NCBI GenBank assembly: GCA_028871345.1
Contig: JAGWNK010000002.1
Span: 124,001 to 188,000 of the forward strand
Origin: Alphaproteobacteria bacterium
GTDB taxonomy: Bacteria; Pseudomonadota; Alphaproteobacteria; Micropepsales; Micropepsaceae
Reading direction: 5' to 3'
DNA length: 64,000 nt
The position numbers and the translations under genes are program-made. Shown here one piece after another: positions 1-64,000 of this stretch; positions within the stretch are counted from its first letter, which is position 1; the number at the start of each line of letters is the position of its first letter. The notes beneath the pieces were generated by a model. It was not told the origin of the DNA. It worked only from the letters and a program-made list of their open reading frames with translations, and ran no database searches.

Positions 1-1
1 C

Positions 2-2353
2 GCGCTGCGCGCGCTCGCCAGACATCTTCTGGAGTCGCCGCCGCCCGGTCCCGTGATAGCCGCCGGTTCGACCGGCAGCATTCCGGCGACGGCGGAGCTG
101 CTGGATTCGATCGCGCGGCTGCCGCAAGGCGCCATCGTCCTGCCCGGGCTGGATTGCGAGCTCGATGCAGAGAGCTGGGAACGCCTCGATCCCGGACACC
201 CGCAATTCACGCTGAAGCAGCTTCTCGATCGGATTTCCGTGCCGCGCGCCGCGGTGCAGGACTGGGCGGGCGCGGACCCGCGCCCGGAATGCGAGCTGCT
301 GCTGCGGGAAGTGTTGCGGCCAGCGCCGACGACGGATGCCTGGCGGGCGCTGGCCGAGCGCGAAGATCCGGTGCTCGAGAAAGGCGTGCAACATCTCACG
401 CTGCTGCCTGCGGCCAATCCCGCGGAAGAAGCGGCGGCGATCGCGCTGTTGTTGCGCGAGTTCGTGGAACAGCCGACGGGCACCGCCGCCCTGGTCACGC
501 GCGACCGCGCGCTGGCGCGGCGCGTGACGGCGGAACTCTCGCGCTGGAACATCGCCATCGACGACTCCGCCGGCCGGCCATTGTCGCTCACGCCGGCAGG
601 ATCGTTCCTTTGCCTGATCGCGGAAGCGGCCGACTCCGGATTCGCGCCCGTACCTCTTCTGGCGCTGCTCAAGCATCCCCTGGCCTCGATGGGCGATGCA
701 GCCTTGTTGCGGAGGCATGCCCGTGCGCTCGACGGACATCTGCGCGGCCCGAGGCCGGATGGCGGCCTCGCCGGTATCGCGAACGCATTGCGCCAGGCGC
801 CACGAGACCTGCAATCCTGGTTCACGAAGGTGATTGCCATTCTGGCGCCGCTCGAAGCCGCGTTGATGGACCCGGAGGTCGCCATCGGCGCCACGCTCGC
901 GGCTCATGTGGCGGCGGCCGAACAACTCGCCGATGTCGAAAAACTGTGGCGCGGCACCGACGGCGAAGCGGCAAACCTGCTCGTCAGCGATCTGGCCGAT
1001 GCGGCAACGCGCGACCTGCCAGCCATCGAGTCGGGCTCGTATGCCCCGCTCTTCCGCACGCTTGCCGATGAGATTGCCGTGCGCCCGGCGTTCGGGCGCC
1101 ATCCGCGCCTCGCCATCCTGGGACCGCTGGAAGCCCGCTTGCAGACCTTCGATCTGACGATCCTGGGCGGGCTGAACGAGGGTTCCTGGCCTGCATCTCC
1201 GGCCGACGATCCGTGGTTCTCGCGCCCGATGCGCACGGCGCTGGGCCTGGAGCAGCCCGAACGCGCCATCGGCCTGTCGGCGCACGATTTCGCGACGCTG
1301 GCCGCGGGACCGCGCGTCGTGCTCACCCGATCCCTGAAATCCGAAGGGACGCCGACCGTCGCCTCGCGCTGGATCCAGCGGCTGGTCCAGCTGACGCGCG
1401 GCCTGGGACTCGAAGACAGGCTGGCACCGCCTGGCGCGTGGCAACAGTGGCGCGAAACGCTGTCCCATCCCGGCGAGCAAACGCCCGAGAAGCCCCCGGC
1501 ACCCTGCCCGCCCGTTTCCGAACGTCCGCGCCGGATGCCGGTGACGGATATCGAGAAGTGGATCCGCGATCCGTATGCGATCTACGCCAAGCACGTCCTG
1601 GCTCTCAAGCCGCTCGATCCGCTGGACCAGGAGATCGGGCCGCTCGAGCGCGGCAGCGCCATGCACAAGGCGCTGGAGCGCTTCGCGCAGAAGTATCCAC
1701 GAGAGCTGCCGGCCGAAGCCGCGCGTGATCTGATCCAGATCGCCGACGAGGTCTTCGAGGAGCTCGGCACGCCGAAGTCCGTGCTGTCGCTGTGGCGGCC
1801 GCGTTTCGCGCGCGCCGCGGAATGGTTCGTGCGGGAGGACCGCAAGCGGCGTGCGGCCATCACGGAGATCTTTGCCGAGATCAAGGGGGAAACACCCTTC
1901 CAGGGTCCCGCAGGACCATTCGTGCTGCACGGACGTGCCGACCGCATCGACCGGCTGCGCGCCGGCGGCGCCGTGATCCTCGACTACAAGACCGGCGCCC
2001 CGCCCAGCGACAAGCAGGTGAAGGCGCATCTGTCGCCGCAGCTGCCGCTGGAAGGTGCGATGCTGGCCGTCGGCGGGTTCAAGGAGATCGGCGCGTGCGG
2101 TCCGGCAGAATTCGTTTATGTCCGGATCGGCGGCGCGGGCGAGCCGGGAAATTTCCGCGCCATCAAAGCGGACGCCGGCACGCTGGCGCAGGAGGCCGCG
2201 GCGCGGCTCACCGAACGCATCGCGCTCTTCGACGATCCCACGATGGGCTACGCCTCGCGCGTGGCGCCGTTCCGCGCCGACATGGCAGGCGATTACGATC
2301 ATTTGGCGCGCGTCCGCGAATGGTCGGTCTCCGGCTGGCGGGAGGAGGAATGA
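2..2353 (+). CDS. addB: AddB, double-strand break repair protein (5' end outside window)
   Basis: AddB is the non-translocating subunit of the AddAB helicase-nuclease that resects DNA double-strand breaks and loads RecA. The frame is open to the left edge, so the gene starts outside the window; the 783 codons seen are most of a protein that is usually about 1,000 residues. A GTG at position 53 is internal. The C-terminal third has the RecB-family nuclease: GSAMHKALERF near 1650-1680 and VILDYKTGAP near 1973-2000, which supply the catalytic Asp and Lys. The helicase-like middle has ILGGLNEGSWP near 1160. The stop overlaps the addA start by four bases (ATGA), so the two subunits are probably translationally coupled. 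Confidence 0.95.
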   Translation, partial: ALRALARHLLESPPPGPVIAAGSTGSIPATAELLDSIARLPQGAIVLPGLDCELDAESWERLDPGHPQFTLKQLLDRISVPRAAVQDWAGADPRPECELLLREVLRPAPTTDAWRALAEREDPVLEKGVQHLTLLPAANPAEEAAAIALLLREFVEQPTGTAALVTRDRALARRVTAELSRWNIAIDDSAGRPLSLTPAGSFLCLIAEAADSGFAPVPLLALLKHPLASMGDAALLRRHARALDGHLRGPRPDGGLAGIANALRQAPRDLQSWFTKVIAILAPLEAALMDPEVAIGATLAAHVAAAEQLADVEKLWRGTDGEAANLLVSDLADAATRDLPAIESGSYAPLFRTLADEIAVRPAFGRHPRLAILGPLEARLQTFDLTILGGLNEGSWPASPADDPWFSRPMRTALGLEQPERAIGLSAHDFATLAAGPRVVLTRSLKSEGTPTVASRWIQRLVQLTRGLGLEDRLAPPGAWQQWRETLSHPGEQTPEKPPAPCPPVSERPRRMPVTDIEKWIRDPYAIYAKHVLALKPLDPLDQEIGPLERGSAMHKALERFAQKYPRELPAEAARDLIQIADEVFEELGTPKSVLSLWRPRFARAAEWFVREDRKRRAAITEIFAEIKGETPFQGPAGPFVLHGRADRIDRLRAGGAVILDYKTGAPPSDKQVKAHLSPQLPLEGAMLAVGGFKEIGACGPAEFVYVRIGGAGEPGNFRAIKADAGTLAQEAAARLTERIALFDDPTMGYASRVAPFRADMAGDYDHLARVREWSVSGWREEE

Positions 2354-5300
2354 ACGCCTCCGATCCGCGCCGTTCCGCCTGGGTCGCCGCCAATGCCGGC
2401 GCCGGCAAGACGCACACCCTCGCCAACCGCGTGACGCGCCTGCTGCTGGCAGGAGCGCGACCGGAAGGAATCCTCTGCCTCACCTACACCAAAGCGGCGG
2501 CGGCCGAGATGGCCGGGCGGCTGTTCGACCTGCTCGGCAAGTGGTCGATGCTGCCAGATAAGACGTTGGCAGAGAACATCACCGAGATCGGCGCCGAACC
2601 TGGCGGCAAGGCGGGGCTGCAGGAAGCGCGGCGGCTGTTCGCCAAGGCACTGGAGACGCCGGGCGGGCTGAAGATCCAGACGATCCACGCCTTCTGCCAA
2701 TATGTGCTGGCGCGCTTCCCGCTGGAGGCCGGCGTGCCGGCGTCGTTCCGCGTGCTCGACGAGCGCTCGGCCAGCGAGCTGATGGCGCAGGCGCGGGCGC
2801 GCGTGCTGGAGCGGGCCGGTCGCGGCGACCTGCCCCGGGCGGCCGCCGTTGCTTACCTGGCGACCCATATGAGCGACATGCGGCTGGAACAGCTGCTGGA
2901 TGCCGCGCTGGGCGCCGACCGCGACAAGCTCGACCGCTTCCTGCAGAAGGCCGGGGATGATTGGACCGAGACCTTGCGCCTGGCGCATGGCGCGCGGGCG
3001 GACGACACGCCCGAAAGCGTGGCGCAGGAATTCTGCAGGGAGCTTGCGCGCGACGAAGCGGTCCTGCGCCAGACGATCGGCTGGCTTGCGGCGGGAAGCG
3101 TCAGCGATGCGGGGCGGGCGCAGGCGCTCGCAGCCGCGCTCGAGTCCCTCGAAGCGCTGGAAAAGTTCGACGCCGTCTGCGGCGCGCTGTTGACCAAAGA
3201 CGGCGGGCAACGGGCGGCGCTGGCCACCAAGAAGCTGGCGGCGGCGCGGCCGGATCTCCTGGCGTTCCTGCAGAACTTGTGCGCCCGCGTGCTGGAACAC
3301 GAAGACCGGCGGCGGGCGGCAGAGGCCGCGGCGCTCGCCGATGCGGCGCTCACGGTGATCGCGGCGGTGCGCGACGAATACGCGGCCGAGAAGCGGCTGC
3401 GCAGCGCGCTGGACTACGACGACCTGATCGCCGAGACGGATCGCCTGCTGCGCGACAGCGGCGCGGCCTGGGTGCTGTTCAAGCTCGATGCCGGCATCGA
3501 TCATGTCCTGATCGACGAAGCGCAGGACACCAGCGCCCGGCAGTGGGAGATCGTGCAGAGCCTGACGCAGGAGTTCTTCGCCGGCCAAGGCGCCGACCGC
3601 CCGGTGCGCACTTTGTTCGCGGTGGGCGACGAGAAGCAGTCCATCTTCAGCTTCCAAGGCGCCGATCCCGCGCAGTTCGACATCCGCCGCCGGTTCTTCG
3701 AGCAGAGGGCCAGGGACGCCGAGTGCGAATTTTCCAACGAGCCCCTGCCAGTGTCGCGCCGCTCGGCACCGCAGATCCTGAAGTTCGTCGACGAGACCTT
3801 CGCCACCGCACAGGCGCGCGACGGCCTGACCTTCTCGGGCGCCGCCATCCGCCACGAAGCCTTGCGCAAGGGGGCGCCGGGATGCGTGGAGCTCTGGCCG
3901 ACGCTGAAGCCTTCGAATGAAGAGGCCAAAGACCCCTGGCATCTGCGCCCGGTCGACGTCGAGCGCGAGAGCGGACCGGTGGCGCGGCTGGCCGAACAGA
4001 TCGCGGATCGCATCAAGGGATGGCTGACGACGGGCGCCTGTCTGCCGGGGCACCGGGCGCCGATCAAGCCCGGCGACATCATGATCCTGTTGCCGCGGCG
4101 CGAACCATTCGGCAGCGAGATCATCCGCAGGTTGAAGGAACGCAACGTGCCGGTGGCGGGCGCCGACCGGCTGCGCGTGGCCGAGCAGATGGCGGTGATG
4201 GACCTGATGGCGCTGGGGCGCTTCGTGCTGTTGCCCGAAGATGACCTGAACCTGGCGGCCCTGCTGCGCTCGCCGCTCTGCGGCCTGAGCGAGGACGATC
4301 TGTACGCCCTGGCGCACGGGCGCCGAGCGGGCCTGTGGGAGGAGCTTTCGCGCCGCGAGGCGTTCGGTGCGGCGCATGCCTTCCTGGCCGAGATGCGCGA
4401 GCGCGCCGACTTCGCGCCGCCCTTCGAGTTCTTCGCCCATGCCCTGACGGCATGCGGCGGCCGCAAGAAGCTCTTGAAGCGCCTGGGGGCGGAAGCGGGC
4501 GATCCGATCGACGAGTTCCTGTCGCTGGCGCTGCAGTTCGAGAACGCCGAAACGCCGTCGCTGCAGGGCTTCCTGCACTGGGTCGAGCGCGGCGGCGCCG
4601 ACGTCAAGCGCGACATGGAACGCGGGCGCAACGAAGTGCGCGTCATGACGGTGCACGGCGCCAAGGGGCTGGAAGCCGACATCGTCATCCTGCCGGACAC
4701 CACGCGCCTGCCGACCGTCGGCGGCGGAACTCTTCTGTATACGGACGAACATATGCTGTTCCCGGTCTCCTCGACCGAGGCGCCGGCCCGCGTGCTGGCG
4801 GCGAAGCAGGCCGTCGCCGACGACGCGCTGCGCGAACACCGCCGCCTGCTGTACGTGGCCATGACGCGCGCCAAGGACCGGCTGATCGTCTGCGGCTTCG
4901 AGAACAAGCGCGGCAACAAGCCGGAATCCTGGCATTCGCTGGCCGAGCGCGCCGCCAAGGCGCTGGGCATCGAGACCGTGCAAGGCGACACGGCGATGTA
5001 CGCCTTCGGTGACATGGCGACGACCGCCGGGAAAAAGGCCGAGGTCGCTGCCCGGCGCGAACCGCTTCCCGACTGGGCGACACAACCGGCGAAGGCGGAA
5101 CGGCCGGCGCCATGGCTGATCCGTCCCTCGATGGCGGCAGGAATGGGCGAACCCGCCCTGCCCTCGCCGCTGCAACGCGCGACGCAATACCGGCGCGGCC
5201 TGTTGATCCACGCCATGCTGGCGCGCCTGCCGGACGTGGCGCCGGAGCGGCGGACCGACGCGGCGCTGAAGTTCCTGCGGGCGCGCGGCACCGACGCGCC

Positions 5301-5721
5301 AACGGCGGGCGAGCTGGCGGCCGAAACACTGGCGGTGCTCGACGACTCACGCTTCGCGCCAGCCTTCGGGACGGGCAGCCGTGCGGAGGTGGCCCTGGTG
5401 GCGGACCTGCCCGAGATCGCCCCGGGCGCCCGCGTCCACGGCCGCGTCGACCGCCTGGCGGTCACCGACGATGCGGTGCTGATCGTCGACTTCAAGACCA
5501 ACCGGCCGCCCCCTGCTTGCGAAAGCGACGTGCCGCGGGTCTACGCGACACAAATGGCGCTCTATCGCGCGGCCGCGGCACGGATATTCCCGGGCAAACG
5601 AATCGATTGCGCCCTGGTGTGGACCGACGGCCCCCGCCTGATGGCGCTGAGCGAGGCGTTCCTGGAGGCCGAAACGACGCATATCCGGGCGCGCCTTGAC
5701 CCGGGGGGGAGCGGTTCCTAG
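2350..5721 (+). CDS. addA: AddA, double-strand break repair helicase-nuclease
   Basis: AddA is the UvrD-type 3'-5' helicase and second nuclease of AddAB. At 1,123 residues it has the expected length. Visible motifs in order are Walker A (AGAGKTH, Lys20), motif Ia (LTYTKAAAAEM, about 45-55), Walker B (VLIDEAQDTS, about 385-392), motif III (GDEKQSIFSFQGADP, about 427-440), motif V (VMTVHGAKGLE, about 764), motif VI (YVAMTRAKDRL, about 835) and the C-terminal nuclease motif (LIVDFKTNRP, about 1044). The ATG at 2350 overlaps the addB stop and directly precedes MNASDP, which puts Walker A in its usual place close to the N-terminus. The order addB-addA-trxA is common in alphaproteobacteria. Confidence 0.96.
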   Translation: MNASDPRRSAWVAANAGAGKTHTLANRVTRLLLAGARPEGILCLTYTKAAAAEMAGRLFDLLGKWSMLPDKTLAENITEIGAEPGGKAGLQEARRLFAKALETPGGLKIQTIHAFCQYVLARFPLEAGVPASFRVLDERSASELMAQARARVLERAGRGDLPRAAAVAYLATHMSDMRLEQLLDAALGADRDKLDRFLQKAGDDWTETLRLAHGARADDTPESVAQEFCRELARDEAVLRQTIGWLAAGSVSDAGRAQALAAALESLEALEKFDAVCGALLTKDGGQRAALATKKLAAARPDLLAFLQNLCARVLEHEDRRRAAEAAALADAALTVIAAVRDEYAAEKRLRSALDYDDLIAETDRLLRDSGAAWVLFKLDAGIDHVLIDEAQDTSARQWEIVQSLTQEFFAGQGADRPVRTLFAVGDEKQSIFSFQGADPAQFDIRRRFFEQRARDAECEFSNEPLPVSRRSAPQILKFVDETFATAQARDGLTFSGAAIRHEALRKGAPGCVELWPTLKPSNEEAKDPWHLRPVDVERESGPVARLAEQIADRIKGWLTTGACLPGHRAPIKPGDIMILLPRREPFGSEIIRRLKERNVPVAGADRLRVAEQMAVMDLMALGRFVLLPEDDLNLAALLRSPLCGLSEDDLYALAHGRRAGLWEELSRREAFGAAHAFLAEMRERADFAPPFEFFAHALTACGGRKKLLKRLGAEAGDPIDEFLSLALQFENAETPSLQGFLHWVERGGADVKRDMERGRNEVRVMTVHGAKGLEADIVILPDTTRLPTVGGGTLLYTDEHMLFPVSSTEAPARVLAAKQAVADDALREHRRLLYVAMTRAKDRLIVCGFENKRGNKPESWHSLAERAAKALGIETVQGDTAMYAFGDMATTAGKKAEVAARREPLPDWATQPAKAERPAPWLIRPSMAAGMGEPALPSPLQRATQYRRGLLIHAMLARLPDVAPERRTDAALKFLRARGTDAPTAGELAAETLAVLDDSRFAPAFGTGSRAEVALVADLPEIAPGARVHGRVDRLAVTDDAVLIVDFKTNRPPPACESDVPRVYATQMALYRAAAARIFPGKRIDCALVWTDGPRLMALSEAFLEAETTHIRARLDPGGSGS

Positions 5722-5752
5722 ATATAGTGCCAGCAGCAGTGAGGATTTGCGT

Positions 5753-6106
5753 ATGCCGTCGCCGATCAAAGTTTCCGATGCGTCGTTTCAGAACGAGGTC
5801 CTGAACTCCAAAAAGCCGGTTCTGGTGGATTTCTGGGCGGAGTGGTGTGGTCCGTGCCGGATGATCGCACCCGCTTTGGACGAGCTCTCGGCGGAACTCG
5901 GCGACAAGGTTACGGTCGCCAAGCTCAACATCGACGAGAATCCTTCGACCCCGCAAAAATACGGGGTACGCGGCATCCCGACCATGATGATCTTCAGCCA
6001 AGGCCAGGTGGCGGCGACCAAGGTCGGCGCCCTGCCGAAGTCGAAGATCAAGGAATGGATCGAAAGCTCGATCGATATGACGGGATCGAAAGCCCGATCG
6101 GTCTGA
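5753..6106 (+). CDS. trxA: Thioredoxin
   Basis: This 117-residue cytoplasmic disulfide reductase has the classical active site WCGPC (Cys32 and Cys35) and the cis-proline loop GIPTMMIF. The ATG at 5753 has GAGGA seven bases upstream and gives the normal thioredoxin N-terminus; an in-frame start 57 bases further up would overlap the end of addA and add an atypical leader. It lies 31 bases after addA and probably shares its transcript. The last dozen residues (after the KEWIESS helix) are a short Ser/Lys/Arg-containing tail. Confidence 0.96.
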   Translation: MPSPIKVSDASFQNEVLNSKKPVLVDFWAEWCGPCRMIAPALDELSAELGDKVTVAKLNIDENPSTPQKYGVRGIPTMMIFSQGQVAATKVGALPKSKIKEWIESSIDMTGSKARSV

Positions 6107-6280
6107 GCGCATCACCAGCTTGGCATAGGCCACCGCCGCCTTGAGCGAAGCGAGACGCAGGCGCGCTGTGCGGCAGAGTTCGCGCATCTCGCGTGCATAG
6201 AGGCCATGCGTCTGGGCGTTGCGATTGCCCGGCTGGCCGCCACGCTTACGCTTCGGACCCGGCGGGTTCATTGACGACAT
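6107..6280 (-). pseudogene. HGLY-motif small protein, probable 3'-truncated remnant
   Basis: Reading leftward from ATG 6280 (or 6271) the frame gives a Lys/Arg-rich N-terminus, then GGQPGNRNAQTHGLYAREM. This GNxNAxxHGLY signature marks a family of small proteins found in many alphaproteobacterial genomes, often next to a partner like the gene just upstream here. It starts inside the end of that partner, which suggests coupled translation. The frame does not stop; it runs on antisense through trxA into addA, which cannot be genuine coding. I take the original 3' end to have been lost at the trxA junction. Function unknown. Confidence 0.4.
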
Positions 6281-6599
6281 CAGCAGGGGCAGCTTCCGAC
6301 TGCGAGAGAGCATCAGGCTCCGCCCCATTCGTTTTCGATTTTTTGCGAGGGGGTTCCCCCCGGAGGACCGTCACCGTGTGGCGCGTGCCATCGCTCTTGA
6401 GACGCTTGAGCGTCATGGTCGCCGCGGCGCTGGCCGTCATCATGCGCGTCGCGACGGTTATGCAGCGAAGTCTCGTGTCCCAATTGGGAGGCCTTTTCAC
6501 CCACTCGTAGGCTCTCATCGCAATTTCGTGACAAGCGTCGAGCTGCTCCGCGAGCCTTGCCGCCGCCAGGTCGAGCTCCGCCGTTTCAGGTTCAACCAT
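6246..6599 (-). CDS. Conserved small hypothetical protein (partner of the HGLY protein)
   Basis: This is a 117-residue protein of unknown function with a helical centre (LAAARLAEQLDACHEIAMRA) and a basic, disordered C-terminus (PPRKKSKTN). The ATG at 6599 has AGGAG about ten bases upstream; an in-frame ATG at 6620 and a TTG at 6656 are alternatives. The pairing of an RLxxxTRMMxAS...PRKKSKTN protein with a downstream GNxNAxxHGLY protein recurs in alphaproteobacteria as I recall it, and the two reading frames overlap here. It lies in the accessory insert between trxA and folC. No enzymatic motif is visible. Confidence 0.6.
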   Translation of the reverse strand: MVEPETAELDLAAARLAEQLDACHEIAMRAYEWVKRPPNWDTRLRCITVATRMMTASAAATMTLKRLKSDGTRHTVTVLRGEPPRKKSKTNGAEPDALSQSEAAPADVVNEPAGSEA

Positions 6600-6789
6600 C
6601 TCCGGATCACTCCTGATCATCGCCGGGCATGTGGGAATGGCCGGGGTATCTGTCAAGGCTTACTATCCTACCATGTGACAATTATCCGCACCCGGCTCCC
6701 GCAGCGCGCATACCGCCAAAGCAAAGCCGTCGGTACTGCCCCGCCCTGCGGCTCGCTAAAACCATCTGCATCTCAAGTGCGGTATCGCG

Positions 6790-7245
6790 ATGCCCCCGAT
6801 CATCCGTTTCGTGCGCCCGGCCGATTTTCCCCAATGGCGTGGGCTATGGGAGGGCTACAACAGATTCTACGGCCGCAGCGGGGAAACCGCCCTGTCCGAC
6901 GAGATCACCCGCACGACCTGGTCGCGCTTCTTCGATGCGTATGAGCCGATGCACGCCCTGGTCGCCGAGCACGACGATGCGCTGGTGGGGCTGGCCCACT
7001 ACCTCTTCCACCGCAGCACGATATCGCTCACCCCGAACTGCTATCTGCAGGACCTGTTCGCCAAGGAAGGCGCACGCGGCAAAGGCATCGGGCGCCGCCT
7101 GATCGAAGCCGTCTACGAGCAGGCGCGGACCAACGGCATCGCGCGCGTCTACTGGCAGACGCACGAGACCAACACCACCGCCATGCGCCTTTACGACAAG
7201 GTGGCGCAGCGCTCGGGCTTCGTGGTGTACCGCAAGAGCGTGTAG
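6790..7245 (+). CDS. GNAT-family N-acetyltransferase
   Basis: A 151-residue single-domain GNAT acetyltransferase, which transfers an acetyl group from acetyl-CoA to an amine of unknown identity. The acetyl-CoA-binding loop is visible as LFAKEGARGKGIGRRLIEAV (about residues 80-100), close to the usual (Q/R)xxGxG/A pattern, followed by YWQTHETNTTAMRLYDKVA, the typical beta5-alpha4 region that ends such domains. ATG 6790 starts at MPPIIRFVRPAD, a normal GNAT opening. The gene is monocistronic, convergent with the DUF805 gene on its right, and sits in an accessory region, so the substrate cannot be inferred. Confidence 0.88.
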   Translation: MPPIIRFVRPADFPQWRGLWEGYNRFYGRSGETALSDEITRTTWSRFFDAYEPMHALVAEHDDALVGLAHYLFHRSTISLTPNCYLQDLFAKEGARGKGIGRRLIEAVYEQARTNGIARVYWQTHETNTTAMRLYDKVAQRSGFVVYRKSV

Positions 7246-7251
7246 CGCAAT

Positions 7252-7794
7252 TTATCCGATCGGGTCGGGACCGTAGCGGTTCTCGCCGCGCGTGCCGCGG
7301 AAGAAGAACAGCTCGATGAACGCCCACAAGCCGAGAATGGCGGCGACCAGATAGGCGAGACTCGGAAGCAGGCCCATCTGCGCATAGCCGGTGGCGGCCA
7401 TCCCGTGCGTGGCGGTGCTGACGTAGCCGTACAAGACGCCCGGCACGATCACGAACGGCAGCAGCCACCAAGCGCTCTTGTTCCGATCGTGCAGGCGCTT
7501 GGCATAAACCGCCAGGGACGCCACGATGAGCAACAGATCCAGAATGAACACGGCGGCGAGCGCCGCGATGCCCACCGTCCCGGACAGGCGAGGCCGCGCC
7601 ACGGTCGACCAGTCCACCGCCTGGCCCGGCACGCTCCTGGCAGTGACTGCATGGAGGCTCGACAGGAAGTCCTTCCAGTCGAAGCCCATGGCGGCCACCG
7701 CGAGCATCACGCAAACCCAAATGAATGCGATGAGCAGGAACAGCCACATCTTGGCGCGGTTGATGCGCCCCGAAAAACCAAACAGATAGGACAT
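7252..7794 (-). CDS. DUF805 membrane protein (copy 1)
   Basis: A 180-residue inner-membrane protein of the DUF805 family. It has the family hallmarks: N-terminal FGFSGRINRAKMW, then membrane segments, and AVYAKRLHDRNKSAWW in the middle, ending with FRGTRGENRYGPDP. About four transmembrane helices can be seen. The ATG at 7794 precedes MSYLFGF and has GGGGGAAAT upstream; a start at 7854 would only add non-conserved residues. It is followed upstream by a paralogue with the same start sequence, so the pair probably arose by tandem duplication. The biochemical role of DUF805 proteins is not established. Confidence 0.88.
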   Translation of the reverse strand: MSYLFGFSGRINRAKMWLFLLIAFIWVCVMLAVAAMGFDWKDFLSSLHAVTARSVPGQAVDWSTVARPRLSGTVGIAALAAVFILDLLLIVASLAVYAKRLHDRNKSAWWLLPFVIVPGVLYGYVSTATHGMAATGYAQMGLLPSLAYLVAAILGLWAFIELFFFRGTRGENRYGPDPIG

Positions 7795-7874
7795 CGGATT
7801 TCCCCCCGGAAATGACAGCCCATTATGGCGCGTGACCATTCTGTCGGAAAGCACGCGCTACGTGTACGATTATT

Positions 7875-8420
7875 TCAGGCCAGCGGATCAGGCCCGTACG
7901 GATTTCCGCCGACCGTGCCCCGCAAAAAGAGAAGCTCGATGAAGGCCCATAGCCCGAAAACCGCGCCGATCAGGCCGGCCGTGTCTTCGCCGATCCCCAT
8001 GGGTCCGAAGTAGGGCTCCATCGCGAAGATGCGCGAGGCCCCGGTGCAATCGAGGACGGCAAGTCCCCAGGGAATGGCCAGGAACGGGATCAGCCACCAG
8101 GCGCTCCTGTTGCGGTCATGCAACCGCTTCGTATAGACGGCCAGGAGCGCGACGACGTAGAGCGCGAAGAGCACCGCGATGACGCCGAGCGCAATCCAAC
8201 CGGCGCCCTTGATGGGATCGGGCAACGGCACCTCGAAATGGCCGAGTGCCGCCGGCAGATGCACCGTGTTGACCGACGCGCGACCCTGCAAGAAGGCCGT
8301 CCATTGCAGGCCCGCCGCGGCGACGGCGCCGATCACCATTTCCCACACGAGCGTGACGAGGAAGAACAGCCACATCCTGGCCCGGTTGATGCGCCCGGAA
8401 AAACCGAACAGATAGCTCAT
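7875..8420 (-). CDS. DUF805 membrane protein (copy 2)
   Basis: A 181-residue paralogue of the downstream DUF805 protein with the same MSYLFGFSGRINRA start, KRLHDRNRSAWW core and GNPYGPDP end, but a quite different central loop between the second and third helices. The ATG at 8420 follows GGGGGATTTCC at good spacing. Its 5' region is divergent from the DUF2807 gene, leaving about 150 bases for two promoters. The two DUF805 genes are separated by 80 bases and may be cotranscribed. Function unknown. Confidence 0.88.
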   Translation of the reverse strand: MSYLFGFSGRINRARMWLFFLVTLVWEMVIGAVAAAGLQWTAFLQGRASVNTVHLPAALGHFEVPLPDPIKGAGWIALGVIAVLFALYVVALLAVYTKRLHDRNRSAWWLIPFLAIPWGLAVLDCTGASRIFAMEPYFGPMGIGEDTAGLIGAVFGLWAFIELLFLRGTVGGNPYGPDPLA

Positions 8421-8568
8421 GGAAATCCCCCCGAATTCGCCCCACTTTGCCACAGAGAGCCCACGGTTCCCATGCGGCCAGACCATGCATGGCCTGCGGC
8501 ACAAATTGGCATGCGCTGAAACTAGCCGGGAAACGCTAAGCTTTCCCGGTCCTTGGGAGAACCAACAG

Positions 8569-9135
8569 ATGTCGCTGCGCTCGCTTGGTGCCACAGTGTG
8601 TGTCCTGCCCCTGATCATAGCCGCAGCGGTTGCGGCTACGCCGGTCTCCGTCGGAGCGTTCAAGTCGGTCCACCTGAACGGCGGCGGCCACGTCGTCCTG
8701 CACCACGGCGCCAAACAGCAGGTGACACTGCTGAAGGGCTCGACGCAGTTCACGCGTTTCGAAATCCGCGACGGCGACACGCTGGTGATCGACGTCTGCA
8801 CGGCCGACTGCCCGCACAACTACCAGCTTGAGGTCGACATCACCGCACCAAACATCGAGGGCGCCGCCATCAACGGCGGCGGCGAGATCGAAGCGCAAGG
8901 CACGTTCCCGAACCAGGGACACCTCAACGTCGCCGTCAGCGGCGGCGGAGAAATCGACGTGCGCAGCATTCCGGCAGACGCCGTGAACGCCGCGATCAAC
9001 GGCGGCGGCGAAATCCGCACCAGCCCGCGCCGGACCCTGCAGGCGGCCGTCAACGGCGGCGGCGAGATCACCTATACCGGCAATCCCAACGTGACGTCGG
9101 CGGTGATGGGCGGCGGCGACGTCACGAAGAAGTAG
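8569..9135 (+). CDS. Exported DUF2807 (GIN domain) repeat protein
   Basis: A 188-residue secreted protein. Residues 1-23 form a signal peptide (hydrophobic core LPLIIAAAVAA). The rest is a DUF2807/GIN-type domain built of beta-strand repeats: NGGGH, then NGGGEIEA, SGGGEID, NGGGEIR, NGGGEIT and finally GGGDV, at roughly 18-22 residue steps, which fits a right-handed beta-solenoid. A CTADCPHNY segment gives two cysteines that could form a disulfide. ATG 8569 has GGGAGA eight bases upstream. DUF2807 proteins are suspected cell-surface or adhesin-like proteins, but no function is established. There is no PEP-CTERM tail. Confidence 0.85.
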   Translation: MSLRSLGATVCVLPLIIAAAVAATPVSVGAFKSVHLNGGGHVVLHHGAKQQVTLLKGSTQFTRFEIRDGDTLVIDVCTADCPHNYQLEVDITAPNIEGAAINGGGEIEAQGTFPNQGHLNVAVSGGGEIDVRSIPADAVNAAINGGGEIRTSPRRTLQAAVNGGGEITYTGNPNVTSAVMGGGDVTKK

Positions 9136-9261
9136 GCGCCAAGCGCTTGTCCATGGCGCATACGGCGGGCCGATTTCCGCAAATATGGTGCAGCCGGACA
9201 GCACGGCGACGGCCTATGCTCCCCTGCAATAGAGGGGGGACGGCGATGAAGTTCGGCCGGT

Positions 9262-9462
9262 TTGGCAGTTCTGACGATCCTGGGGACCCTCGTCTTTGCC
9301 CTGACGATGACGCTCGTTCCGATCATGCCGGCGTGGGGCCGCATGGCGGCGCGCGGCGGACTGCTGCTGGCCTCGGGTGTGCTGTGGCTCGCCGCGGCAT
9401 CGACCGCGGGCGCCGGCGCCGACGTCGCGATCATCCTGCCGATGATGCGGCAGATGAGCTAA
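9262..9462 (+). CDS. Small hydrophobic membrane protein, start region apparently frameshifted
   Basis: The frame encodes up to 66 residues with two membrane segments around GTLVFALTMTLVPIMPAW and GLLLASGVLWLAAAS, ending at 9462 just before the convergent folC stop. The only in-frame start is a TTG at 9262 with no ribosome-binding site. A strong site (AGGGGGGA) followed by ATG stands at 9246, but in a frame that differs by one base; removing a single base from TTT at 9261-9263 would join them into MKFGR-LAVLTILG. The gene is therefore either frameshifted, wrongly sequenced, or started at TTG. No family recognised. Confidence 0.4.
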   Translation: MAVLTILGTLVFALTMTLVPIMPAWGRMAARGGLLLASGVLWLAAASTAGAGADVAIILPMMRQMS

Positions 9463-9467
9463 GACGC

Positions 9468-10775
9468 CTATCCGTTCTGCGCCAGGACCACGCCCGCCAG
9501 GTAAAGTGAGCCGCAGATGAGGATGCGCGGGGGCGGATCCCCCTCGTCGAGGCGCGTCAGCGCGGCGATCTGCATCATGGCGTCATCGAGGCCTTCCGCC
9601 GGGCCGGCATCGAGGCCGGCCGCACGGGCGCGATCGTACAAGGCGCCGGCGCCGAGGCTGGCGCCCTCGCCCGGAATATCGACGGTCAGAACGTGACGGG
9701 CGAGCCCGCGAAACGCCGAGAGAAATCCGACGGCGTCCTTGGTCGTCAGCATGCCGCATATGAGGTAGAGCGGCTTGGGCGAGCGCTCCTCGAAGTCGGC
9801 CATGGCGCGCGCCACGGCGGTGGCCCCGTGCGGATTGTGCCCGCCGTCAAGCCATACCTCGGCGCCTTCGGGCGCGGATTCAACGAGGGGGCCGCGGGTC
9901 AGCCGCTGCAGGCGCGCCGGCCACTCCACCGTGCGCAGGCCGGCCTCGATCGCCGCGTCGCTCGCCCAGTCGGCGTAGCGCAGGCCGGCGATGGCGGTGG
10001 CCGCGTTCTCGATCTGGTGGCGCCCGGCCAGGCGCGGCAGCGGCAAATCGAGCAGGCCCGCCATGTCCTGGTAGACCATGCGCCCGTGCTCCTGGTGGGC
10101 GAAGAAATCCTGACCGAAGGCGGCGACAGGCGCGCCGACGGCATCGGCCCGGCGCAGGATCACGTCGCGCGGCAAATCTTCCTGCGGGCCGACGATCAGC
10201 GGCACGCCCGCCTTGACGATCCCGGCCTTCTCGGCGGCGATGCCTTCGATCGAGGTGCCGAGGAATTCCGCATGGTCGAGGCCGACCGGGGTGACGACCG
10301 TCAGCTTCGGCTTGTCGATGACGTTGGTGGCGTCGTACTTGCCGCCGAGGCCGACCTCCAGCACCAGCGCATCGGCCTTGTGGCGGGCGAAGGCCAGCAG
10401 GGCCGCCGCCGTGGTGATCTCGAAGAAGGTGATGGGCTGGCCGCGATTGACCTCCTCGCATTCCTCGAGCAGCGCCGCCAGGTGCGCCTCGTCGATCAGC
10501 CGGCCGCCCAGGCGGATGCGTTCGTGAAAGCGCACCAGATGCGGCGAGGTATAGACGTGCACCTTCTTGCCGGCGGCTTCCAGCATGGCCCGCGAGAAGG
10601 CGCAGACCGAGCCCTTGCCGTTGGTTCCCGCGACATGGATGACCGGGGGCAGCTTGCGCTCGGGATGGCCGAGATCAGCCAACAGGCGGCGGATGCGGTC
10701 CAGCACCAGGTCGATCTTCTTGGGATGCAGCTTCAGAAGACGGGCCAGGATCGCATCGCTCGAGACGAGCGTCAT
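9468..10775 (-). CDS. folC: Bifunctional folylpolyglutamate synthase/dihydrofolate synthase
   Basis: FolC adds glutamate to dihydropteroate and extends the polyglutamate tail of folates in the cytoplasm. The 435-residue protein has the Mur-ligase ATP loop HVAGTNGKGSVCAF near residues 45-58, and the second family signature YTSPHLVRFHERIR shortly after. ATG 10775 overlaps the accD stop (ATGA), so the two are translationally coupled. The adjacent position of accD and folC downstream of trpFBA is the usual alphaproteobacterial order. Confidence 0.95.
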   Translation of the reverse strand: MTLVSSDAILARLLKLHPKKIDLVLDRIRRLLADLGHPERKLPPVIHVAGTNGKGSVCAFSRAMLEAAGKKVHVYTSPHLVRFHERIRLGGRLIDEAHLAALLEECEEVNRGQPITFFEITTAAALLAFARHKADALVLEVGLGGKYDATNVIDKPKLTVVTPVGLDHAEFLGTSIEGIAAEKAGIVKAGVPLIVGPQEDLPRDVILRRADAVGAPVAAFGQDFFAHQEHGRMVYQDMAGLLDLPLPRLAGRHQIENAATAIAGLRYADWASDAAIEAGLRTVEWPARLQRLTRGPLVESAPEGAEVWLDGGHNPHGATAVARAMADFEERSPKPLYLICGMLTTKDAVGFLSAFRGLARHVLTVDIPGEGASLGAGALYDRARAAGLDAGPAEGLDDAMMQIAALTRLDEGDPPPRILICGSLYLAGVVLAQNG

Positions 10776-11689
10776 GAAGCCGCCTGTTTGCGCGCGATCA
10801 TCGCCGGCGACGGCAGACGGGTGCGCGGCTGCGGCCGTTTCATCAGCAGATGGCAGAGCCTCGACAGCGTCTCGCGCATCTTGTGGCGGTGCACGACCAT
10901 GTCGATCATGCCGTGCTCGAGCAGGAACTCGGCGCGCTGATAGCCTTCCGGCAGCTGCTCGCGCACGGCGTTGGCGGTGACGCGTTGGCCGGCGAAGCCG
11001 ATCAGAGCATTGGGCTCGGCGATGTGGACGTCGCCCAGCATGCCGTAGGATGCGCTGACGCCGCCGGTGGTCGGATCGGTGAGCACGACGATGTAGGGCA
11101 CGCCCGCCTCGCGCAGCATGTCGACGGCAATGGTGACGCGCGGCAGCTGCATCAGCGACAGCACGCCTTCCTGCATGCGCGCGCCGCCGGAAGCGACGAA
11201 CAGGATGAAGGGGCGCCCCTCCTCCGCCGCGGCGCGCATGGCCTCGATCAGCGCCTCGCCGACACCCATGCCGAGCGAACCGCCCATGAAGTCGAAGGGC
11301 TGCACCGCGACCATCACCGGCAGGGCGTCGATGGTGCCGCGGGCGGCGGCGATGGCCTCGATGCGCCCCGTCTTGGCGCGGGCGTCCTTCAGGCGGTCGG
11401 AATAGCGCTTCTCGTCGCGGAAGCGCAGCGGATCGGCGGGAACCTCGGGCGTCACCAGCTCCTCGAACGAGCCGGCGTCGAAGGTCGCTTCGAAGCGCTC
11501 CTTGGGGCCGATGCGCAGGTGATGGCCGCATTGCGGACAGACGTTGAGCGCCGCCGCCAGATCGCGGTGGAAGATCATCTCGCCGCAGGCGGAGCACTTG
11601 CGCCACAGATTGTCGGGCGTCTGGTTGGTCTGGACCGCCGACATCAGGCCTTTGATCCGCGGGCGGACGAAGTTCGTGAGCCAGTTCAT
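10772..11689 (-). CDS. accD: Acetyl-CoA carboxylase carboxyltransferase subunit beta
   Basis: AccD forms with AccA the carboxyltransferase that makes malonyl-CoA for fatty acid synthesis. The 305-residue protein has the N-terminal zinc ribbon (CSAC at about 32-35 and CPQC about 20 residues later) that is specific to the bacterial beta subunit, followed by the crotonase-like carboxyltransferase core with ASGGARMQEG. ATG 11689 gives the normal MNWLTNFVRP start. It is separated from trpA by 185 bases, in which I see no gene, and overlaps folC by four bases. Confidence 0.96.
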   Translation of the reverse strand: MNWLTNFVRPRIKGLMSAVQTNQTPDNLWRKCSACGEMIFHRDLAAALNVCPQCGHHLRIGPKERFEATFDAGSFEELVTPEVPADPLRFRDEKRYSDRLKDARAKTGRIEAIAAARGTIDALPVMVAVQPFDFMGGSLGMGVGEALIEAMRAAAEEGRPFILFVASGGARMQEGVLSLMQLPRVTIAVDMLREAGVPYIVVLTDPTTGGVSASYGMLGDVHIAEPNALIGFAGQRVTANAVREQLPEGYQRAEFLLEHGMIDMVVHRHKMRETLSRLCHLLMKRPQPRTRLPSPAMIARKQAAS

Positions 11690-11874
11690 GATGTCATCTT
11701 AGCTCCACTGCCACGGCCCGCCTAGTGCCGCCTGCCATTCCCGGCCAGCATGAAGCGCTTCATGCGAGGGAAGGGAAATCCAGAAACCATCACAACACAT
11801 CGATTCCCTTCCCCTCGTCTTGCTGACGCAAGGCTCGGCCGGTGATGACAAACAAGAATGTTCAAGAATGGCAA

Positions 11875-12668
11875 TCACTGTCGCGCCTCGTGCACCGCCT
11901 TGGCCAGCGCGGCGCAATAGGCGGCAATCTGATCGGGCGAAGCACCGGCCGCGATATGCTCGACGATCGCCGATCCGACCACCGCCGCGTCGGCAAGGCG
12001 GGCGATCTCGGCGGCCTGTTCGGACGTCTTGATGCCGAAGCCGACGGCGCAGGGCAGCGCGCTCTGCGCCTTGAGGCGCGCCAGCGCCGCCTTCACGTCG
12101 GAACCGTCGAAGGTCTTGCTGCCGGTGACGCCGGCGATCGAGACATAATAGAGAAAGCCGCCCGCGCCGTTGAGCACGGTGCGCAGGCGGTCGGCGTCGG
12201 TCGTCGGCGTGGCCAGGCGCACGATGTCGATGCCGTGCGCGGCGGCCGGCACGCGCAGCACCTCGTCCTCTTCGGGCGGCAGATCGACCGTGATGAGGCC
12301 GTCGACGCCCGCCTCGCCGGCATCCTTGGCGAAGCGCGCCGTGCCGTATTTGTGGATGGGATTGTAGTAACCCATCAGCACGACGGGCGTGCGCTCGTCC
12401 TTCTTGCGGAAGCGGCGCACCAGGTCGAGCACCTTGACGAGCGTCATGCCGGACTTCAGCGCGCGCTGCGAAGAGGCCTGGATCACCGGGCCGTCGGCCA
12501 TGGGGTCTGAGAACGGCACGCCGAGCTCGATCAAGTCGGCGCCCGCCGCAGGCAGACGTTCGAGCAGCGCCAGCGTGGCGTCGCTGTTGGGATCGCCAGC
12601 GGTGATGAACGGCACGAACGCCGCGCGGTTGGCGGATTTGAGCTCGGCAAAGCGGGAGGAAATGCGGC

Positions 12669-12672
<4 letters not shown>
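11875..12672 (-). CDS. trpA: Tryptophan synthase alpha subunit
   Basis: TrpA cleaves indole-3-glycerol phosphate to indole and glyceraldehyde 3-phosphate within the TrpAB complex. The 265-residue TIM-barrel protein has the family signature [14 protein letters not shown] (catalytic Glu near 50, Asp near 61) and FITAGDP. The ATG at 12672 overlaps the trpB stop (ATGA). It is the last gene of the trpF-trpB-trpA set. Confidence 0.96.
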
Positions 12673-13876
<1,204 letters not shown>

Positions 13877-13880
<4 letters not shown>

Positions 13881-14533
13881 GTAGGGGCCTCCACAGAGCC
13901 GCGGGCCGCCGAAACGAACGCCGCGATGAGATCGGGATTCTTGACGCCGGGCGCGCTCTCCACGCCCGACGATACGTCGACGGCCGACGCGTCTGCCCCG
14001 GCGACGGCGCGCGCCACGTTGACGGGCGTCAGGCCGCCGGCCAGGAACCAAGGCCGCGTGAAAGTCCGTCCGCGGAGCAACTGCCAGTCGAACGGCGCCC
14101 CATGGCCGCCCGGACGCGCCGCGCCGTCCGGCGCCCTGGCGTCGAACAGCAGCATGTCGGCCACCGGCTCGAAGGCGCGTGCGGCCGCCAGGTCGCCGCC
14201 GTCCGCCACGGGCACGGCCTTGATCACGGCGACCTGGAAACGGCTCTTCAGCGCGGCGGCGCGCGCGGGGCTCTCGCCGCCGTGGAGCTGGAGAAAATCG
14301 GGCCGCACGGCCTCGATGGCGGCCCCGATCAACGCGTCGTCGGCGTCGGCCACCAGCGCCACCAGTCGAAGCCGTCCGCGCAGCCGCCCGGACAAAGCGC
14401 GCGCCGCCTCGAACGTCAGGTGCCGGGGGGAGCGGGGATGGAAGACCAGGCCGCCGAAATCGGCTCCGGCCCGCACCGCCGCGTCGGCCGCCTCGACGGT
14501 GTTGATCCCGCAAATCTTAACCAGGATGGCCAT
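13877..14533 (-). CDS. trpF: Phosphoribosylanthranilate isomerase
   Basis: TrpF carries out the Amadori rearrangement of phosphoribosylanthranilate in tryptophan synthesis. The 218-residue (beta-alpha)8 protein starts with VKICGIN (catalytic Cys near residue 7) and has the phosphate-binding [11 protein letters not shown] and DVSSGVE loops near the end. ATG 14533 is preferred to upstream in-frame codons because it gives the conserved [10 protein letters not shown] start. It is the first gene of the coupled trpFBA unit; trpE, trpD and trpC are not in the window. Confidence 0.95.
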
Positions 14534-14590
14534 GAGGCGGGCCTTATGGCCGCCACCGGTGGGGAAATCAAGCAAAGCTGCTGTGATTGC

Positions 14591-15307
14591 TTAAGGTCTT
14601 GCCGCGCCTAGCTCTTCTGCGATGAGTCGCGCCGCCGAGGCTGGGTCGGCCGCGGCGGTGATCGGGCGGCCGACGACCAGGATGTCGGCGCCCGCCGCGC
14701 GGGCCGCGGCCGGGGTCATGACGCGGCGCTGGTCGGCCAAATCGGCCCCGGCAGGACGGATGCCGGGCACGGCGGTCAGGAAGTCCGCCCCTGCCGCTTT
14801 TCGAACCATGCCGATTTCGTGGGCGCTGCACACCACCCCGTCGGCGCCCGACTCCTTGGCCAGGCCGGCCAGGCGGGTGGCCTGCTCGCCCGCCGGCGTC
14901 GCCTGTCCGACGGCCGTCAAAGCCGAATCATCGAGACTCGTCAGAACCGTAACGGCGAGGAGCAGCGGACGAGGATAGATGTCGGCGATCGCATCGGCCG
15001 CGGCGCGGATCATTCCGCCGCCGCCCGATGCATGCACATTGAAGATCCTCACGCCGAGCATCGCGATGGCGCGCGAAGCTCCCGCTACTGTGTTGGGAAT
15101 GTCGTGAAATTTGACGTCGGCGAAAACCGGAAGACCGGTTTGGGTTACACGACGGACAGCATCAGGTCCGAGCGCCGTAATGAATTCGAGTCCAACCTTC
15201 AATCCGCCGACGTAAGGCTTCACCGCCTCGGCGATGGCCAAAGCACGCGCGAGGTCGGGCGTGTCGAGCGCCACGAAGACAGGATTGGGGAAGAGCGCCG
15301 AAGTCAA
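14591..15307 (-). CDS. pyrF: Orotidine 5'-phosphate decarboxylase
   Basis: PyrF makes UMP from OMP. The 238-residue protein has the catalytic cluster VFADVKFHDIPNTV (Lys-Asp pair) near residues 60-74 and the phosphate loop VVGRPITAA near the end. The start codon is TTG at 15305-15307, preceded by AAAGG six bases upstream; no ATG is available at a sensible position. It lies between ihfB and trpF, as in many alphaproteobacteria. The spacer to trpF (57 bases) has no clear terminator. Confidence 0.95.
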   Translation of the reverse strand: MTSALFPNPVFVALDTPDLARALAIAEAVKPYVGGLKVGLEFITALGPDAVRRVTQTGLPVFADVKFHDIPNTVAGASRAIAMLGVRIFNVHASGGGGMIRAAADAIADIYPRPLLLAVTVLTSLDDSALTAVGQATPAGEQATRLAGLAKESGADGVVCSAHEIGMVRKAAGADFLTAVPGIRPAGADLADQRRVMTPAAARAAGADILVVGRPITAAADPASAARLIAEELGAARP

Positions 15308-15333
15308 ATAAAGCCTTTCACATCAACACTATC

Positions 15334-15351
15334 GGCGCGCACTGGCGCGCC
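15334..15351 (-). terminator. GC-rich hairpin after ihfB
   Basis: A perfect seven-pair hairpin (GGCGCGC, loop ACTG, GCGCGCC) abuts the ihfB stop. No T-run follows in the ihfB direction, so it may only reduce transcription into pyrF or stabilise the ihfB message. Confidence 0.35.
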
Positions 15352-15645
15352 TCAGGCGCCGCCCTCGTGACCGTTCAGCCGTTCGCGCAATTCCTTGCCG
15401 GTGCGAAAGAACGGCGCGCGCTTCTCATCGACGGAAACCGGTTCGCCCGTGCGAGGGTTGCGACCCATGCGCGCCGGTCGAACCTTTACAGAGAAGGCGC
15501 CAAACCCGCGAAGTTCCACACGATGTCCTTCGGAGAGCGCCTTCGTGATGCGGTCGAGCACCGTCGACACGATCCGCTCCACGTCACGATGATAAAGATG
15601 CGGATAGCGTGCGGTCAGTTGTGCCACCAGTTCGGACTTGATCAT
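15352..15645 (-). CDS. ihfB: Integration host factor subunit beta
   Basis: IhfB pairs with IhfA to bind and sharply bend DNA at WATCAANNNNTTR-like sites. The 97-residue protein has the HU/IHF fold: [10 protein letters not shown] start, [13 protein letters not shown] strand, and the DNA-inserting arm with [10 protein letters not shown], where the proline intercalates. ATG 15645 follows GGCGAAGGGG. Its normal upstream neighbour is rpsA; here about 3.3 kb carrying PEP-CTERM genes separates them. IHF-like sites occur in the PEP-CTERM promoters next door. Confidence 0.95.
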
Positions 15646-15862
15646 CCCCTTCGCCCCTAGGAAGACGGTTCGCAAAAAACCGCCTCACAGATGTTAACCC
15701 TGTCAGAGCCGCGCCCGGCCGTCAACGGGAAGCCACTGAATTAGCAGGATTTTCCAGAAATGTGTCGGAAATCACTCAGGCGGCGTGAAAATGTAGCAGC
15801 GGCTGGTTACCGGGGTCAGGCGCCGGGAGGCAAACGCCGCCGCAGCCCGACCGTAAACGAAG

Positions 15863-15879
15863 TGTAAAGACGGATTACA
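15863..15879. promoter_or_regulatory. Inverted repeat A upstream of PEP-CTERM gene 1 (candidate PrsR site)
   Basis: TGTAA-N7-TTACA; the palindrome extends by one more pair to GTGTAA/TTACAC. It lies 112 bases (start to start) before the -24 box at 15975 and 43 bases before repeat B. The same arrangement is found before PEP-CTERM gene 2. Assignment to PrsR is inference. Confidence 0.6.
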
Positions 15880-15905
15880 CCGCCGGCGTCACGTTCAATG
15901 CCAAA

Positions 15906-15922
15906 TGTAAAGTTCCGTGACA
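15906..15922. promoter_or_regulatory. Inverted repeat B upstream of PEP-CTERM gene 1 (candidate PrsR site)
   Basis: TGTAA-N7-TGACA, followed directly by CTGGTAACCCT, a sequence also conserved after the equivalent repeat of gene 2. It starts 69 bases before the -24 box. The 43-base offset from repeat A is about four helical turns, so both repeats would face the same side of the DNA. Confidence 0.6.
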
Positions 15923-15956
15923 CTGGTAACCCTCTGTCCATCTTCGGCCCCTGGCG

Positions 15957-15969
15957 AATCAGGGGGATT
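15957..15969 (+). promoter_or_regulatory. Possible IHF site before sigma-54 promoter 1
   Basis: AATCAGGGGGATT partly matches the IHF consensus WATCAANNNNTTR (three mismatches). It is weak alone, but it starts 18 bases before the -24 box, exactly as the perfect match does at gene 2. It also overlaps a small inverted repeat (CCCCTG/CAGGGG, 15948-15965). Confidence 0.3.
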
Positions 15970-15974
15970 TCGTC

Positions 15975-15991
15975 TGGCCCGCTCCTTGCTC
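15975..15991 (+). promoter_or_regulatory. Sigma-54 promoter of PEP-CTERM gene 1
   Basis: TGGCCCGCTCCTTGCTC fits the sigma-54 consensus TGGCACG-N4-TTGCW at all but one position, with the invariant GG and GC 12 bases apart. Transcription would start near 16003, leaving an untranslated leader of about 40 bases with a ribosome-binding site. Confidence 0.85.
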
Positions 15992-16044
15992 TCTTTACCC
16001 GTGAGGCTGGTGCGCCCCGGCACGTCCGGGGTCTTGGGAGAACT

Positions 16045-16716
16045 ATGACCATGGGTATCCGTTCGACATGGGTCGCGGCGGCGGCCATCCTGGTGGCTGG
16101 GTTCGCCACTGTGGCACCGGCACAGGCGACGTCCATCACCTATGATTTCACGATCGACGGCTGCACGTCAGGCTGCGGCGCCACGAACTACGGCACCGTC
16201 ACGGTCACCGACCTGACCGGGGGCGGCGTCGATGTCAGCCTGTCGCTGATCAGTTCGGCCGGTCTTTGGTCCACCGGCGCACTGGATAACCAGCAGCTGG
16301 ACTTCAACCTGAAAAGCGTATCGGGCCTGACCATTACGGGCCTTCCCAGCGGCTGGAGCTACTCCACGGGGACATACCTCGTGCATGGCGGGTTCGGCAC
16401 GTTCAACGTGGCACTGTCCTGCGGCACGACCTGCGGAAAGAACAAGGGCGTGTACGACACCTTCCCGCTGGACTTCCACATCACCAACAAGTCGGTCACG
16501 ACCTCGTCGTTCTTGATCGGCACCGGCTCGACCAACGACGCCTATTTCGTGGCCGACATCAGCAACACGGCCGGCAAGAACACCTATACGGGCCGCATCG
16601 GCGCCACGCTCGGCGACAGCACAGACGTTCCGGAACCGGCGACGCTGGCACTCCTCGGGGCCGGCCTGGCGGGCATGGGCGCGATGCGCCGCCGCCGCAA
16701 GGCGAAGACGGCCTGA
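16045..16716 (+). CDS. PEP-CTERM sorting domain protein 1
   Basis: A 223-residue exported protein that should be processed by exosortase A. It has a signal peptide (VAAAAILVAGFATVAPAQA), a beta-rich central domain starting YDFTIDG with paired cysteine motifs (CTSGCG and SCGTTCG), and at the end the full sorting signal: VPEPA, a hydrophobic segment (LALLGAGLAGMGA) and a basic tail (MRRRRKAK). GGGAG precedes ATG 16045; an ATG two codons later is an alternative. Its own sigma-54 promoter and a terminator make it monocistronic. The paralogue 255 bases downstream has the same architecture. The function of the mature domain is unknown; surface or matrix protein is the likely role. Confidence 0.92.
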   Translation: MTMGIRSTWVAAAAILVAGFATVAPAQATSITYDFTIDGCTSGCGATNYGTVTVTDLTGGGVDVSLSLISSAGLWSTGALDNQQLDFNLKSVSGLTITGLPSGWSYSTGTYLVHGGFGTFNVALSCGTTCGKNKGVYDTFPLDFHITNKSVTTSSFLIGTGSTNDAYFVADISNTAGKNTYTGRIGATLGDSTDVPEPATLALLGAGLAGMGAMRRRRKAKTA

Positions 16717-16734
16717 GGCATGCGACTTTGATCT

Positions 16735-16773
16735 GCGAACGGCGGCTCCAAAGCGCCGCCGGCTCGCGTTTTT
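16735..16773 (+). terminator. Rho-independent terminator of PEP-CTERM gene 1
   Basis: The stem GGCGGC/GCCGCC, extended by GCGA/TCGC across a small internal loop, is followed by five T residues. It separates the gene from the promoter of its tandem copy. Confidence 0.7.
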
Positions 16774-16796
16774 AGGCGGCATCACGACAGGCTCGA

Positions 16797-16813
16797 TGTA
16801 AAGGTGGATTACA
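16797..16813. promoter_or_regulatory. Inverted repeat A upstream of PEP-CTERM gene 2 (candidate PrsR site)
   Basis: TGTAA-N7-TTACA, 111 bases (start to start) before the -24 box at 16908. The following GGATTACA and GCG context is also shared with repeat A of gene 1. Confidence 0.6.
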
Positions 16814-16839
16814 GCGCCTGCGCCTGTAGTGGCTGGGAG

Positions 16840-16856
16840 TGTAAACCGGGCTGACA
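16840..16856. promoter_or_regulatory. Inverted repeat B upstream of PEP-CTERM gene 2 (candidate PrsR site)
   Basis: TGTAA-N7-TGACA, again exactly 43 bases after repeat A and followed by ATGGTAACCCT. It starts 68 bases before the -24 box. Confidence 0.6.
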
Positions 16857-16889
16857 ATGGTAACCCTGGGGTCATGTTCAACCCTTTGA

Positions 16890-16902
16890 AATCAAGGGGT
16901 TG
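16890..16902 (+). promoter_or_regulatory. IHF-binding site before sigma-54 promoter 2
   Basis: AATCAAGGGGTTG matches the IHF consensus WATCAANNNNTTR at every position. It starts 18 bases before the -24 box, between the promoter and the inverted repeats, where IHF bends DNA at many sigma-54 promoters. Confidence 0.5.
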
Positions 16903-16907
16903 GGGCC

Positions 16908-16924
16908 TGGCCCGCTCCTTGCTC
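16908..16924 (+). promoter_or_regulatory. Sigma-54 promoter of PEP-CTERM gene 2
   Basis: TGGCCCGCTCCTTGCTC is identical to promoter 1 over 17 bases, although the surrounding DNA has diverged, which argues for selection on the site. Transcription would start near 16936. Confidence 0.85.
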
Positions 16925-16970
16925 GGTTTGCAGCGGATTGGCGTGCCCCTGAGGGGGGTGTTGGGAGAGC

Positions 16971-17654
16971 ATGATGGGGACGCGTTCGAAATGGATTGCT
17001 GCCGCGGCAGCCCTGGCAGCTGGGCTGGCGGTTCAGTTCGCGACCGTTGCGCCCGCTCAAGCCTCGGTTTTGACGTACGATTTCACGATCGACGGATGTT
17101 CGTCGGGCTGCGGCGCGACCGACTACGGCACGATCACGGTCACCGACCGCGCGGGGAACGCGGGCGTCGACGTCAGCCTGACGCTGATCAGCTCGGCCGG
17201 GCTGTGGTCCACGGGCGCGCTGGACAATCAGCAGCTGATCTTCAACCTGGCCAGCGTCTCGGGATTGACGATCACGGGCCTGCCGACGGGCTGGAGCTCT
17301 TCAACCGGATCTTTCACCCCCAAGGGCGGCTTCGGAACCTTCGACGTGGCGCTGTCGTGCGGCTCGACCTGCGGCAAGAGCGCCGGCGTCTACAAGACGT
17401 TCCCGCTGACCTTCTCGATCACGACCGCATCGGTCCACACCTCGTCTTTCCTGATCGGCACCGGTTCGACCAACAACGCCTATTTCGTGGCCGACATCAG
17501 CAACAGGGTCGGGAGCAAGACCTACACGGGCCGCATCGGCGCGACCTTGCATCACCATGTCGTTCCGGAGCCGGCTACGCTGGCGCTGCTTGGCGCGGGC
17601 CTGGCCGGGATGGGCGCCATGCGCCGCCGCAAGAAAGCCAAAGCGGCCGCCTGA
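16971..17654 (+). CDS. PEP-CTERM sorting domain protein 2 (tandem paralogue)
   Basis: A 227-residue exported protein closely similar to PEP-CTERM protein 1 along its whole length: signal peptide ending near APAQAS, YDFTIDG start, CSSGCG and SCGSTCG cysteine pairs, LIGTGSTN near the C-terminus, and the sorting signal VPEPA, hydrophobic stretch, RRRKKAK. It differs before the sorting motif, where it has HHHV instead of DSTD. The start is one of two adjacent ATG codons (16971 or 16974) after GGGAG. Own sigma-54 promoter and terminator. Likely substrate of the exosortase encoded at 37.7-39.2 kb; molecular role of the mature protein unknown. Confidence 0.92.
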   Translation: MMGTRSKWIAAAAALAAGLAVQFATVAPAQASVLTYDFTIDGCSSGCGATDYGTITVTDRAGNAGVDVSLTLISSAGLWSTGALDNQQLIFNLASVSGLTITGLPTGWSSSTGSFTPKGGFGTFDVALSCGSTCGKSAGVYKTFPLTFSITTASVHTSSFLIGTGSTNNAYFVADISNRVGSKTYTGRIGATLHHHVVPEPATLALLGAGLAGMGAMRRRKKAKAAA

Positions 17655-17681
17655 GGCAGCGTCCAACAAGGACATCCACGA

Positions 17682-17706
17682 CGGCGGCTGCGGCCGCCGT
17701 TTTTTC
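17682..17706 (+). terminator. Rho-independent terminator of PEP-CTERM gene 2
   Basis: Perfect eight-pair stem ACGGCGGC/GCCGCCGT with loop TGCG, followed by five more T residues. Confidence 0.85.
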
Positions 17707-17816
17707 GGTTCGCGACAATTCGCGGCTCCCAATCAACGCGGCGTAAGGATAATTGCGGATAATCGATTCCAGCGGCCGGGATTATTTGTCCCGACGCGTT
17801 TGATGCCGGTGACTCC

Positions 17817-17915
17817 GTGTTCCAGCTTGTCCAGCAGCAGGCCTCTGAATGGGCCCCTTACCTGATCGGCGCAGCTCTCGCCGTGTCGTTCCTGGCGGCC
17901 TGCGGGCTCCTCTAG
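17817..17915 (+). CDS. Possible 32-residue membrane peptide
   Basis: From a GTG at 17817 the frame gives a short polar start and one hydrophobic helix (YLIGAALAVSFLAACGLL) before a TAG at 17913. No good ribosome-binding site is visible and no family is recognised. It is reported because the hydrophobic pattern is coherent and the stretch is otherwise empty. Confidence 0.25.
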   Translation: MFQLVQQQASEWAPYLIGAALAVSFLAACGLL

Positions 17916-17921
17916 GGAACG

Positions 17922-18224
17922 TCAGGACCGGGTCCAATCTCCGACGACGTCCGCCTCCCGGATGTCCGGCGGCGCTGCCAGCCGGTCGCTGGCGCAGTCG
18001 CGCACGCCCTGCAACACCGTGCCGGCGCGATTGGCTTCGCGCGCCGTCTCGTCCTGAAACGCATCGACGATCACGAAGGTCTGCGGGTCGGTCCGCACCG
18101 CCAGCCACGCGACATTGCCCGGTTCGAGCGCCACAACGCTGCGCATGTCCTCCACCATGCGGGCGACCGCCGCTTCCTGTCCCGTTCGAGCCTTGAGCTC
18201 GATGTGAAGCGCGACGCCGGGCAT
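17922..18224 (-). CDS. Antibiotic biosynthesis monooxygenase (ABM)-domain protein
   Basis: A 100-residue protein with the dimeric alpha/beta-barrel ABM (YgiN-like) pattern: an N-terminal strand (ALHIELKARTGQE), a helix (VARMVEDMRSVVALEPGN), a strand (WLAVRTDPQTFVIVDAFQDE) and a C-terminal helix. Such proteins act as small oxygenases of quinone-like substrates or as stress proteins; the substrate here is unknown. ATG 18224 gives the expected start. It is an isolated gene in the insert between ihfB and rpsA. Confidence 0.8.
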   Translation of the reverse strand: MPGVALHIELKARTGQEAAVARMVEDMRSVVALEPGNVAWLAVRTDPQTFVIVDAFQDETAREANRAGTVLQGVRDCASDRLAAPPDIREADVVGDWTRS

Positions 18225-18436
18225 GCGCGTTCCTCCGGCTACCCCGAGGTCAACGCGCGAATGGGCCGACGGTGCCGCGCCGTGTAAAACACCGCCCTAC
18301 GTCACCGGCGCCAACGCAACCCAGGATGAGCGGTGGCCTTAACCCCAACAGGAAATTCCGATGAATGGGGAACTTTCCTGATCGAAATCGGCGGAACTGA
18401 CGATATAGTCGGCACGAAGACTTGTGGGATTGTGTC

Positions 18437-18544
18437 GTGTGGACTGCACTGCGGCGGCAGTATCGCGATTTCGTGTTCTTCTTCTTCGGAGCGGCATTCA
18501 CGGGCTCGCTTCTGCTGGCGATCGGGATCATCACCAAGCTTTAG
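18437..18544 (+). CDS. Possible 35-residue single-helix membrane protein
   Basis: The frame from GTG 18437 (a TTG at 18422 is an alternative) gives a basic N-terminus (ALRRQYRD) and one hydrophobic helix (FVFFFFGAAFTGSLLLAIGI) before a TAG. A strong terminator follows 28 bases later, which supports a real small transcript. No family recognised. Confidence 0.4.
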   Translation: MWTALRRQYRDFVFFFFGAAFTGSLLLAIGIITKL

Positions 18545-18571
18545 GCATCCGAAAGCCGAGCACTCACGAAG

Positions 18572-18597
18572 GGCGCGGCCTCGGTGCCGCGCCTTTT
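18572..18597 (+). terminator. Rho-independent terminator
   Basis: Perfect stem GGCGCGGC/GCCGCGCC with loop CTCGGT, followed by TTTT. It sits 28 bases after the small membrane ORF. Confidence 0.8.
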
Positions 18598-18620
18598 CCG
18601 CATCCGGAGCCTCCGTCGCG

Positions 18621-18809
18621 GCAGAGGAACGAAACGCCGTGTTGTCGCTGATGCGGAAATATGCCGACGTTCCCATGAGCCTCGCCGACGCCTGCATCGT
18701 GCGCATGACCGAAACGGCAACGAATCCGATCGTGCCCACGACCGACGCCGATCTCAGAATCTACCGCCGGCACGGTCGTCAGACGATTCCTTGCGTCATG
18801 CCCCGCTGA
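18621..18809 (+). pseudogene. VapC-type PIN-domain toxin, C-terminal remnant
   Basis: The last 62 residues of this frame match the C-terminal half of a PIN-domain ribonuclease: LMRKYADVPMSLADACIVRM carries the acidic LADA motif, and TTDADLRIYRR carries the TTD motif with the late metal-binding aspartates. A whole VapC has about 135 residues and an N-terminal Asp; here the frame before this part crosses a terminator and shows no PIN sequence, and no antitoxin gene is adjacent. It is a decayed toxin gene, a sign of past mobile or addiction modules in this insert. Confidence 0.6.
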
Positions 18810-18812
18810 CGA

Positions 18813-18840
18813 AAAAGGCGCGGGGAGACCCGCGCCTTTT
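18813..18840. terminator. Bidirectional terminator between rpsA and the VapC remnant
   Basis: Perfect stem GGCGCGGG/CCCGCGCC with loop GAGA, flanked by A-runs on the left and T-runs on the right, so it can work for rpsA (leftward) and for rightward transcripts. Confidence 0.85.
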
Positions 18841-18875
18841 GGCGGATGGGTTTGGTCGAAGACCGCCCTCCACCT

Positions 18876-18917
18876 GGTCCGGCTTGCGCCGGACCGACCT
18901 CCCCACAAGGGGGAGGT
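18876..18917. repeat. Palindromic intergenic repeat (two hairpins)
   Basis: Two adjacent hairpins lie just after the rpsA stop: GGTCCGGC/GCCGGACC (loop TTGC) and ACCTCCCC/GGGGAGGT. This double-hairpin type resembles dispersed intergenic repeats of alphaproteobacteria; only one copy is present here. Confidence 0.45.
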
Positions 18918-18929
18918 TGGAGGACTGCA

Positions 18930-20678
<1,749 letters not shown>

Positions 20679-20808
20679 GTATTTCCTTCGGTTTCAAAAC
20701 GTGTCTGCCGACCGGATCGCTCCGGCGGACTTCCAGACGGGCGCGCGCCCGCATGGCGGTTCAAGATCGGAAAAGTTCGGGAGGCTCGAGGGCGACGCCG
20801 GGTCTCCT

Positions 20809-21477
20809 TTACCCCTTGGCGAGCGCCTTGAGCGCGTTCTCGACGCTGGGTTCGACCAGGGCGAGGGCTGCCGCGAACGCCGCGTCTATATCCAAATCCG
20901 AGGTATCCAGCAAGCGCGCGTCGGGCGCGGGCTTCAGCGGCGCCACGGGCCGGTTGCGGTCGCGGGCGTCACGGGCCTCGATATCGGCCAGAATGGCGGA
21001 TTCCGGCGGAGCGGCCCCGGCCGCCGACAGTTCCAGCCAGCGCCGGCGGGCGCGAACCCCGGGCGCCGCATCGACGAACAGCTTGGCGGTGGCATCGGGG
21101 CAGACGATGGTGCCGATGTCGCGGCCGTCGATCACGGAACCCTTCAACCCGCCGGGCGGCCGGGCGGCGAAGTCGCGCTGGAAGGCCAGCAGCGTGGCGC
21201 GAACCGCGGGAAAGGCGGAGACCACCGAAGCCACGTTGCCCATGGCGCGGCTGCGGATGGCGGGATCGTAGCGGCGGGCGGGATCGAGCGCGCGGGCCGC
21301 AGCCAGCGCGTCGGCCTCGCTGGCGGGATCGCCATGGGCCTCGGTCACGCCGAGCGCCACCAGGCGGTAAAGCGAGCCGGAATCGAGATGGGCGAAGCCA
21401 AAATGCTGCGCCAGCCGCTTGGCCAGCGTGCCTTTCCCCGACGCGGCGGTGCCGTCAACGGCGATGATGATGCTCAT
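20809..21477 (-). CDS. cmk: Cytidylate kinase
   Basis: Cmk phosphorylates CMP and dCMP. The 222-residue protein has the P-loop GTAASGKGT (residues 9-17), LDSGSLYR after it (tyrosine-containing CMP site) and the conserved VIDGRDIGT near the middle. ATG 21477 lies ten bases after the stop of the upstream orphan gene. Co-location with rpsA is conserved in proteobacteria. Confidence 0.96.
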
Positions 21478-21487
21478 GAACGGTCAA

Positions 21488-21844
21488 TCAGCTCCACGAC
21501 CTGCCCGTGTACCAAGCAGGTGCGGCCCCGGCCAAACCGCACCACTGCCAGTCGTCCAGCGTTTCGATAGACAACTGTCTCTTGTAAACCCGGTAGCATG
21601 GAAACAGGACCGAGTACCAATAGCCAAGGTCACGCAGCTTGCGTCGCAGTTTGTCGCTATCCATGCCCAGTGAAAGTTCGGTTGCGGCGAGCGTGCCCGA
21701 TGGGCTTCCGAAATCCAATACCCGGGCTTCCAATTGGATGGTTCGGCCGCCGTCGATTCGCAGCTCCACGGGCGCCACAACTCGGATACCGAGATCGATG
21801 GCCGCATGCGCCCAGGAATTCGATATCGCCACATCGATCGGCAT
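21488..21844 (-). CDS. Hypothetical protein between aroA and cmk
   Basis: A 118-residue protein of unknown family. It starts MPIDVAISNSW, has alternating strands in the first half (VVAPVELRIDGGRTIQLEARVLDFG) and an aromatic-rich second half (LGYWYSVLFPCYRVYKR, then WQWCGLAGAAPAWY). No signal peptide or transmembrane helix is evident. The spacings of 40 bases to aroA and ten bases to cmk put it inside the operon, but it is not part of the usual aroA-cmk-rpsA order, so it is probably an insertion specific to this lineage. Confidence 0.65.
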   Translation of the reverse strand: MPIDVAISNSWAHAAIDLGIRVVAPVELRIDGGRTIQLEARVLDFGSPSGTLAATELSLGMDSDKLRRKLRDLGYWYSVLFPCYRVYKRQLSIETLDDWQWCGLAGAAPAWYTGRSWS

Positions 21845-21884
21845 CGCTCGCGGTCTCAGATCTATCAGGAAATCGGCGAGGGTC

Positions 21885-23219
21885 TCATGCGGCTTCGATC
21901 GCCGCTCCCAGCCCGCGCATCAGGGTCTCGAAATCCGGGAAGGAGGTGGCGATCATGCGCGTGTCGTCCACCATCATCGGATTCTGCGAGGCCAGGCCCA
22001 TCACCAGGAACGCCATGGCGATGCGGTGATCCATGTGGGTCGTCACGGTGCCGCCGCCGCGCACGGCGCCGGCCCCCTCCACCACCATGCCGTCGTCGAG
22101 CTCCTGCACCGTGACCCCGGCGGCGCGAAGGCCGGCGATGATGGCGGCGAGGCGATCGCTTTCCTTCACCCGCAATTCGTCGAGCCCGCGCATCACGGTC
22201 GGGCCGTCGGCGAAGGCGGCCGCCACCGCCAGGATGGGATATTCGTCGATCATCGAGGGCGCCCGTTCGGGCGGGACCTCCACGCCTTGCAAGGACGAAG
22301 CACGCACCATCAGGTCGCCGACCATCTCGCCACCGCTCTCGCGCGGATTTGACACGACGATGTCGGCGCCCATCTCGCGCAACGTGTCGAACAGACCGGT
22401 GCGGCGGGCGTTGAGCAGCACGCCGGGGATCGAAAGATTCGAACCCGGCACGATCAGGGCCGCCACCGCCGGGAAGGCCGCGGACGACGGGTCGCGCGGC
22501 ACGTCGACCGGGACCGCGGTGAGCTCGGCCTCGCCCATGACCGAGATCGCCTCGCCGCCCTCCGGCAGCGCCTCGATGGCGACCGCGGCCCCGAACGCCT
22601 TCAGCATGCGCTCGGTGTGATCGCGAGTGAGTTGCGGCTGCGTCAAACGCGTGCGGCCGGGCGCATTAAGCGCCGCCAGCAACAATGCCGACTTCACCTG
22701 CGCCGAAGCCACCGTGATGCGATAGTCGATGCAGATCGGCTGGGCCGCGCCCTTCAGCATCACCGGCATCAAGCCGCCGTCGCGGGCCTCATATTCGGCG
22801 CCGAACAACGTCAGCGGCTCAAGCACCCGCCCCATCGGCCGCTTGCGCAGGGACGCATCCCCCGTAAACACGGCCATCACGGGGGTGGTGGCCATGGCGC
22901 CCATCATCAGGCGTGAGCCGGTGCCGGAATTGCCGAAATCCAGGACGTCATCGGGTTTGCGCCAGCCGCCGACACCGGTGCCGTGGACCCGCCACTCCCC
23001 CTGCCCATCGCGCACCACCAGGGCGCCGAAGGCCCGCACGGCATTGGCGGTGTTCAGCACGTCTTCGGCCTCGAGAAGGCCGGAAATCCGCGATTCTCCG
23101 ATCGCCATGCCGCCCAGGATGAGGGCCCGGTGGGAAATGGACTTGTCGCCCGGGACCAGCGCCGTCCCCGCCAGGGGCGGCGAACGTCGGGCTTTGAGCG
23201 GACGGGCGGAGGCCGGCAT
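21885..23219 (-). CDS. aroA: 3-phosphoshikimate 1-carboxyvinyltransferase (EPSP synthase)
   Basis: AroA joins phosphoenolpyruvate to shikimate 3-phosphate. The 444-residue protein has the signatures [16 protein letters not shown] near the N-terminus, [16 protein letters not shown] (PEP site) and [11 protein letters not shown]-type sequence (here [10 protein letters not shown]) near the C-terminus. ATG 23219 has AAGGA seven bases upstream and is preferred to an ATG seven codons earlier. The GNSGTG with alanine in the next helix (GAMA) resembles class II EPSP synthases. Confidence 0.96.
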
Positions 23220-23336
23220 CTTCAGTCCTTTGGGAAACATCCGGATTGGCTATCTGAACCGTATGCCGCGTCAAGCCCACTTCCCTATCGCAGGTTACCG
23301 CCGGGCGGAATTCGGCTTTGACAGGCCCCCTCAACC

Positions 23337-23873
23337 GTGGCAAACGACGCGGCCTCCGGAAGCGTCAACCTCGCGGGAACGACAGAATTGGTCAAAGCTG
23401 ATCTCGGAACGAAACGTGTTTGCCCGAGTTGCGGGGCGCGCTTCTACGATCTCTCGAAACGACCCATCGAATGTCCGAAATGTTCTTTCGCGTTCGAGCC
23501 GGAGTCGCTCTACAAGCAGCGCCGCCCGCGCCAGCCCGAACCGGTGGCGGCCGAGCCCGCACCCGCCGACGCCGAAGACGAGGAGGAGGTCGAGGAGGCC
23601 GAGGAAGCCATTGTCGAGCCGGTCGAGGGTGAACCCGAGGTCGAGACGGCAACGGAATCCGACGACGAGGAAGAAGCGGCGCCCGAAGAAGCGGAGGCGG
23701 CCGGCGCCGGCATGACGGTGATCGAAGGCGACGAAGACGCCGCGATCGAGGAGATCGAAGGCGAGGACGTCGAGGAAGACGAAGAAGACGAAGGTCTGCT
23801 CGAGGAAGTCGAAGAAGACGAAGACGACGTCAGCGGCATCATCGACGCGGACATCGAAAAGGACGAACGTTAG
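23337..23873 (+). CDS. TIGR02300-family zinc-ribbon acidic protein
   Basis: A 178-residue protein with the alphaproteobacterial TIGR02300 start: DLGTKRVCPSCGARFYDLSKRP, a four-cysteine zinc ribbon (CPSC and CPKC), followed by an almost uninterrupted acidic tail of Glu, Asp and Ala. The likely start is GTG 23337. It is divergent from aroA and lies directly before tRNA-Ala, a location often seen for this family. Function is not established. Confidence 0.9.
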   Translation: MANDAASGSVNLAGTTELVKADLGTKRVCPSCGARFYDLSKRPIECPKCSFAFEPESLYKQRRPRQPEPVAAEPAPADAEDEEEVEEAEEAIVEPVEGEPEVETATESDDEEEAAPEEAEAAGAGMTVIEGDEDAAIEEIEGEDVEEDEEDEGLLEEVEEDEDDVSGIIDADIEKDER

Positions 23874-23905
23874 TTTCCTCCCGGTCCCCACGCCGGGAAT
23901 GCATT

Positions 23906-23981
23906 GGGGCCATAGCTCAGCTGGGAGAGCGCCTGCATGGCATGCAGGAGGTCAGCGGTTCGATCCCGCTTGGCTCCACCA
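23906..23981 (+). tRNA. tRNA-Ala(GGC)
   Basis: A 76-base cloverleaf with encoded CCA. The acceptor stem GGGGCCA/TGGCTCC has the G3:U70 pair that identifies tRNA-Ala. The anticodon stem CCTGC/GCAGG holds the loop ATGGCAT, giving anticodon GGC. The T arm is GCGGTTCGATCCCGC. Confidence 0.97.
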
Positions 23982-24134
23982 TCCTCCGCCGCAACGGCGC
24001 AGTCCTCGAATTGGCGGTCGCCACCGATCCGGCTTTGCTTCCACAATCTCGACCGAAAGCCATGCGACGGCCGGCTCGGCCGCGCCCTTCGCCCGCGACC
24101 GGGCTCCGTCGATCACCCTCTCCCCGTGGAAGGA

Positions 24135-24518
24135 TCACTTCGGTGCGCGATGGGGCAGCGACACGGATCGGATCTCGAAGGCGGCGGCGATGACATCCAG
24201 GACGCCCCTCAGGTTCTTCAGAACGTCCACATCGCGAAAGCGCAGGACGCGGTAGCCGTGGCCGCTCAACCATGCGCTCCTCTGCTCATCGCAGGCGGCC
24301 TCCGGCCCGTTCGGTCCGTCAAGTTCGATGACCAGCATCGCACCGGGACAGAAAAAGGCGACGACGTAAGGCCCCACGCGGCAGCCGCGCCGGAAGCGCT
24401 GGCCCGCCATCTGCGTTTTTCGCAGGACCGACCACAACGTCCGCTCGGCGTCGGACTCACGCGCCGGCCGGCCGTGCATCAAGCCGTGACGGCGGCGTAG
24501 CGGTGAATGACGCTGCAT
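24135..24518 (-). CDS. DUF559 (Vsr-like fold) endonuclease-type protein, active site altered
   Basis: A 127-residue protein with the DUF559 pattern: ERTLWSVLRK, then GQRFRRGCRVGPYVVAFFC, then MLVIELDG, and RVLRFRDVDVLKNL near the end. DUF559 proteins share the Vsr/restriction-endonuclease fold. In typical members the second motif is YIVDFVC, with a catalytic Asp, and the third continues DGxQH. Here the Asp is Ala (VVAFF) and the His is missing (DGPNG), so nuclease activity is doubtful. ATG 24518 follows a GGGCAGGG site. It lies 150 bases from tRNA-Ala, a common landing place for mobile DNA, but no integrase is present. Confidence 0.85.
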   Translation of the reverse strand: MQRHSPLRRRHGLMHGRPARESDAERTLWSVLRKTQMAGQRFRRGCRVGPYVVAFFCPGAMLVIELDGPNGPEAACDEQRSAWLSGHGYRVLRFRDVDVLKNLRGVLDVIAAAFEIRSVSLPHRAPK

Positions 24519-24803
24519 ATGCCCTGCCCGAAAAACCTTCAGGATTTCCCGAGCCCTCACACGAGAAGACCGGAAAGTGTACGCCTGGTTTCCGATTCGA
24601 TCTCGCATGTCGATGATACCCCGGCCGGCACGCCGGGCGTGCGGCTGTCCGAATTTGCCACCTTGCCATCGGCGCGGTGCCGCGTCATGAAGCGCGCCGA
24701 CTGAGGCCCTGCCGACACAGTTGCGACAAGACAGGGGCGAGGGCGGCAGGTTAGTGTGGCGCAGGCTTGCTAAACGCGGGGCCAGATTGAAAGGCAAGCG
24801 ATT

Positions 24804-26303
24804 TTGAGTGCTTTTATCGACGCCCGGAACGTTCCTTCGGGCACCGTCCTGGAACCGGACTTGGCAATCATCGGCGGCGGCCCCGTCGGGATATCGCTCG
24901 CGCTTAGCCTGGCGAATACGCCGCTGCACGTCGCGCTGCTGGAAAGCGGCGGCATGACGTTCGATTCCAAGACGCAGGCCCTCTATGAGGGGGCACGCGT
25001 CGGCGCTCCCTACCTGACGCTCGAAGCCTCGCGCCTGCGCTATCTGGGCGGCAGCTCCAACCATTGGGGCGGCTGGTGCCGCCCGATGGATGCGATCGAC
25101 TTCGAAGAACGCAGCTGGCTGCCCTATTCCGGCTGGCCGATCACCAAGAAGGACATCGACAAGTATTTCGCGCGCGCCCATGCGCTGTGCGAAGGCGGCA
25201 CCCTGCTCTACGACCGGGCCGGCAAGTACGCCTCCGAAATGGGACCCGCCATCGCGCTCGGCGACGGAGGCGTCACCACGCGATGGTTCCAGTTCTCGAA
25301 GATGCGCGGCAGCATGCTGCCGACGCATTTCGGCGACCGCTATGCGGACGACCTGAAGCGGATCCCGCGGCTGCAGGTTTACCTCCATGCCAACGCGACC
25401 AGGCTCGGGCTGAACGCGGGCGGCAAGAATATCGACGAGATCGATGTCGCCACGCTGACGGGCCGCAAGTTCAAGGTGAAGCCAAAAGCCGTGGTGCTGG
25501 CCACCGGCGCCGTGGAGGCCGCACGCCTGATGCTGGCGTCGAACGACGTGGTGACGGCGGGCGTGGGCAACGAACACGATCTGGTGGGCCGCTTCTTCGC
25601 CGATCACCCCATCCCGCGCGACACCGCCACGCTGGTGATTTTCGACGGCAAGCTTTCCCCCTACTACACCGAGCAGCAGACCTTCCGCGGCGCCATCCTG
25701 CGCGCCGGGTTGTTTCCCAGCGAGGCCTTCCGCCGCGCGAACGCCGTGATGGGATCGTCGATCACCATCGAAAACAGGGTCGACCTCGACGATCTCGCCT
25801 CAGCCGCCGTCGCCACGACCGCCGCCGCGATCGGGGTGGACGCCGGGGACGCCATCGCCTTCTCGCTCGGCTGCGGCATGGAAGTGACGCCAGATCCCGA
25901 GCGCCGATTCACGCTCGACACCGACAAGGACGCGCTGGGCATGCCGAAGCTGAAGCTTCACATGCGCATCGCCGACAGCGACTTCGCCCACTTCCGCCAG
26001 ACACTGAAGGAACTCGGTCGCCAGCTCCTGGAATCGCGGGCCGGCATGCTGCGACTGAACCTGAAAACGCGCGAAGACTGGCTCGACGGACTGGACTGGG
26101 GCAACCATCACATGGGTACGACGCGGATGCATGCCGATCCGCGCAAAGGCGTCGTGAACGCCAATCTGCTGGTCCATTCGGTGGCGAACCTTTATGTGGC
26201 GGGAACCGGCGTCTATCCGACCTACGGGGCGGCGAACCCGACGATCAACCTGATCGCCCTGGTGCTGCGGCTCGCCGATCATCTCAAGGGCGGGTTGCGA
26301 TGA
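24804..26303 (+). CDS. GMC-family FAD oxidoreductase
   Basis: A 499-residue FAD-dependent alcohol/sugar dehydrogenase of the GMC family. The Rossmann dinucleotide site LAIIGGGPVGISLALSLA is at about residues 20-37, YLGGSSNHWGGWCRPM near 80-95 fits the GMC FAD-contact region, and the C-terminal catalytic region is NHHMGTTRM followed by VAGTGVYPTYGAANPT. The start is a TTG at 24804 with AAAGG upstream. It overlaps the next gene by four bases (ATGA), and that gene encodes a protein with a twin-arginine leader; GMC enzymes without their own signal often leave the cytoplasm with such a partner. Substrate unknown. Confidence 0.88.
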   Translation: MSAFIDARNVPSGTVLEPDLAIIGGGPVGISLALSLANTPLHVALLESGGMTFDSKTQALYEGARVGAPYLTLEASRLRYLGGSSNHWGGWCRPMDAIDFEERSWLPYSGWPITKKDIDKYFARAHALCEGGTLLYDRAGKYASEMGPAIALGDGGVTTRWFQFSKMRGSMLPTHFGDRYADDLKRIPRLQVYLHANATRLGLNAGGKNIDEIDVATLTGRKFKVKPKAVVLATGAVEAARLMLASNDVVTAGVGNEHDLVGRFFADHPIPRDTATLVIFDGKLSPYYTEQQTFRGAILRAGLFPSEAFRRANAVMGSSITIENRVDLDDLASAAVATTAAAIGVDAGDAIAFSLGCGMEVTPDPERRFTLDTDKDALGMPKLKLHMRIADSDFAHFRQTLKELGRQLLESRAGMLRLNLKTREDWLDGLDWGNHHMGTTRMHADPRKGVVNANLLVHSVANLYVAGTGVYPTYGAANPTINLIALVLRLADHLKGGLR

Positions 26304-26668
26304 AGGACGTCTTCACGCGGCGCAACATCCTGATCGGCGCCGGCGGCGTCGCCGCCGTTGCGGGCGCCGTAGTGGGTGGCCGCTACGTCTTCAGGAAGCG
26401 ATACGCGCCGAGCCCATACGACGACCTGCTGGCCAAGCTGAACGACCGCGACGCGGCGGCGCAGCTCGGCGAATCGGTCCTCGCCGACAGCGACGATTTC
26501 GACGCCAAGGCGGTGGCCGACGACGTGCGCGCGCGCCTGCAGAACAAGACGCTGGTGCAGGCCACGGCCGTCGATGCCGGCGAAGGACGCGTGATGGAGG
26601 CCGGCGGCTGGATTCTGCCCGAGACCCTGGCGCTGCTCTGCGCTTTGGCGGCGAAGGCGGCCAGCTAA
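26300..26668 (+). CDS. Twin-arginine signal protein, probable partner of the GMC oxidoreductase
   Basis: A 122-residue protein. FTRRNILIGAGG with a following hydrophobic stretch (VAAVAGAVVGG) is a Tat-type leader, either cleaved or kept as an anchor. The rest is helical and charged, without cysteines or recognisable cofactor motifs, and ends in GGWILPETLALLCALAA. Translation is coupled to the oxidoreductase gene (ATGA). By analogy with small Tat subunits of gluconate 2-dehydrogenase and similar enzymes it may carry the flavoprotein across the membrane; this is inference from position and leader. Confidence 0.7.
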   Translation: MKDVFTRRNILIGAGGVAAVAGAVVGGRYVFRKRYAPSPYDDLLAKLNDRDAAAQLGESVLADSDDFDAKAVADDVRARLQNKTLVQATAVDAGEGRVMEAGGWILPETLALLCALAAKAAS

Positions 26669-28467
26669 GAAGGCGCGCGGCGGGCCGGAGTGAGGCCGCG
26701 CAGGGAATTGCCTAGATAGACGTCGCCCGTCAGATCTTCGGGCCGCAATACGCCTTCCTCGCATCGTCCTTGCGCGATCAGCGATTGCCGCAGCACGCCC
26801 TCGAGAATGCCCGCCGACAGCGGCGGCGTGACAAGCCGGCCGCCGCGCCTCACGAACACGCTGGTGCGGCTGCCTTCCGCCACTTCGCCGCGTTCGTTGA
26901 CGAAGACGACTTCGTCGCAGGCGCCGTCCCTGGCGAGGCGAACGAACTCCGCCTCGTATAGATCGCGCCAATCCGTCTTGTGGCGGGCGAGCACATCGGC
27001 ACTGCGGACGCGAAGGGGCGAGATCGCGAAGCTCCAGGACGGCTTGCCCGGCGGCAGCGGCGCGGCCGTGCAGTTGAACCGGCCCTGTTCGCCGAGCGAC
27101 AAGCGCAGGCGGAGCGCAACGTTTTGGGTGCCCCCCTCGCCGGCTCTCCCGCCGTTTACGGAGGAAGAAGGCAGCGCGGCTTGCAGGGTCTGCCGGGCTT
27201 GTCCTTCGTCGAAGGCGATGTTGAAGATCCTGGCCGAGCGGGCCATGCGTGAAAGATGAAGATCGAGGCGCACGAAGCCCTCGTCGGGCGACCAGCGCAG
27301 TGTCTCGATCAGTCCCAGCGGCCGGCGGCCAGCGTCGTAATAGCGCGCCTTGAGAAGGCACTCCGCATATTCGGCCGCGACGTCGGAATCCTGCACGACC
27401 GCACCGCCGATGCCGAGTTCGCCCTCGCCGCCGGCGATCGTCAGGGTGCGAATGGCGACGTTGAACGCGGCAGAACCGTCGGGCGCAAAACAGCCGATGG
27501 CGCCGCAATAGATGCCGCGCCGGTCGGCCTCGAGGTCGGCGATCACTTCCATGGCGCGGATCTTGGGGGCACCCGTCACCGAGCCGCAGGGAAACAGCGC
27601 CCGCAGCAGATCGGCCGCCGACAGGCCGGGCTTGAGTTGCGCCGTCACCACCGAAATCATCTGATGCAGCGTCGGATAGGTCTCCACCGAGAACAGCTGC
27701 GGCACCGAGACCGAGCCCGTGCAGGCCAGCCGTCCCAGGTCGTTGCGCAACAGATCGACGATCATCAGGTTCTCGGCGCGGTCCTTGGGGCTCTCCGCCA
27801 GGCCGCGCCGCGCCAGGAGATCGGAGACGTCGTCGGCGCCGCGCGGGGCGGTGCCCTTCATCGGTCGCGCGGTGATCGTGCCGTCGCGCGTCACGGAGAA
27901 GAATAGCTCCGGCGACAGACTGAGAATGCGGCGCTCGCCGTCGTCGACATAGGCCGCATGCGGTGCGGCCGAGCGCGCGCGAAGCCGGCGATAAAGCGCC
28001 AACGGATCGCCGGCAAAGGCAAAGCGTGAGCGGAAGGTCAGGTTCGCCTGGTAGATGTCGCCGGCCGCGATCAGCGCCTTCACCCGCGCGAAGCGAACCC
28101 CATACGCGGCCTCGTCCCAATCGTGCCGCAGGGGTCCCGCATAGGCCCGGCCGGCCGACCAGCGCTCGAGAGCGACCTCGATCCCTTCGGCCTCGATCAC
28201 CGCGGGCGCATCGAAGACACCGAACCACAGCAGCGGCAGGACACGGTTGTGCGGCGCCCGCTGCGTCAGCTTCGCCTCCAGGAAGTAACCCAGTTCGTAG
28301 GACACGTAGCCGGCAACGAACTGTCCGGCCGCGCGCGCTTCCTCAACGGCATCGAGCGCCCGGCGCACTTCCTCCGGCCTGTCGGCGCGGATGACCTTAT
28401 GAGGCCGAGAGAAGGCCTTGAGCCGCCGTTCCGCGGCATCGTCGAGGATCAGGCAGGGTGTCGACAT
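26665..28467 (-). CDS. pabB: PabB-PabC fusion: aminodeoxychorismate synthase component I and lyase
   Basis: A 600-residue fusion. Residues 1 to about 365 are the chorismate-using subunit: GDIYQANLTFR, ARPMKGTAPRG and the typical PCGSVTGAPKIRAMEVI signature. The rest is a class IV aminotransferase-like aminodeoxychorismate lyase with LIETLRW near its start, then DEVVFVNERGEVAEGSRTS. Together they make p-aminobenzoate for folate from aminodeoxychorismate, with glutamine amidotransferase PabA encoded elsewhere. ATG 28467 has AAGGG upstream; an ATG at 28527 has none. Its stop codon overlaps the stop of the convergent Tat-protein gene. Confidence 0.92.
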   Translation of the reverse strand: MSTPCLILDDAAERRLKAFSRPHKVIRADRPEEVRRALDAVEEARAAGQFVAGYVSYELGYFLEAKLTQRAPHNRVLPLLWFGVFDAPAVIEAEGIEVALERWSAGRAYAGPLRHDWDEAAYGVRFARVKALIAAGDIYQANLTFRSRFAFAGDPLALYRRLRARSAAPHAAYVDDGERRILSLSPELFFSVTRDGTITARPMKGTAPRGADDVSDLLARRGLAESPKDRAENLMIVDLLRNDLGRLACTGSVSVPQLFSVETYPTLHQMISVVTAQLKPGLSAADLLRALFPCGSVTGAPKIRAMEVIADLEADRRGIYCGAIGCFAPDGSAAFNVAIRTLTIAGGEGELGIGGAVVQDSDVAAEYAECLLKARYYDAGRRPLGLIETLRWSPDEGFVRLDLHLSRMARSARIFNIAFDEGQARQTLQAALPSSSVNGGRAGEGGTQNVALRLRLSLGEQGRFNCTAAPLPPGKPSWSFAISPLRVRSADVLARHKTDWRDLYEAEFVRLARDGACDEVVFVNERGEVAEGSRTSVFVRRGGRLVTPPLSAGILEGVLRQSLIAQGRCEEGVLRPEDLTGDVYLGNSLRGLTPARRAPS

Positions 28468-28555
28468 CGGCCGCCCTTGTGCCGCGCCAGGGTCCGAGGG
28501 GCAACACTCTTGCACAGGCGAAGTCATTGGTCGTTCAGGATGTTAGCCCCAAGAC

Positions 28556-28583
28556 CTTGATTTCGCTGCCCGGCACCCCACAT
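28556..28583 (+). promoter_or_regulatory. Candidate sigma-32 heat-shock promoter of hsp20
   Basis: CTTGAT, a 14-base spacer, then CCCCACAT fits the sigma-32 pattern CTTGAAA-N11-16-CCCCATNT. It lies about 80 bases before the hsp20 start. Confidence 0.5.
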
Positions 28584-28636
28584 TCTGTCCGGTGGCAGTG
28601 CCTCGATGGGCTGCCGGACCCCCCGGGGAACCGGGC

Positions 28637-28658
28637 AAAGCCGCTTAAGGAGGGCTTT
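28637..28658 (+). promoter_or_regulatory. Leader hairpin holding the hsp20 ribosome-binding site
   Basis: AAAGCC (28637-28642) can pair with GGCTTT (28653-28658), placing the AAGGAGG ribosome-binding site in and next to the loop. Alphaproteobacterial small heat-shock genes often use such RNA thermometers (ROSE elements); a full ROSE fold is not evident here. Confidence 0.3.
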
Positions 28659-28662
28659 GAGA

Positions 28663-29097
28663 ATGAACCGAACGCCATATTTCAACAGTCCGTTTCTCTT
28701 GGGATTCGAGCATCTGGAACGGTTGCTCGAGCGCACCGCCAAGACGGCGGGCGACAGCTACCCGCCCTACAACATCGAGCAGTCCGACGAGAACAGCCTG
28801 CGCATCACGCTGGCCGTCGCGGGGTTCAGTCAAGAAGAGTTGAACGTGACCGTGGAAGGCCGTCAGCTCGTGATCCGGGGCAAACAGTCGGAGAACAACG
28901 ACAAGAATTTCCTGCATCGCGGCATCGCCGCGCGGCAGTTTCAGCGCGCCTTTGTCCTAGCGGAAGGCATCGAAGTGGCTGGCGCAAGTTTAGAACACGG
29001 GCTGCTGTCGGTGGAACTCGCCAGACCCAAAACCAACACAATCGTACGCAATATTGAGATCAAGGCGGGGCAAACGCCGAAGAGGTCCGTGTCATGA
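28663..29097 (+). CDS. Hsp20-family small heat-shock protein
   Basis: A 144-residue ATP-independent holdase chaperone of the IbpA type. The alpha-crystallin domain spans about residues 35-130: YNIEQSDENSLRITLAVAGF, ELNVTVEGRQLVIRG, FLHRGIAARQFQRAFVLAEG and the GLLSVELAR end. ATG 28663 has AGGAGG nine bases upstream. The stop overlaps the DUF1150 start (ATGA). A sigma-32-like promoter and a leader hairpin suggest heat control. Confidence 0.93.
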   Translation: MNRTPYFNSPFLLGFEHLERLLERTAKTAGDSYPPYNIEQSDENSLRITLAVAGFSQEELNVTVEGRQLVIRGKQSENNDKNFLHRGIAARQFQRAFVLAEGIEVAGASLEHGLLSVELARPKTNTIVRNIEIKAGQTPKRSVS

Positions 29098-29339
29098 CCG
29101 ACAAGACATTCACGATTCCGACGGCGATGGACGAGGGCCGTCTCGCCTACATCAAACCGACCGGCAGCGCGGAAGCCCACCGCCTTGGCATCATCCCGCC
29201 CGGCATCGAACTGCCGCCCGGCACGAAGATTTATGTCGTCCACGGCGCCGACGGAGCCGTGCTCGGATTCACCGACGCCTGGGAATCTGCCTATGGCGCA
29301 GCGGTGCAGAACGAATTGACCCCGGTCAGCGTGCACTGA
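29094..29339 (+). CDS. DUF1150-family protein
   Basis: An 81-residue protein of the alphaproteobacterial DUF1150 family, usually encoded directly after hsp20 as here. The conserved part includes HGADGAVLGFTDAWESAYGAA at the C-terminal half. The 4-base overlap with hsp20 points to coupled translation and a shared role in heat or envelope stress, but the function is unknown. A strong terminator follows. Confidence 0.88.
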   Translation: MTDKTFTIPTAMDEGRLAYIKPTGSAEAHRLGIIPPGIELPPGTKIYVVHGADGAVLGFTDAWESAYGAAVQNELTPVSVH

Positions 29340-29361
29340 TCCTCCCTCCCGCGAAGACTGA

Positions 29362-29389
29362 GGGCGGAAGCCGAGCTTCCGCCCTTTTT
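29362..29389 (+). terminator. Rho-independent terminator of hsp20-DUF1150
   Basis: Perfect ten-pair stem GGGCGGAAGC/GCTTCCGCCC with a CGA loop and five T residues. Confidence 0.9.
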
Positions 29390-29484
29390 CTTGTGTGCCG
29401 GATCGCCAGCCGCCGGATCTCCAAAGCAACAAATGATGCACCGCCGGCACGGCGTACTGCGGCTTCAATCCTTCCACGGCGTGG

Positions 29485-29955
29485 TCAGGCCGCGACGGAA
29501 CTGGTGCCCGACGGTTCCGTCAGGATCGCATAAAGGACTTCGGCGTTGCTGGCCGAACGAAGCTTCTCGCAGGCCGCCTGATTGCGCAGCAGCCGGGAGA
29601 CCCGCGCCAGGGCCTTCAGGTGATCGGCGCCCGCGCCTTCCGGCGCCAGCAGCATGAACACGAGATCGACCGGCTGGTTGTCCACCGCGTCGTAGGCGAT
29701 CGGCGTCTCGAGCCGCGCGAACACGCCCATGATCTTGTCTAGATCGGCGACCCGGCCGTGCGGAATGGCGATGCCCTGCCCCACGCCCGTGGTGCCCAGC
29801 CGCTCGCGCTCCGTCAGCACCTCGAAAACCCGCCGCTCCGGCAGATGCGTTAACTGTGCCGCGCGCGCCGAGAGATCGTGAATGAGCTGCTTCTTGTCTT
29901 TGGGCTTGAGGCCGGTGAGAACGCCTTCTGGACTTAGCAAATCTGCAATCTGCAT
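29485..29955 (-). CDS. ptsN: PTS IIA-like nitrogen regulatory protein PtsN
   Basis: PtsN (EIIA-Ntr) is the terminal phosphoacceptor of the nitrogen PTS and regulates metabolism and envelope functions. The 156-residue protein has the phosphorylated histidine in GIAIPHGRV (His66) and the VDLVFMLLAPEGAGADHLKAL segment. ATG 29955 starts MQIADLLSPEG, the conserved opening; a longer start at 30003 is unlikely. It is downstream of rpoN, as usual, but the hpf gene normally found between them is absent. Confidence 0.95.
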   Translation of the reverse strand: MQIADLLSPEGVLTGLKPKDKKQLIHDLSARAAQLTHLPERRVFEVLTERERLGTTGVGQGIAIPHGRVADLDKIMGVFARLETPIAYDAVDNQPVDLVFMLLAPEGAGADHLKALARVSRLLRNQAACEKLRSASNAEVLYAILTEPSGTSSVAA

Positions 29956-30153
29956 GACCGGCCTTTGAATTAGATGCCCCCGCAAAGGGATCAGGGTAAA
30001 CATCTATCCGAGTGATTAACCGCAACTTCGCTGGAGATTTATTGTTGCCCGGCACCTTGGCCTTTTTGCGTCACAAAAGCACCGCATCAGCAGGGCCTCG
30101 TTCGAAGGGCGGGGACCATTAGTCCGAGGTCCCGACAAAGTCAACGCTTGAAA

Positions 30154-31668
30154 TTAGCGAATGCCAGCATTCGGCGATTCCGACGAACGCAAGCGGCGGC
30201 GCTCGACGGAAGATGGGATTCGCATGGCCTCCCGGTACTTCGCGACCGTCCTGCGAGCGATGTTCACGCCGTCGGCCGTGAGCAGATTCACGATGCGGTC
30301 GTCGGACAGAATCTCGCGTGCGTCCTCGCGTTCGATCATCTCGCGGATGCGGTCGCGCACCGCTTCGGCGGAATGCGCCTCGGCGCCGTTGACGGAATTG
30401 ATCGCCGCCGTGAAGAAGTACTTGAGCTCGAACAGGCCGCGCGGCGTCGAGACGTACTTGTTCGAGGTGACGCGACTGACCGTCGATTCGTGCATGCCGA
30501 TGGCGTCCGCGATGGTGCGCAGGTTGAGCGGCCGCAGATGGCGCACGCCGTAGGTCAGGAAGCCGTCCTGCTGGCGCACGATCTCGGTGGCGACCTTGAG
30601 AATGGTGCGGGCGCGCTGATCCAGGCTCTTCACCAGCCAGTTGGCGCTGTTGAGGCAGTCGGCCAGGTAGTTCTTCGAATCCTTGTCGCGGGCGTGGGAC
30701 GACACCTTGGCGTAGTAGCGTGCGTTCACCAGAAGCCGCGGCAAGGTGTCGGAATTCAACTCCACGAACCAGCCGCCATCGGGACCCTCGCGGACGATGA
30801 CGTCGGGCACCACCGGCTGCACAGGCTCCGAGCTGAACGACAGGCCCGGCTTGGGCGACAGGGCGCGGATCTCGAGGATCATGTCGGCGATGTCGTTGGC
30901 GTCGACGCCGCAGAGATGGCAGAGCTGCGCCACGTCGCGTCTGGCAACCAGGTCGAGATGCGCCAGCATCGCCTGCATGGCGGGATCGAGACGGTCCTTG
31001 TCCTTGAGCTGCAGCGCCAGGCACTCGGCGAGATCATGGGCGCCGACGCCCACGGGATCGAAGCCCTGCAGCACGCCGAGCACCTCGCGCACGACGGTGC
31101 GATCCGCGCCGAGGCGCTGGGACAGCTCGTTGATGTCGGTGCGCAGATAGCCGGCCTCGTCGATGGCATCGATCAGCGCCACGCAGATGAGCCGGCGCTC
31201 GGCGTCCAACGCCGCGATCGTCAGCTGATCGAGAAGGTGGTCTTTCAGCGTGCCGCCGTCGGCCACCGTCGATTCCAGGAGGTCTTCGTCGCCGTCGAAG
31301 GGCTGCGACGATCTCACCGTGGTCCAGTCCGCGAGCGGACCGGAGGGCAACGGCGGGCTCGCGGCCTCGCCGCCATCGTAAAGATCGTCGCCCGAAGCGT
31401 CCATGTCGGCGCACTTGCTGAAATCTTCGCGCGCCAGTTCGGCCTCGAGCGGCTGCGCCGGCCCTTCCGGTTCGGGCGGCGTCTCGCGCTCCGCCTCGAC
31501 GGGCGTCCCTTCCTCGCGCTCGAGCAGCGGATTCTTCTCCAGCTCCTGTTCGCAATAGGCGGCGAGCTCGATGTTCGACAACTGCAGCAGCTTGATCGCC
31601 TGCTGCAGCTGCGGCGTCATCACCAGGGACTGTCCCTGGCGCATCTCGAGGCGCTGACTCACCGCCAT
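30154..31668 (-). CDS. rpoN: RNA polymerase sigma-54 factor
   Basis: RpoN directs polymerase to -24/-12 promoters and needs an AAA+ activator. The 504-residue protein has the glutamine-rich region I (RQGQSLVMTPQLQQAIKLLQ, near residues 8-27) that contacts the activator, an acidic region II, the core-binding region, a helix-turn-helix (STVSRVTSNKYVSTPRG) and the RpoN box ARRTVAKYRE at about 471-480, which reads the -24 element. ATG 31668 starts MAVSQRLEMRQ. It is separated from lptB by two hairpins. Matching promoters stand before all three PEP-CTERM genes of this window. Confidence 0.97.
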   Translation of the reverse strand: MAVSQRLEMRQGQSLVMTPQLQQAIKLLQLSNIELAAYCEQELEKNPLLEREEGTPVEAERETPPEPEGPAQPLEAELAREDFSKCADMDASGDDLYDGGEAASPPLPSGPLADWTTVRSSQPFDGDEDLLESTVADGGTLKDHLLDQLTIAALDAERRLICVALIDAIDEAGYLRTDINELSQRLGADRTVVREVLGVLQGFDPVGVGAHDLAECLALQLKDKDRLDPAMQAMLAHLDLVARRDVAQLCHLCGVDANDIADMILEIRALSPKPGLSFSSEPVQPVVPDVIVREGPDGGWFVELNSDTLPRLLVNARYYAKVSSHARDKDSKNYLADCLNSANWLVKSLDQRARTILKVATEIVRQQDGFLTYGVRHLRPLNLRTIADAIGMHESTVSRVTSNKYVSTPRGLFELKYFFTAAINSVNGAEAHSAEAVRDRIREMIEREDAREILSDDRIVNLLTADGVNIARRTVAKYREAMRIPSSVERRRLRSSESPNAGIR

Positions 31669-31738
31669 TGTCGGGACTCCGCCCACGTCGATGCCGTAGC
31701 TGGACGGTGGTCGACGCCAGAAACCAGAAGCACGAAAT

Positions 31739-31801
31739 CAGAAATCAGAAACAAGCCAGAAGACATCCATCCGGCTTCTGACTCCCGATTTCTGATTTCT
31801 G
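31739..31801. repeat. Large imperfect palindrome between lptB and rpoN
   Basis: Arms of about 25 bases built from GAAATCA-type units (left) and TTTCTGA-type units (right) flank a 12-base loop at 31763-31774. The left arm has tandem GAAATCA copies. It would form a long hairpin in the lptB-rpoN spacer. Origin unknown; it looks like a small dispersed repeat. Confidence 0.55.
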
Positions 31802-31823
31802 CGATTTTCATAACGAAAATCGC
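31801..31823 (-). terminator. Hairpin across the lptB stop codon
   Basis: GCGATTTTC and GAAAATCGC pair over nine bases with a five-base loop; the lptB TGA at 31808-31810 lies at the stem-loop border. It could attenuate transcription from the lpt genes into rpoN. Confidence 0.4.
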
Positions 31824-32596
31824 TCCCCCAGATAGACGCGGCGAACGTCGCGGTCGCTGACGATGTCCTCGGGCGTGCCTTCCTTCAGCACCCGGCCATC
31901 GTGCAGGATGTAGGCGCGGTCGATGATGTCGAGCGCGTCGCGCACATTATGGTCGGTGATGAGAACGCCAACGCCGCGGTCCTTGAGGTGCCTGACGAGG
32001 TCGCGGATTTCGCCCACCGCGATGGGATCGATGCCGGCCAACGGTTCGTCGAGCAGGATGTAGGAAGGATGGGTCGCCAAGGCGCGGGCGATCTCGACCC
32101 GGCGGCGTTCGCCGCCCGACAGCGCGATGGCGGGCGTGTTGCGCACATGCGTGATGCCGAATTCGGCCAACAGCTCCTCGACCGCCGCCTCGAGCAGCCC
32201 CGGCTCGGGCTCGACCAGCTCAGCCGTGGCGCGGATGTTCTCCTCGGCCGTCAGGCCGCGGAAGATGGAGGCTTCCTGGGGCAGGTAGCCGATGCCGAGG
32301 CGCGCGCGGCGATACATCGGCATGCGCGTCACGTCGATGCCATCGACCTCGATGGCTCCCGCATCCACCGGGACCAAGCCCGTGATCATGTAAAAGCAGG
32401 TGGTCTTGCCCGCGCCGTTGGGTCCCAAAAGCCCGACCACTTCACCCCGGCGCACCGACAGGCTGACCGAGCGGACGACCGGGCGCTTCTTGAAACTCTT
32501 GGTGATGCGGGTCGCGACAAGCCCCTTACCGCCTTCCACCACGCGGGGACGGAGACCGGCCTTGGGCTCTTCTGGCAGCGGAACGGACTGGACCAT
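31808..32596 (-). CDS. lptB: LPS export ABC transporter ATP-binding protein LptB
   Basis: LptB powers LPS extraction from the inner membrane with LptFG and LptC. The 262-residue ATPase has Walker A GPNGAGKT (58-65), the Q-loop YLPQEASIF, signature LSGGERRRVEIARAL, Walker B YILLDEPLAGID and switch ITDHNVRD. The N-terminus carries about 25 extra residues before the conserved domain. ATG 32596 is 40 bases after lptA. Confidence 0.96.
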   Translation of the reverse strand: MVQSVPLPEEPKAGLRPRVVEGGKGLVATRITKSFKKRPVVRSVSLSVRRGEVVGLLGPNGAGKTTCFYMITGLVPVDAGAIEVDGIDVTRMPMYRRARLGIGYLPQEASIFRGLTAEENIRATAELVEPEPGLLEAAVEELLAEFGITHVRNTPAIALSGGERRRVEIARALATHPSYILLDEPLAGIDPIAVGEIRDLVRHLKDRGVGVLITDHNVRDALDIIDRAYILHDGRVLKEGTPEDIVSDRDVRRVYLGERFSL

Positions 32597-32636
32597 GCGA
32601 AAACTGTGCCTGTTTGTGCTTAAAGAACTGTGAAAT

Positions 32637-33167
32637 CTAGGGATTTTGGTTCTGGTTCGTCGTCGAAAACAACCCTTGGATGCGACCCTTCGTGCCCTCT
32701 CCGCCGTTGAGGGTCGCTTTGCCCGTCAGCAGATTGACGGTGAGCGCCTGCCCCCTCATGACGCCGGAATTGCCGGAACTGCCGGAACTGCTCGGATTGT
32801 TGACCAGCACGACATGACCGTTGAGCGTCACGACGCGCGGGTTCACGTCGTAGACGCCGTTGTCGCCCGTGGCGACTCCCGAGGGCGAGGTCACCACCAC
32901 GCCGCCTTGCGCGAAGATCTTGTCGGGCTTGTTGTCGACCACGTGAAAGCGCACCGCGTCGGCATGCATGCTGACATCGCCCTGGCGGATGATGACGTTG
33001 CCGTAGAACACGCCGGTCTTCGAATTGGCGTCGGCGGCAAAATGATCCGCGGAATAGGAGATCGGCGCATTGGGATTGCTCATGCCCTTGCCCAGGATGG
33101 TGGTCTGCTGCGCGGCCGCCGCCATGGCGCACGCCCCCACCGCCAGTGCGGCCACGAATGCTCTCAT
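32637..33167 (-). CDS. lptA: LPS export periplasmic bridge protein LptA
   Basis: LptA forms the periplasmic LPS bridge between LptC and LptD. The 176-residue protein has a signal peptide (AALAVGACAMAAAA), then the OstA-type jellyroll: ISYSADHFAADANSKTGVFYGNVIIRQGD and ADAVRFHVV. ATG 33167 overlaps the lptC stop (ATGA). The C-terminal part is Ser/Asn/Gly-rich. Confidence 0.92.
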   Translation of the reverse strand: MRAFVAALAVGACAMAAAAQQTTILGKGMSNPNAPISYSADHFAADANSKTGVFYGNVIIRQGDVSMHADAVRFHVVDNKPDKIFAQGGVVVTSPSGVATGDNGVYDVNPRVVTLNGHVVLVNNPSSSGSSGNSGVMRGQALTVNLLTGKATLNGGEGTKGRIQGLFSTTNQNQNP

Positions 33168-33868
33168 CGTCTGTGTGCCTTCTTCGGATACATCACCATG
33201 CGGACATGGCCGTCGAGCTTGACCTGCTTCTTCAGGCGGTCGAAGTGGAAGCGGTCGGCCGCCAGAGAACCGAGCGGCCCCTGCCCCGTGACCTTTTCAT
33301 TGCCCTCGAACGTGTTCTTGCGGATGTTCACGTCGGCGCTGTTGGTGTGCAGCTCGTAGCCGGTGTCGGTGTAAAGGGCGATGCCGCCGGTCAGCTTGAG
33401 CGTGCCGGCATCCATGTCGAACAGGCCCAAGGTCGCCGTGGCGTTCAGCCACTTCGAACCTTCGAACTGCATGTCGGCATCGACGTCCCTGAGCGTGGCG
33501 CGATGGCGGTTGACGGGGTCCTGGACAGCGCTGGCGGCGGTGACGACGAAGGGATTGCCCTTCTCGTCGGTGCCCGACAGGCGCGGCTTGGTCATGGTCA
33601 GATCGTGGCGCAGCAGCCCGGTCTGCTGCCACGCGAGCTGCATCTTGTCGGCGCGCCGCGGCATCACGGAATAGGCCACGACGGAAGCGACGATGACGGC
33701 TGCAGCCAGCGGCAGCGCCCGCTTCATCACCGCCACGAAACGCGAATAGCGCAGGGCCTGAAGCGCGGTCGAGCGGCTGTGCACCGTCCAGTCCTTCAAG
33801 GACCGGCGGTGCTGCTCCGGAGGCCTCTCCAGAGGCTGGGCAACCGCTTTGCGTCCGTCGCGGAACAT
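33164..33868 (-). CDS. lptC: LPS export inner-membrane protein LptC
   Basis: LptC passes LPS from LptBFG to LptA. The 234-residue protein has an N-terminal cytoplasmic part, one transmembrane helix (ALPLAAAVIVASVVAYSV, about residues 48-65), and a beta-jellyroll with MTKPRLSGTDEKGNPFVVTA. The ATG at 33868 overlaps the kdsD stop by one base (TGATG); a start eight codons earlier is possible. Gene order kdsD-lptC-lptA-lptB is conserved. Confidence 0.92.
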   Translation of the reverse strand: MFRDGRKAVAQPLERPPEQHRRSLKDWTVHSRSTALQALRYSRFVAVMKRALPLAAAVIVASVVAYSVMPRRADKMQLAWQQTGLLRHDLTMTKPRLSGTDEKGNPFVVTAASAVQDPVNRHRATLRDVDADMQFEGSKWLNATATLGLFDMDAGTLKLTGGIALYTDTGYELHTNSADVNIRKNTFEGNEKVTGQGPLGSLAADRFHFDRLKKQVKLDGHVRMVMYPKKAHRR

Positions 33869-34875
33869 CAGGTCAATCCTGCACGCAGGCAATCATGGAT
33901 ATGGAGCACGCCGACCGGTTTGCGAGTCTTGTCCTTGGCGTCCAGCACGAAAAGCTGAGTGATCTTCTTCTCATTCATGAAGGCGAGCGCCTCGGCTGCC
34001 AGCTGGTCGGGGCGGCCGACCTTCGGATCCCTGGTCATCACCTCGCCGGCCGTGCGGTCGAGAAGATCGCGATCCATGTGGCGGCGCAGATCGCCGTCGG
34101 TGATGATGCCGGCGAGCGCGCCCTTCCGGTCGAGAATGCCCACGCAGCCGAGGCTGCCGGAAGCCATGGTGAGCAGCGCATCACGCATCGACGCGTTTTC
34201 GCCGACCACGGGGACTTCCTTTCCCTTGTGCATGAGATCGGAGACGCGGATCAACATGCGCCCCAGGGCGCCGCCGGGATGGAGGTTGCGGTACTGGTCC
34301 ACGGAAAAGCCCCGGCGCTCCATCAAGGCCACGGCCAGCGCGTCGCCAAGCACCAGCATCAACGTCGTGGAGGTCGTCGGCGCCAGCCCGTTGGGGCAAG
34401 CCTCTTTCACCCGCGGCAGCACCAGCGCCACGTCGGCGGCCTGCAGCAGCGTCGAATCCGGGTTGCTCGCCATGCCGATCAGCGGAATGCGGAAGCGTTT
34501 GGCATAGGTGATGAGATCGGACAGCTCCGAGGTCTCGCCCCGCCAGGACAGCATCAGGATCGCATCCTGGCGCGTCACCTCGCCGAGATCGCCGTGGCTC
34601 GCCTCGGCGGGATGGACGAAATGGGCGGGCGTGCCGGTCGAGGCCAGCGTCGCGGCCACCTTGCGGGCGATGTGGCCGCTCTTGCCAATGCCGCTGACTA
34701 TCACTCGCCCCTTCGCGGCCAGAAGCACTTCCACCGCCCGGGTGAACTCCGCTCCGAGCGCCGAAGACAATGACTTGATGGCGTCGCGCGCCGACTCGAA
34801 CACGCGATTGGCAGCCGCGAGATCGCCGGTGACCCTGGACGGACTGGAAATGACCTTGACGTCAGTAGGACGCAT
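33868..34875 (-). CDS. kdsD: Arabinose-5-phosphate isomerase KdsD/KpsF
   Basis: KdsD interconverts ribulose 5-phosphate and arabinose 5-phosphate, the first step towards KDO. The 335-residue protein has an N-terminal SIS sugar isomerase domain (VSGIGKSGHIARKVAATLASTG, about 58-80) and two C-terminal CBS domains (SDLMHKGKEVP, then VMTRDPKVG). ATG 34875 gives the expected start. It begins the leftward lpt operon after a 150-base spacer from rnd. Confidence 0.95.
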   Translation of the reverse strand: MRPTDVKVISSPSRVTGDLAAANRVFESARDAIKSLSSALGAEFTRAVEVLLAAKGRVIVSGIGKSGHIARKVAATLASTGTPAHFVHPAEASHGDLGEVTRQDAILMLSWRGETSELSDLITYAKRFRIPLIGMASNPDSTLLQAADVALVLPRVKEACPNGLAPTTSTTLMLVLGDALAVALMERRGFSVDQYRNLHPGGALGRMLIRVSDLMHKGKEVPVVGENASMRDALLTMASGSLGCVGILDRKGALAGIITDGDLRRHMDRDLLDRTAGEVMTRDPKVGRPDQLAAEALAFMNEKKITQLFVLDAKDKTRKPVGVLHIHDCLRAGLT

Positions 34876-35025
34876 GCAATTACCCGTTCTGTCTGCCCTC
34901 GGGCAGACGTCGGCCTGGCGCCGCTATTGACCCGCCGGAACCAGCCCCCTAAGCGAAATTCATGCCAAATGTGGCCGAAGCGGCGCCCCGGTTCAAGGCA
35001 GCTTCTATACCGCGGTAAATGCCTG

Positions 35026-35637
35026 TCAATGCGCGAAAATATCGATGTCCGCCCAACCCGCCAGATCGAGCTCAACCCTGGCGGGCAGAAAATCGAAACA
35101 GGCCTTGGCCAAGGCCGCGCGGTGCTCCCGCGCCAGCATGGCGTCCAGCGCCTCCTTGAGGCGGTGAAGGTAGGCGACGTCGTTGGCGGCGTAGGCGAGC
35201 TGGCGCTCGGACAGTTCCGCAGCCCCCCAATCCGTGCACTGCTGCTCCTTGGACAAATCGACAGAGAGAAGCTCTTTCACCAAATCCTTCAGGCCGTGCT
35301 TGTCGGTGTAGGTGCGCACCAGCTTGGAAGCGATCTTGGTGCAGTAGACGGGCGTGGTGGTGACCCCCAGCCAGCGGCGAAACATGGCCACGTCGAAGCG
35401 GGCGAAGTGGAACAGCTTGAGGCTCCGGGGGTCCTCGAGCAGACGCTTCAGATTGGGCGCCGCATAGGCGCCGGCGTCGAACTGGACGGCGTGGCAGACG
35501 CCGTCGCCGGCGGAGAGCTGAACCAGGCAGAGGCGGTCCCGGAAGGGATTGAGGCCGAGCGTCTCGCTGTCGATGGCAATGATCGGACCCAGAGCGAGTC
35601 CGTCCGGCAAATCATTCTTGTGGAGCTTGATCTTCAA
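35026..35637 (-). CDS. rnd: RNase D-like 3'-5' exonuclease
   Basis: A 203-residue DEDD-family exonuclease, about the length of the alphaproteobacterial single-domain form (no HRDC domain). Motifs: IDSETLGLN (Exo I Asp and Glu), FHFARFDVAMF (Exo II Asp) and YAANDVAYL (Exo III Asp and Tyr). It probably trims structured RNAs. ATG 35637; the inverted repeat at 35654-35672 lies just upstream. It is usually next to kdsD in this class. Confidence 0.9.
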   Translation of the reverse strand: MKIKLHKNDLPDGLALGPIIAIDSETLGLNPFRDRLCLVQLSAGDGVCHAVQFDAGAYAAPNLKRLLEDPRSLKLFHFARFDVAMFRRWLGVTTTPVYCTKIASKLVRTYTDKHGLKDLVKELLSVDLSKEQQCTDWGAAELSERQLAYAANDVAYLHRLKEALDAMLAREHRAALAKACFDFLPARVELDLAGWADIDIFAH

Positions 35638-35653
35638 GTGTCACCTGCGCTGC

Positions 35654-35672
35654 GCACAATCATTTATTGTGC
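35654..35672. promoter_or_regulatory. Inverted repeat upstream of rnd
   Basis: GCACAAT-N5-ATTGTGC, a perfect seven-base inverted repeat 17 bases before the rnd start. It could be an operator or a hairpin at the end of the exosortase operon; a second GC hairpin (GCCCGGC/GCCGGGC) lies at 35683-35701. Confidence 0.35.
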
Positions 35673-35725
35673 AACACATAGCGCCCGGCGGCGTGCCGGG
35701 CCAGCGCAACGTTCGGCCGCTGGGA

Positions 35726-37651
35726 TCAGGCCAGTTCCAGCGCCGGCGACCGGCGCGGCGGGCGGGCCTCGCAGGTCCTGAGGAACCCCTGAAACATCCA
35801 AAGCAGCCAAAGGGTTCGCGAGTGATCCGCCCAGCCCTGGCGGTGGCTGTCGCACAGGCGCTTGACCAGCTTGAGGTCGAAATGCTCGCCCAGTCCTTCG
35901 GCGCCCGAGGCAAGTTGACGGGCGAACGCCTCGCCCAGCGACCCGCGGAACCACGACGCCAACGGCACGGAAAATCCCTGCTTGCGGCGATAGAGGACAT
36001 CGTGCGGCACCAGCGGCTCCAGCGCCCGCTTCAGCACCACCTTACCTTCGCCGCCCGCCAGCTTCAGCGACCGCGGCAGGCCCATGCTCCATTCGACGAA
36101 GCCGGGATCGAGCATCGGCACGCGCACCTCGAGGCTGTTGGCCATGGCGGTGCGATCGACCTTGGTGAGGATGTCCCCCACTAGCCAGGTCTTCAGGTCG
36201 ACATACTGCGCGACGGCGACCGGATCATCGCTCGGCGCCTTCGCCATATGCGCAGCGATCACGTCGCTGGCGCGATAGCCGCCGATGCGGCGGCGCAGTT
36301 CGGGCGAATAGAGGCTGTAGCGCGTGTCGTCGTCCACGACAGCGAGATTGTGGAAGTATCCCTCGGCGGCACTGCAGCCGAGCTCGCGGAAGGTCTGGCG
36401 GGCGCGCAGCGGCCGCGGCGCCCAGTCGAGCTGCGGATAAAGACGCCCCAGCGTGCCGAACAGGGGCTTGCGCAAGGCCTGCGGCAGCACGGCGCGAAAC
36501 GCCTCCTCGCGGCCGTGGAATAGATAGCGGCGATAGCCGGCAAACAATTCGTCGCCTCCGTCGCCCGACAACGCCACCTTCACGCTGCGCCGCGCCAGCC
36601 TGGCGAGGCGGAAGGTCGGCAAAGACGAGCTGTCGCCGAACGGTTCGTCGAAGATGCCGGGCAGCGCGGCAACGGTGTCGAAATCGTCGGGGGAGACGAC
36701 CTCGACCTGGTGCCTGGTGCCGTAGCGCGAGGCGACCGCTTCGGCATAGGCGCGCTCGTCATATTGGCGGTCGTCGAAGCCGATGGTGAAGCAATTGACC
36801 GCCTCCGGCACCGTCAGCGCCATCAGGCTGGTGACGGCGCTCGAATCCACGCCGCCGGACAGGAAGGACCCAACCGGCACGTCGGCGACGAGCTGGGAGC
36901 GGACAGCCGCACCGAGGCGCTCGCGCAGGGCGGCCGCGGCGTCGTCGAGACTGCGCTCGGATTCTCCGGTCGGCTTCGGGTCCCAGTACTGGCGGAAGCG
37001 CGGCGGCGAACCGCGGCGCAGGAGCAGCGTGGTGGCGGCGTCGAGTTTCTTCACCGACGAAAAGATGGTGCGCGGATCGGTGATGTAGCCGAGGGCAAAG
37101 AAATCCTCGACGGCGCACGGATCGACGGCACGGTTGACGGCGGGGCTGACCATCAGGGCCTTCAGCTCGGAGCCGAACAGCAAGGTCTGGTCGGCAAGCA
37201 TGGCGTAGTAGAGCGGCTTCTCGCCCAGCCGGTCGCGGGCGAGGAACAGGGTCTGGTCCCTTCTGTCCCACAAGGCGATGGCGAACTGGCCGTGCAGGCG
37301 GTCGACGCATTCGGGACCCCATTCGACCCAGGAACGCAGGATGACCTCGGTGTCGGATTGCGTGCGGAAGCCGTGGCCCCGGTCCTCGAGCCGGCGGCGC
37401 AGCTCGCGGTAATTGAAAATCTCGCCGTTGAAGACGACGGCGATGCGGTCGCCTTCGGTGAACATCGGCTGCTCGCCGGTCGCCAGGTCGATGATGGCGA
37501 GGCGGCGGTGGCCCAAGGCCAGGCCGGGCTCGAAGTGGAAGCCTTCCCCGTCCGGTCCGCGATGGGCGATGGCGTCGGTCATCGCCTTCAGCAGCGCCCT
37601 GTTGGCCGGTCTCGTCCCGGCCATGTCGAACCATCCGCTGATGCCGCACAT
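35726..37651 (-). CDS. XrtA-associated amidotransferase (asparagine synthase-like)
   Basis: A 641-residue class II glutamine amidotransferase of the asparagine synthase type, matching the exosortase A-associated subgroup (TIGR03108). Cys2 (MCGISGWF) is the glutaminase nucleophile; FNGEIFNYRELR follows; the ATP-pyrophosphatase loop is SGGVDSSAV. It may amidate a uronic acid or modify the polysaccharide rather than make asparagine. The start at ATG 37651 is fixed by Cys2, which must become the N-terminal residue. It is the last gene of the leftward operon, ten bases after xrtA. Confidence 0.92.
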   Translation of the reverse strand: MCGISGWFDMAGTRPANRALLKAMTDAIAHRGPDGEGFHFEPGLALGHRRLAIIDLATGEQPMFTEGDRIAVVFNGEIFNYRELRRRLEDRGHGFRTQSDTEVILRSWVEWGPECVDRLHGQFAIALWDRRDQTLFLARDRLGEKPLYYAMLADQTLLFGSELKALMVSPAVNRAVDPCAVEDFFALGYITDPRTIFSSVKKLDAATTLLLRRGSPPRFRQYWDPKPTGESERSLDDAAAALRERLGAAVRSQLVADVPVGSFLSGGVDSSAVTSLMALTVPEAVNCFTIGFDDRQYDERAYAEAVASRYGTRHQVEVVSPDDFDTVAALPGIFDEPFGDSSSLPTFRLARLARRSVKVALSGDGGDELFAGYRRYLFHGREEAFRAVLPQALRKPLFGTLGRLYPQLDWAPRPLRARQTFRELGCSAAEGYFHNLAVVDDDTRYSLYSPELRRRIGGYRASDVIAAHMAKAPSDDPVAVAQYVDLKTWLVGDILTKVDRTAMANSLEVRVPMLDPGFVEWSMGLPRSLKLAGGEGKVVLKRALEPLVPHDVLYRRKQGFSVPLASWFRGSLGEAFARQLASGAEGLGEHFDLKLVKRLCDSHRQGWADHSRTLWLLWMFQGFLRTCEARPPRRSPALELA

Positions 37652-37661
37652 GAGCCCGCCC

Positions 37662-39191
37662 TTACTTCGCCGCGCCGAGCCGCCGACGCAGTCCGCCCAG
37701 CGCCCGCAGCGCACGCGCCAGCCGGTTGCGCGCCGCGTCGAGATCGGAATCCATCGGTGTCGATACCGCCACCAGGCTGGCGCCCATGCCGCCCAAAGAC
37801 CGCAGGCGGTTCAGCTTCACGATCATGCCGCTGGTGGTGAAGCCGCCGCCGCTGGCATAGGTCCACCAGATCAGGCGCGACACCGTTCCGTTGGAGATCT
37901 CCACTTCGCCGAGCGGGATGTCTGCATCCCCCAGCCTGGCGCGCACGCCGTTCTGCACCACGGGATGCCAGACCTCCTCGTCCCACAACTTGTTGGTCGA
38001 AGTAATGAGGCTGCGTCCGTCATCGTTCTCGGCATAATAGTCGACCAGCACATCAACGGGCGGGTCGACGGAATCGGCCTGCTGCATGGCGAAGGCGAGC
38101 CTGGCATCGGGCTCGGCGTAGAGCGGCTGCCACTGTTGCGAAGGCTTGACCAGCGACCAGCCGGCGGGCGCCGGCGGCAGGGAGAAGGCGGCCCGGTTGA
38201 TCGCGGGCTCGGCCTGGGCGCGCCACAGCAGGAAAGCCGGCACCACCGCAATGGCCAGAACGGCGAACATCGCGGTTGACGCCAGCGAGCGCGGCTGCGG
38301 TGCAGGCGTTTCGGCCGCCTGCTCCCCCGCTTCCGGATCGGCGAAGCGCATGCCGATGAACATCAAGAGCGCCAGGATGGCGACCGAAAAGCCCCAGCCG
38401 TAGACAAGATGATCGGTGCCCGTGGCGATCTTGTTGTCGCTGTAGTGCGCCAGGAGCACGATGCCGAGGGCGCGGAAGCCGTTGGCGATCACCGGCACGA
38501 TCATGCAGGCCAGGATGAAGAGCGCGATCTTGTGCCACTTGCGATAGGTGAAATACGAGAACACGGCGCCCACCGCGATGGTGGCGATCAGAAAGCGCAG
38601 GCCGGCGCAGGCCTCGGCGACTTCGTAGACTCCGTTGGCGAGTTGGATCGTGTTGCCTTCGGTGTAATGCAGGATGCCCAAGGCATCGAGCCCCGCCGAG
38701 ATGAACCAAGTCGTGAAGCGCTGCAGCGGGCCGATCAGGTACTCGCCCATCGGCACCAGGAAGAACAGGAAGAGGCTGGGGAACAGGATCGTGCGGTAGA
38801 CCCGGGGACCCAGCAGCGAAAGGATCATGATCTGCACGAGCGCCATGAAGGCGAGCTGCTTGATCTCGTTGACGGCGGTCAGCATGCCGACCAGCGCGGC
38901 CGCGATCACCGGCACGGTGAGCCATAAGGCGCGCGGATAGGCACTGGGTGTCTGCCGCGCCAGAACCTCGCGCCTCGTCCAGACGATGTAGGCCGACACC
39001 GGAATGATGAGGAAGCAATGCGAGAAGGTCGGCGACACCCACCAGACCTGCACGGCGGCCGTGATGGAACGCCAGAACACGGCGCCCAGCATCGCCACCA
39101 GCGCGCCGAGGACCGCCAGATGGACGGACCAGGCGGACGTCATCGAACGCAGGGGCGGGTCGTCGGCGATCGTGCGATGCTCGGCGGTCAT
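37662..39191 (-). CDS. xrtA: Exosortase A fused to an EpsI domain
   Basis: A 509-residue multi-pass membrane protein. The exosortase part has eight or so helices and the catalytic triad: Cys195 in VAEACAGLRF, Arg240 in ANGFRALG, and His261 in GTDHLVYGWGF. It cleaves PEP-CTERM tails after secretion and probably joins the protein to a surface glycan. The region after about residue 320 has the EpsI pattern (GWSLVKPSQQWQPLY, VDYYAEN), a domain that is separate in many bacteria and fused in XrtA of others. ATG 39191 overlaps the preceding gene (ATGA). Substrates in this window: three PEP-CTERM proteins. Confidence 0.95.
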   Translation of the reverse strand: MTAEHRTIADDPPLRSMTSAWSVHLAVLGALVAMLGAVFWRSITAAVQVWWVSPTFSHCFLIIPVSAYIVWTRREVLARQTPSAYPRALWLTVPVIAAALVGMLTAVNEIKQLAFMALVQIMILSLLGPRVYRTILFPSLFLFFLVPMGEYLIGPLQRFTTWFISAGLDALGILHYTEGNTIQLANGVYEVAEACAGLRFLIATIAVGAVFSYFTYRKWHKIALFILACMIVPVIANGFRALGIVLLAHYSDNKIATGTDHLVYGWGFSVAILALLMFIGMRFADPEAGEQAAETPAPQPRSLASTAMFAVLAIAVVPAFLLWRAQAEPAINRAAFSLPPAPAGWSLVKPSQQWQPLYAEPDARLAFAMQQADSVDPPVDVLVDYYAENDDGRSLITSTNKLWDEEVWHPVVQNGVRARLGDADIPLGEVEISNGTVSRLIWWTYASGGGFTTSGMIVKLNRLRSLGGMGASLVAVSTPMDSDLDAARNRLARALRALGGLRRRLGAAK

Positions 39192-40438
39192 CGGGTCTTC
39201 TCCAGCGGCATGATGCGATCGCGAACCGTCTCGCCCATCGCTTCGCCGTCGAGAAGCCGGTCGAGAGTGGCGAGATTGCGCGTCCAGTTGTAGCGCCGCT
39301 CCACCAGGCGCCGTCCGTTGCGGGCGACGATCTCGCGGTCCGGCCCGCTGGCGGCCGCGACGACCGCGCGGGCGAACGGTTCAGTGTCGTCGGCCACCCA
39401 CAGATCGGACCCGGCCTTGATCTCCAAGGCGCGGCTGGCCTGCCCGGTGGCGACCACGGGGCGCGCCATGGCCATGCCTTCCAGCACCTTGTTCTGGATG
39501 CCGCGCGCCAGGCGCAGCGGCGCCACCACGGCCGCGGCATGGGCGAGGTATGGCCGGACGTCCGCAACCCGTCCGGTGACGATGACATCGGGACCGAGCG
39601 TGCGAAGGCTGTCGTCCGGCTTGGCGCCGACGATATGGAAGTGGATGCGCGGCAACGCTTCACGAATGGCAGGCATCACGCACTGGGCGAACCAAGTGGC
39701 GCCCTCCACGTTCGGGCGGTAATCCATCATGCCCGTCATGACGACCGGCAATTCCCCGGCGCCGAAGGGGTTGGCGCAGGGAACGTCGGGCGAGAAGTAA
39801 TCGAGGTCGACGCCGTTCGGCATGGCGTGGACGCGCGCCGAGGTCTCCGGCGCAAGATCGGTGAAGGTGCGCGCCTCGAACGGCGAGACCAGCAGCGTCG
39901 CCCCGAAGGCATTGGCCGCCCGCCGCTCCAGCGCGAACAGGCGCTCGGCTTCGCGGCGGAAGACCCAGGAACGCATGCCGCCGGTGGAACGGGCGTATTG
40001 CCGCCATTTGTCGGAGTCGACGTCGACCATGTCGAAGATGACCCGCGCCGGATCGAATTCGGGCAGGTCCAGCAGCAGCGGCGCCATCGCCGTGCTGAAG
40101 ATGACGACGCGATCCACGCTCCCTTTGCGCATCAGCTCGACCACCCAACGGCGCATCTGGGCGCTCTCGAAATAGGCGGTGGTCAGAGGCTCGCCGGAGG
40201 CCAAGGCGAAACCCGCCCGCGGCAGCGCAGAGGCCTTGGAACGCGGCAGGAACAAACATTCGCCGCGCGCGATCCGGCGCAGCTCCTCGCCGTAGGGCAT
40301 GTCGTCAGGATCGTCGACGAAAGCCCCACAATGCACGACGTGGGATTTCGCCAGATGCGCGAGAATGTTGAAGGCGCGGATCTTGTCGCCCTTGTTCGGC
40401 GGATAAGGGATGCGGTGGCAGAGGAAGAGGATGTTCAT
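39188..40438 (-). CDS. XrtA-associated glycosyltransferase (TIGR03087)
   Basis: A 416-residue GT4-like glycosyltransferase of the exosortase-associated family. It starts LFLCHRIPYPPNKGDKIRAF, a family signature, contains MPNGVDLDYFSPD, and in the donor-binding half has RLARGIQNKVLEGMAMARPVVAT. ATG 40438 overlaps the deacetylase stop. It should add a sugar to the lipid-linked repeat unit; donor unknown. Confidence 0.93.
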   Translation of the reverse strand: MNILFLCHRIPYPPNKGDKIRAFNILAHLAKSHVVHCGAFVDDPDDMPYGEELRRIARGECLFLPRSKASALPRAGFALASGEPLTTAYFESAQMRRWVVELMRKGSVDRVVIFSTAMAPLLLDLPEFDPARVIFDMVDVDSDKWRQYARSTGGMRSWVFRREAERLFALERRAANAFGATLLVSPFEARTFTDLAPETSARVHAMPNGVDLDYFSPDVPCANPFGAGELPVVMTGMMDYRPNVEGATWFAQCVMPAIREALPRIHFHIVGAKPDDSLRTLGPDVIVTGRVADVRPYLAHAAAVVAPLRLARGIQNKVLEGMAMARPVVATGQASRALEIKAGSDLWVADDTEPFARAVVAAASGPDREIVARNGRRLVERRYNWTRNLATLDRLLDGEAMGETVRDRIMPLEKTR

Positions 40439-41361
40439 GCCGCCGCCCCCGGCAGGAAGATCTCGTCCATGCGTCCCCAGCGCAGCACCCGCAACAGCCT
40501 GGCGAGCCGCGGCTCCATCCGGTCGAGATTGGTGTAGTGGCGCAGGCGCGATTTCAGCGGCGCGCCGGCGACGCGCGGCTGCTGCGGATCCACCTCCCAG
40601 GGGTGAAAGTAGAATACGCACGGCCTGCCCTCGCCGTCGGCGACGCGGCTCAGGGCCAGCTTGCTGTAGGCGTAAGGCAGGAGGCGGAAATAGCCGCCCC
40701 CGCCGCACGGCCAGTTGCGCCCCAGCCAGCGCCAGGAGGTCACCGGGATCTCGAGAAATCCGTCATAAGGCAGAGGATGGAAGGCGAAGCGCGGCGCGTG
40801 GGGGATGCCGTAATTGTCATGCGCAATCGGGTGCGTGCTCGAACTGTAGCGATAGCCTGCCTCGGCGAGCGCGTCGAAAACCCAGAGATTACCCGGCATG
40901 ACCGAGAAGCTGGGGGCGCGATAGCCCCTCACCTCGCAGCCGCCGACATCCTCCAGCACGGCCTTGGCACGCGACACGTCGGCGAGGAATTCCGCGCGGG
41001 TCTGCGTGTCGGCCCGGCGATGGTCGCTGCCGTGCGAGGCGAGTTCGTGGCCGCCGGCCACGATCTTGCGCACGACGTCGGGATGGCGTTCGGCGACCCA
41101 GGCGAGCGTGAAGAACGTCGCGCAGGCGCCCGCCCCGTCCAACAGCGCCAGAATGCGGTCGATATTGCGCGCCACGCGGCTGGCGCGCGATTCCCACGAG
41201 CCGCGGTCGATCACGCCGAAGAAGGCCTCGACCTGGAAATGTTCCTCAACGTCCACCGTCATGGCGTGCATGTCCGCGCGCGCGACATGCGCAGGCCGGG
41301 CCTGCCATCCCGCGATCACCGCCGCGGGTTCGCTTCCGTCGATGACCGGCGTCGTGTCCAT
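40435..41361 (-). CDS. XrtA-associated polysaccharide deacetylase
   Basis: A 308-residue NodB-type carbohydrate esterase of the PEP-CTERM-associated group (TIGR03006, with DUF3473). Motifs: TVDVEEHFQ (Asp37), HELASHGSDHRR (metal His pair), RGYRAPSFS, and FYFHPWEVDPQQP near the end, typical of the group. It probably de-N-acetylates the exopolysaccharide. ATG 41361; internal ATG codons at residues 31 and 34 are possible starts close to the catalytic domain. Confidence 0.92.
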   Translation of the reverse strand: MDTTPVIDGSEPAAVIAGWQARPAHVARADMHAMTVDVEEHFQVEAFFGVIDRGSWESRASRVARNIDRILALLDGAGACATFFTLAWVAERHPDVVRKIVAGGHELASHGSDHRRADTQTRAEFLADVSRAKAVLEDVGGCEVRGYRAPSFSVMPGNLWVFDALAEAGYRYSSSTHPIAHDNYGIPHAPRFAFHPLPYDGFLEIPVTSWRWLGRNWPCGGGGYFRLLPYAYSKLALSRVADGEGRPCVFYFHPWEVDPQQPRVAGAPLKSRLRHYTNLDRMEPRLARLLRVLRWGRMDEIFLPGAAA

Positions 41362-41367
41362 CGCACC

Positions 41368-42369
41368 TCAGCCAACGCTGGAACGACCGGGGTCGATGAT
41401 CTCCGTGATGCCCGAGGCGATCCGCCTGAGCGAGCGCTCCTGCTGATCAAGCCGGGTCTCGATCGTCTCCACGCGGGCGTGCAGGTTGGGATTGGCGCGG
41501 TCCACGCGGTCGAGATAGTTCTCGTCCATGCCGCCGACCGGCGCCAAGGCCCGGCCGCCATACTCCTCGCGCAGATCCGCCGCCACGCGCGCCACGTCGT
41601 CGGCCGTAAACTTGTGCAGGTTGTCGAGGAAACCATAGAGCAGCATGCGGCTGCACAGCGTGTTGATCTGCCGGGGCATGCCGTAGGTGAAATCGTAGAT
41701 CGCCTGGATGGCATCGTCGGTGAACTTGGGATCGCTGTTCCACCCGACATGCCTGAGGCGATGCGACAGATACTGCGAACACTCTTCGCGGCTCATCGGC
41801 CCCAGATGGTAGGAGGCGATCACCCGCTGGCGCAACTGCTCGAGGTTGGGATGGGCCAGTGTTTCGCGAAACTGCGGCTGGCCGATCAGGAAGATCTGGC
41901 AGGGCGCCTGGGAGCCGATCTGGAAGTTCGACAGCATGCGCAGCTCTTCCAGAGCCGCGGCCGACAGGTTCTGGGCCTCGTCGACGATGAGAAGCGCCCG
42001 GCGGCCTTCGCGTGCCAGGCCCTCGAAGAAATCCTGCAGGCAGAGCAGGACGCCGTCTTTCTTCTCGGGCACGCTGCGGATCTTGAACGCGTGGCAGACC
42101 ATGCGCAGAAGCTCGGCGCCCTGCAGCAGAGTGGTCACCACATGGGCGGCGACGACCTGATGGGCGTCAACCGTGGCGCACAGGCGCTGGACGATCGTCG
42201 TCTTGCCCGCCCCCACCTCGCCCGTGATGACGATGAAGCCCTCGCCGCGACTGAGGCCATACATGAGATGCGCCATCGCCTGCGCATGGACCTTGCTCTC
42301 GAAATAAAAGCGATGGTCCGGCGTGAGCAGGAACGGCTCACCCTTCAGCTTGTAGAATTCGCTGTACAT
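41368..42369 (-). CDS. XrtA-associated ATPase
   Basis: A 333-residue AAA ATPase of the general secretion ExeA/GspA-like group (TIGR03015). MYSEFYKLKGEPF is the family start, Walker A is GEVGAGKT (50-57), and the DEAQNLS Walker B follows near 133. The C-terminus has a coiled-coil-like stretch (ETIETRLDQQERSLRR). Role in the locus unknown; probably energises or positions export or sorting parts. Confidence 0.93.
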   Translation of the reverse strand: MYSEFYKLKGEPFLLTPDHRFYFESKVHAQAMAHLMYGLSRGEGFIVITGEVGAGKTTIVQRLCATVDAHQVVAAHVVTTLLQGAELLRMVCHAFKIRSVPEKKDGVLLCLQDFFEGLAREGRRALLIVDEAQNLSAAALEELRMLSNFQIGSQAPCQIFLIGQPQFRETLAHPNLEQLRQRVIASYHLGPMSREECSQYLSHRLRHVGWNSDPKFTDDAIQAIYDFTYGMPRQINTLCSRMLLYGFLDNLHKFTADDVARVAADLREEYGGRALAPVGGMDENYLDRVDRANPNLHARVETIETRLDQQERSLRRIASGITEIIDPGRSSVG

Positions 42370-42401
42370 ATCTTCTCAGAACCCCAGTCGGCCTTCGCGC
42401 C

Positions 42402-43331
42402 TCAGCCCTTGCCGTAGTTGTAGTAGTAGGAATACGGCGTCGGGCGCAGCCATTCGGGCGACTTGTTGAAGATCAGGCTGATGCTCGGGCATGTGGCGAT
42501 GCCGTTTAACGCCTGTTCGAGATGCTCGCGTCCCGCCTGTCCCGCCGCCACCACCATCAGGATGTGATTGACGTGGGAGGCAAGCGCGGTCGGCTCGGCG
42601 GTGGCCAATACCGGCGGCGCATCGATCACCACCACGCTCTCGCGGTACCTCCTCGACAGCGCGCCGCAGATTTCCCCCATCCTGGCGCTGGCCAGCAGCT
42701 CCGGCGACGCCTCGTCGCGTTTGCCCGAGAACAGCACATGCAGATTGGGGATCTCGGTGCAGGGGTGGACTACCTCGTCGAGGCTCTGCCGCGCACCGGT
42801 GAGCAGCTCGATCAGGCCCTGCTGGCCGCTGGCGCCTTCGAAATACTCGCCGATCGAAGCGCGCACGACGTCGCCGTCGACCAGCACCACGTCGAGGTTG
42901 CGTTCCGCCGCCAAACCGATCGCCAGATTCAGGGCCGTGAACGTCTTGCCTTCGCCAGACAGCGCGCTCGTGATCATCACGATGTTGCGGGTGGTGGCAT
43001 GGGTGTCCGGATCTCGCGTCATCGGCAGCAGCTTGCGCTTGATCGAGCGGAATTCGTTGTAGGTCACCGACATCTTGTTTTCGGGCGTCACCATCCGCGA
43101 GCCGCGCAGCTTGGCGAGCTTGAGGCGAACCGGCGACGATTCCGTCGATGGGGGCCGCGGCGCCACGTATTCCTGCCGCTCGACCCGTTCGACGCGCTCC
43201 GAGCGTTCGCTGCGCAGGTCGGCGGGCTTGGCTTCGATCGGGGCCTCCACACGGGCCGGCTCGATGCGCTTCGAGGACGCCTGCTGCATCGCCCTCTGGA
43301 TCAGGTTGAGGCGCGTCGGCGCGTCACTCAT
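42402..43331 (-). CDS. XrtA-associated tyrosine autokinase
   Basis: A 309-residue BY-kinase cytoplasmic half (TIGR03018). A basic/acidic linker of about 85 residues precedes Walker A (SALSGEGKT, 122-130), Walker A' (VVLVDGDVV, near 147) and Walker B (VVVIDAPPVL). The C-terminus is a tyrosine cluster (YSYYYNYGKG) for autophosphorylation. It pairs with the chain-length protein encoded upstream, which lacks its own kinase; ATGA overlap between the two genes supports this. Confidence 0.93.
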   Translation of the reverse strand: MSDAPTRLNLIQRAMQQASSKRIEPARVEAPIEAKPADLRSERSERVERVERQEYVAPRPPSTESSPVRLKLAKLRGSRMVTPENKMSVTYNEFRSIKRKLLPMTRDPDTHATTRNIVMITSALSGEGKTFTALNLAIGLAAERNLDVVLVDGDVVRASIGEYFEGASGQQGLIELLTGARQSLDEVVHPCTEIPNLHVLFSGKRDEASPELLASARMGEICGALSRRYRESVVVIDAPPVLATAEPTALASHVNHILMVVAAGQAGREHLEQALNGIATCPSISLIFNKSPEWLRPTPYSYYYNYGKG

Positions 43332-44872
43332 ACAAGGCTCCCCCGGATGGAATCCACATAGGTATGGAAGAAGAACAAGACAACCAGATATCCCACGACC
43401 AACATGCCGGCGCTCATCGCGAAGAACGATGCGGCGCGGCGCGCCCTGGCGATATCGGCCGCCGTCCGAGCCACCGTGATGACACCTATGACCGGCAGGG
43501 CGATCGCCTCTGTCAGCTGGCCCACCGAGATGAACTTGCCCGACGACCTGCTGAAGAGGAACGCCGCACCGCCGCCGGCGCCGATGCCGGTCAACAGGAT
43601 CAGCAGATTGAGCAGAATGCGGTTGGGCGCGACCGGGCGGCTCGGCTTCAGGGGCGGATCGACCACGCGGAACGTGATGGAAGACTGCTGGTCGCCGACC
43701 GCGCGGGTCATGCTGGCGGCTTCCCGACGCTGCAGCAGCTTCTCGTAGTTGTCGTGCAGAACCGTGTAGTCGCGATCCAGGCCTTCATACTGGCGTTGCA
43801 CACCGATCGCCGTCGCGGCGGTCTTCTCCGCGTCGTCGAGATGCTTCTGGGCGGTGGAGAGATGCTCGCGCGCAACCGCAACGGCGATCTCCTCGTCCGC
43901 CAGCTTGGTGCGCAGCATGATGTAGGCCGGATTGGACACCTGCGAGTCGCCGATGGCGGCAGCGGAAGGCTTCGCGATATCGGACTCGAGCTTGGCGATG
44001 AGCTGCTTCTCGGCCACGACATCGGGGTAGCTGTCGGTGTAATGAGCGCGCAGCTCGTCGAGCTTGGCGCGCGCCTCAGCGAGCTGGGCGCGCTTGTTGG
44101 GCGGCGCACCGGTCCCGCCGATGACCACCGGCGCCGGAGAATCGATGTCGATCAGCGCCGGCGTGGTTGCAATCTGCCCCTGCAGGCTGTTGCGCCGGGA
44201 AACGGCGTCGTCGAGCTCAGACTGCGCCTGCACCACCGCCGTCTTGGCCGTCACGATGTCGTTGCTGGAGGCGAAGAAGGCGAGATGACTGGTCTTGAAG
44301 TCGGCCCGCCGCTGGTCGGCCTCCTGCAGCTTGCGCTCGTATTCGGCGATCTGGTTGTCGAGGAAGCCGCTGGCGTCGTCGGTGTCGCGACGATCCAGGC
44401 CGATATTCGAATCCACGAGCACCGACAGCAGCGCCTGGTCGACCGCCTGGGCCGTCGCCGGATCACTGTCGGAATAGCTGATGGCGTAGAGATTCTTGGT
44501 GCCGAGATCGCGCAGCTGCACGTTCTTGACGATGGCCCCGATCGCGTCGTGCATCTCGCCGCGCGACATATGCGCCGCGTTCGGATTGGTCACCCGGACC
44601 ACGCGTTCGACGTTGGGATCGGTCAGCAGCGTATGCAGCATCACGCTGATCTGCTGGGCCGTGTCGGTCTCCACTGTGAGACCGTTGAGCAACGGCCGCA
44701 GCAGCGAATCCGTGTCGATGTAGACCTTCGCTTCCGACTGGTAGGTGTTGGGTATGGCCGCGACGCCGAGCCAGCCCACAACGCAGACGACCCAAGCGGT
44801 CGCCAAACCCCACCAACGGTATTGCCAAACGCCGCTCAGAACGCTGAGCAGCTGAAGCCTCCAGCCCTGCAT
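43328..44872 (-). CDS. XrtA-associated polysaccharide chain-length determinant
   Basis: A 514-residue Wzc/GumC-type copolymerase (TIGR03007). An N-terminal Wzz domain with a membrane helix (ATAWVVCVVGWLGVAAI) is followed by a long periplasmic coiled-coil region and a second helix near the end (ILLNLLILLTGIGAGGG and a final FAMSAGMLVVGYLVV). It sets polymer length with the kinase. ATG 44872 has AAGGGA six bases upstream and starts MQGWRLQ; a start 18 codons earlier lacks a site. First gene of the leftward operon. Confidence 0.92.
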   Translation of the reverse strand: MQGWRLQLLSVLSGVWQYRWWGLATAWVVCVVGWLGVAAIPNTYQSEAKVYIDTDSLLRPLLNGLTVETDTAQQISVMLHTLLTDPNVERVVRVTNPNAAHMSRGEMHDAIGAIVKNVQLRDLGTKNLYAISYSDSDPATAQAVDQALLSVLVDSNIGLDRRDTDDASGFLDNQIAEYERKLQEADQRRADFKTSHLAFFASSNDIVTAKTAVVQAQSELDDAVSRRNSLQGQIATTPALIDIDSPAPVVIGGTGAPPNKRAQLAEARAKLDELRAHYTDSYPDVVAEKQLIAKLESDIAKPSAAAIGDSQVSNPAYIMLRTKLADEEIAVAVAREHLSTAQKHLDDAEKTAATAIGVQRQYEGLDRDYTVLHDNYEKLLQRREAASMTRAVGDQQSSITFRVVDPPLKPSRPVAPNRILLNLLILLTGIGAGGGAAFLFSRSSGKFISVGQLTEAIALPVIGVITVARTAADIARARRAASFFAMSAGMLVVGYLVVLFFFHTYVDSIRGSLV

Positions 44873-45224
44873 GCCTGTTCCCTTATCCCGCTCCGTATGC
44901 TGACGGCCCCCTGCGCTCTCGGGCACCCCTTATGCGACCGTTACTTGTGAATGGAGGCGAATAAATCTTATACTAATTCTATGCTCTCCTCAAGTAAGAG
45001 CACGAGTGCAGTTAATGTCTCACTTCTACGCTCGGTGATAACGCCAAGGCCTTCAAGTCCGAACTCGCTGTCAAACATCAACGACCCGCAACGTCATGGT
45101 TGGATATGTGGCTTGGCAGGCGAGCGAAAATGATCGATGCCTGGGCACGTGCGGGCGCATCCGGGCCGCCGCAGGAAAGAAAAATCGTCACAATAGTTAA
45201 CGGTATTTACCGGAAATCGCCTGT
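44873..45224. other. Divergent control region between the leftward operon and the flippase gene
   Basis: About 350 bases without a convincing gene, AT-richer than the neighbours at both ends. It must hold the promoters of the leftward operon and the rightward flippase gene. I see no sigma-54 box and no TGTAA-N7-TKACA repeat here. Confidence 0.6.
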
Positions 45225-46730
45225 ATGAGCGGGGAAGTAAACGGCAAAGATCCTGGTTCCGGTTCGCACATGCTTCGCGGGTCGGTATGGATGATTGCGC
45301 TGCGCTGGTCGCTGCGCGGCATCGGGGTCGTCTCCACCATCGTGCTTGCCCGGCTCCTGACGCCGTCGGATTTCGGCGTGGTCGCCATCGCCATGATCGT
45401 GGTCGGCTTCTTCGAGATGCTGAACCGGACAGGCCAGGGCAATGCCCTGATCCGCCTGACGAACCCCACCAGGGAGCACTACGACACGGCGTGGACCATC
45501 TCGGTGCTGATCGGCAGCGCAATCGCCGTCGGCGTCGTGGCGGCAGCCCCCCTGACAAAGATCTACTTCCACGAAGCGCGCTCCGTGGTCGTCATGCAAT
45601 GCTTGGCGCTGCGCGCCCTGCTCGACGGCGCGCAGAACATCGGCACCGTCGACTTCCGCCGCGACCTGCGGTTCAAGATGTTCTTCCACTTCCAGGTTTC
45701 GACCAAAATCTTCCAGTTCGTCCTGACGATCACGCTCGCCCTGCTGCTGCGGAACTATTGGGCGCTGGTCGGCGGCATCGTGGGAGGACAGATCGCGCGC
45801 ACGGCGCTGAGCTACGTGCTTTCCTCCTACCGGCCGCGGTTCTGCCTGAAGGCGGCCCGGGAAATCTGGTCCTTCTCGATCTGGACCTTCGTGCGTTCGA
45901 TCGCCACCTATTTCCAGGATCAGGTCGACAACATCGCGATCGGCGGCATCGCCGGGGCCCCAACGATGGGCCGCTACACGGTGGCCAAGGATGTCGGCTC
46001 CAGTCCCACCGCCGAGATCACCGAGCCGATCATCGCGGCGCTCTATCCCGTGATGGCGAAGTACCAGAGCGACCCGGCGGAGCTGCGCCGGCTTTACCTG
46101 CGGACCCTGGGCTGGTCGGCCATGATCTGCGCTTCGACGGGCGTCGGCATCCTGCTGGTGGCGCGCGACCTGGTGAGCGCGCTGCTGGGGCCGCAATGGA
46201 TGACGATCGTGCCGTTCATCGGCTGGCTCGCCCTCGGCACCGCCGCGGAAACCCTGCGCAGCGGCGCCTACGCCACGCTGGACGTTCTCGGGCTGCCGGG
46301 GATCGGCGCCCGGATGCAGTGGGTCAGGCTGATCCTTCTCGCCGTCGCCATCATTCCCGTCGCCTACATCACCCGCGACCTCATCTCGATCGCCGTCGCC
46401 CGCTTCGTCATGGCGGCGCTGTTCATCCCCACTCTCTACACCGCGGTCGGCGGGCGCATCGGGGTCAGCGCATCGCAATACATTTCGGCCCTGTGGCGCC
46501 CCTTCCTGGCCACGGGCGTGATGGCGCTGGCGGTGGGCGGACTCAATCTCGTGTTTCCGACGACCGGACTGCTGCGCCTCGGCGCGGACGTCGTGGTGGG
46601 CGTCGCGACCTACGGCGCCAGCCTGCTGCTGTTCTGGGATCTGAGCGGCCGACCGATGTCCGCCGAACAGGACCTGGTCAAGCTCCTCGACCAGGGCCGC
46701 GCGCGTTTCCGCAGGCTCGCGTCAGCCTAG
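45225..46730 (+). CDS. Polysaccharide flippase (oligosaccharide translocase)
   Basis: A 501-residue MOP-superfamily exporter with about 12-14 predicted helices. The start MLRGSVWMIALRWSLRGIGV (after a short leader) and LLTPSDFGVVAIAMI are typical of the PST/WzxC group, which flips lipid-linked repeat units. ATG 45225. It is transcribed alone, opposite to both neighbours, and its last nine bases overlap the end of the convergent FemAB gene. Confidence 0.92.
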   Translation: MSGEVNGKDPGSGSHMLRGSVWMIALRWSLRGIGVVSTIVLARLLTPSDFGVVAIAMIVVGFFEMLNRTGQGNALIRLTNPTREHYDTAWTISVLIGSAIAVGVVAAAPLTKIYFHEARSVVVMQCLALRALLDGAQNIGTVDFRRDLRFKMFFHFQVSTKIFQFVLTITLALLLRNYWALVGGIVGGQIARTALSYVLSSYRPRFCLKAAREIWSFSIWTFVRSIATYFQDQVDNIAIGGIAGAPTMGRYTVAKDVGSSPTAEITEPIIAALYPVMAKYQSDPAELRRLYLRTLGWSAMICASTGVGILLVARDLVSALLGPQWMTIVPFIGWLALGTAAETLRSGAYATLDVLGLPGIGARMQWVRLILLAVAIIPVAYITRDLISIAVARFVMAALFIPTLYTAVGGRIGVSASQYISALWRPFLATGVMALAVGGLNLVFPTTGLLRLGADVVVGVATYGASLLLFWDLSGRPMSAEQDLVKLLDQGRARFRRLASA

Positions 46731-47795
46731 GCCTCGAACCAGGAACGGACCCAGGACGTTCGCCAGCGGCAGCGGCAGTCTCTTCCACAGCGCGATCATC
46801 CGCGCATATTTGGGGTTGCTAGGGTTCTTCTCGGGCAGTGCCGTTCCCGGCGCCAGCCGGTATTCGTATTCGAGCCAGCACGGCTCGAAGCCCCAGTTCT
46901 TCTTGAAAGCGAAGGCGCCCGTGCCGGCCTTGCTGCGCCCGAAGTCGAAGCGGCGGCAGCCCTTGAGCGCGGCACGGCGCATCACCTCCCAGTAGAGGAA
47001 GTCGTTGGCGCCGTTCCGGCGCGCCGCGGAGGTGCCGCCGCCGTAATAAGGCAGTACCGCATCGCGGAAATAGAAGTTCATGACGGCGCTCACCGCCGTG
47101 CCACCGTCGCGGATGACGACGATATCGCAATCGAGACCGAAGCTCCTCTTGAGGGCGGCGAAGTAGCGCTTCGGGAAAACCGGCGTGCCAAGGTTGCGCA
47201 CGCTCTCCGAGTAGACGCGGAACAGGGCATCGACGCCCTCGTCCACTTCGCTGACGAGCCCGCCCGCCAGCGTCTTGCGCACCACGGCGCGCTGCTTGCG
47301 GGGGATGGCCAGAAGATTGTCCTCGTCCTTTTCGGACAAGGCGCGCCCGAAAGTGGCGTAGAGGTCGCGCTTGACGGTCCAGCCGGGCCGCGACGCCTGG
47401 CGGCTGCGATACTCGAGAACAGGGACCTTGAGCGTGTCCATCAGGGACGTCGCCGCGCCGTCCAGCGCCGCGACCGCCTCGCCGTCCACGCCGACCGGCC
47501 CGCCCTCGACGCAGAACGGCGCGGCGATCAGCGCCTTGCCGAACAACAGGCTCTTCTGGTGCACGAGCGGCAGCAGGCCGACCATGGCACCGTCGCGCTC
47601 GGCCACAAGATAGCGCGTATCGAACCCGAATATGTCGCGAAAGACGGTGCGCCAGGCGAAGCGATGGAAGAAGGTGCCGCCGGGCGCCCCATGCACCAAG
47701 GCATCCCAGGGCGCGGCATCTGCGTCGGTGGCAGGGCGAACGATCGTCTGCCGCCCTCGCTCCTTGCCGGGACGGACATTCACCGAAATTGTCAT
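46722..47795 (-). CDS. XrtA-associated FemAB-family protein
   Basis: A 357-residue GNAT-like acyltransferase with two tandem domains (TIGR03019). Family features: GGTFFHRFAW near 40, AIPRKQRAVVRKTL, YYGGGTSAARRNGANDFLYWEVMRRA and FDFGRSKAGTGAFAFKKNWGF. Members occur only with exosortase A systems; they may transfer aminoacyl groups to the polymer or cell wall. ATG 47795 is ten bases after the beta-barrel gene. Confidence 0.93.
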   Translation of the reverse strand: MTISVNVRPGKERGRQTIVRPATDADAAPWDALVHGAPGGTFFHRFAWRTVFRDIFGFDTRYLVAERDGAMVGLLPLVHQKSLLFGKALIAAPFCVEGGPVGVDGEAVAALDGAATSLMDTLKVPVLEYRSRQASRPGWTVKRDLYATFGRALSEKDEDNLLAIPRKQRAVVRKTLAGGLVSEVDEGVDALFRVYSESVRNLGTPVFPKRYFAALKRSFGLDCDIVVIRDGGTAVSAVMNFYFRDAVLPYYGGGTSAARRNGANDFLYWEVMRRAALKGCRRFDFGRSKAGTGAFAFKKNWGFEPCWLEYEYRLAPGTALPEKNPSNPKYARMIALWKRLPLPLANVLGPFLVRGLG

Positions 47796-47805
47796 CGATA
47801 GGGTC

Positions 47806-49536
47806 TCAGATTCTGGCCTTCACGCCGATCATCAAGACGATATCCGACAGCGCGGCATTCGGCACGCCGATGAGGTTCCGGCCGTCGCGGCGGATGTAAT
47901 TGGCCGTGCCGAAAAGGTCGATGTAGTCCGACATGTGATAGAGGGCGCCGAGCTGTGCCGACAGGATGCGGTCGTGGCCTCCGAACTCATTGGCAAAGGT
48001 GTAGCTGACTTCCGCGGTTCCCTGCAGGTCCGGCCACATCTGGCGGATGGCGGCGAGCCTGCCGCCGAACATCGAGGTGCGGGTGGTCGGTTCAATCGGC
48101 AGCTTGCTCAACTGGTCCCGCACCGTGGCGAAGCCCGAGAGCGACAGCGTGGTGCGCTCCAGGGTATGCGACAGCGTCAAGCCGCCCGAACGGTCACGAT
48201 AGATGGCATTGTCGAGCGGCAAGCCGTTGGTCGGAACCAGAGACACGATGTCGGACCCGGAGGTGAGCGGCTCGCCCGAAGTCGCACCAAAATCCGACCA
48301 GCCGCTGGAAGTCGCGCCGTATTGCGACCAGCCGCTCGAAAATCCGCCGCCCGGAATGGCCGCCAGCGTCGTCAGGTTGGAGAGAAGCGAGGATTGCGGC
48401 GTCGTCACCGAATCGGTCGCGAACCCCATCAGCTGGGTCAGCGGCGACCACGCCCACTGCAGCGAACCAAGATAGCTCGTGAAGTTGTGCTGGATCCCGC
48501 CCTCGACGGTGAGGGAGAAGGTGGTGCCGTAGGTCAAGCGCACGCCGCCCAGCCCGATCGGTCCGTTGAGATCGCGAGTCAGGGGAACCGTGGCCTTGAA
48601 GTTGCTGTATCCGCCGGTGCCCACGACGGCCAGCCACCGCGTCAAGGCGTAATTGATGCTCAAAGCGCCGCCGTATTGACGGTCGGTCTGCGCCTTCTGG
48701 GACTGCTCGTCGTAGCTGCCAACGATCGTCCATTGCATCTGCGTGAAGGCGGGGCCGCTAGCGATTTTCTCGGAAACGTCGATCGACTGCGTGTTCTGCG
48801 GCAGCGCAACGGGCGGCGCAACGCCGGGGTTTCCGGTCGTCGGCCGAACGAAGAAGACACCGCCCTGGGTCGCGGACGTCGTGGATGACGCGAAATCGGA
48901 CAGGTCAAAGCGCAACTCTGGGCCGACGCTGTAACCGTATGTATCGCGTGAGTTCAGGTCCGAGATGGAGCCGCCGCCAGGCGAGATCGAACCGACGCGG
49001 GTGAGCTGCAGCGGCTCCGCGAAGGCCCGGGCGTGGACGAACAGCGTCTCGGGATATGCCTCGCCGTCCGCCGTCAGGTTCAGTCTATTCTCGATGCGGT
49101 TCAGGTGGTTGAAGCGGGCGTGATAAAGACCGGTCAATGCGTAGGCGGCGCTCGCCGTCAACCGAGGCCCCATGTACTGGTAGGCGAGATTCAACTGGCC
49201 GCGAAGATATTCATCCGCCTGGCTGACGGGGCCGCCTTGAGCATTTGAAGCATAGACCGCCGCGAGGTCGAGCCCGGCGTCGAATTGGCCTTCGGGAGCG
49301 ATGCCTTCCGTCGCTGCGCCGCGCTGCGCCCTGGAGGGCCCCGACAGATCGAATGGGCTCTGCGCCGGCGCCGTAGGCATTGTGCGGATCACGCTCGGCG
49401 TGACATCGGTCTGGCCCCATCCGGGTGACAGGGCAAGAACGGCAAAGGCCGCTGCAACGCAGCAGCCGCCTGCCGTCATGTGACGCGCCGCCCTCAACGC
49501 GTCATGCGGCACGCCGGTACCCCGCCTCGATGCCAC
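47806..49536 (-). CDS. PEP-CTERM system-associated outer membrane beta-barrel protein
   Basis: A 576-residue exported protein fitting the TIGR03016 family. The start is GTG 49536 (AAGG five bases upstream), with an ATG at 49479 as alternative right before the signal peptide (CCVAAAFAVLALSPGWG). The mature part shows alternating amphipathic strands such as LTASAAYALTGLYHARF, and ends with a typical barrel strand (IVLMIGVKARI). Contains an odd Ser/Gly/Trp insert (SSGWSQYGATSSGWSDFG). It may form or support the outer-membrane exit for the polymer. Confidence 0.88.
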   Translation of the reverse strand: MASRRGTGVPHDALRAARHMTAGGCCVAAAFAVLALSPGWGQTDVTPSVIRTMPTAPAQSPFDLSGPSRAQRGAATEGIAPEGQFDAGLDLAAVYASNAQGGPVSQADEYLRGQLNLAYQYMGPRLTASAAYALTGLYHARFNHLNRIENRLNLTADGEAYPETLFVHARAFAEPLQLTRVGSISPGGGSISDLNSRDTYGYSVGPELRFDLSDFASSTTSATQGGVFFVRPTTGNPGVAPPVALPQNTQSIDVSEKIASGPAFTQMQWTIVGSYDEQSQKAQTDRQYGGALSINYALTRWLAVVGTGGYSNFKATVPLTRDLNGPIGLGGVRLTYGTTFSLTVEGGIQHNFTSYLGSLQWAWSPLTQLMGFATDSVTTPQSSLLSNLTTLAAIPGGGFSSGWSQYGATSSGWSDFGATSGEPLTSGSDIVSLVPTNGLPLDNAIYRDRSGGLTLSHTLERTTLSLSGFATVRDQLSKLPIEPTTRTSMFGGRLAAIRQMWPDLQGTAEVSYTFANEFGGHDRILSAQLGALYHMSDYIDLFGTANYIRRDGRNLIGVPNAALSDIVLMIGVKARI

Positions 49537-49567
49537 CGCACCTTGCCCCCTCAGAGAAGGTCCGCAC

Positions 49568-50206
49568 TCAGAAGTAGGTTTGCGGAATGATGATCACGTC
49601 GCCCGGCTCCAGCGGCACGTTGGCCGACATGTCGCCATCCTTGATGAGATCGTCCAGCCGTAGACGGTAGCTCGACTGCTTGCCCGCCACGCTGCGCACA
49701 AGCGTTGCGCGATCCCCGGCCGCATAAGGCGTAAGTCCGCCCACTGCGATCATGGCATCGAGCACCGACATATTCTCGCGGAACGGCAGCGACTGCGGCT
49801 TGGCCGCTTCGCCGACCACGCGCACCTGCTGTGCATAAGTGCCGACGAACGAGCTGACGATCACGGTCACCAGCGGATCGTTCACGTATTTCTTCAGGTT
49901 CGTGGAAATATCGGCCGACAGTTCTGTCGGCGTCTTGCCGGCCGCCTGCAGGTCGCTGATCAGCGGCAGGGAAATCTTGCCATCCGGACGAACCGGCACC
50001 GTCGTGGACAGCTGGGCGTTCTGCCAGACGAAGACCTGCAGCGTATCGCCCGCACCGATCCGATATTCCGACGCGCCGCTATTCGCGGTCGGCGGCGGCG
50101 GCAGCGAACTGCTGCACCCCGCGATCACCAATGCGCTGATCAAGGCGAGGATATAAGCCACTGGCCGGCCCTTCAGACCCATGCCCGCGGAATCATGACG
50201 CCTCAT
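49568..50206 (-). CDS. XrtA system polysaccharide export lipoprotein (Wza-like)
   Basis: A 212-residue outer-membrane export protein (TIGR03027). Lipobox LVIAGC puts the lipidated Cys at residue 31; YRIGAGDTLQVFVWQN begins the Poly_export domain, and SLBB-type repeats follow, ending with LEPGDVIIIPQTYF. ATG 50206 has AGGGG eight bases upstream; a further 12 codons are open but lack a site. First gene of the second leftward block. Confidence 0.93.
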   Translation of the reverse strand: MRRHDSAGMGLKGRPVAYILALISALVIAGCSSSLPPPPTANSGASEYRIGAGDTLQVFVWQNAQLSTTVPVRPDGKISLPLISDLQAAGKTPTELSADISTNLKKYVNDPLVTVIVSSFVGTYAQQVRVVGEAAKPQSLPFRENMSVLDAMIAVGGLTPYAAGDRATLVRSVAGKQSSYRLRLDDLIKDGDMSANVPLEPGDVIIIPQTYF

Positions 50207-50601
50207 CGGATGCCCCTCTCCCAAGTCGCTGGCAGCCAGCACTGTAACCGCTGCCGCTTAATTTTTCCAAGAACGGTTCGCAATACAAAGATTAATTCGG
50301 ACGTGGCAAGTCCTTTGTGCACATATCGAATGTCGCGTGGCAGGCGCGCCACAGACCTGCCGTGGGGAGATGACGCGGAGATGACTCTCGAAGGCGCGAC
50401 CGCGCAACAGTCCGCTTTTTGAGGTTAACCCCTTGATGTGGTGCGCATGTCCGGCCGCTGAAGCTCACTTATCCATTCCGGGGCGGTTCTTCCGTCCGCG
50501 TTAACAGAGCCGCCATCATCTTATGCGACTACTTCTCAGACTAAGACGCATCTGCAGCTACAAAGACGCATGATTCGCCGACGCATCGCGAGGATGGGGT
50601 A
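50207..50601. other. Divergent control region of the export and priming genes
   Basis: About 395 bases without a convincing gene. Three GACGCAT copies (50544-50551 and 50564-50571 as AGACGCAT, 50580-50586) stand close to the glycosyltransferase start and may be an operator. A sigma-54-like TGGCAAG-N4-TTGTG at 50304 lacks the essential GC and is not counted. Confidence 0.45.
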
Positions 50602-52119
50602 ATGAGTGACGCGCTGATGAACCATGCGCCCAACAGCGCCGTCGCGCCCGCGCCCAAGGCCATCCACTCGCTCCTACCGGTTGCGTCGGGAGCGATATCC
50701 CAGAAGCGGCGGCGCTTCATGCCACCATCGCGCGTCGTGCTGACGGCCCTCGACGTGACGCTCATGGCCGGCGCCGTGGCCGCGCTCATCATGAGCGTCT
50801 GGCAGCGACTGGGCTTCGACACGCCGGAGGATGCGGCAGCGGCCACCCTCTGCCTGTCCTGGGCCCTTCTGGCATTCGCCTATGCGTCGGGCTGCTATCG
50901 ATACGACGCCCTCGTCAGTTTTTCGGTGTCGGTCACCCGCCTGGTGGTGGGGCTCGGGGTCAGTGCCTTGTTGCTCGTGCCATTGATGCATCTGGGGCTC
51001 GGGCTTCTGTCGCCCGCTCCCGCCTTCCGCAGCTTCAGCCGCTGCCTCACCATTGTCCTACTGGGCCTGGGCGCGGGCCTGTCGGGCGGCATCGTTGCCC
51101 GCATCGCATTCCTCGCCATGGCGCGCCGCCACTGGTTCCGGCGCTCGATCCTCGTCATCGGCACGGGCGTGCGGGCCCGCTATCTGCGCGACCTTTTCCG
51201 CGCCACGGACCGCCATCACACGGCCGAGCTGCACTTCGTGACCGAGGAGTATCTCGGCGGTTGGCCGCCGAGCAACGCGGCCGGCGAACCGATCGAAGCG
51301 ATCCCCGGCGTGCCGACGGTCGAGGAACTGGAATCCAGGCTCGCGATCGACCAGGTCGTCGTGGCCGTCGACGAGCGCCGCCGTCTCTTCTTCGATCATC
51401 TTCTGCCCTGGAAGGCCAACGGAATCCCGGTGTTCGATTTCAACAGCTTCGTCGAGCAGGAAACCGGCCGCGTCGACCTCAAATGGACCGAAACGGACTG
51501 GCTGCTCTATTCGGACGGATTCCGCTTCGGAACGCTCGACCGCGCCTTGAAGCGCCTCGTCGACATCGGGGTCAGCGCGACGTTCCTTGTCCTCGCCATG
51601 CCATGCCTGTTGCTGGTCGCTGCCCTGATCGTTCTCGAAGACCGCGGACCAGTATTCTACCGCCAGGAGCGCGTCAGCCAGGGCGGGCGCATCTTCCGTA
51701 TCGTGAAGTTCCGGACGATGCGAACGGACGCCGAGAAATTCGGCGCACAATGGGCGACGCAGGACGATCCTCGGATTACCGGCATCGGCAAGGTCCTGCG
51801 CCGCACGCGCATCGACGAGGTTCCCCAGTTGTTCAACGTGCTGCGCGGCGACATGTCGATGGTGGGACCGCGACCCGAACGCCCCGTATTCGTCAAAGAG
51901 CTGTCGGCGAAGATCAGGCTCTACCATCTGCGCCACAGCGTGAAGGCCGGGATCACCGGCTGGGCGCAGATCAATTATCCCTACGGAGCGTCAGTGGAAG
52001 ACGCCGAACGCAAGTTGGAATTCGATCTGTTTTACCTCAAGCACTTCAGTGTGCTACGGGACTTGGCAATCATGCTGCAGACGTTCCGGGTCCTGGTCTT
52101 CGCGCAGGGCGGACGCTGA
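50602..52119 (+). CDS. XrtA-associated priming sugar transferase (undecaprenyl-phosphate)
   Basis: A 505-residue PglC/WbaP-type polyisoprenyl-phosphate hexose-1-phosphate transferase (TIGR03013/TIGR03025). Four helices in the first 190 residues, a CoA-binding-like middle, then a membrane helix and the catalytic domain: KRLVDIGVSA, EDRGPVFYRQERVSQGG, VKFRTMRTDAE, RRTRIDEVPQLFNVLRGDMSMVGPRPE-type motifs. It loads the first sugar phosphate onto the lipid carrier. ATG 50602; start of the rightward block. Confidence 0.94.
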   Translation: MSDALMNHAPNSAVAPAPKAIHSLLPVASGAISQKRRRFMPPSRVVLTALDVTLMAGAVAALIMSVWQRLGFDTPEDAAAATLCLSWALLAFAYASGCYRYDALVSFSVSVTRLVVGLGVSALLLVPLMHLGLGLLSPAPAFRSFSRCLTIVLLGLGAGLSGGIVARIAFLAMARRHWFRRSILVIGTGVRARYLRDLFRATDRHHTAELHFVTEEYLGGWPPSNAAGEPIEAIPGVPTVEELESRLAIDQVVVAVDERRRLFFDHLLPWKANGIPVFDFNSFVEQETGRVDLKWTETDWLLYSDGFRFGTLDRALKRLVDIGVSATFLVLAMPCLLLVAALIVLEDRGPVFYRQERVSQGGRIFRIVKFRTMRTDAEKFGAQWATQDDPRITGIGKVLRRTRIDEVPQLFNVLRGDMSMVGPRPERPVFVKELSAKIRLYHLRHSVKAGITGWAQINYPYGASVEDAERKLEFDLFYLKHFSVLRDLAIMLQTFRVLVFAQGGR

Positions 52120-52143
52120 CGGCTCTCGAGCGGGCCCCCTGCA

Positions 52144-53295
52144 TTGACCGGATTGACCATCCTTTATCATCATCGGACGCGGGCCCGCGACGGCCAGTCG
52201 GTGCACATCGACGAGTTGATCCGCGCTTTGCAGGCGGAAGGTCACCGCGTGGTCGTCGTCGAACCGCGACGCGTCGAAGCCACGGCCCAGACCATCGAAC
52301 GCCAGCTCCTGCCCCGCTTCGTCTACGAACTGGCGGAGTTCGCCTACAGCTTTCTCGAGTTCGCCAAGCTGGCGGCCGCCGCCCTTCGTCACCGCCCCGA
52401 TGTCCTCTACGAGCGCGCCAACCTCTACATGCTGTCGGGACTGTGGACGGCGAAGCTCTTCCGCCTGCCCTATCTGCTGGAAGTCAACGCGCCGCTGGCC
52501 CAAGAGCGCGGCAAATTCGGCGGCCTGTCGTGGCCGCAATTCGCCGCCTGGACCGAGCGCAGCTGCTGGCGCGGAGCCTCGGTCGCGCTGCCCGTCACGG
52601 CCGCGCTGGCCGAGTTCCTGCGAAGCGCAGGCGTGGCGCCCGAGCGCATCGCGGTCACCCCCAACGGCGTCGATCTCTCCGAATTCCGGCCGCACGACAT
52701 GGCTGAGGCCAAAGCCAGGCTGGGACTCCAAGGAGCCCTGGTGCTCGGATTCGTGGGCTACGTCCGCGAATGGCATGGGCTCGACCGCATCGTCGAGCTC
52801 CTCGCCCGGCGCCCGCCGCTCGCCGACGCCAGATTGCTGGTGGTGGGCGACGGACCGGCGCGCCCGGCCCTGGAACAACAGGCGGCATCCCTCGGCATCA
52901 GCGACCGAATCCGTTTCACGGGTACCGCGCCGCGCACCGCGCTTCCCGAGCTGATCTCGGCAATGGATATTGCCCTGCAGCCGGAAGTCACCGCGTATGC
53001 CAGTCCGCTCAAGCTGTTCGAATACATGGCCCTCGGCCGAACGATCGTGGCCCCCGCCACCCCAAACATCCTCGAAGTGCTCGAGGACGGCAGCGATGCG
53101 CTGTTGTTCCCGCAAGGCGACAGCGCGGCGCTTGCCGCCGCGATCGAACGGCTTGCCGCCGACCAGGCGCTGCGCGAAAGGCTCGGCGCGGCGGCAGCGG
53201 CCAAGATCGTGGCACGCGACATGACATGGCGCGGCAATGCCCGCCGCGTGGCGGCTGCCGGCAAACCGCGCGGCGTCGCCGTAGCGCCGGCATGA
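52144..53295 (+). CDS. Glycosyltransferase family 4 protein (first)
   Basis: A 383-residue GT-B glycosyltransferase. Acceptor half up to about 190; PNGVDLSEF marks the hinge; donor half has LGFVGYVREWHGLD and LQPEVTAYASPLKLFEYMA with the conserved E-x7-E pattern. Start is TTG 52144, 24 bases after the priming enzyme. The stop overlaps the next start (ATGA). Probable role: adding a sugar to the repeat unit. Confidence 0.9.
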   Translation: MTGLTILYHHRTRARDGQSVHIDELIRALQAEGHRVVVVEPRRVEATAQTIERQLLPRFVYELAEFAYSFLEFAKLAAAALRHRPDVLYERANLYMLSGLWTAKLFRLPYLLEVNAPLAQERGKFGGLSWPQFAAWTERSCWRGASVALPVTAALAEFLRSAGVAPERIAVTPNGVDLSEFRPHDMAEAKARLGLQGALVLGFVGYVREWHGLDRIVELLARRPPLADARLLVVGDGPARPALEQQAASLGISDRIRFTGTAPRTALPELISAMDIALQPEVTAYASPLKLFEYMALGRTIVAPATPNILEVLEDGSDALLFPQGDSAALAAAIERLAADQALRERLGAAAAAKIVARDMTWRGNARRVAAAGKPRGVAVAPA

Positions 53296-54560
53296 GCGCG
53301 CTTGCCCGCCAAGAGGCGTCCGGCGGCGCCGATCGCGTGCTGTCGGTGCTGACCGTCACGACGTTGTTTCCCAACGCCGCCATGCCGCAGCACGGCGCCT
53401 TCGTCGCGGCGCGGTTGGACAAACTCCTCGACAGCCGGAGCGTGCAGGCCGAGGTCATCGCGCCCGTACCCTGGATTCCACCGCTTGTGCGCTACGCGCC
53501 GGCCGGGCGCCTGGATCTGGTGCCGCGCCTCACCGCACGGAACGGCACCAAGATCTGGCACCCGCGCTATCTGGTCGTCCCCAAGATCGGAATGACGCTG
53601 ACGCCACGCACGCTGTACGGCGCCTTCCGGCGCACGCTGGAACGGCTGTTGGCCGCGGGCCGGCGCTACGACCTGATCGATGCCCACTACTTCTATCCTG
53701 ACGGCGTGGCCGCCGTCCGCCTGGCGCGCGAATTCGCCATTCCGGTCGTGGTGACCGCTCGCGGGACCGATGTCAGCCTGATCCCGGACTTTGCGGGGCC
53801 GCGGCGCATGATCCTGGATGCCGCCGCAAAGGCCGACGGACTCGTCACGGTTTGTCAGGCCCTGAAAGACCGGCTGGTCGAACTGGGCGTCGCCGCCGAG
53901 CGCGTCACCGTGTTGCGCAACGGCGTCGATCTCGATCTTTTCAAGCCGATAGATCGCGAGCAGGCCCGCAAAGGCCTTGGACTGACGCGGACCACCTTGC
54001 TGAGCGTCGGCTGGCTGATCCCGCGCAAAGGACACGACCACGTCATCCGGGCGCTCCGACTCCTGCCCGACACCGACCTGCTGATCGCCGGCACCGGCCC
54101 GGAACACGCCTATCTCGAAATGCTGGCGAAGCACAGCGGCGTGGCCGACCGCGTGCGCTTCCTGGGGACGCTGTCCGCTACCGAACTGGCGAAAGTTTAC
54201 GGAGCTGCCGACGCTCTCGTCCTGGCCTCGAGCCGCGAAGGCTGGGCCAATGTGCTCTTGGAATCGATGGCGTGCGGCACGCCCGTCGTCGCCTCCGCGG
54301 TTTGGGGAACTCCCGAAGTCGTGGCCGAGCCGGCCGCCGGGATGTTGATACCCAGGATCGATGCCGAGGCCATTGCGGCCGCGGTGCGCAAGCTGCTCGA
54401 GGCCGGCCACGATCGCGCCGCCACGCGCCGCTATGCGGAACGCTTCAGTTGGGACGCCACGACAAAGGGCCAGCTCGACCTTTTCCGCAGCGTCGTGTCA
54501 CGCCGGCGCAGCCGGGCGTCTTCGGCGGACGCAGACCCGCCCCCCCTGGGGCAGCTGTAA
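53292..54560 (+). CDS. Glycosyltransferase family 4 protein (second)
   Basis: A 422-residue GT-B glycosyltransferase starting with VLSVLTVTTLFPNAAMPQHG, a pattern shared by exosortase-associated enzymes. It has IDAHYFYPDGVAAV, RNGVDLDLF, LLSVGWLIPRKGHD and the donor motif SSREGWANVLLESMACGTPVV. ATG 53292 overlaps the preceding stop. Ends 100 bases before prsK. Sugar specificity unknown. Confidence 0.91.
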   Translation: MSALARQEASGGADRVLSVLTVTTLFPNAAMPQHGAFVAARLDKLLDSRSVQAEVIAPVPWIPPLVRYAPAGRLDLVPRLTARNGTKIWHPRYLVVPKIGMTLTPRTLYGAFRRTLERLLAAGRRYDLIDAHYFYPDGVAAVRLAREFAIPVVVTARGTDVSLIPDFAGPRRMILDAAAKADGLVTVCQALKDRLVELGVAAERVTVLRNGVDLDLFKPIDREQARKGLGLTRTTLLSVGWLIPRKGHDHVIRALRLLPDTDLLIAGTGPEHAYLEMLAKHSGVADRVRFLGTLSATELAKVYGAADALVLASSREGWANVLLESMACGTPVVASAVWGTPEVVAEPAAGMLIPRIDAEAIAAAVRKLLEAGHDRAATRRYAERFSWDATTKGQLDLFRSVVSRRRSRASSADADPPPLGQL

Positions 54561-54572
54561 ACAATTTTTACT
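54556..54572. promoter_or_regulatory. Inverted repeat upstream of prsK, similar to the PEP-CTERM sites
   Basis: TGTAA-N7-TTACT differs from the PEP-CTERM repeat by one base. It overlaps the end of the glycosyltransferase gene. No sigma-54 box lies downstream, but TATAAT at 54620-54625 suggests a housekeeping promoter. It may allow PrsR to control its own operon. Confidence 0.35.
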
Positions 54573-54660
54573 TTGCGCACCGAGATTGTTTGAGCTTGCC
54601 ACCGGGCGTTGATAAGCTTTCTATAATTCTTTCAACTAAAGTTTGCAGTATATTGGCCGG

Positions 54661-56703
54661 ATGGGACTGGGGTTTTCCGTTATCGCGGGCCTGCTGACGG
54701 CAGTCGGTTACGCGGCGTTCGCGCTCGTCTTGCCGTTGCGCGGCAAGCGCTCGTGGCCGAACTACCTCTTTGCCTTGGCGGCAGCGGCCACCGCTCTGTG
54801 GGCGCTCAGCGTGGCCCTGGCGGACTACGAATGGCTTGATGCGTGGGTCCCCCGCGCCGCCGGCGCGCTGCGAGACGCCTGCTGGTTCGCCATCATCGTC
54901 AGCCTCTTGCGCCAGGACACCCACGCCCAGCCCCTGTGGCGGCGCCTCGCCCTCTCGGCGGGCGTCCTGATCGTCGCGGAGGTGATCTTCGCGGCGCTCA
55001 ATCTCAACGTCGACAGCGGACTGGGCGTGACGCTGAACCAGCCCACCATCCAATTCGCGGTATCCGTGATGGGTCTGATCCTCACCGAGAACCTGGTTCG
55101 CAACGTCGGCCCGGCGCGCATGTGGTCGGTGAAACAGCTGGCCATCGGCCTTACGGCGCTGTTCGCCTACAACATCGTCTTGCGGATCCCCGAGTTCCTC
55201 GGCGGGCACGCCATCCAGATTTTCGACCAGGCGCAGCCCCTGGTCTACCTAGTGGCGCTGCCGCTCTTCGTCGTGACCGCCGTGCGCAACGATTCGCTGC
55301 GTCTGCATGTGCACTCCTCGCGCAACGTCGTTTTCCATACCGCCACCCTGATCTTCGCGGGCATCCTGCTCTTGGGAACGGCGGCGGCCGCCGCCTATGT
55401 CCGGCGCTTCGGGGGAACGCCGGCGGCCGTCTTGTCGATCGTGCTGGGCTTCGCGGGCCTGGTGGGGATGACGGTGGCGGTGAGCGCGCGCTCCATCCGC
55501 TCGCAGATCAAGACGTTCATCAACGAGAATTTCTTCAGCTACAAGTACGATTACCGCCTGGAATGGACGAAGTTCATCCAGGCCCTGGCCCGTCACGAAG
55601 AACGCGGCGGACCCGAGCGCGTGCTGCTGACGCTTGCCGACCTGCTCGACAGTCCGGGCGGCGTCCTGTTCGTCCGGCGCAGCGGCTGGAAACAGTTCGT
55701 ACGCCTCGCCCACTCGACCTTCGGCGACAATTTCGGGCCGATCCAGCAGGACGATCCGCTGCTGGCGTCGTTCGAGGACGAACATGTGGCCTTCCTCGAA
55801 CTGACCTCGCGGGAGCAAGAGACCGCACTCTGGCGCGCACGCTTCCCGAAAGCCTGGCTGGCGGTGCCTCTGCGTTTCCGCGAGGAGCTGGTCGGCTTCG
55901 CCCTGCTGCACAAGCCGCGCGCGCCCAAGCGACTCGACTGGGAGGATCGCAGCCTCGTCGCACTCATCGCCATGCAACTCGCCGCGCATCTGGTGCACGA
56001 ACACACCGCGCAGGCCCTGGCGGATTCCCAGCAGCTCGCCGAATTCAACAACCGCGTGACCTTCGCCCTGCACGACCTGAAGAACACCGCGGGCCAGCTC
56101 GGCCTCCTGCTGCACAACGCCGAGCGCTTCGGCGACGACGCAGAATTCCGCGCCGACATGCTGCAGACGATCCGCCACGCAGTCGACAACCTGCAAGGGC
56201 TGATCACCAAGCTGCGCGACGGCACCCAGAAAGGCGACGGCGCCGCGCTCGTGCGCCTGGATGTGCGCGAAGTGGTGAGCCAATACACGCGGCGCAAGGC
56301 GAAGTCTGGCATCGTCGTCGGCGAAGCCGGCGGCGAACCTGTCTATGCGGAAGTGACCCAGCCGGCCGCCTTCGAAAACGCCCTGGAACACGTGGTGTCG
56401 AACGCCGTGGAGGCGAGCCCGGCCCCCAACAGCGTGCGCATCAGCGTCGAACGCGACAGCGATCGCGTCCGCGTCAGCGTGCGGGACAACGGACACGGCA
56501 TGGCGCCGGAATTCGTCGCCCACGAACTGTTCCGGCCGCTGCACACGACGAAGAAGAAAGGGCTCGGCATCGGCGCCTACCAGGCGCGCGAAATCATGCG
56601 CAAGCTGGGCGGCGATATCGAGGTGCAAAGCAGGATCGGGCAAGGAACGACGGTGTCGCTGCTGCTTCCGGCCTGCAGGGAAGAGTCGAGAACGACGACA
56701 TGA
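54661..56703 (+). CDS. prsK: PEP-CTERM system sensor histidine kinase PrsK
   Basis: A 680-residue membrane sensor kinase (TIGR02916). Eight or so N-terminal helices (about 1-270), a GAF-like domain, then the kinase core with His471 in FALHDLKN, N box near 574 (ALEHVVSNAVEASP), and G boxes (VRDNGHGMAP and TKKKGLGIGAYQAREI). ATG 54661 is chosen over a TTG six codons earlier; neither has a strong site. It is coupled to prsR by an ATGA overlap and should phosphorylate it. The signal is unknown. Confidence 0.94.
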   Translation: MGLGFSVIAGLLTAVGYAAFALVLPLRGKRSWPNYLFALAAAATALWALSVALADYEWLDAWVPRAAGALRDACWFAIIVSLLRQDTHAQPLWRRLALSAGVLIVAEVIFAALNLNVDSGLGVTLNQPTIQFAVSVMGLILTENLVRNVGPARMWSVKQLAIGLTALFAYNIVLRIPEFLGGHAIQIFDQAQPLVYLVALPLFVVTAVRNDSLRLHVHSSRNVVFHTATLIFAGILLLGTAAAAAYVRRFGGTPAAVLSIVLGFAGLVGMTVAVSARSIRSQIKTFINENFFSYKYDYRLEWTKFIQALARHEERGGPERVLLTLADLLDSPGGVLFVRRSGWKQFVRLAHSTFGDNFGPIQQDDPLLASFEDEHVAFLELTSREQETALWRARFPKAWLAVPLRFREELVGFALLHKPRAPKRLDWEDRSLVALIAMQLAAHLVHEHTAQALADSQQLAEFNNRVTFALHDLKNTAGQLGLLLHNAERFGDDAEFRADMLQTIRHAVDNLQGLITKLRDGTQKGDGAALVRLDVREVVSQYTRRKAKSGIVVGEAGGEPVYAEVTQPAAFENALEHVVSNAVEASPAPNSVRISVERDSDRVRVSVRDNGHGMAPEFVAHELFRPLHTTKKKGLGIGAYQAREIMRKLGGDIEVQSRIGQGTTVSLLLPACREESRTTT

Positions 56704-58079
56704 CCAAGGAAACAAACAGTCATGAGACGAGTCCGGCTGCCAGGCGCATCCTGCTGGTGGAGGACGACGCCGGCCTGCGCAAGCAGATGCAATGGGCGCT
56801 CGATCCCTACAAGGTGGTCAGCGCCGGCTCTCGCGGCGAGGCCCTGAAGCTGTTCGAAGAAGAAGAGGATCTGCGGATCATCATCCTCGACCTCGGGCTG
56901 CCGCCGGACCCCGACGGCGCCTCCGAAGGCCTCAAGATCCTCGACGAGATCCTTTCCTCGACCCCGGACGCCAAGGTCATCATCCTCAGCGGCAATGCCG
57001 ACCGGGCGGTGGCCGTCAATGCCGTGGCGCGCGGCGCGTTCGATTTCGTCTCCAAGCCGATCGAAGTCGATGTCCTCAAGCTGATCGTGGACCGCGCAGC
57101 ACGGATGTACATGCTCGAGGAGGAGAACCGCCTGTTGCGCGCCAATGCCGACCGCAGGCTGCCCGGTTTCGTCTTCAGTTCGCCCCAGATGCAGCACGTG
57201 GCGCAGACCATCGAGCGGGTCGCCCGCACCGACGCCAGCGTGCTCATCCTGGGCGAAAGCGGCACCGGCAAGGAGCTCGTCGCCCGGGCACTGCACGAGT
57301 CCTCGTCGCGCAGCGGCGCCAAGCTGGTCGCCATCAACTGCGCCTCGATCCCCGAGAACCTCCTCGAGAGCGAGCTCTTCGGCCACGAACGCGGCGCCTT
57401 CACGGGCGCCATCAAGCAGACGCTCGGCAAGTTCGAGATCGCCGACAAGGGGACGCTGTTCCTCGACGAAATCGGCGACATGCCGGTGGCGCTGCAGGCC
57501 AAGCTCCTGCGCTTCCTGCAAAGCAAGCAGTTCGAACGGATCGGCGGCCGCACGACATTGACGGTCAACGTCCGCGTCATCTCGGCCACCAACCAGCCGC
57601 TCAAGCAGCTGGTCGCCGACGGGCGCTTCCGCGAAGACCTCTACTACCGGCTCAACGAAATCCGCATCGACTTGCCGCCCCTGCGGGAACGGCAGGGCGA
57701 CGCGGTGATTCTAGCCCAGCACTTCCGCAATCTCTGCAACCGCGAGCATTCGCGCAATCTGCGCGGCTTCACCAAGGAGGCGATCTCGGCACTGCAGTCC
57801 CACGGCTGGCCCGGCAACGTGCGAGAACTGGAAAACCGCGTGAAGCGCGCCGTCATCATGTCCGACGGCCCGCTCCTGACCGAGATGGACCTGGAACTAA
57901 GCGCCAGCGCCAAGCCGCGCAATCTCAACCTGCGCGACCACATGCGCGAGGTCGAAAGCGCCTTGTTGCGCGAAGCGCTCGTGGTCGCCGACGGCAACGT
58001 ATCCAAAGCGGCCAAGCTGATGGGGATCAGCCGGCCGCAAGTCTACAATCTCTTGAGCACGCACAAGCAGCGCGCCTGA
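56700..58079 (+). CDS. prsR: PEP-CTERM system response regulator PrsR (sigma-54 activator)
   Basis: A 459-residue NtrC-type regulator (TIGR02915). Receiver domain with Asp64 as phosphoacceptor (IILDLGLPPD) and Lys119; AAA+ domain with Walker A GESGTGKE (185-192), the sigma-54 contact loop GAFTGA (232-237), Walker B LFLDEIGD and arginine finger region FREDLYYRL; C-terminal Fis-type helix-turn-helix (GNVSKAAKLMGISRPQVYNLL). It therefore needs RpoN and distant DNA sites, which fits the repeats and -24/-12 promoters of the PEP-CTERM genes. Confidence 0.96.
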   Translation: MTKETNSHETSPAARRILLVEDDAGLRKQMQWALDPYKVVSAGSRGEALKLFEEEEDLRIIILDLGLPPDPDGASEGLKILDEILSSTPDAKVIILSGNADRAVAVNAVARGAFDFVSKPIEVDVLKLIVDRAARMYMLEEENRLLRANADRRLPGFVFSSPQMQHVAQTIERVARTDASVLILGESGTGKELVARALHESSSRSGAKLVAINCASIPENLLESELFGHERGAFTGAIKQTLGKFEIADKGTLFLDEIGDMPVALQAKLLRFLQSKQFERIGGRTTLTVNVRVISATNQPLKQLVADGRFREDLYYRLNEIRIDLPPLRERQGDAVILAQHFRNLCNREHSRNLRGFTKEAISALQSHGWPGNVRELENRVKRAVIMSDGPLLTEMDLELSASAKPRNLNLRDHMREVESALLREALVVADGNVSKAAKLMGISRPQVYNLLSTHKQRA

Positions 58080-58097
58080 AACCAAGGAGTTCGCAGC

Positions 58098-60953
58098 ATG
58101 ACCATGTCGTCGAAGACGTCCGGCGTCCACCGTGTCCGGCATCGACTGCTCGCCACTGCCGCCGTCCTGGCCGGCGTCCTCGTCGCCGCCTCGCTGTCGA
58201 CCGGCACCGCCAGCGCCGACACCCCAAAAGGCGCCAATTCGGGCTACGTGTCCAAGACTCCGTCGGGCCTCAACGATCTCTTGCGCAAGGCGAACCAGGC
58301 GATGGCCCAAGGCCACGCGAATGTCGCCGTGCTCTACCTGAAGAACGCCACCGCGCTGGCGCCCAGGAACGCCGCCGTGCATACGCAGCTGGGCCTGGCC
58401 GAGCTGCAGTCGGGCGATCCGGGCAGCGCCGAGCGCGAGTTCCGCACCGCCCTGGCGAACGGCGCGCCCCAGGCCCAGGTGAACCCCTATCTCTACGATG
58501 CCATGCTGTTGAAGGGCGAAGCCCAGCTCCTGCTCTTGCAGTTCCCCGCGCCGCCGGACAGCGATCACAGTCCCCTTGCCTCGGCGACGCTGCGCGCCCG
58601 CGCCGTCGCCTTTGCGCAGACCAACGACAAGGGGCAAGCCGCGAACGCGATGGACAAGGCCCTGACGATCGACCGCTCGCCGATTAACCTCGTCACGCGC
58701 GCCCGACTCTATAACGACGCCGGCGACAGGGCTTCCGCCTCCAAGCTGATCGACGAAGCACTGGCGAAGACGCCGACCGATCCGACGACGTTGCAGCTAA
58801 AGATCACCATCCTCCAGCTCGAGGACAAGGCCAACGAAGCCTTGAACTACGCCAATACCCTGGTGAAGGCCCATGGCAACTACGCGCTCGGCTACGTTGC
58901 CCGCGCCGGCGTATACATGCAGCTGAACCAGGACGCCAAAGCCCTGACGGACGCGAACACGGCCCTATCCATCACTGCGAACCTGCCGCAAGCCGTCTAT
59001 TTCAAGGCCATGATACGCGCGCGCGCCAAGGATCCCAAAGGCGCCTGGGCCATCGCCCAAGTCCTGCCGCCGGAATTCCTCCGCATGCGTCCCGACATCG
59101 GCATCATCGTCAGCCAGATGGCGATCGACGCGGGCCACCCTGAACTCGGAACCAGCATCCTGTCGGCCCTTGTGGCGCGCTATCCGGACAACGCCGATGC
59201 CAGAGTGAAACTTGGCGGCCAGTATCTTCGCCTGCACGACAGCCAGCGCGCCCTCGAAACCCTGCTGCCGCTGAAAGACGGAGGCGACCCCAGGGTGATG
59301 ATCCTGCTCGGCGAATCCTATGAGATGCAGAAGCAGTACGGCGCCTCCACCGAATATTTCGAGAAGGCCATCTCCAACGGCTACGGCGGCGACCTCCTGA
59401 AGCAGGAAGTGGCGAACTCGAACCTGCGCTACGGAAACCTCGACAACGCGATACAGGAATACAAGGACCTGTTCGCCAAGAACCCGGGCGATCCGCAAAT
59501 CGCCGGGCCGCTGATCGCGGCCCTGCTGCAAAAGCACGACGTGCAGGGGGCGAGCGCCGTCGCCAACAAGCTCGCCGAAGCTTCGCCCAACAGCCCGTAC
59601 GGCACGTTGTTCCAGGGCCAGCTCGCCATGAACCGCGGCGACGTGGACAGCGCGATCACATTCCTCTCCCGCTCGATCGCGTCCGACAAGAACTTCATTC
59701 CGGCGATCTACGACCGTGCGGTGTGCTACATCGCGAAGGCAGACTACAAGAGCGCCAATGCCGATCTGAATGCGATCGTCGCCAGCGACCCGCGCAACGT
59801 GATGGCCCTCATCCGCGGCGCGCAGATCGCCTTGAACATGGGGCAGCTCGACAAGGTGCCCGAACTGCTCAAACGCGCCATCGCCGTCGATCCGAAGAAC
59901 ACCATGTCGAACATGGCGCTGGCCACGTTCTACTTCACGCACAATCGGGTGAAGGACGCCGCCGCGACCGTTGCGTCGTTCCTGCAACGCGTCCCTACCG
60001 ATCCCACCGCCCTTGCCTTCGAAGGCCAGATCCAGATCGCCACCGGGCATGCCGACAAGGCGGTCGATACCTTCCGCATGCTGGCGAAGACCCATCCCGA
60101 CGTGGCCCAGCTGCAGGTGTTGCTGGGCAACGCGCTGGCGGCGAAGAAGGACACGCTGGGGGCCATGGCGGCCTATCAGCGCGCCGTGCAGCTGGCGCCA
60201 AAATTGAAGTCGGCGCGAACCTCGCTGATCCGCTTTGCGCTCGCCAACCACAACCAGGAAGTCGCGATCGCCACGGCGCAAGACGGCGTGCAGCGCGATC
60301 CCGGCCCCGACTCCGACCTCACTTTGGCCGCCACGCAGGCCACCATCGGCCGGCTGGATGCGGCCGAGGCGACGCTGAAGCGCAGCCTGTCTGAACATCC
60401 CTCCGAAGCGGCGGCAGTCGCCTTGAGCGAAATCGAGCGCCGTGCCGGCCACGGCAAGGACGCCGACGCGGTGCTGACGTCGTGGATGGCGGGCCATCCG
60501 GATTCCATCAATGCCCGACTCATCTATGCCCAGAACATGATGACGGCGAATCCGGTCGTTGCGGAACAGCAGTTCCACACGGTGCTCAAAGCGCAGCCAT
60601 ACAACACCGTGGCGCTGAACAACCTCAGCTGGATGCTGCAGAACAAGGATCCGCATCAGGCCCTCGCCTATGCGGAACAGGCCGCCAAGCAGGCACCGAC
60701 TTCGCCGCCCGTCCTGGACACCCTCGGCTGGGTGAAGTGGCAGAACAAGGACGGAGCAGGCGCCCTGCCGCTGCTGCAGAAGGCGCATGCCGCCGACGCC
60801 GGCAATGGCGAGATCACCTACCACCTGGCGGTCGTGCTGGCCGGGACGGGTCACCGCGACGAGGCCAAGAAAACCTTGGCAGCTCTGCTGGCGACGAACG
60901 CGCCGTTCGAGGACCGCCAGAAAGCCGTAGCGCTCACAGCCTCCTGGCGATAG
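58098..60953 (+). CDS. prsT: PEP-CTERM system TPR-repeat protein PrsT
   Basis: A 951-residue exported protein made of tandem tetratricopeptide repeats (TIGR02917). The signal peptide (LLATAAVLAGVLVAASLSTGTASA) has an Ala-x-Ala cleavage site but no lipobox cysteine, although the family is usually lipoproteins. TPR units such as NAAVHTQLGLAELQSGDPG repeat to the end (PTSPPVLDTLGWVKWQ). It follows prsR by 18 bases. Probable periplasmic scaffold; exact role unknown. Confidence 0.92.
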   Translation: MTMSSKTSGVHRVRHRLLATAAVLAGVLVAASLSTGTASADTPKGANSGYVSKTPSGLNDLLRKANQAMAQGHANVAVLYLKNATALAPRNAAVHTQLGLAELQSGDPGSAEREFRTALANGAPQAQVNPYLYDAMLLKGEAQLLLLQFPAPPDSDHSPLASATLRARAVAFAQTNDKGQAANAMDKALTIDRSPINLVTRARLYNDAGDRASASKLIDEALAKTPTDPTTLQLKITILQLEDKANEALNYANTLVKAHGNYALGYVARAGVYMQLNQDAKALTDANTALSITANLPQAVYFKAMIRARAKDPKGAWAIAQVLPPEFLRMRPDIGIIVSQMAIDAGHPELGTSILSALVARYPDNADARVKLGGQYLRLHDSQRALETLLPLKDGGDPRVMILLGESYEMQKQYGASTEYFEKAISNGYGGDLLKQEVANSNLRYGNLDNAIQEYKDLFAKNPGDPQIAGPLIAALLQKHDVQGASAVANKLAEASPNSPYGTLFQGQLAMNRGDVDSAITFLSRSIASDKNFIPAIYDRAVCYIAKADYKSANADLNAIVASDPRNVMALIRGAQIALNMGQLDKVPELLKRAIAVDPKNTMSNMALATFYFTHNRVKDAAATVASFLQRVPTDPTALAFEGQIQIATGHADKAVDTFRMLAKTHPDVAQLQVLLGNALAAKKDTLGAMAAYQRAVQLAPKLKSARTSLIRFALANHNQEVAIATAQDGVQRDPGPDSDLTLAATQATIGRLDAAEATLKRSLSEHPSEAAAVALSEIERRAGHGKDADAVLTSWMAGHPDSINARLIYAQNMMTANPVVAEQQFHTVLKAQPYNTVALNNLSWMLQNKDPHQALAYAEQAAKQAPTSPPVLDTLGWVKWQNKDGAGALPLLQKAHAADAGNGEITYHLAVVLAGTGHRDEAKKTLAALLATNAPFEDRQKAVALTASWR

Positions 60954-60972
60954 GGATAGAATGTCAAACGGG

Positions 60973-61006
60973 GGGCGGCGGAGCCTCGCGCACCGCCGCC
61001 CTTTTT
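60973..61006 (+). terminator. Rho-independent terminator after prsT
   Basis: Stem GGGCGGCGG/CCGCCGCCC with an 11-base loop and five T residues. It ends the prsK-prsR-prsT unit. Confidence 0.85.
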
Positions 61007-61018
61007 CATGAGCATGCG

Positions 61019-61900
61019 ATGCCAGCTTCTCTCGACCACTGCTCCGGCCACCTCGATACGACCTTTGTGGCTCTGGGCTTCGGCAAGGTGGCCATGCTAG
61101 GCGTGGTCCAGGGCATCAGCGAGCTCCTTCCCATCTCTTCGACCGCGCACATGCGGGCAATACCGGCGCTGCTGGGCTGGCCCGACCCCGGCTCGGCGTT
61201 TTCCGCCGCGATGCAGCTTGCCGCGTTGGGCGCGGTTCTCGCCTATTTCTGGGGCGATCTGCGGGCGCTCGCCGCGGGATCTCTCAACGCCGTGGCGAAG
61301 GGCCGCTGGAAAGACCGCGAGCTGCGGCTTGCCGCGGCAATCGCCCTGGCGACGATTCCCATCGGCATCGCGGGCCTGCTGCTTTCGAAAATCCTCAATC
61401 AATGCGCTTCGCCACTGCGCGCGCCGATGGTGGTCGGACTGGCCTGCTTCGGTATGGCGCTGCTCATGGGGCTGGCCGAACTCCTGGCGCGCCACAAGCG
61501 CACCGCGGAGCAGCTGACCTTGTGGGACGCCCTGATCATCGGCGTGGCGCAAGTCGGGGCGCTGGTGCCGGGATTCTCGCGCTCCGGGTCGACCTTCACG
61601 GGCGCCCTTGCCCTCGGCTTCAAGCGGGAGGAAGCAGCACGTGTTTCCTTCCTTCTGGGCATTCCCGCCATCGCCCTGGCGGGAACGCGGGAACTTCTGT
61701 TGCTCCACCACGCGGGCCTGCCGGCCGAAGGCTGGCGCATCCTGGCGATCGGTCTGGCCGTATCGAGCGTCTCCGCTTATGCCGCGGTTTGGGGCCTGAT
61801 GCGGTTCCTGCAGCGCTTCTCGACCTGGCCCCTGATCGTCTACCGCGCGGTCTTCGGACTGGTTCTCGTGGCCGGCGCGGCCATGCACTGGATCAGCTGA
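61019..61900 (+). CDS. uppP: Undecaprenyl-diphosphatase UppP
   Basis: A 293-residue membrane phosphatase that recycles the lipid carrier needed for polysaccharide and peptidoglycan. About eight helices; motif 1 is VVQGISELLPISSTAHM (Gln31 and Glu35), motif 2 is PGFSRSGSTFTGAL. ATG 61019 is likely, with a poor ribosome-binding site; the helix with motif 1 starts about 25 residues later. It follows the prsT terminator by 12 bases, so it needs its own promoter or readthrough. Presence next to the exosortase locus fits carrier recycling. Confidence 0.9.
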   Translation: MPASLDHCSGHLDTTFVALGFGKVAMLGVVQGISELLPISSTAHMRAIPALLGWPDPGSAFSAAMQLAALGAVLAYFWGDLRALAAGSLNAVAKGRWKDRELRLAAAIALATIPIGIAGLLLSKILNQCASPLRAPMVVGLACFGMALLMGLAELLARHKRTAEQLTLWDALIIGVAQVGALVPGFSRSGSTFTGALALGFKREEAARVSFLLGIPAIALAGTRELLLLHHAGLPAEGWRILAIGLAVSSVSAYAAVWGLMRFLQRFSTWPLIVYRAVFGLVLVAGAAMHWIS

Positions 61901-61948
61901 TCACAGCTCTGCCGCCTCAGGGGCTGTACCGCGCCCCCGCCCAAACGA

Positions 61949-61974
61949 AAATGGCGGCCTTTCGGCCGCCATTT
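61949..61974. terminator. Bidirectional terminator between uppP and PEP-CTERM gene 3
   Basis: Eleven-pair stem AAATGGCGGCC/GGCCGCCATTT with a TTTC loop serves the two convergent genes. Confidence 0.75.
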
Positions 61975-61997
61975 CCAGAACGCTTGGGAAGAGGCTA

Positions 61998-62615
61998 TCA
62001 GGCCGACTTCTTCTTGCGGCGCAGGCGGAAACCGCCGATGCCCGCGAGACCCGCGCCGAGAAGCGTCAACGTGGCCGGCTCCGGAACGGTCGACGCCGGC
62101 GACGCGAAGGTGGCGCTCATCGAGATCGACGTGCCGGGCCCGCCGGTCTGCGTCAGGCTCCAGGTCTCATTGGCGCTCAACACTGCCCCGGCGTTCTTCC
62201 AATCGCTGCCCAGCGTGAAGGTGCCCACGACCGAATAGGTGACGCTCTCACCCTTGCCGCTCGGGGTCTTGCCGCCGAACGTGACGCTGGTCGCCGTGAA
62301 GGTACCAAGGCCTGCATCCGTGAAATCGAAGGAGCTGGCACCCGCGGTGGTGAAGGTCAACGGCGTCGTGGCGCCAAGGGTCGACGGCAGGGAGATCATC
62401 GCAAAGCTGCCGGACGGCGACCCGATGAAAACATCATTCGGAGTCGGGCTCGTCAGGACGAACGACGTCGTTGTGGTCACGTCCGTTTTGGTGGACGTAA
62501 ACGCCGTCACGGCGAAAGAGCCGGACGAATACATCGGCAAAGGCGTCGCCAGGGCCGCGCCCGTGGTGACAACCAGTGCGGCAACAGCGCCAGCAATTCC
62601 TCTAGACAGCGACAT
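61998..62615 (-). CDS. PEP-CTERM sorting domain protein 3
   Basis: A 205-residue exported protein of a different type from the tandem pair. Signal peptide (AGAVAALVVTTGAALA), Thr/Ser-rich beta domain without cysteines (TSTKTDVTTTTSFVLTSPT), then VPEPA, a hydrophobic stretch (LTLLGAGLAGIGG) and basic tail (RLRRKKKSA). Two ATG codons (62618 and 62615) follow AGGAG; the second has better spacing. Its promoter is sigma-54 type, 50 bases upstream. Likely exosortase A substrate; function unknown. Confidence 0.92.
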   Translation of the reverse strand: MSLSRGIAGAVAALVVTTGAALATPLPMYSSGSFAVTAFTSTKTDVTTTTSFVLTSPTPNDVFIGSPSGSFAMISLPSTLGATTPLTFTTAGASSFDFTDAGLGTFTATSVTFGGKTPSGKGESVTYSVVGTFTLGSDWKNAGAVLSANETWSLTQTGGPGTSISMSATFASPASTVPEPATLTLLGAGLAGIGGFRLRRKKKSA

Positions 62616-62664
62616 CATCTTCTCCTCGTTCCCATGGGGCAAACCCGACCCCGCAGGCATAGCG

Positions 62665-62681
62665 AAGCAAGGCCCGTACCA
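62665..62681 (-). promoter_or_regulatory. Sigma-54 promoter of PEP-CTERM gene 3
   Basis: Read leftward, TGGTACGGGCCTTGCTT fits TGGCACG-N4-TTGCW with one mismatch, GG and GC 12 bases apart. The start of transcription would be near 62653, leaving a leader of about 38 bases. Confidence 0.82.
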
Positions 62682-62687
62682 GTATAA

Positions 62688-62700
62688 AAATTCTATGATT
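62688..62700 (-). promoter_or_regulatory. Possible IHF site before sigma-54 promoter 3
   Basis: AATCATAGAATTT (leftward) matches WATCAANNNNTTR at 11 of 13 positions and begins 19 bases before the -24 box, like the sites at the other two PEP-CTERM genes. Confidence 0.35.
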
Positions 62701-62744
62701 TTCAGTTAGTTAGAAGCGGAGGCCGGTAAGCCGGCCTATGGATT

Positions 62745-62761
62745 TGTAAAGTCTTTTGACA
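62745..62761. promoter_or_regulatory. Inverted repeat upstream of PEP-CTERM gene 3 (candidate PrsR site)
   Basis: TGTAA-N7-TGACA on the + strand (TGTCA-N7-TTACA read leftward), same form as repeat B of the tandem genes, 80 bases start to start from the -24 box. Only one copy is visible here. Confidence 0.55.
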
Positions 62762-62791
62762 GGAACCCCGCCCGGCTCGGAACCTCCGATT

Positions 62792-63409
62792 TCAAGGCCG
62801 CGAGGAGGCCTTGCCGGCGCCAACTTCCAGGAGGTCGCGCGCGGCGTCGTTGATGCGCACGAGAACCTGCCAGGCGTTGCGGCAGGTATTCCTTTCGCTC
62901 ATGTCGCCCAGCGATGAGAGCTCCTTCTGCAACAGCTCGTAGCGGGGCGCGTGCTGTCTTGCGGCCTTGGCGGCCAGGTCCGCGACGGGAAACTGCAGAA
63001 CCTTGCTGCAAAGCGCCATGCGCTCCGGCGTCAGGGGCTCGTCGGTATAAGGGATGCCCGTCAGCGTGGTGCGGATCGTCTCACGGAGTGCCTGCAGCGG
63101 CTCGACGGCCGGAGCCGGTGTGGCCTCGACCAGGCGCGGCGCCGCGGCCCTCGCCGCCGGTGCCGGTGACTGTGGCGTCACGATTTTTCCAGGAACCGGC
63201 ACTGGGGCTTGTGCCGCCGCAATCCTGGCGCCGCGCACCACCGCTTTGCCCCACACACCCGCGGCAATGACGGCGAGAATGCCGGCCACCAGCACCTGCC
63301 ACTCGTAGACCCAATGGACCAGCTCGCGGAACGCGATCGGAAACACCGAAAACAGCACGAATCCGACCCACGACATGGTTGCGGTCAGCATCTGTTGCAC
63401 TGATGACAT
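62792..63409 (-). CDS. Hypothetical membrane protein
   Basis: A 205-residue protein. Two hydrophobic segments near the N-terminus (MSWVGFVLFSVFPIAF and VLVAGILAVIAAGVWG), then an Ala/Pro-rich linker (VPVPGKIVTPQSPAPAARA) and a helical C-terminal domain with three cysteines or fewer (MALCSKVLQF, NTCRNAWQVLVRIND). ATG 63409 follows GGGGG at good spacing. No family recognised. It is near the exosortase locus but nothing ties it to that system. Confidence 0.7.
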   Translation of the reverse strand: MSSVQQMLTATMSWVGFVLFSVFPIAFRELVHWVYEWQVLVAGILAVIAAGVWGKAVVRGARIAAAQAPVPVPGKIVTPQSPAPAARAAAPRLVEATPAPAVEPLQALRETIRTTLTGIPYTDEPLTPERMALCSKVLQFPVADLAAKAARQHAPRYELLQKELSSLGDMSERNTCRNAWQVLVRINDAARDLLEVGAGKASSRP

Positions 63410-63481
63410 CGGTCGAGCCCCCGGCCGCGCAATGCCATTCAGAGTGGCACACGGACCAAAAACGAGCAACGCCAGGAAAGC

Positions 63482-64000
63482 CTACTCGTATGCTTGCGTA
63501 GCCGCGGATTGCCCGCGGATCAACCGGGCGAGCTTCGTGGGCAAGACCTGCCGCAGCAGCGCGGCCATCCCGGCGAACGATCGCATGTTCGTTGCAACGA
63601 GGCCAAAGCGCGGCCGCGACAAGCGCAGCCAATCCCGCTTATAGGCGTCATCGCCGCGACCGAAGTCGATCTCGCGAATACCGTCATTGGCAATCAGCTC
63701 ACGTGCCGTCCAGTGCGTCAGAAGCGTGCCGGGCGAATGGGCCGCCGCACTTTCCCGGTGCGCGAGCTTGAAAATCGTGGCTTTCGCGCCGGACAGCAGC
63801 CAGATCTGGGCCGCCACGACGTCGCCGGCCAAGCTCATCGTTCCCAGGCGGACCAGGCCCTCGTCCCCCAGCGCCTTCACCATCGCCGGCATGAACCCCG
63901 CATGCGGTTCGGGAACCTTCCAGGACGAACGGTAGACCTCCTCATAGCCGGTAAACGCGGCGGCCAGTTCGGCGGGCGAGCGCGCGCAGCGGAACTCGAC
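63482..64000 (-). CDS. GNAT-like acetyltransferase (CelD/BcsL type), 5' end outside window
   Basis: The last 172 codons of a leftward gene cut by the right edge; the frame is open to base 64000. The pattern EVYRSSWKVPEPHAG, then MSLAGDVVAAQIWLLSG, FKLAHRESAAAHSPGTLLTHW and IDFGRGDDAYKRDW is typical of the C-terminal part of the CelD/BcsL-like acetyltransferase family (Acetyltransf_6), often found in polysaccharide loci. An ATG at 63892 is internal. Suggests that the polysaccharide region continues beyond the window. Confidence 0.85.
   Translation of the reverse strand, partial: VEFRCARSPAELAAAFTGYEEVYRSSWKVPEPHAGFMPAMVKALGDEGLVRLGTMSLAGDVVAAQIWLLSGAKATIFKLAHRESAAAHSPGTLLTHWTARELIANDGIREIDFGRGDDAYKRDWLRLSRPRFGLVATNMRSFAGMAALLRQVLPTKLARLIRGQSAATQAYE

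Follow-up and report, generated by a model that had tools for sequence, protein, structure and literature searches.

A lineage form of motif 1 as a predicted PrsR operator at PEP-CTERM promoters of an alphaproteobacterium, its pair spacing and its helical phasing to the sigma-54 box

Which regulator reads the short palindrome that recurs in front of the PEP-CTERM genes of this alphaproteobacterium, and what does it mean that at two neighbouring promoters the palindrome stands twice, at one and the same distance? The window, as we call the whole stretch of 64,000 nucleotides that was analysed, contains both sides of the question. It carries three PEP-CTERM protein genes: gene a (16045-16716, plus strand), whose product has PepA (NF033554) as its best NCBIfam match, under the cut-off of that model, gene b (16971-17654, plus strand) and gene c (61998-62618, minus strand), for which the start at 62618 is judged likely, with an in-frame ATG upstream at 62660. 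Proteins a and b share 75% identity across 203 aligned positions. The window also carries, adjacent to each other and all on the plus strand, prsK, which encodes a sensor kinase (54643-56703; TIGR02916, 475 bits, cut-off 300), prsR (56742-58079; TIGR02915, 602 bits, cut-off 502.6, start codon provisional) and prsT, which encodes a TPR protein (58098-60953; TIGR02917, 417 bits, cut-off 312). PrsR is composed of a receiver domain (PF00072), a sigma-54 AAA+ domain (PF00158) and a Fis-type HTH (PF02954), and its recognition-helix segment, encoded at 58032-58055 on the plus strand, reads RPQVYNLL, where relatives mostly have RPTLYDLL or RPTLYSLI.

An earlier note on this DNA had placed five copies of TGTAA-N7-TKACA at the three PEP-CTERM promoters, and our scan of all 64 kb returned precisely these, at 15863, 15906, 16797, 16840 and 62745, with no further copy; 100 dinucleotide shuffles of the window gave 0 matches. 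At promoter a (plus strand) a predicted distal PrsR site, the symmetric form of motif 1 discussed below, occupies 15863-15879, 112 bp before the T of the -24 box, and a predicted proximal site occupies 15906-15922, 69 bp before it, the sigma-54 -24/-12 box itself, TGGCCCGCTCCTTGCT, being at 15975-15990. Promoter b (plus strand) repeats this layout, with predicted sites at 16797-16813 (distal, 111 bp before the -24 box) and 16840-16856 (proximal, 68 bp) and a box at 16908-16923. Promoter c, on the minus strand, has a single predicted site, TGTCAAAAGACTTTACA on the gene strand, at 62745-62761, 80 bp before the box TGGTACGGGCCTTGCT at 62666-62681. At both tandem promoters the two sites are 43 bp apart, start to start, and the sequence in between has diverged, as the note had also said: 9 of 26 positions are identical between the 26-bp stretches of promoters a and b. 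When up to one mismatch is allowed and GG/GC has to be intact, the window yields three sigma-54 boxes, each with a 10/10 site upstream. A one-mismatch copy of the motif at 54556-54572, about 70 bp before the prsK ORF, was rejected as a candidate, being without a sigma-54 box within one mismatch; it may point to autoregulation or be due to chance.

Throughout the 3.9 Mb genome there are eight exact TGTAA-N7-TKACA sites, and seven of them stand at PEP-CTERM promoters (the five of the window, one on C100 and one on C90); the eighth, on C34, overlaps the start of another ORF and is without a sigma-54 box. When the left half is relaxed to TGTMA the genome yields 11 sites, 8 of which are at PEP-CTERM promoters, against 2 for the reversed control; those elsewhere are on C19, C34 and C63. 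An equal abundance of the motif at random sites, which the note had named as an argument against an operator, is not what this genome displays. Eleven PEP-CTERM genes were found above the TIGR02595 cut-off and 12 are counted with the C90 gene (G000:C90:10784, L244), which was missed by the TIGR02595 search yet has a plain PEP-CTERM tail; its promoter combines a perfect symmetric site with a -12 element that reads TTGT instead of TTGC. A motif-1-like site together with a -24/-12-like box was located at 11 of the 12 genes, C56 having neither, and the boxes are poor at C15 (3 mismatches) and C90. The N7 core varies among the sites of this genome.

The palindrome had been put forward as a new candidate operator, and in this respect the note has to be corrected. 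Haft et al. 2006 (PMC1569441) described a 17-nt motif 1 with a TTTACA end, occasionally repeated, and assigned it to PrsR. According to the same source, motif 1 precedes 99 of 167 proteobacterial PEP-CTERM genes and is followed by a sigma-54 motif after a mean spacer of 62.8 nt (SD 10.6, span 32-92 nt), and extra sites are never inside coding regions of PEP-CTERM-positive genomes, a rule to which our C34 site, overlapping an ORF start, is an exception. TTTACA terminates one strand at all five window sites, and it is on this hexamer that the comparison with the published letters rests. The proximal-site spacers of promoters a, b and c (52, 51 and 63 nt) are within the published span, and in the composite arrangement of motif 1 and motif 2 the published mean spacer of 62.8 nt corresponds to the 80 bp class of distances described below. 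Since the operator of relatives is mostly TGTCGG-N5-TTTACA, and since the C48 promoter keeps the canonical TGTCGG form in this genome too, the motif is, judged by its letters, a lineage form of the published motif 1. Unlike the published element, the sites here are mostly symmetric, TGTMA-N7-TKACA, and are paired at 43-44 bp in four promoters. Nor can the symmetric form be generalised to other PrsR-positive genomes, in which matches and reversed-control matches number 2 and 2 (G003), 7 and 7 (G037), 2 and 2 (G047) and 0 and 3 (G049).

That PrsR is the reader was proposed in the earlier note from its Fis-type end, and several lines of evidence speak in favour of it. Among 398 Pseudomonadota genomes the composite pattern of motif 1, spacer and box occurs in 29 (control columns 0), PrsR above cut-off occurs in 45 (the best four candidates per genome were scored, at E <= 1e-150), and the two occur together in 23 of the 29, this genome (G000) included, with a Fisher p of 1e-19; the six genomes with composite matches and without PrsR above cut-off are G129, G236, G280, G235, G163 and G218. 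The recognition segment, compared among 40 PrsR sequences, is mostly RPTLYDL or RPTLYSL, and RPQVYNL in this genome. In the congener G033 it was the TGTCA-like sites that were noticed first, and its PrsR helix was then found to be RPQVYNL as well; the congener G003 has TGTCGG sites and the helix RPTLYDL. Of the 23 operator sites of the two RPQVYNL genomes, 21 carry A at position 5 (13/14 in G000 and 8/9 in G033), a covariation that has to be counted as one evolutionary event, because the PrsR proteins of these genomes are sisters (81% identity, support 1.0). With Asp at the same helix place, position 5 is G in 37 of 40 sites: 16/17 in G037, 3/3 in G003, 17/18 in other genomes and 1/2 in G326, whose helix RPTFYDL goes with one A site and one G site. 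Ser is associated with G in G049 (6/6) and with A in gammaproteobacteria (12/12), Gly (G452) with four G and two A, and Asn in G128 with G at its sole site. For G000, G033, G037 and G003 these counts include all sites that reach 11 bits; the search pattern behind the phylum sites admits only C at position 4 and only A or G at position 5. Within the genus, no more than 3 of 37 genomes have PrsR.

Published work on other bacteria speaks for the PrsR explanation as well, with one exception. In Desulfovibrio vulgaris the regulator predicted for PEP-CTERM genes bound the five predicted targets in a DAP-chip experiment (PMC3333781). This regulator, DVUA0057, is, like PrsR here, a response regulator tied to PEP-CTERM targets (PMC3333781, PMC4641369); its motif, predicted later, is common to a second regulator, DVU0110 (PMC4641369), and the two systems are likened here by the type of regulator and its targets. 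In Zoogloea, RpoN and PrsK-PrsR regulate PEP-CTERM genes (PMC9012009), and in Aquincola the mapped pepA start belongs to a -24/-12 box, upstream of which an enhancer was predicted, the same study (PMC9850573) also reporting a complementation failure, which is weighed against the PrsR explanation. Taken with the helix-operator covariation and the co-occurrence in 398 genomes, the Desulfovibrio result makes the reading of the palindrome by PrsR well supported, the binding itself being what we infer. In G047 PrsR scores above cut-off and yet there is no TIGR02595 match at E 0.01, so that PrsR may serve other targets, or the PEP-CTERM genes may escape the model.

The position of the site relative to the promoter has a regularity of its own. 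Measured from the site start to the T of the -24 box, 64 of 65 distances outside this genome form three groups, with means of 59.3 (12 promoters), 68.9 (14) and 79.7 bp (38) and SDs of 1.2-1.5, the odd one being 92 bp; the set omits values of 111 (C1 of G033, above 92) and 42 (C114 of G037). These steps of about 59, 69 and 80 bp are one DNA turn apart and extend across Pseudomonadota. The phylum distances, searched in the range of 55-85 bp, are also phased: related genomes in the set not being fully independent, 39 of them give a circular R of 0.59 at 10.5 bp, a value attained by 0 of 100000 jitters of at most 5 bp per value, and for all 46 together R is 0.50, with a jitter p of 1e-5. In a further set, made up of 26 alphaproteobacterial promoters, R is 0.81. 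The best period is 10.6 bp for the 46 phylum distances and also for the 65, and 10.2 bp for the 39, which are from PrsR-positive genomes and omit L247, L269, L270, L272, L273, L274 and the own-genome value. In this genome the proximal distances are 60, 67 (the weak C93 site), 68, 68, 68, 69, 80, 80 and 82 bp, and C48 (104 bp) and C90 (91 bp) are outliers outside the three steps. Classical NtrC/NifA enhancers lie about 100-200 bp away; in comparison with them the nearest site here mostly keeps a distance of 59-80 bp to the -24 box and is placed in discrete one-turn steps. In section 7 of Haft et al. (PMC1569441), the part pertinent here, the mean and SD of the spacer are given and phasing is absent. 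Seven alphaproteobacterial composite promoters (L249-L251, L254, L255, L257 and L282) have a distance of 59-61, and six of them, L257 being the exception, contain TTAAC in the spacer; in the stretch read beside these seven no PEP-CTERM tail was seen.

Between site and box a further element can be discerned. With YAANNNNTTGATW / WATCAANNNNTTR, which we take to be the IHF consensus, an IHF-like element with at most one mismatch to YAANNNNTTGATW was found at -34 to -29 in 25 of 77 promoters against 0.61 expected from dinucleotide shuffles, a comparison that is post hoc as to the interval, this place having first been seen in the same data; anywhere in the spacer the element was found 31 times against 4.49 expected. 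Reversed-consensus controls gave 0 at -34 to -29 and 0 and 2 anywhere, under their expectation of 3.6 and 3.8. The analysis excluded L247, L269, L270 and L272, which look coding by eye and whose genomes later turned out to be PrsR-negative, and the 77 promoters also exclude L273 and L274, likewise from PrsR-negative genomes. By distance class, the element is present in 22/42 promoters at 75-93 bp, 3/18 at 64-74 bp, 0/13 at 55-63 bp and 0/3 above. Five of the ten promoters of this genome that were tested have it (at most one mismatch, -34 to -29), and it is absent from that interval at C30a, C100 and C93. At promoter b the IHF-like element is at 16879-16891 (plus strand, 1 mismatch to YAANNNNTTGATW), 29 bp before the -24 box, and promoter c has a weak one at 62700-62712 (minus strand, 2 mismatches), 31 bp before its box. 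At sigma-54 promoters it is common for IHF to bind the stretch that separates the enhancer from the promoter (PMC7962754), and NtrC/NifA-type promoters, with activator sites upstream and an IHF site in between, resemble the arrangement proposed here. A term search of Haft et al. 2006 (PMC1569441) returned no mention of IHF. The gene ihfB, for integration host factor subunit beta (15352-15675, minus strand), is divergent from promoter a and adjoins its paired sites, and IHF is a candidate co-factor of PEP-CTERM promoters.

The pairs themselves had been interpreted as sites on one DNA face, and this view stands for a part of the promoters of this genome but does not amount to a general rule. Spacings of 43-44 bp, which correspond to 4.1-4.2 turns and are near a whole number, were found at four of 11 mapped promoters: the tandem ones (C30a, C30b), C100 (44 bp, partner matched at 9/10) and C93 (43 bp, a weak partner at 8/10). 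The remaining seven are without a 43-44 bp partner of at least 8/10, and at C59 a partner site is 91 bp away. Of 49 PrsR-positive genomes, two contain exact pairs spaced by 28-58 bp, namely this one (two pairs) and G067 (54 bp), and exact pairs at 89-119 bp comprise six in G037 and one in G374. The pairs of G037, another alphaproteobacterium (L332, L334-L338), are spaced by exactly 111 bp in five cases and by 102 bp in one; 111 bp makes 10.6 turns and would be off the helix face unless the DNA is bent. Five of these six pairs have a downstream box (at most 2 mismatches), all five with an IHF-like element before it, and in three of the five another IHF-like copy, with no more than one mismatch, stands between the paired PrsR sites. 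The pair spacing is lineage-specific, 43-44 bp here and 111 bp in G037.

It can be objected that the 43 bp spacing has no function and was inherited through tandem duplication or arose by chance. The clearest pairs, those of promoters a and b, stand before the genes of paralogues that are 75% identical; these two pairs probably derive from one ancestor, which means that they are not independent, and yet both sites and their spacing were kept while only 9 of 26 positions between them remained the same. The pairs at C100 and C93, even if the latter has a weak partner, belong to other promoters, and when the flanks were shuffled by composition 3000 times, three independent promoters never came to share one spacing, the shuffle maximum being 2 (ten promoters considered, C30a left out). 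The absence of exact 28-58 bp pairs from 47 of the 49 PrsR-positive genomes would suit the objection, and against it G037 repeats a fixed spacing of its own in five exact pairs. We regard a functionless spacing as unlikely, though it deserves more attention than the two other alternatives.

One of these is that another regulator, either a different NtrC-like protein or a TetR/GntR-type repressor, reads the palindrome, PrsR being a bystander. The genome has at least five further NtrC-like matches under the TIGR02915 cut-off, and look-alike palindromes serve other factors, as suggested by 42-44 bp pairs of TGTAA-N7-TTACA-like sites in many Bradyrhizobium records among the matches listed; however, every strong sigma-54 box of the window carries a site, the site accompanies PrsR through the 398 genomes, and a changed PrsR helix goes along with a changed operator, all of which leaves this possibility improbable. 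One such Bradyrhizobium locus (L103, 2800-3160), in which a 43 bp TGTAA-N7-TTACA-like pair is flanked by a TetR-family gene and that gene's neighbour, was set aside as an unrelated look-alike. A paired-site scan of an 84,980-species collection returned at least 119 stretches, the matches listed including tandem arrays and numerous records from Bacteroidota and Firmicutes, and served as the basis of no count. The other alternative, that the motif is a dispersed repeat or a structural palindrome unrelated to regulation, draws on the congeners G026 and G010, which have no PrsR at the threshold used and in which many of the relaxed-pattern matches are copies of one sequence; in the genome under study it is contradicted by the diverse N7 cores and by the location of most sites at PEP-CTERM promoters, and we give it hardly any credence. 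In a scan of 61 genomes for TGTMA-N7-TKACA the counts were close to the reversed control in many PrsR-lacking genomes, with the exceptions of G026 (26 vs 0), G043 (18 vs 2), G010 (11 vs 2) and G017 (11 vs 4). The copies in G026 and G010 read TGTAACGGGCCATGACA, are numerous, in some cases inverted about 107 bp apart, and probably constitute a dispersed repeat; G043, with its 18 matches against 2 reversed, is a small genome without PrsR.

The reading that we prefer is that of PrsR as the regulator at these promoters. It appears highly likely that the motif is a PrsR upstream activator site acting through oligomerisation, contact with sigma-54 and IHF bending; the predicted site is in all likelihood functional, and the repeated motif is very probably a docking site of PrsR at promoters of exported surface proteins. 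According to the mechanism that we propose, PrsK would phosphorylate PrsR, a response regulator of the NtrC type, and phosphorylated PrsR would occupy the 17-bp operator as a Fis-type dimer, via both half sites. At four promoters PrsR would sit on a pair of operators that lie on the same face of the DNA, some four turns from each other, an arrangement expected to favour the assembly of the AAA+ ring; this ring would touch the sigma-54 polymerase at the -24/-12 box. As the closest operator usually keeps to one of the steps of about 59, 69 or 80 bp, bound PrsR would face the polymerase, and at the longer distances a bend in the DNA would come from the IHF-like element that lies about 31 bp before the box. 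PrsR binding, oligomerisation, IHF occupancy and activation are what we infer from the arrangement of these elements.

To the published motif our computation adds, as extensions read from the DNA, the coupled change of operator and helix, the distance steps, the IHF-like element and the lineage-specific pair spacing. No earlier report was found of the altered operator/helix pair, of the one-turn steps, of the IHF-like element or of the lineage pair spacings, in a search that was thin on subscription journals. It would be tempting to describe PEP-CTERM promoters in general as a modular, ruler-like array, [PrsR-IHF]n-sigma-54, in which the PrsR-PrsR spacing is set by the lineage and the operator co-evolves with the recognition helix, and we see the chances of this generalisation as evenly balanced. 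Some activated-sludge bacteria depend on PEP-CTERM proteins and PrsR to form flocs (PMC9012009, PMC9850573). The PrsR operator has been a prediction since 2006. Direct tests of it become possible with the altered operator and its matching helix, with the one-turn steps and with the IHF-like element, and the same features allow the regulon to be searched for with far greater precision. If the proposed array is true, the PrsR family could give a readable DNA-recognition code for Fis-type activators.
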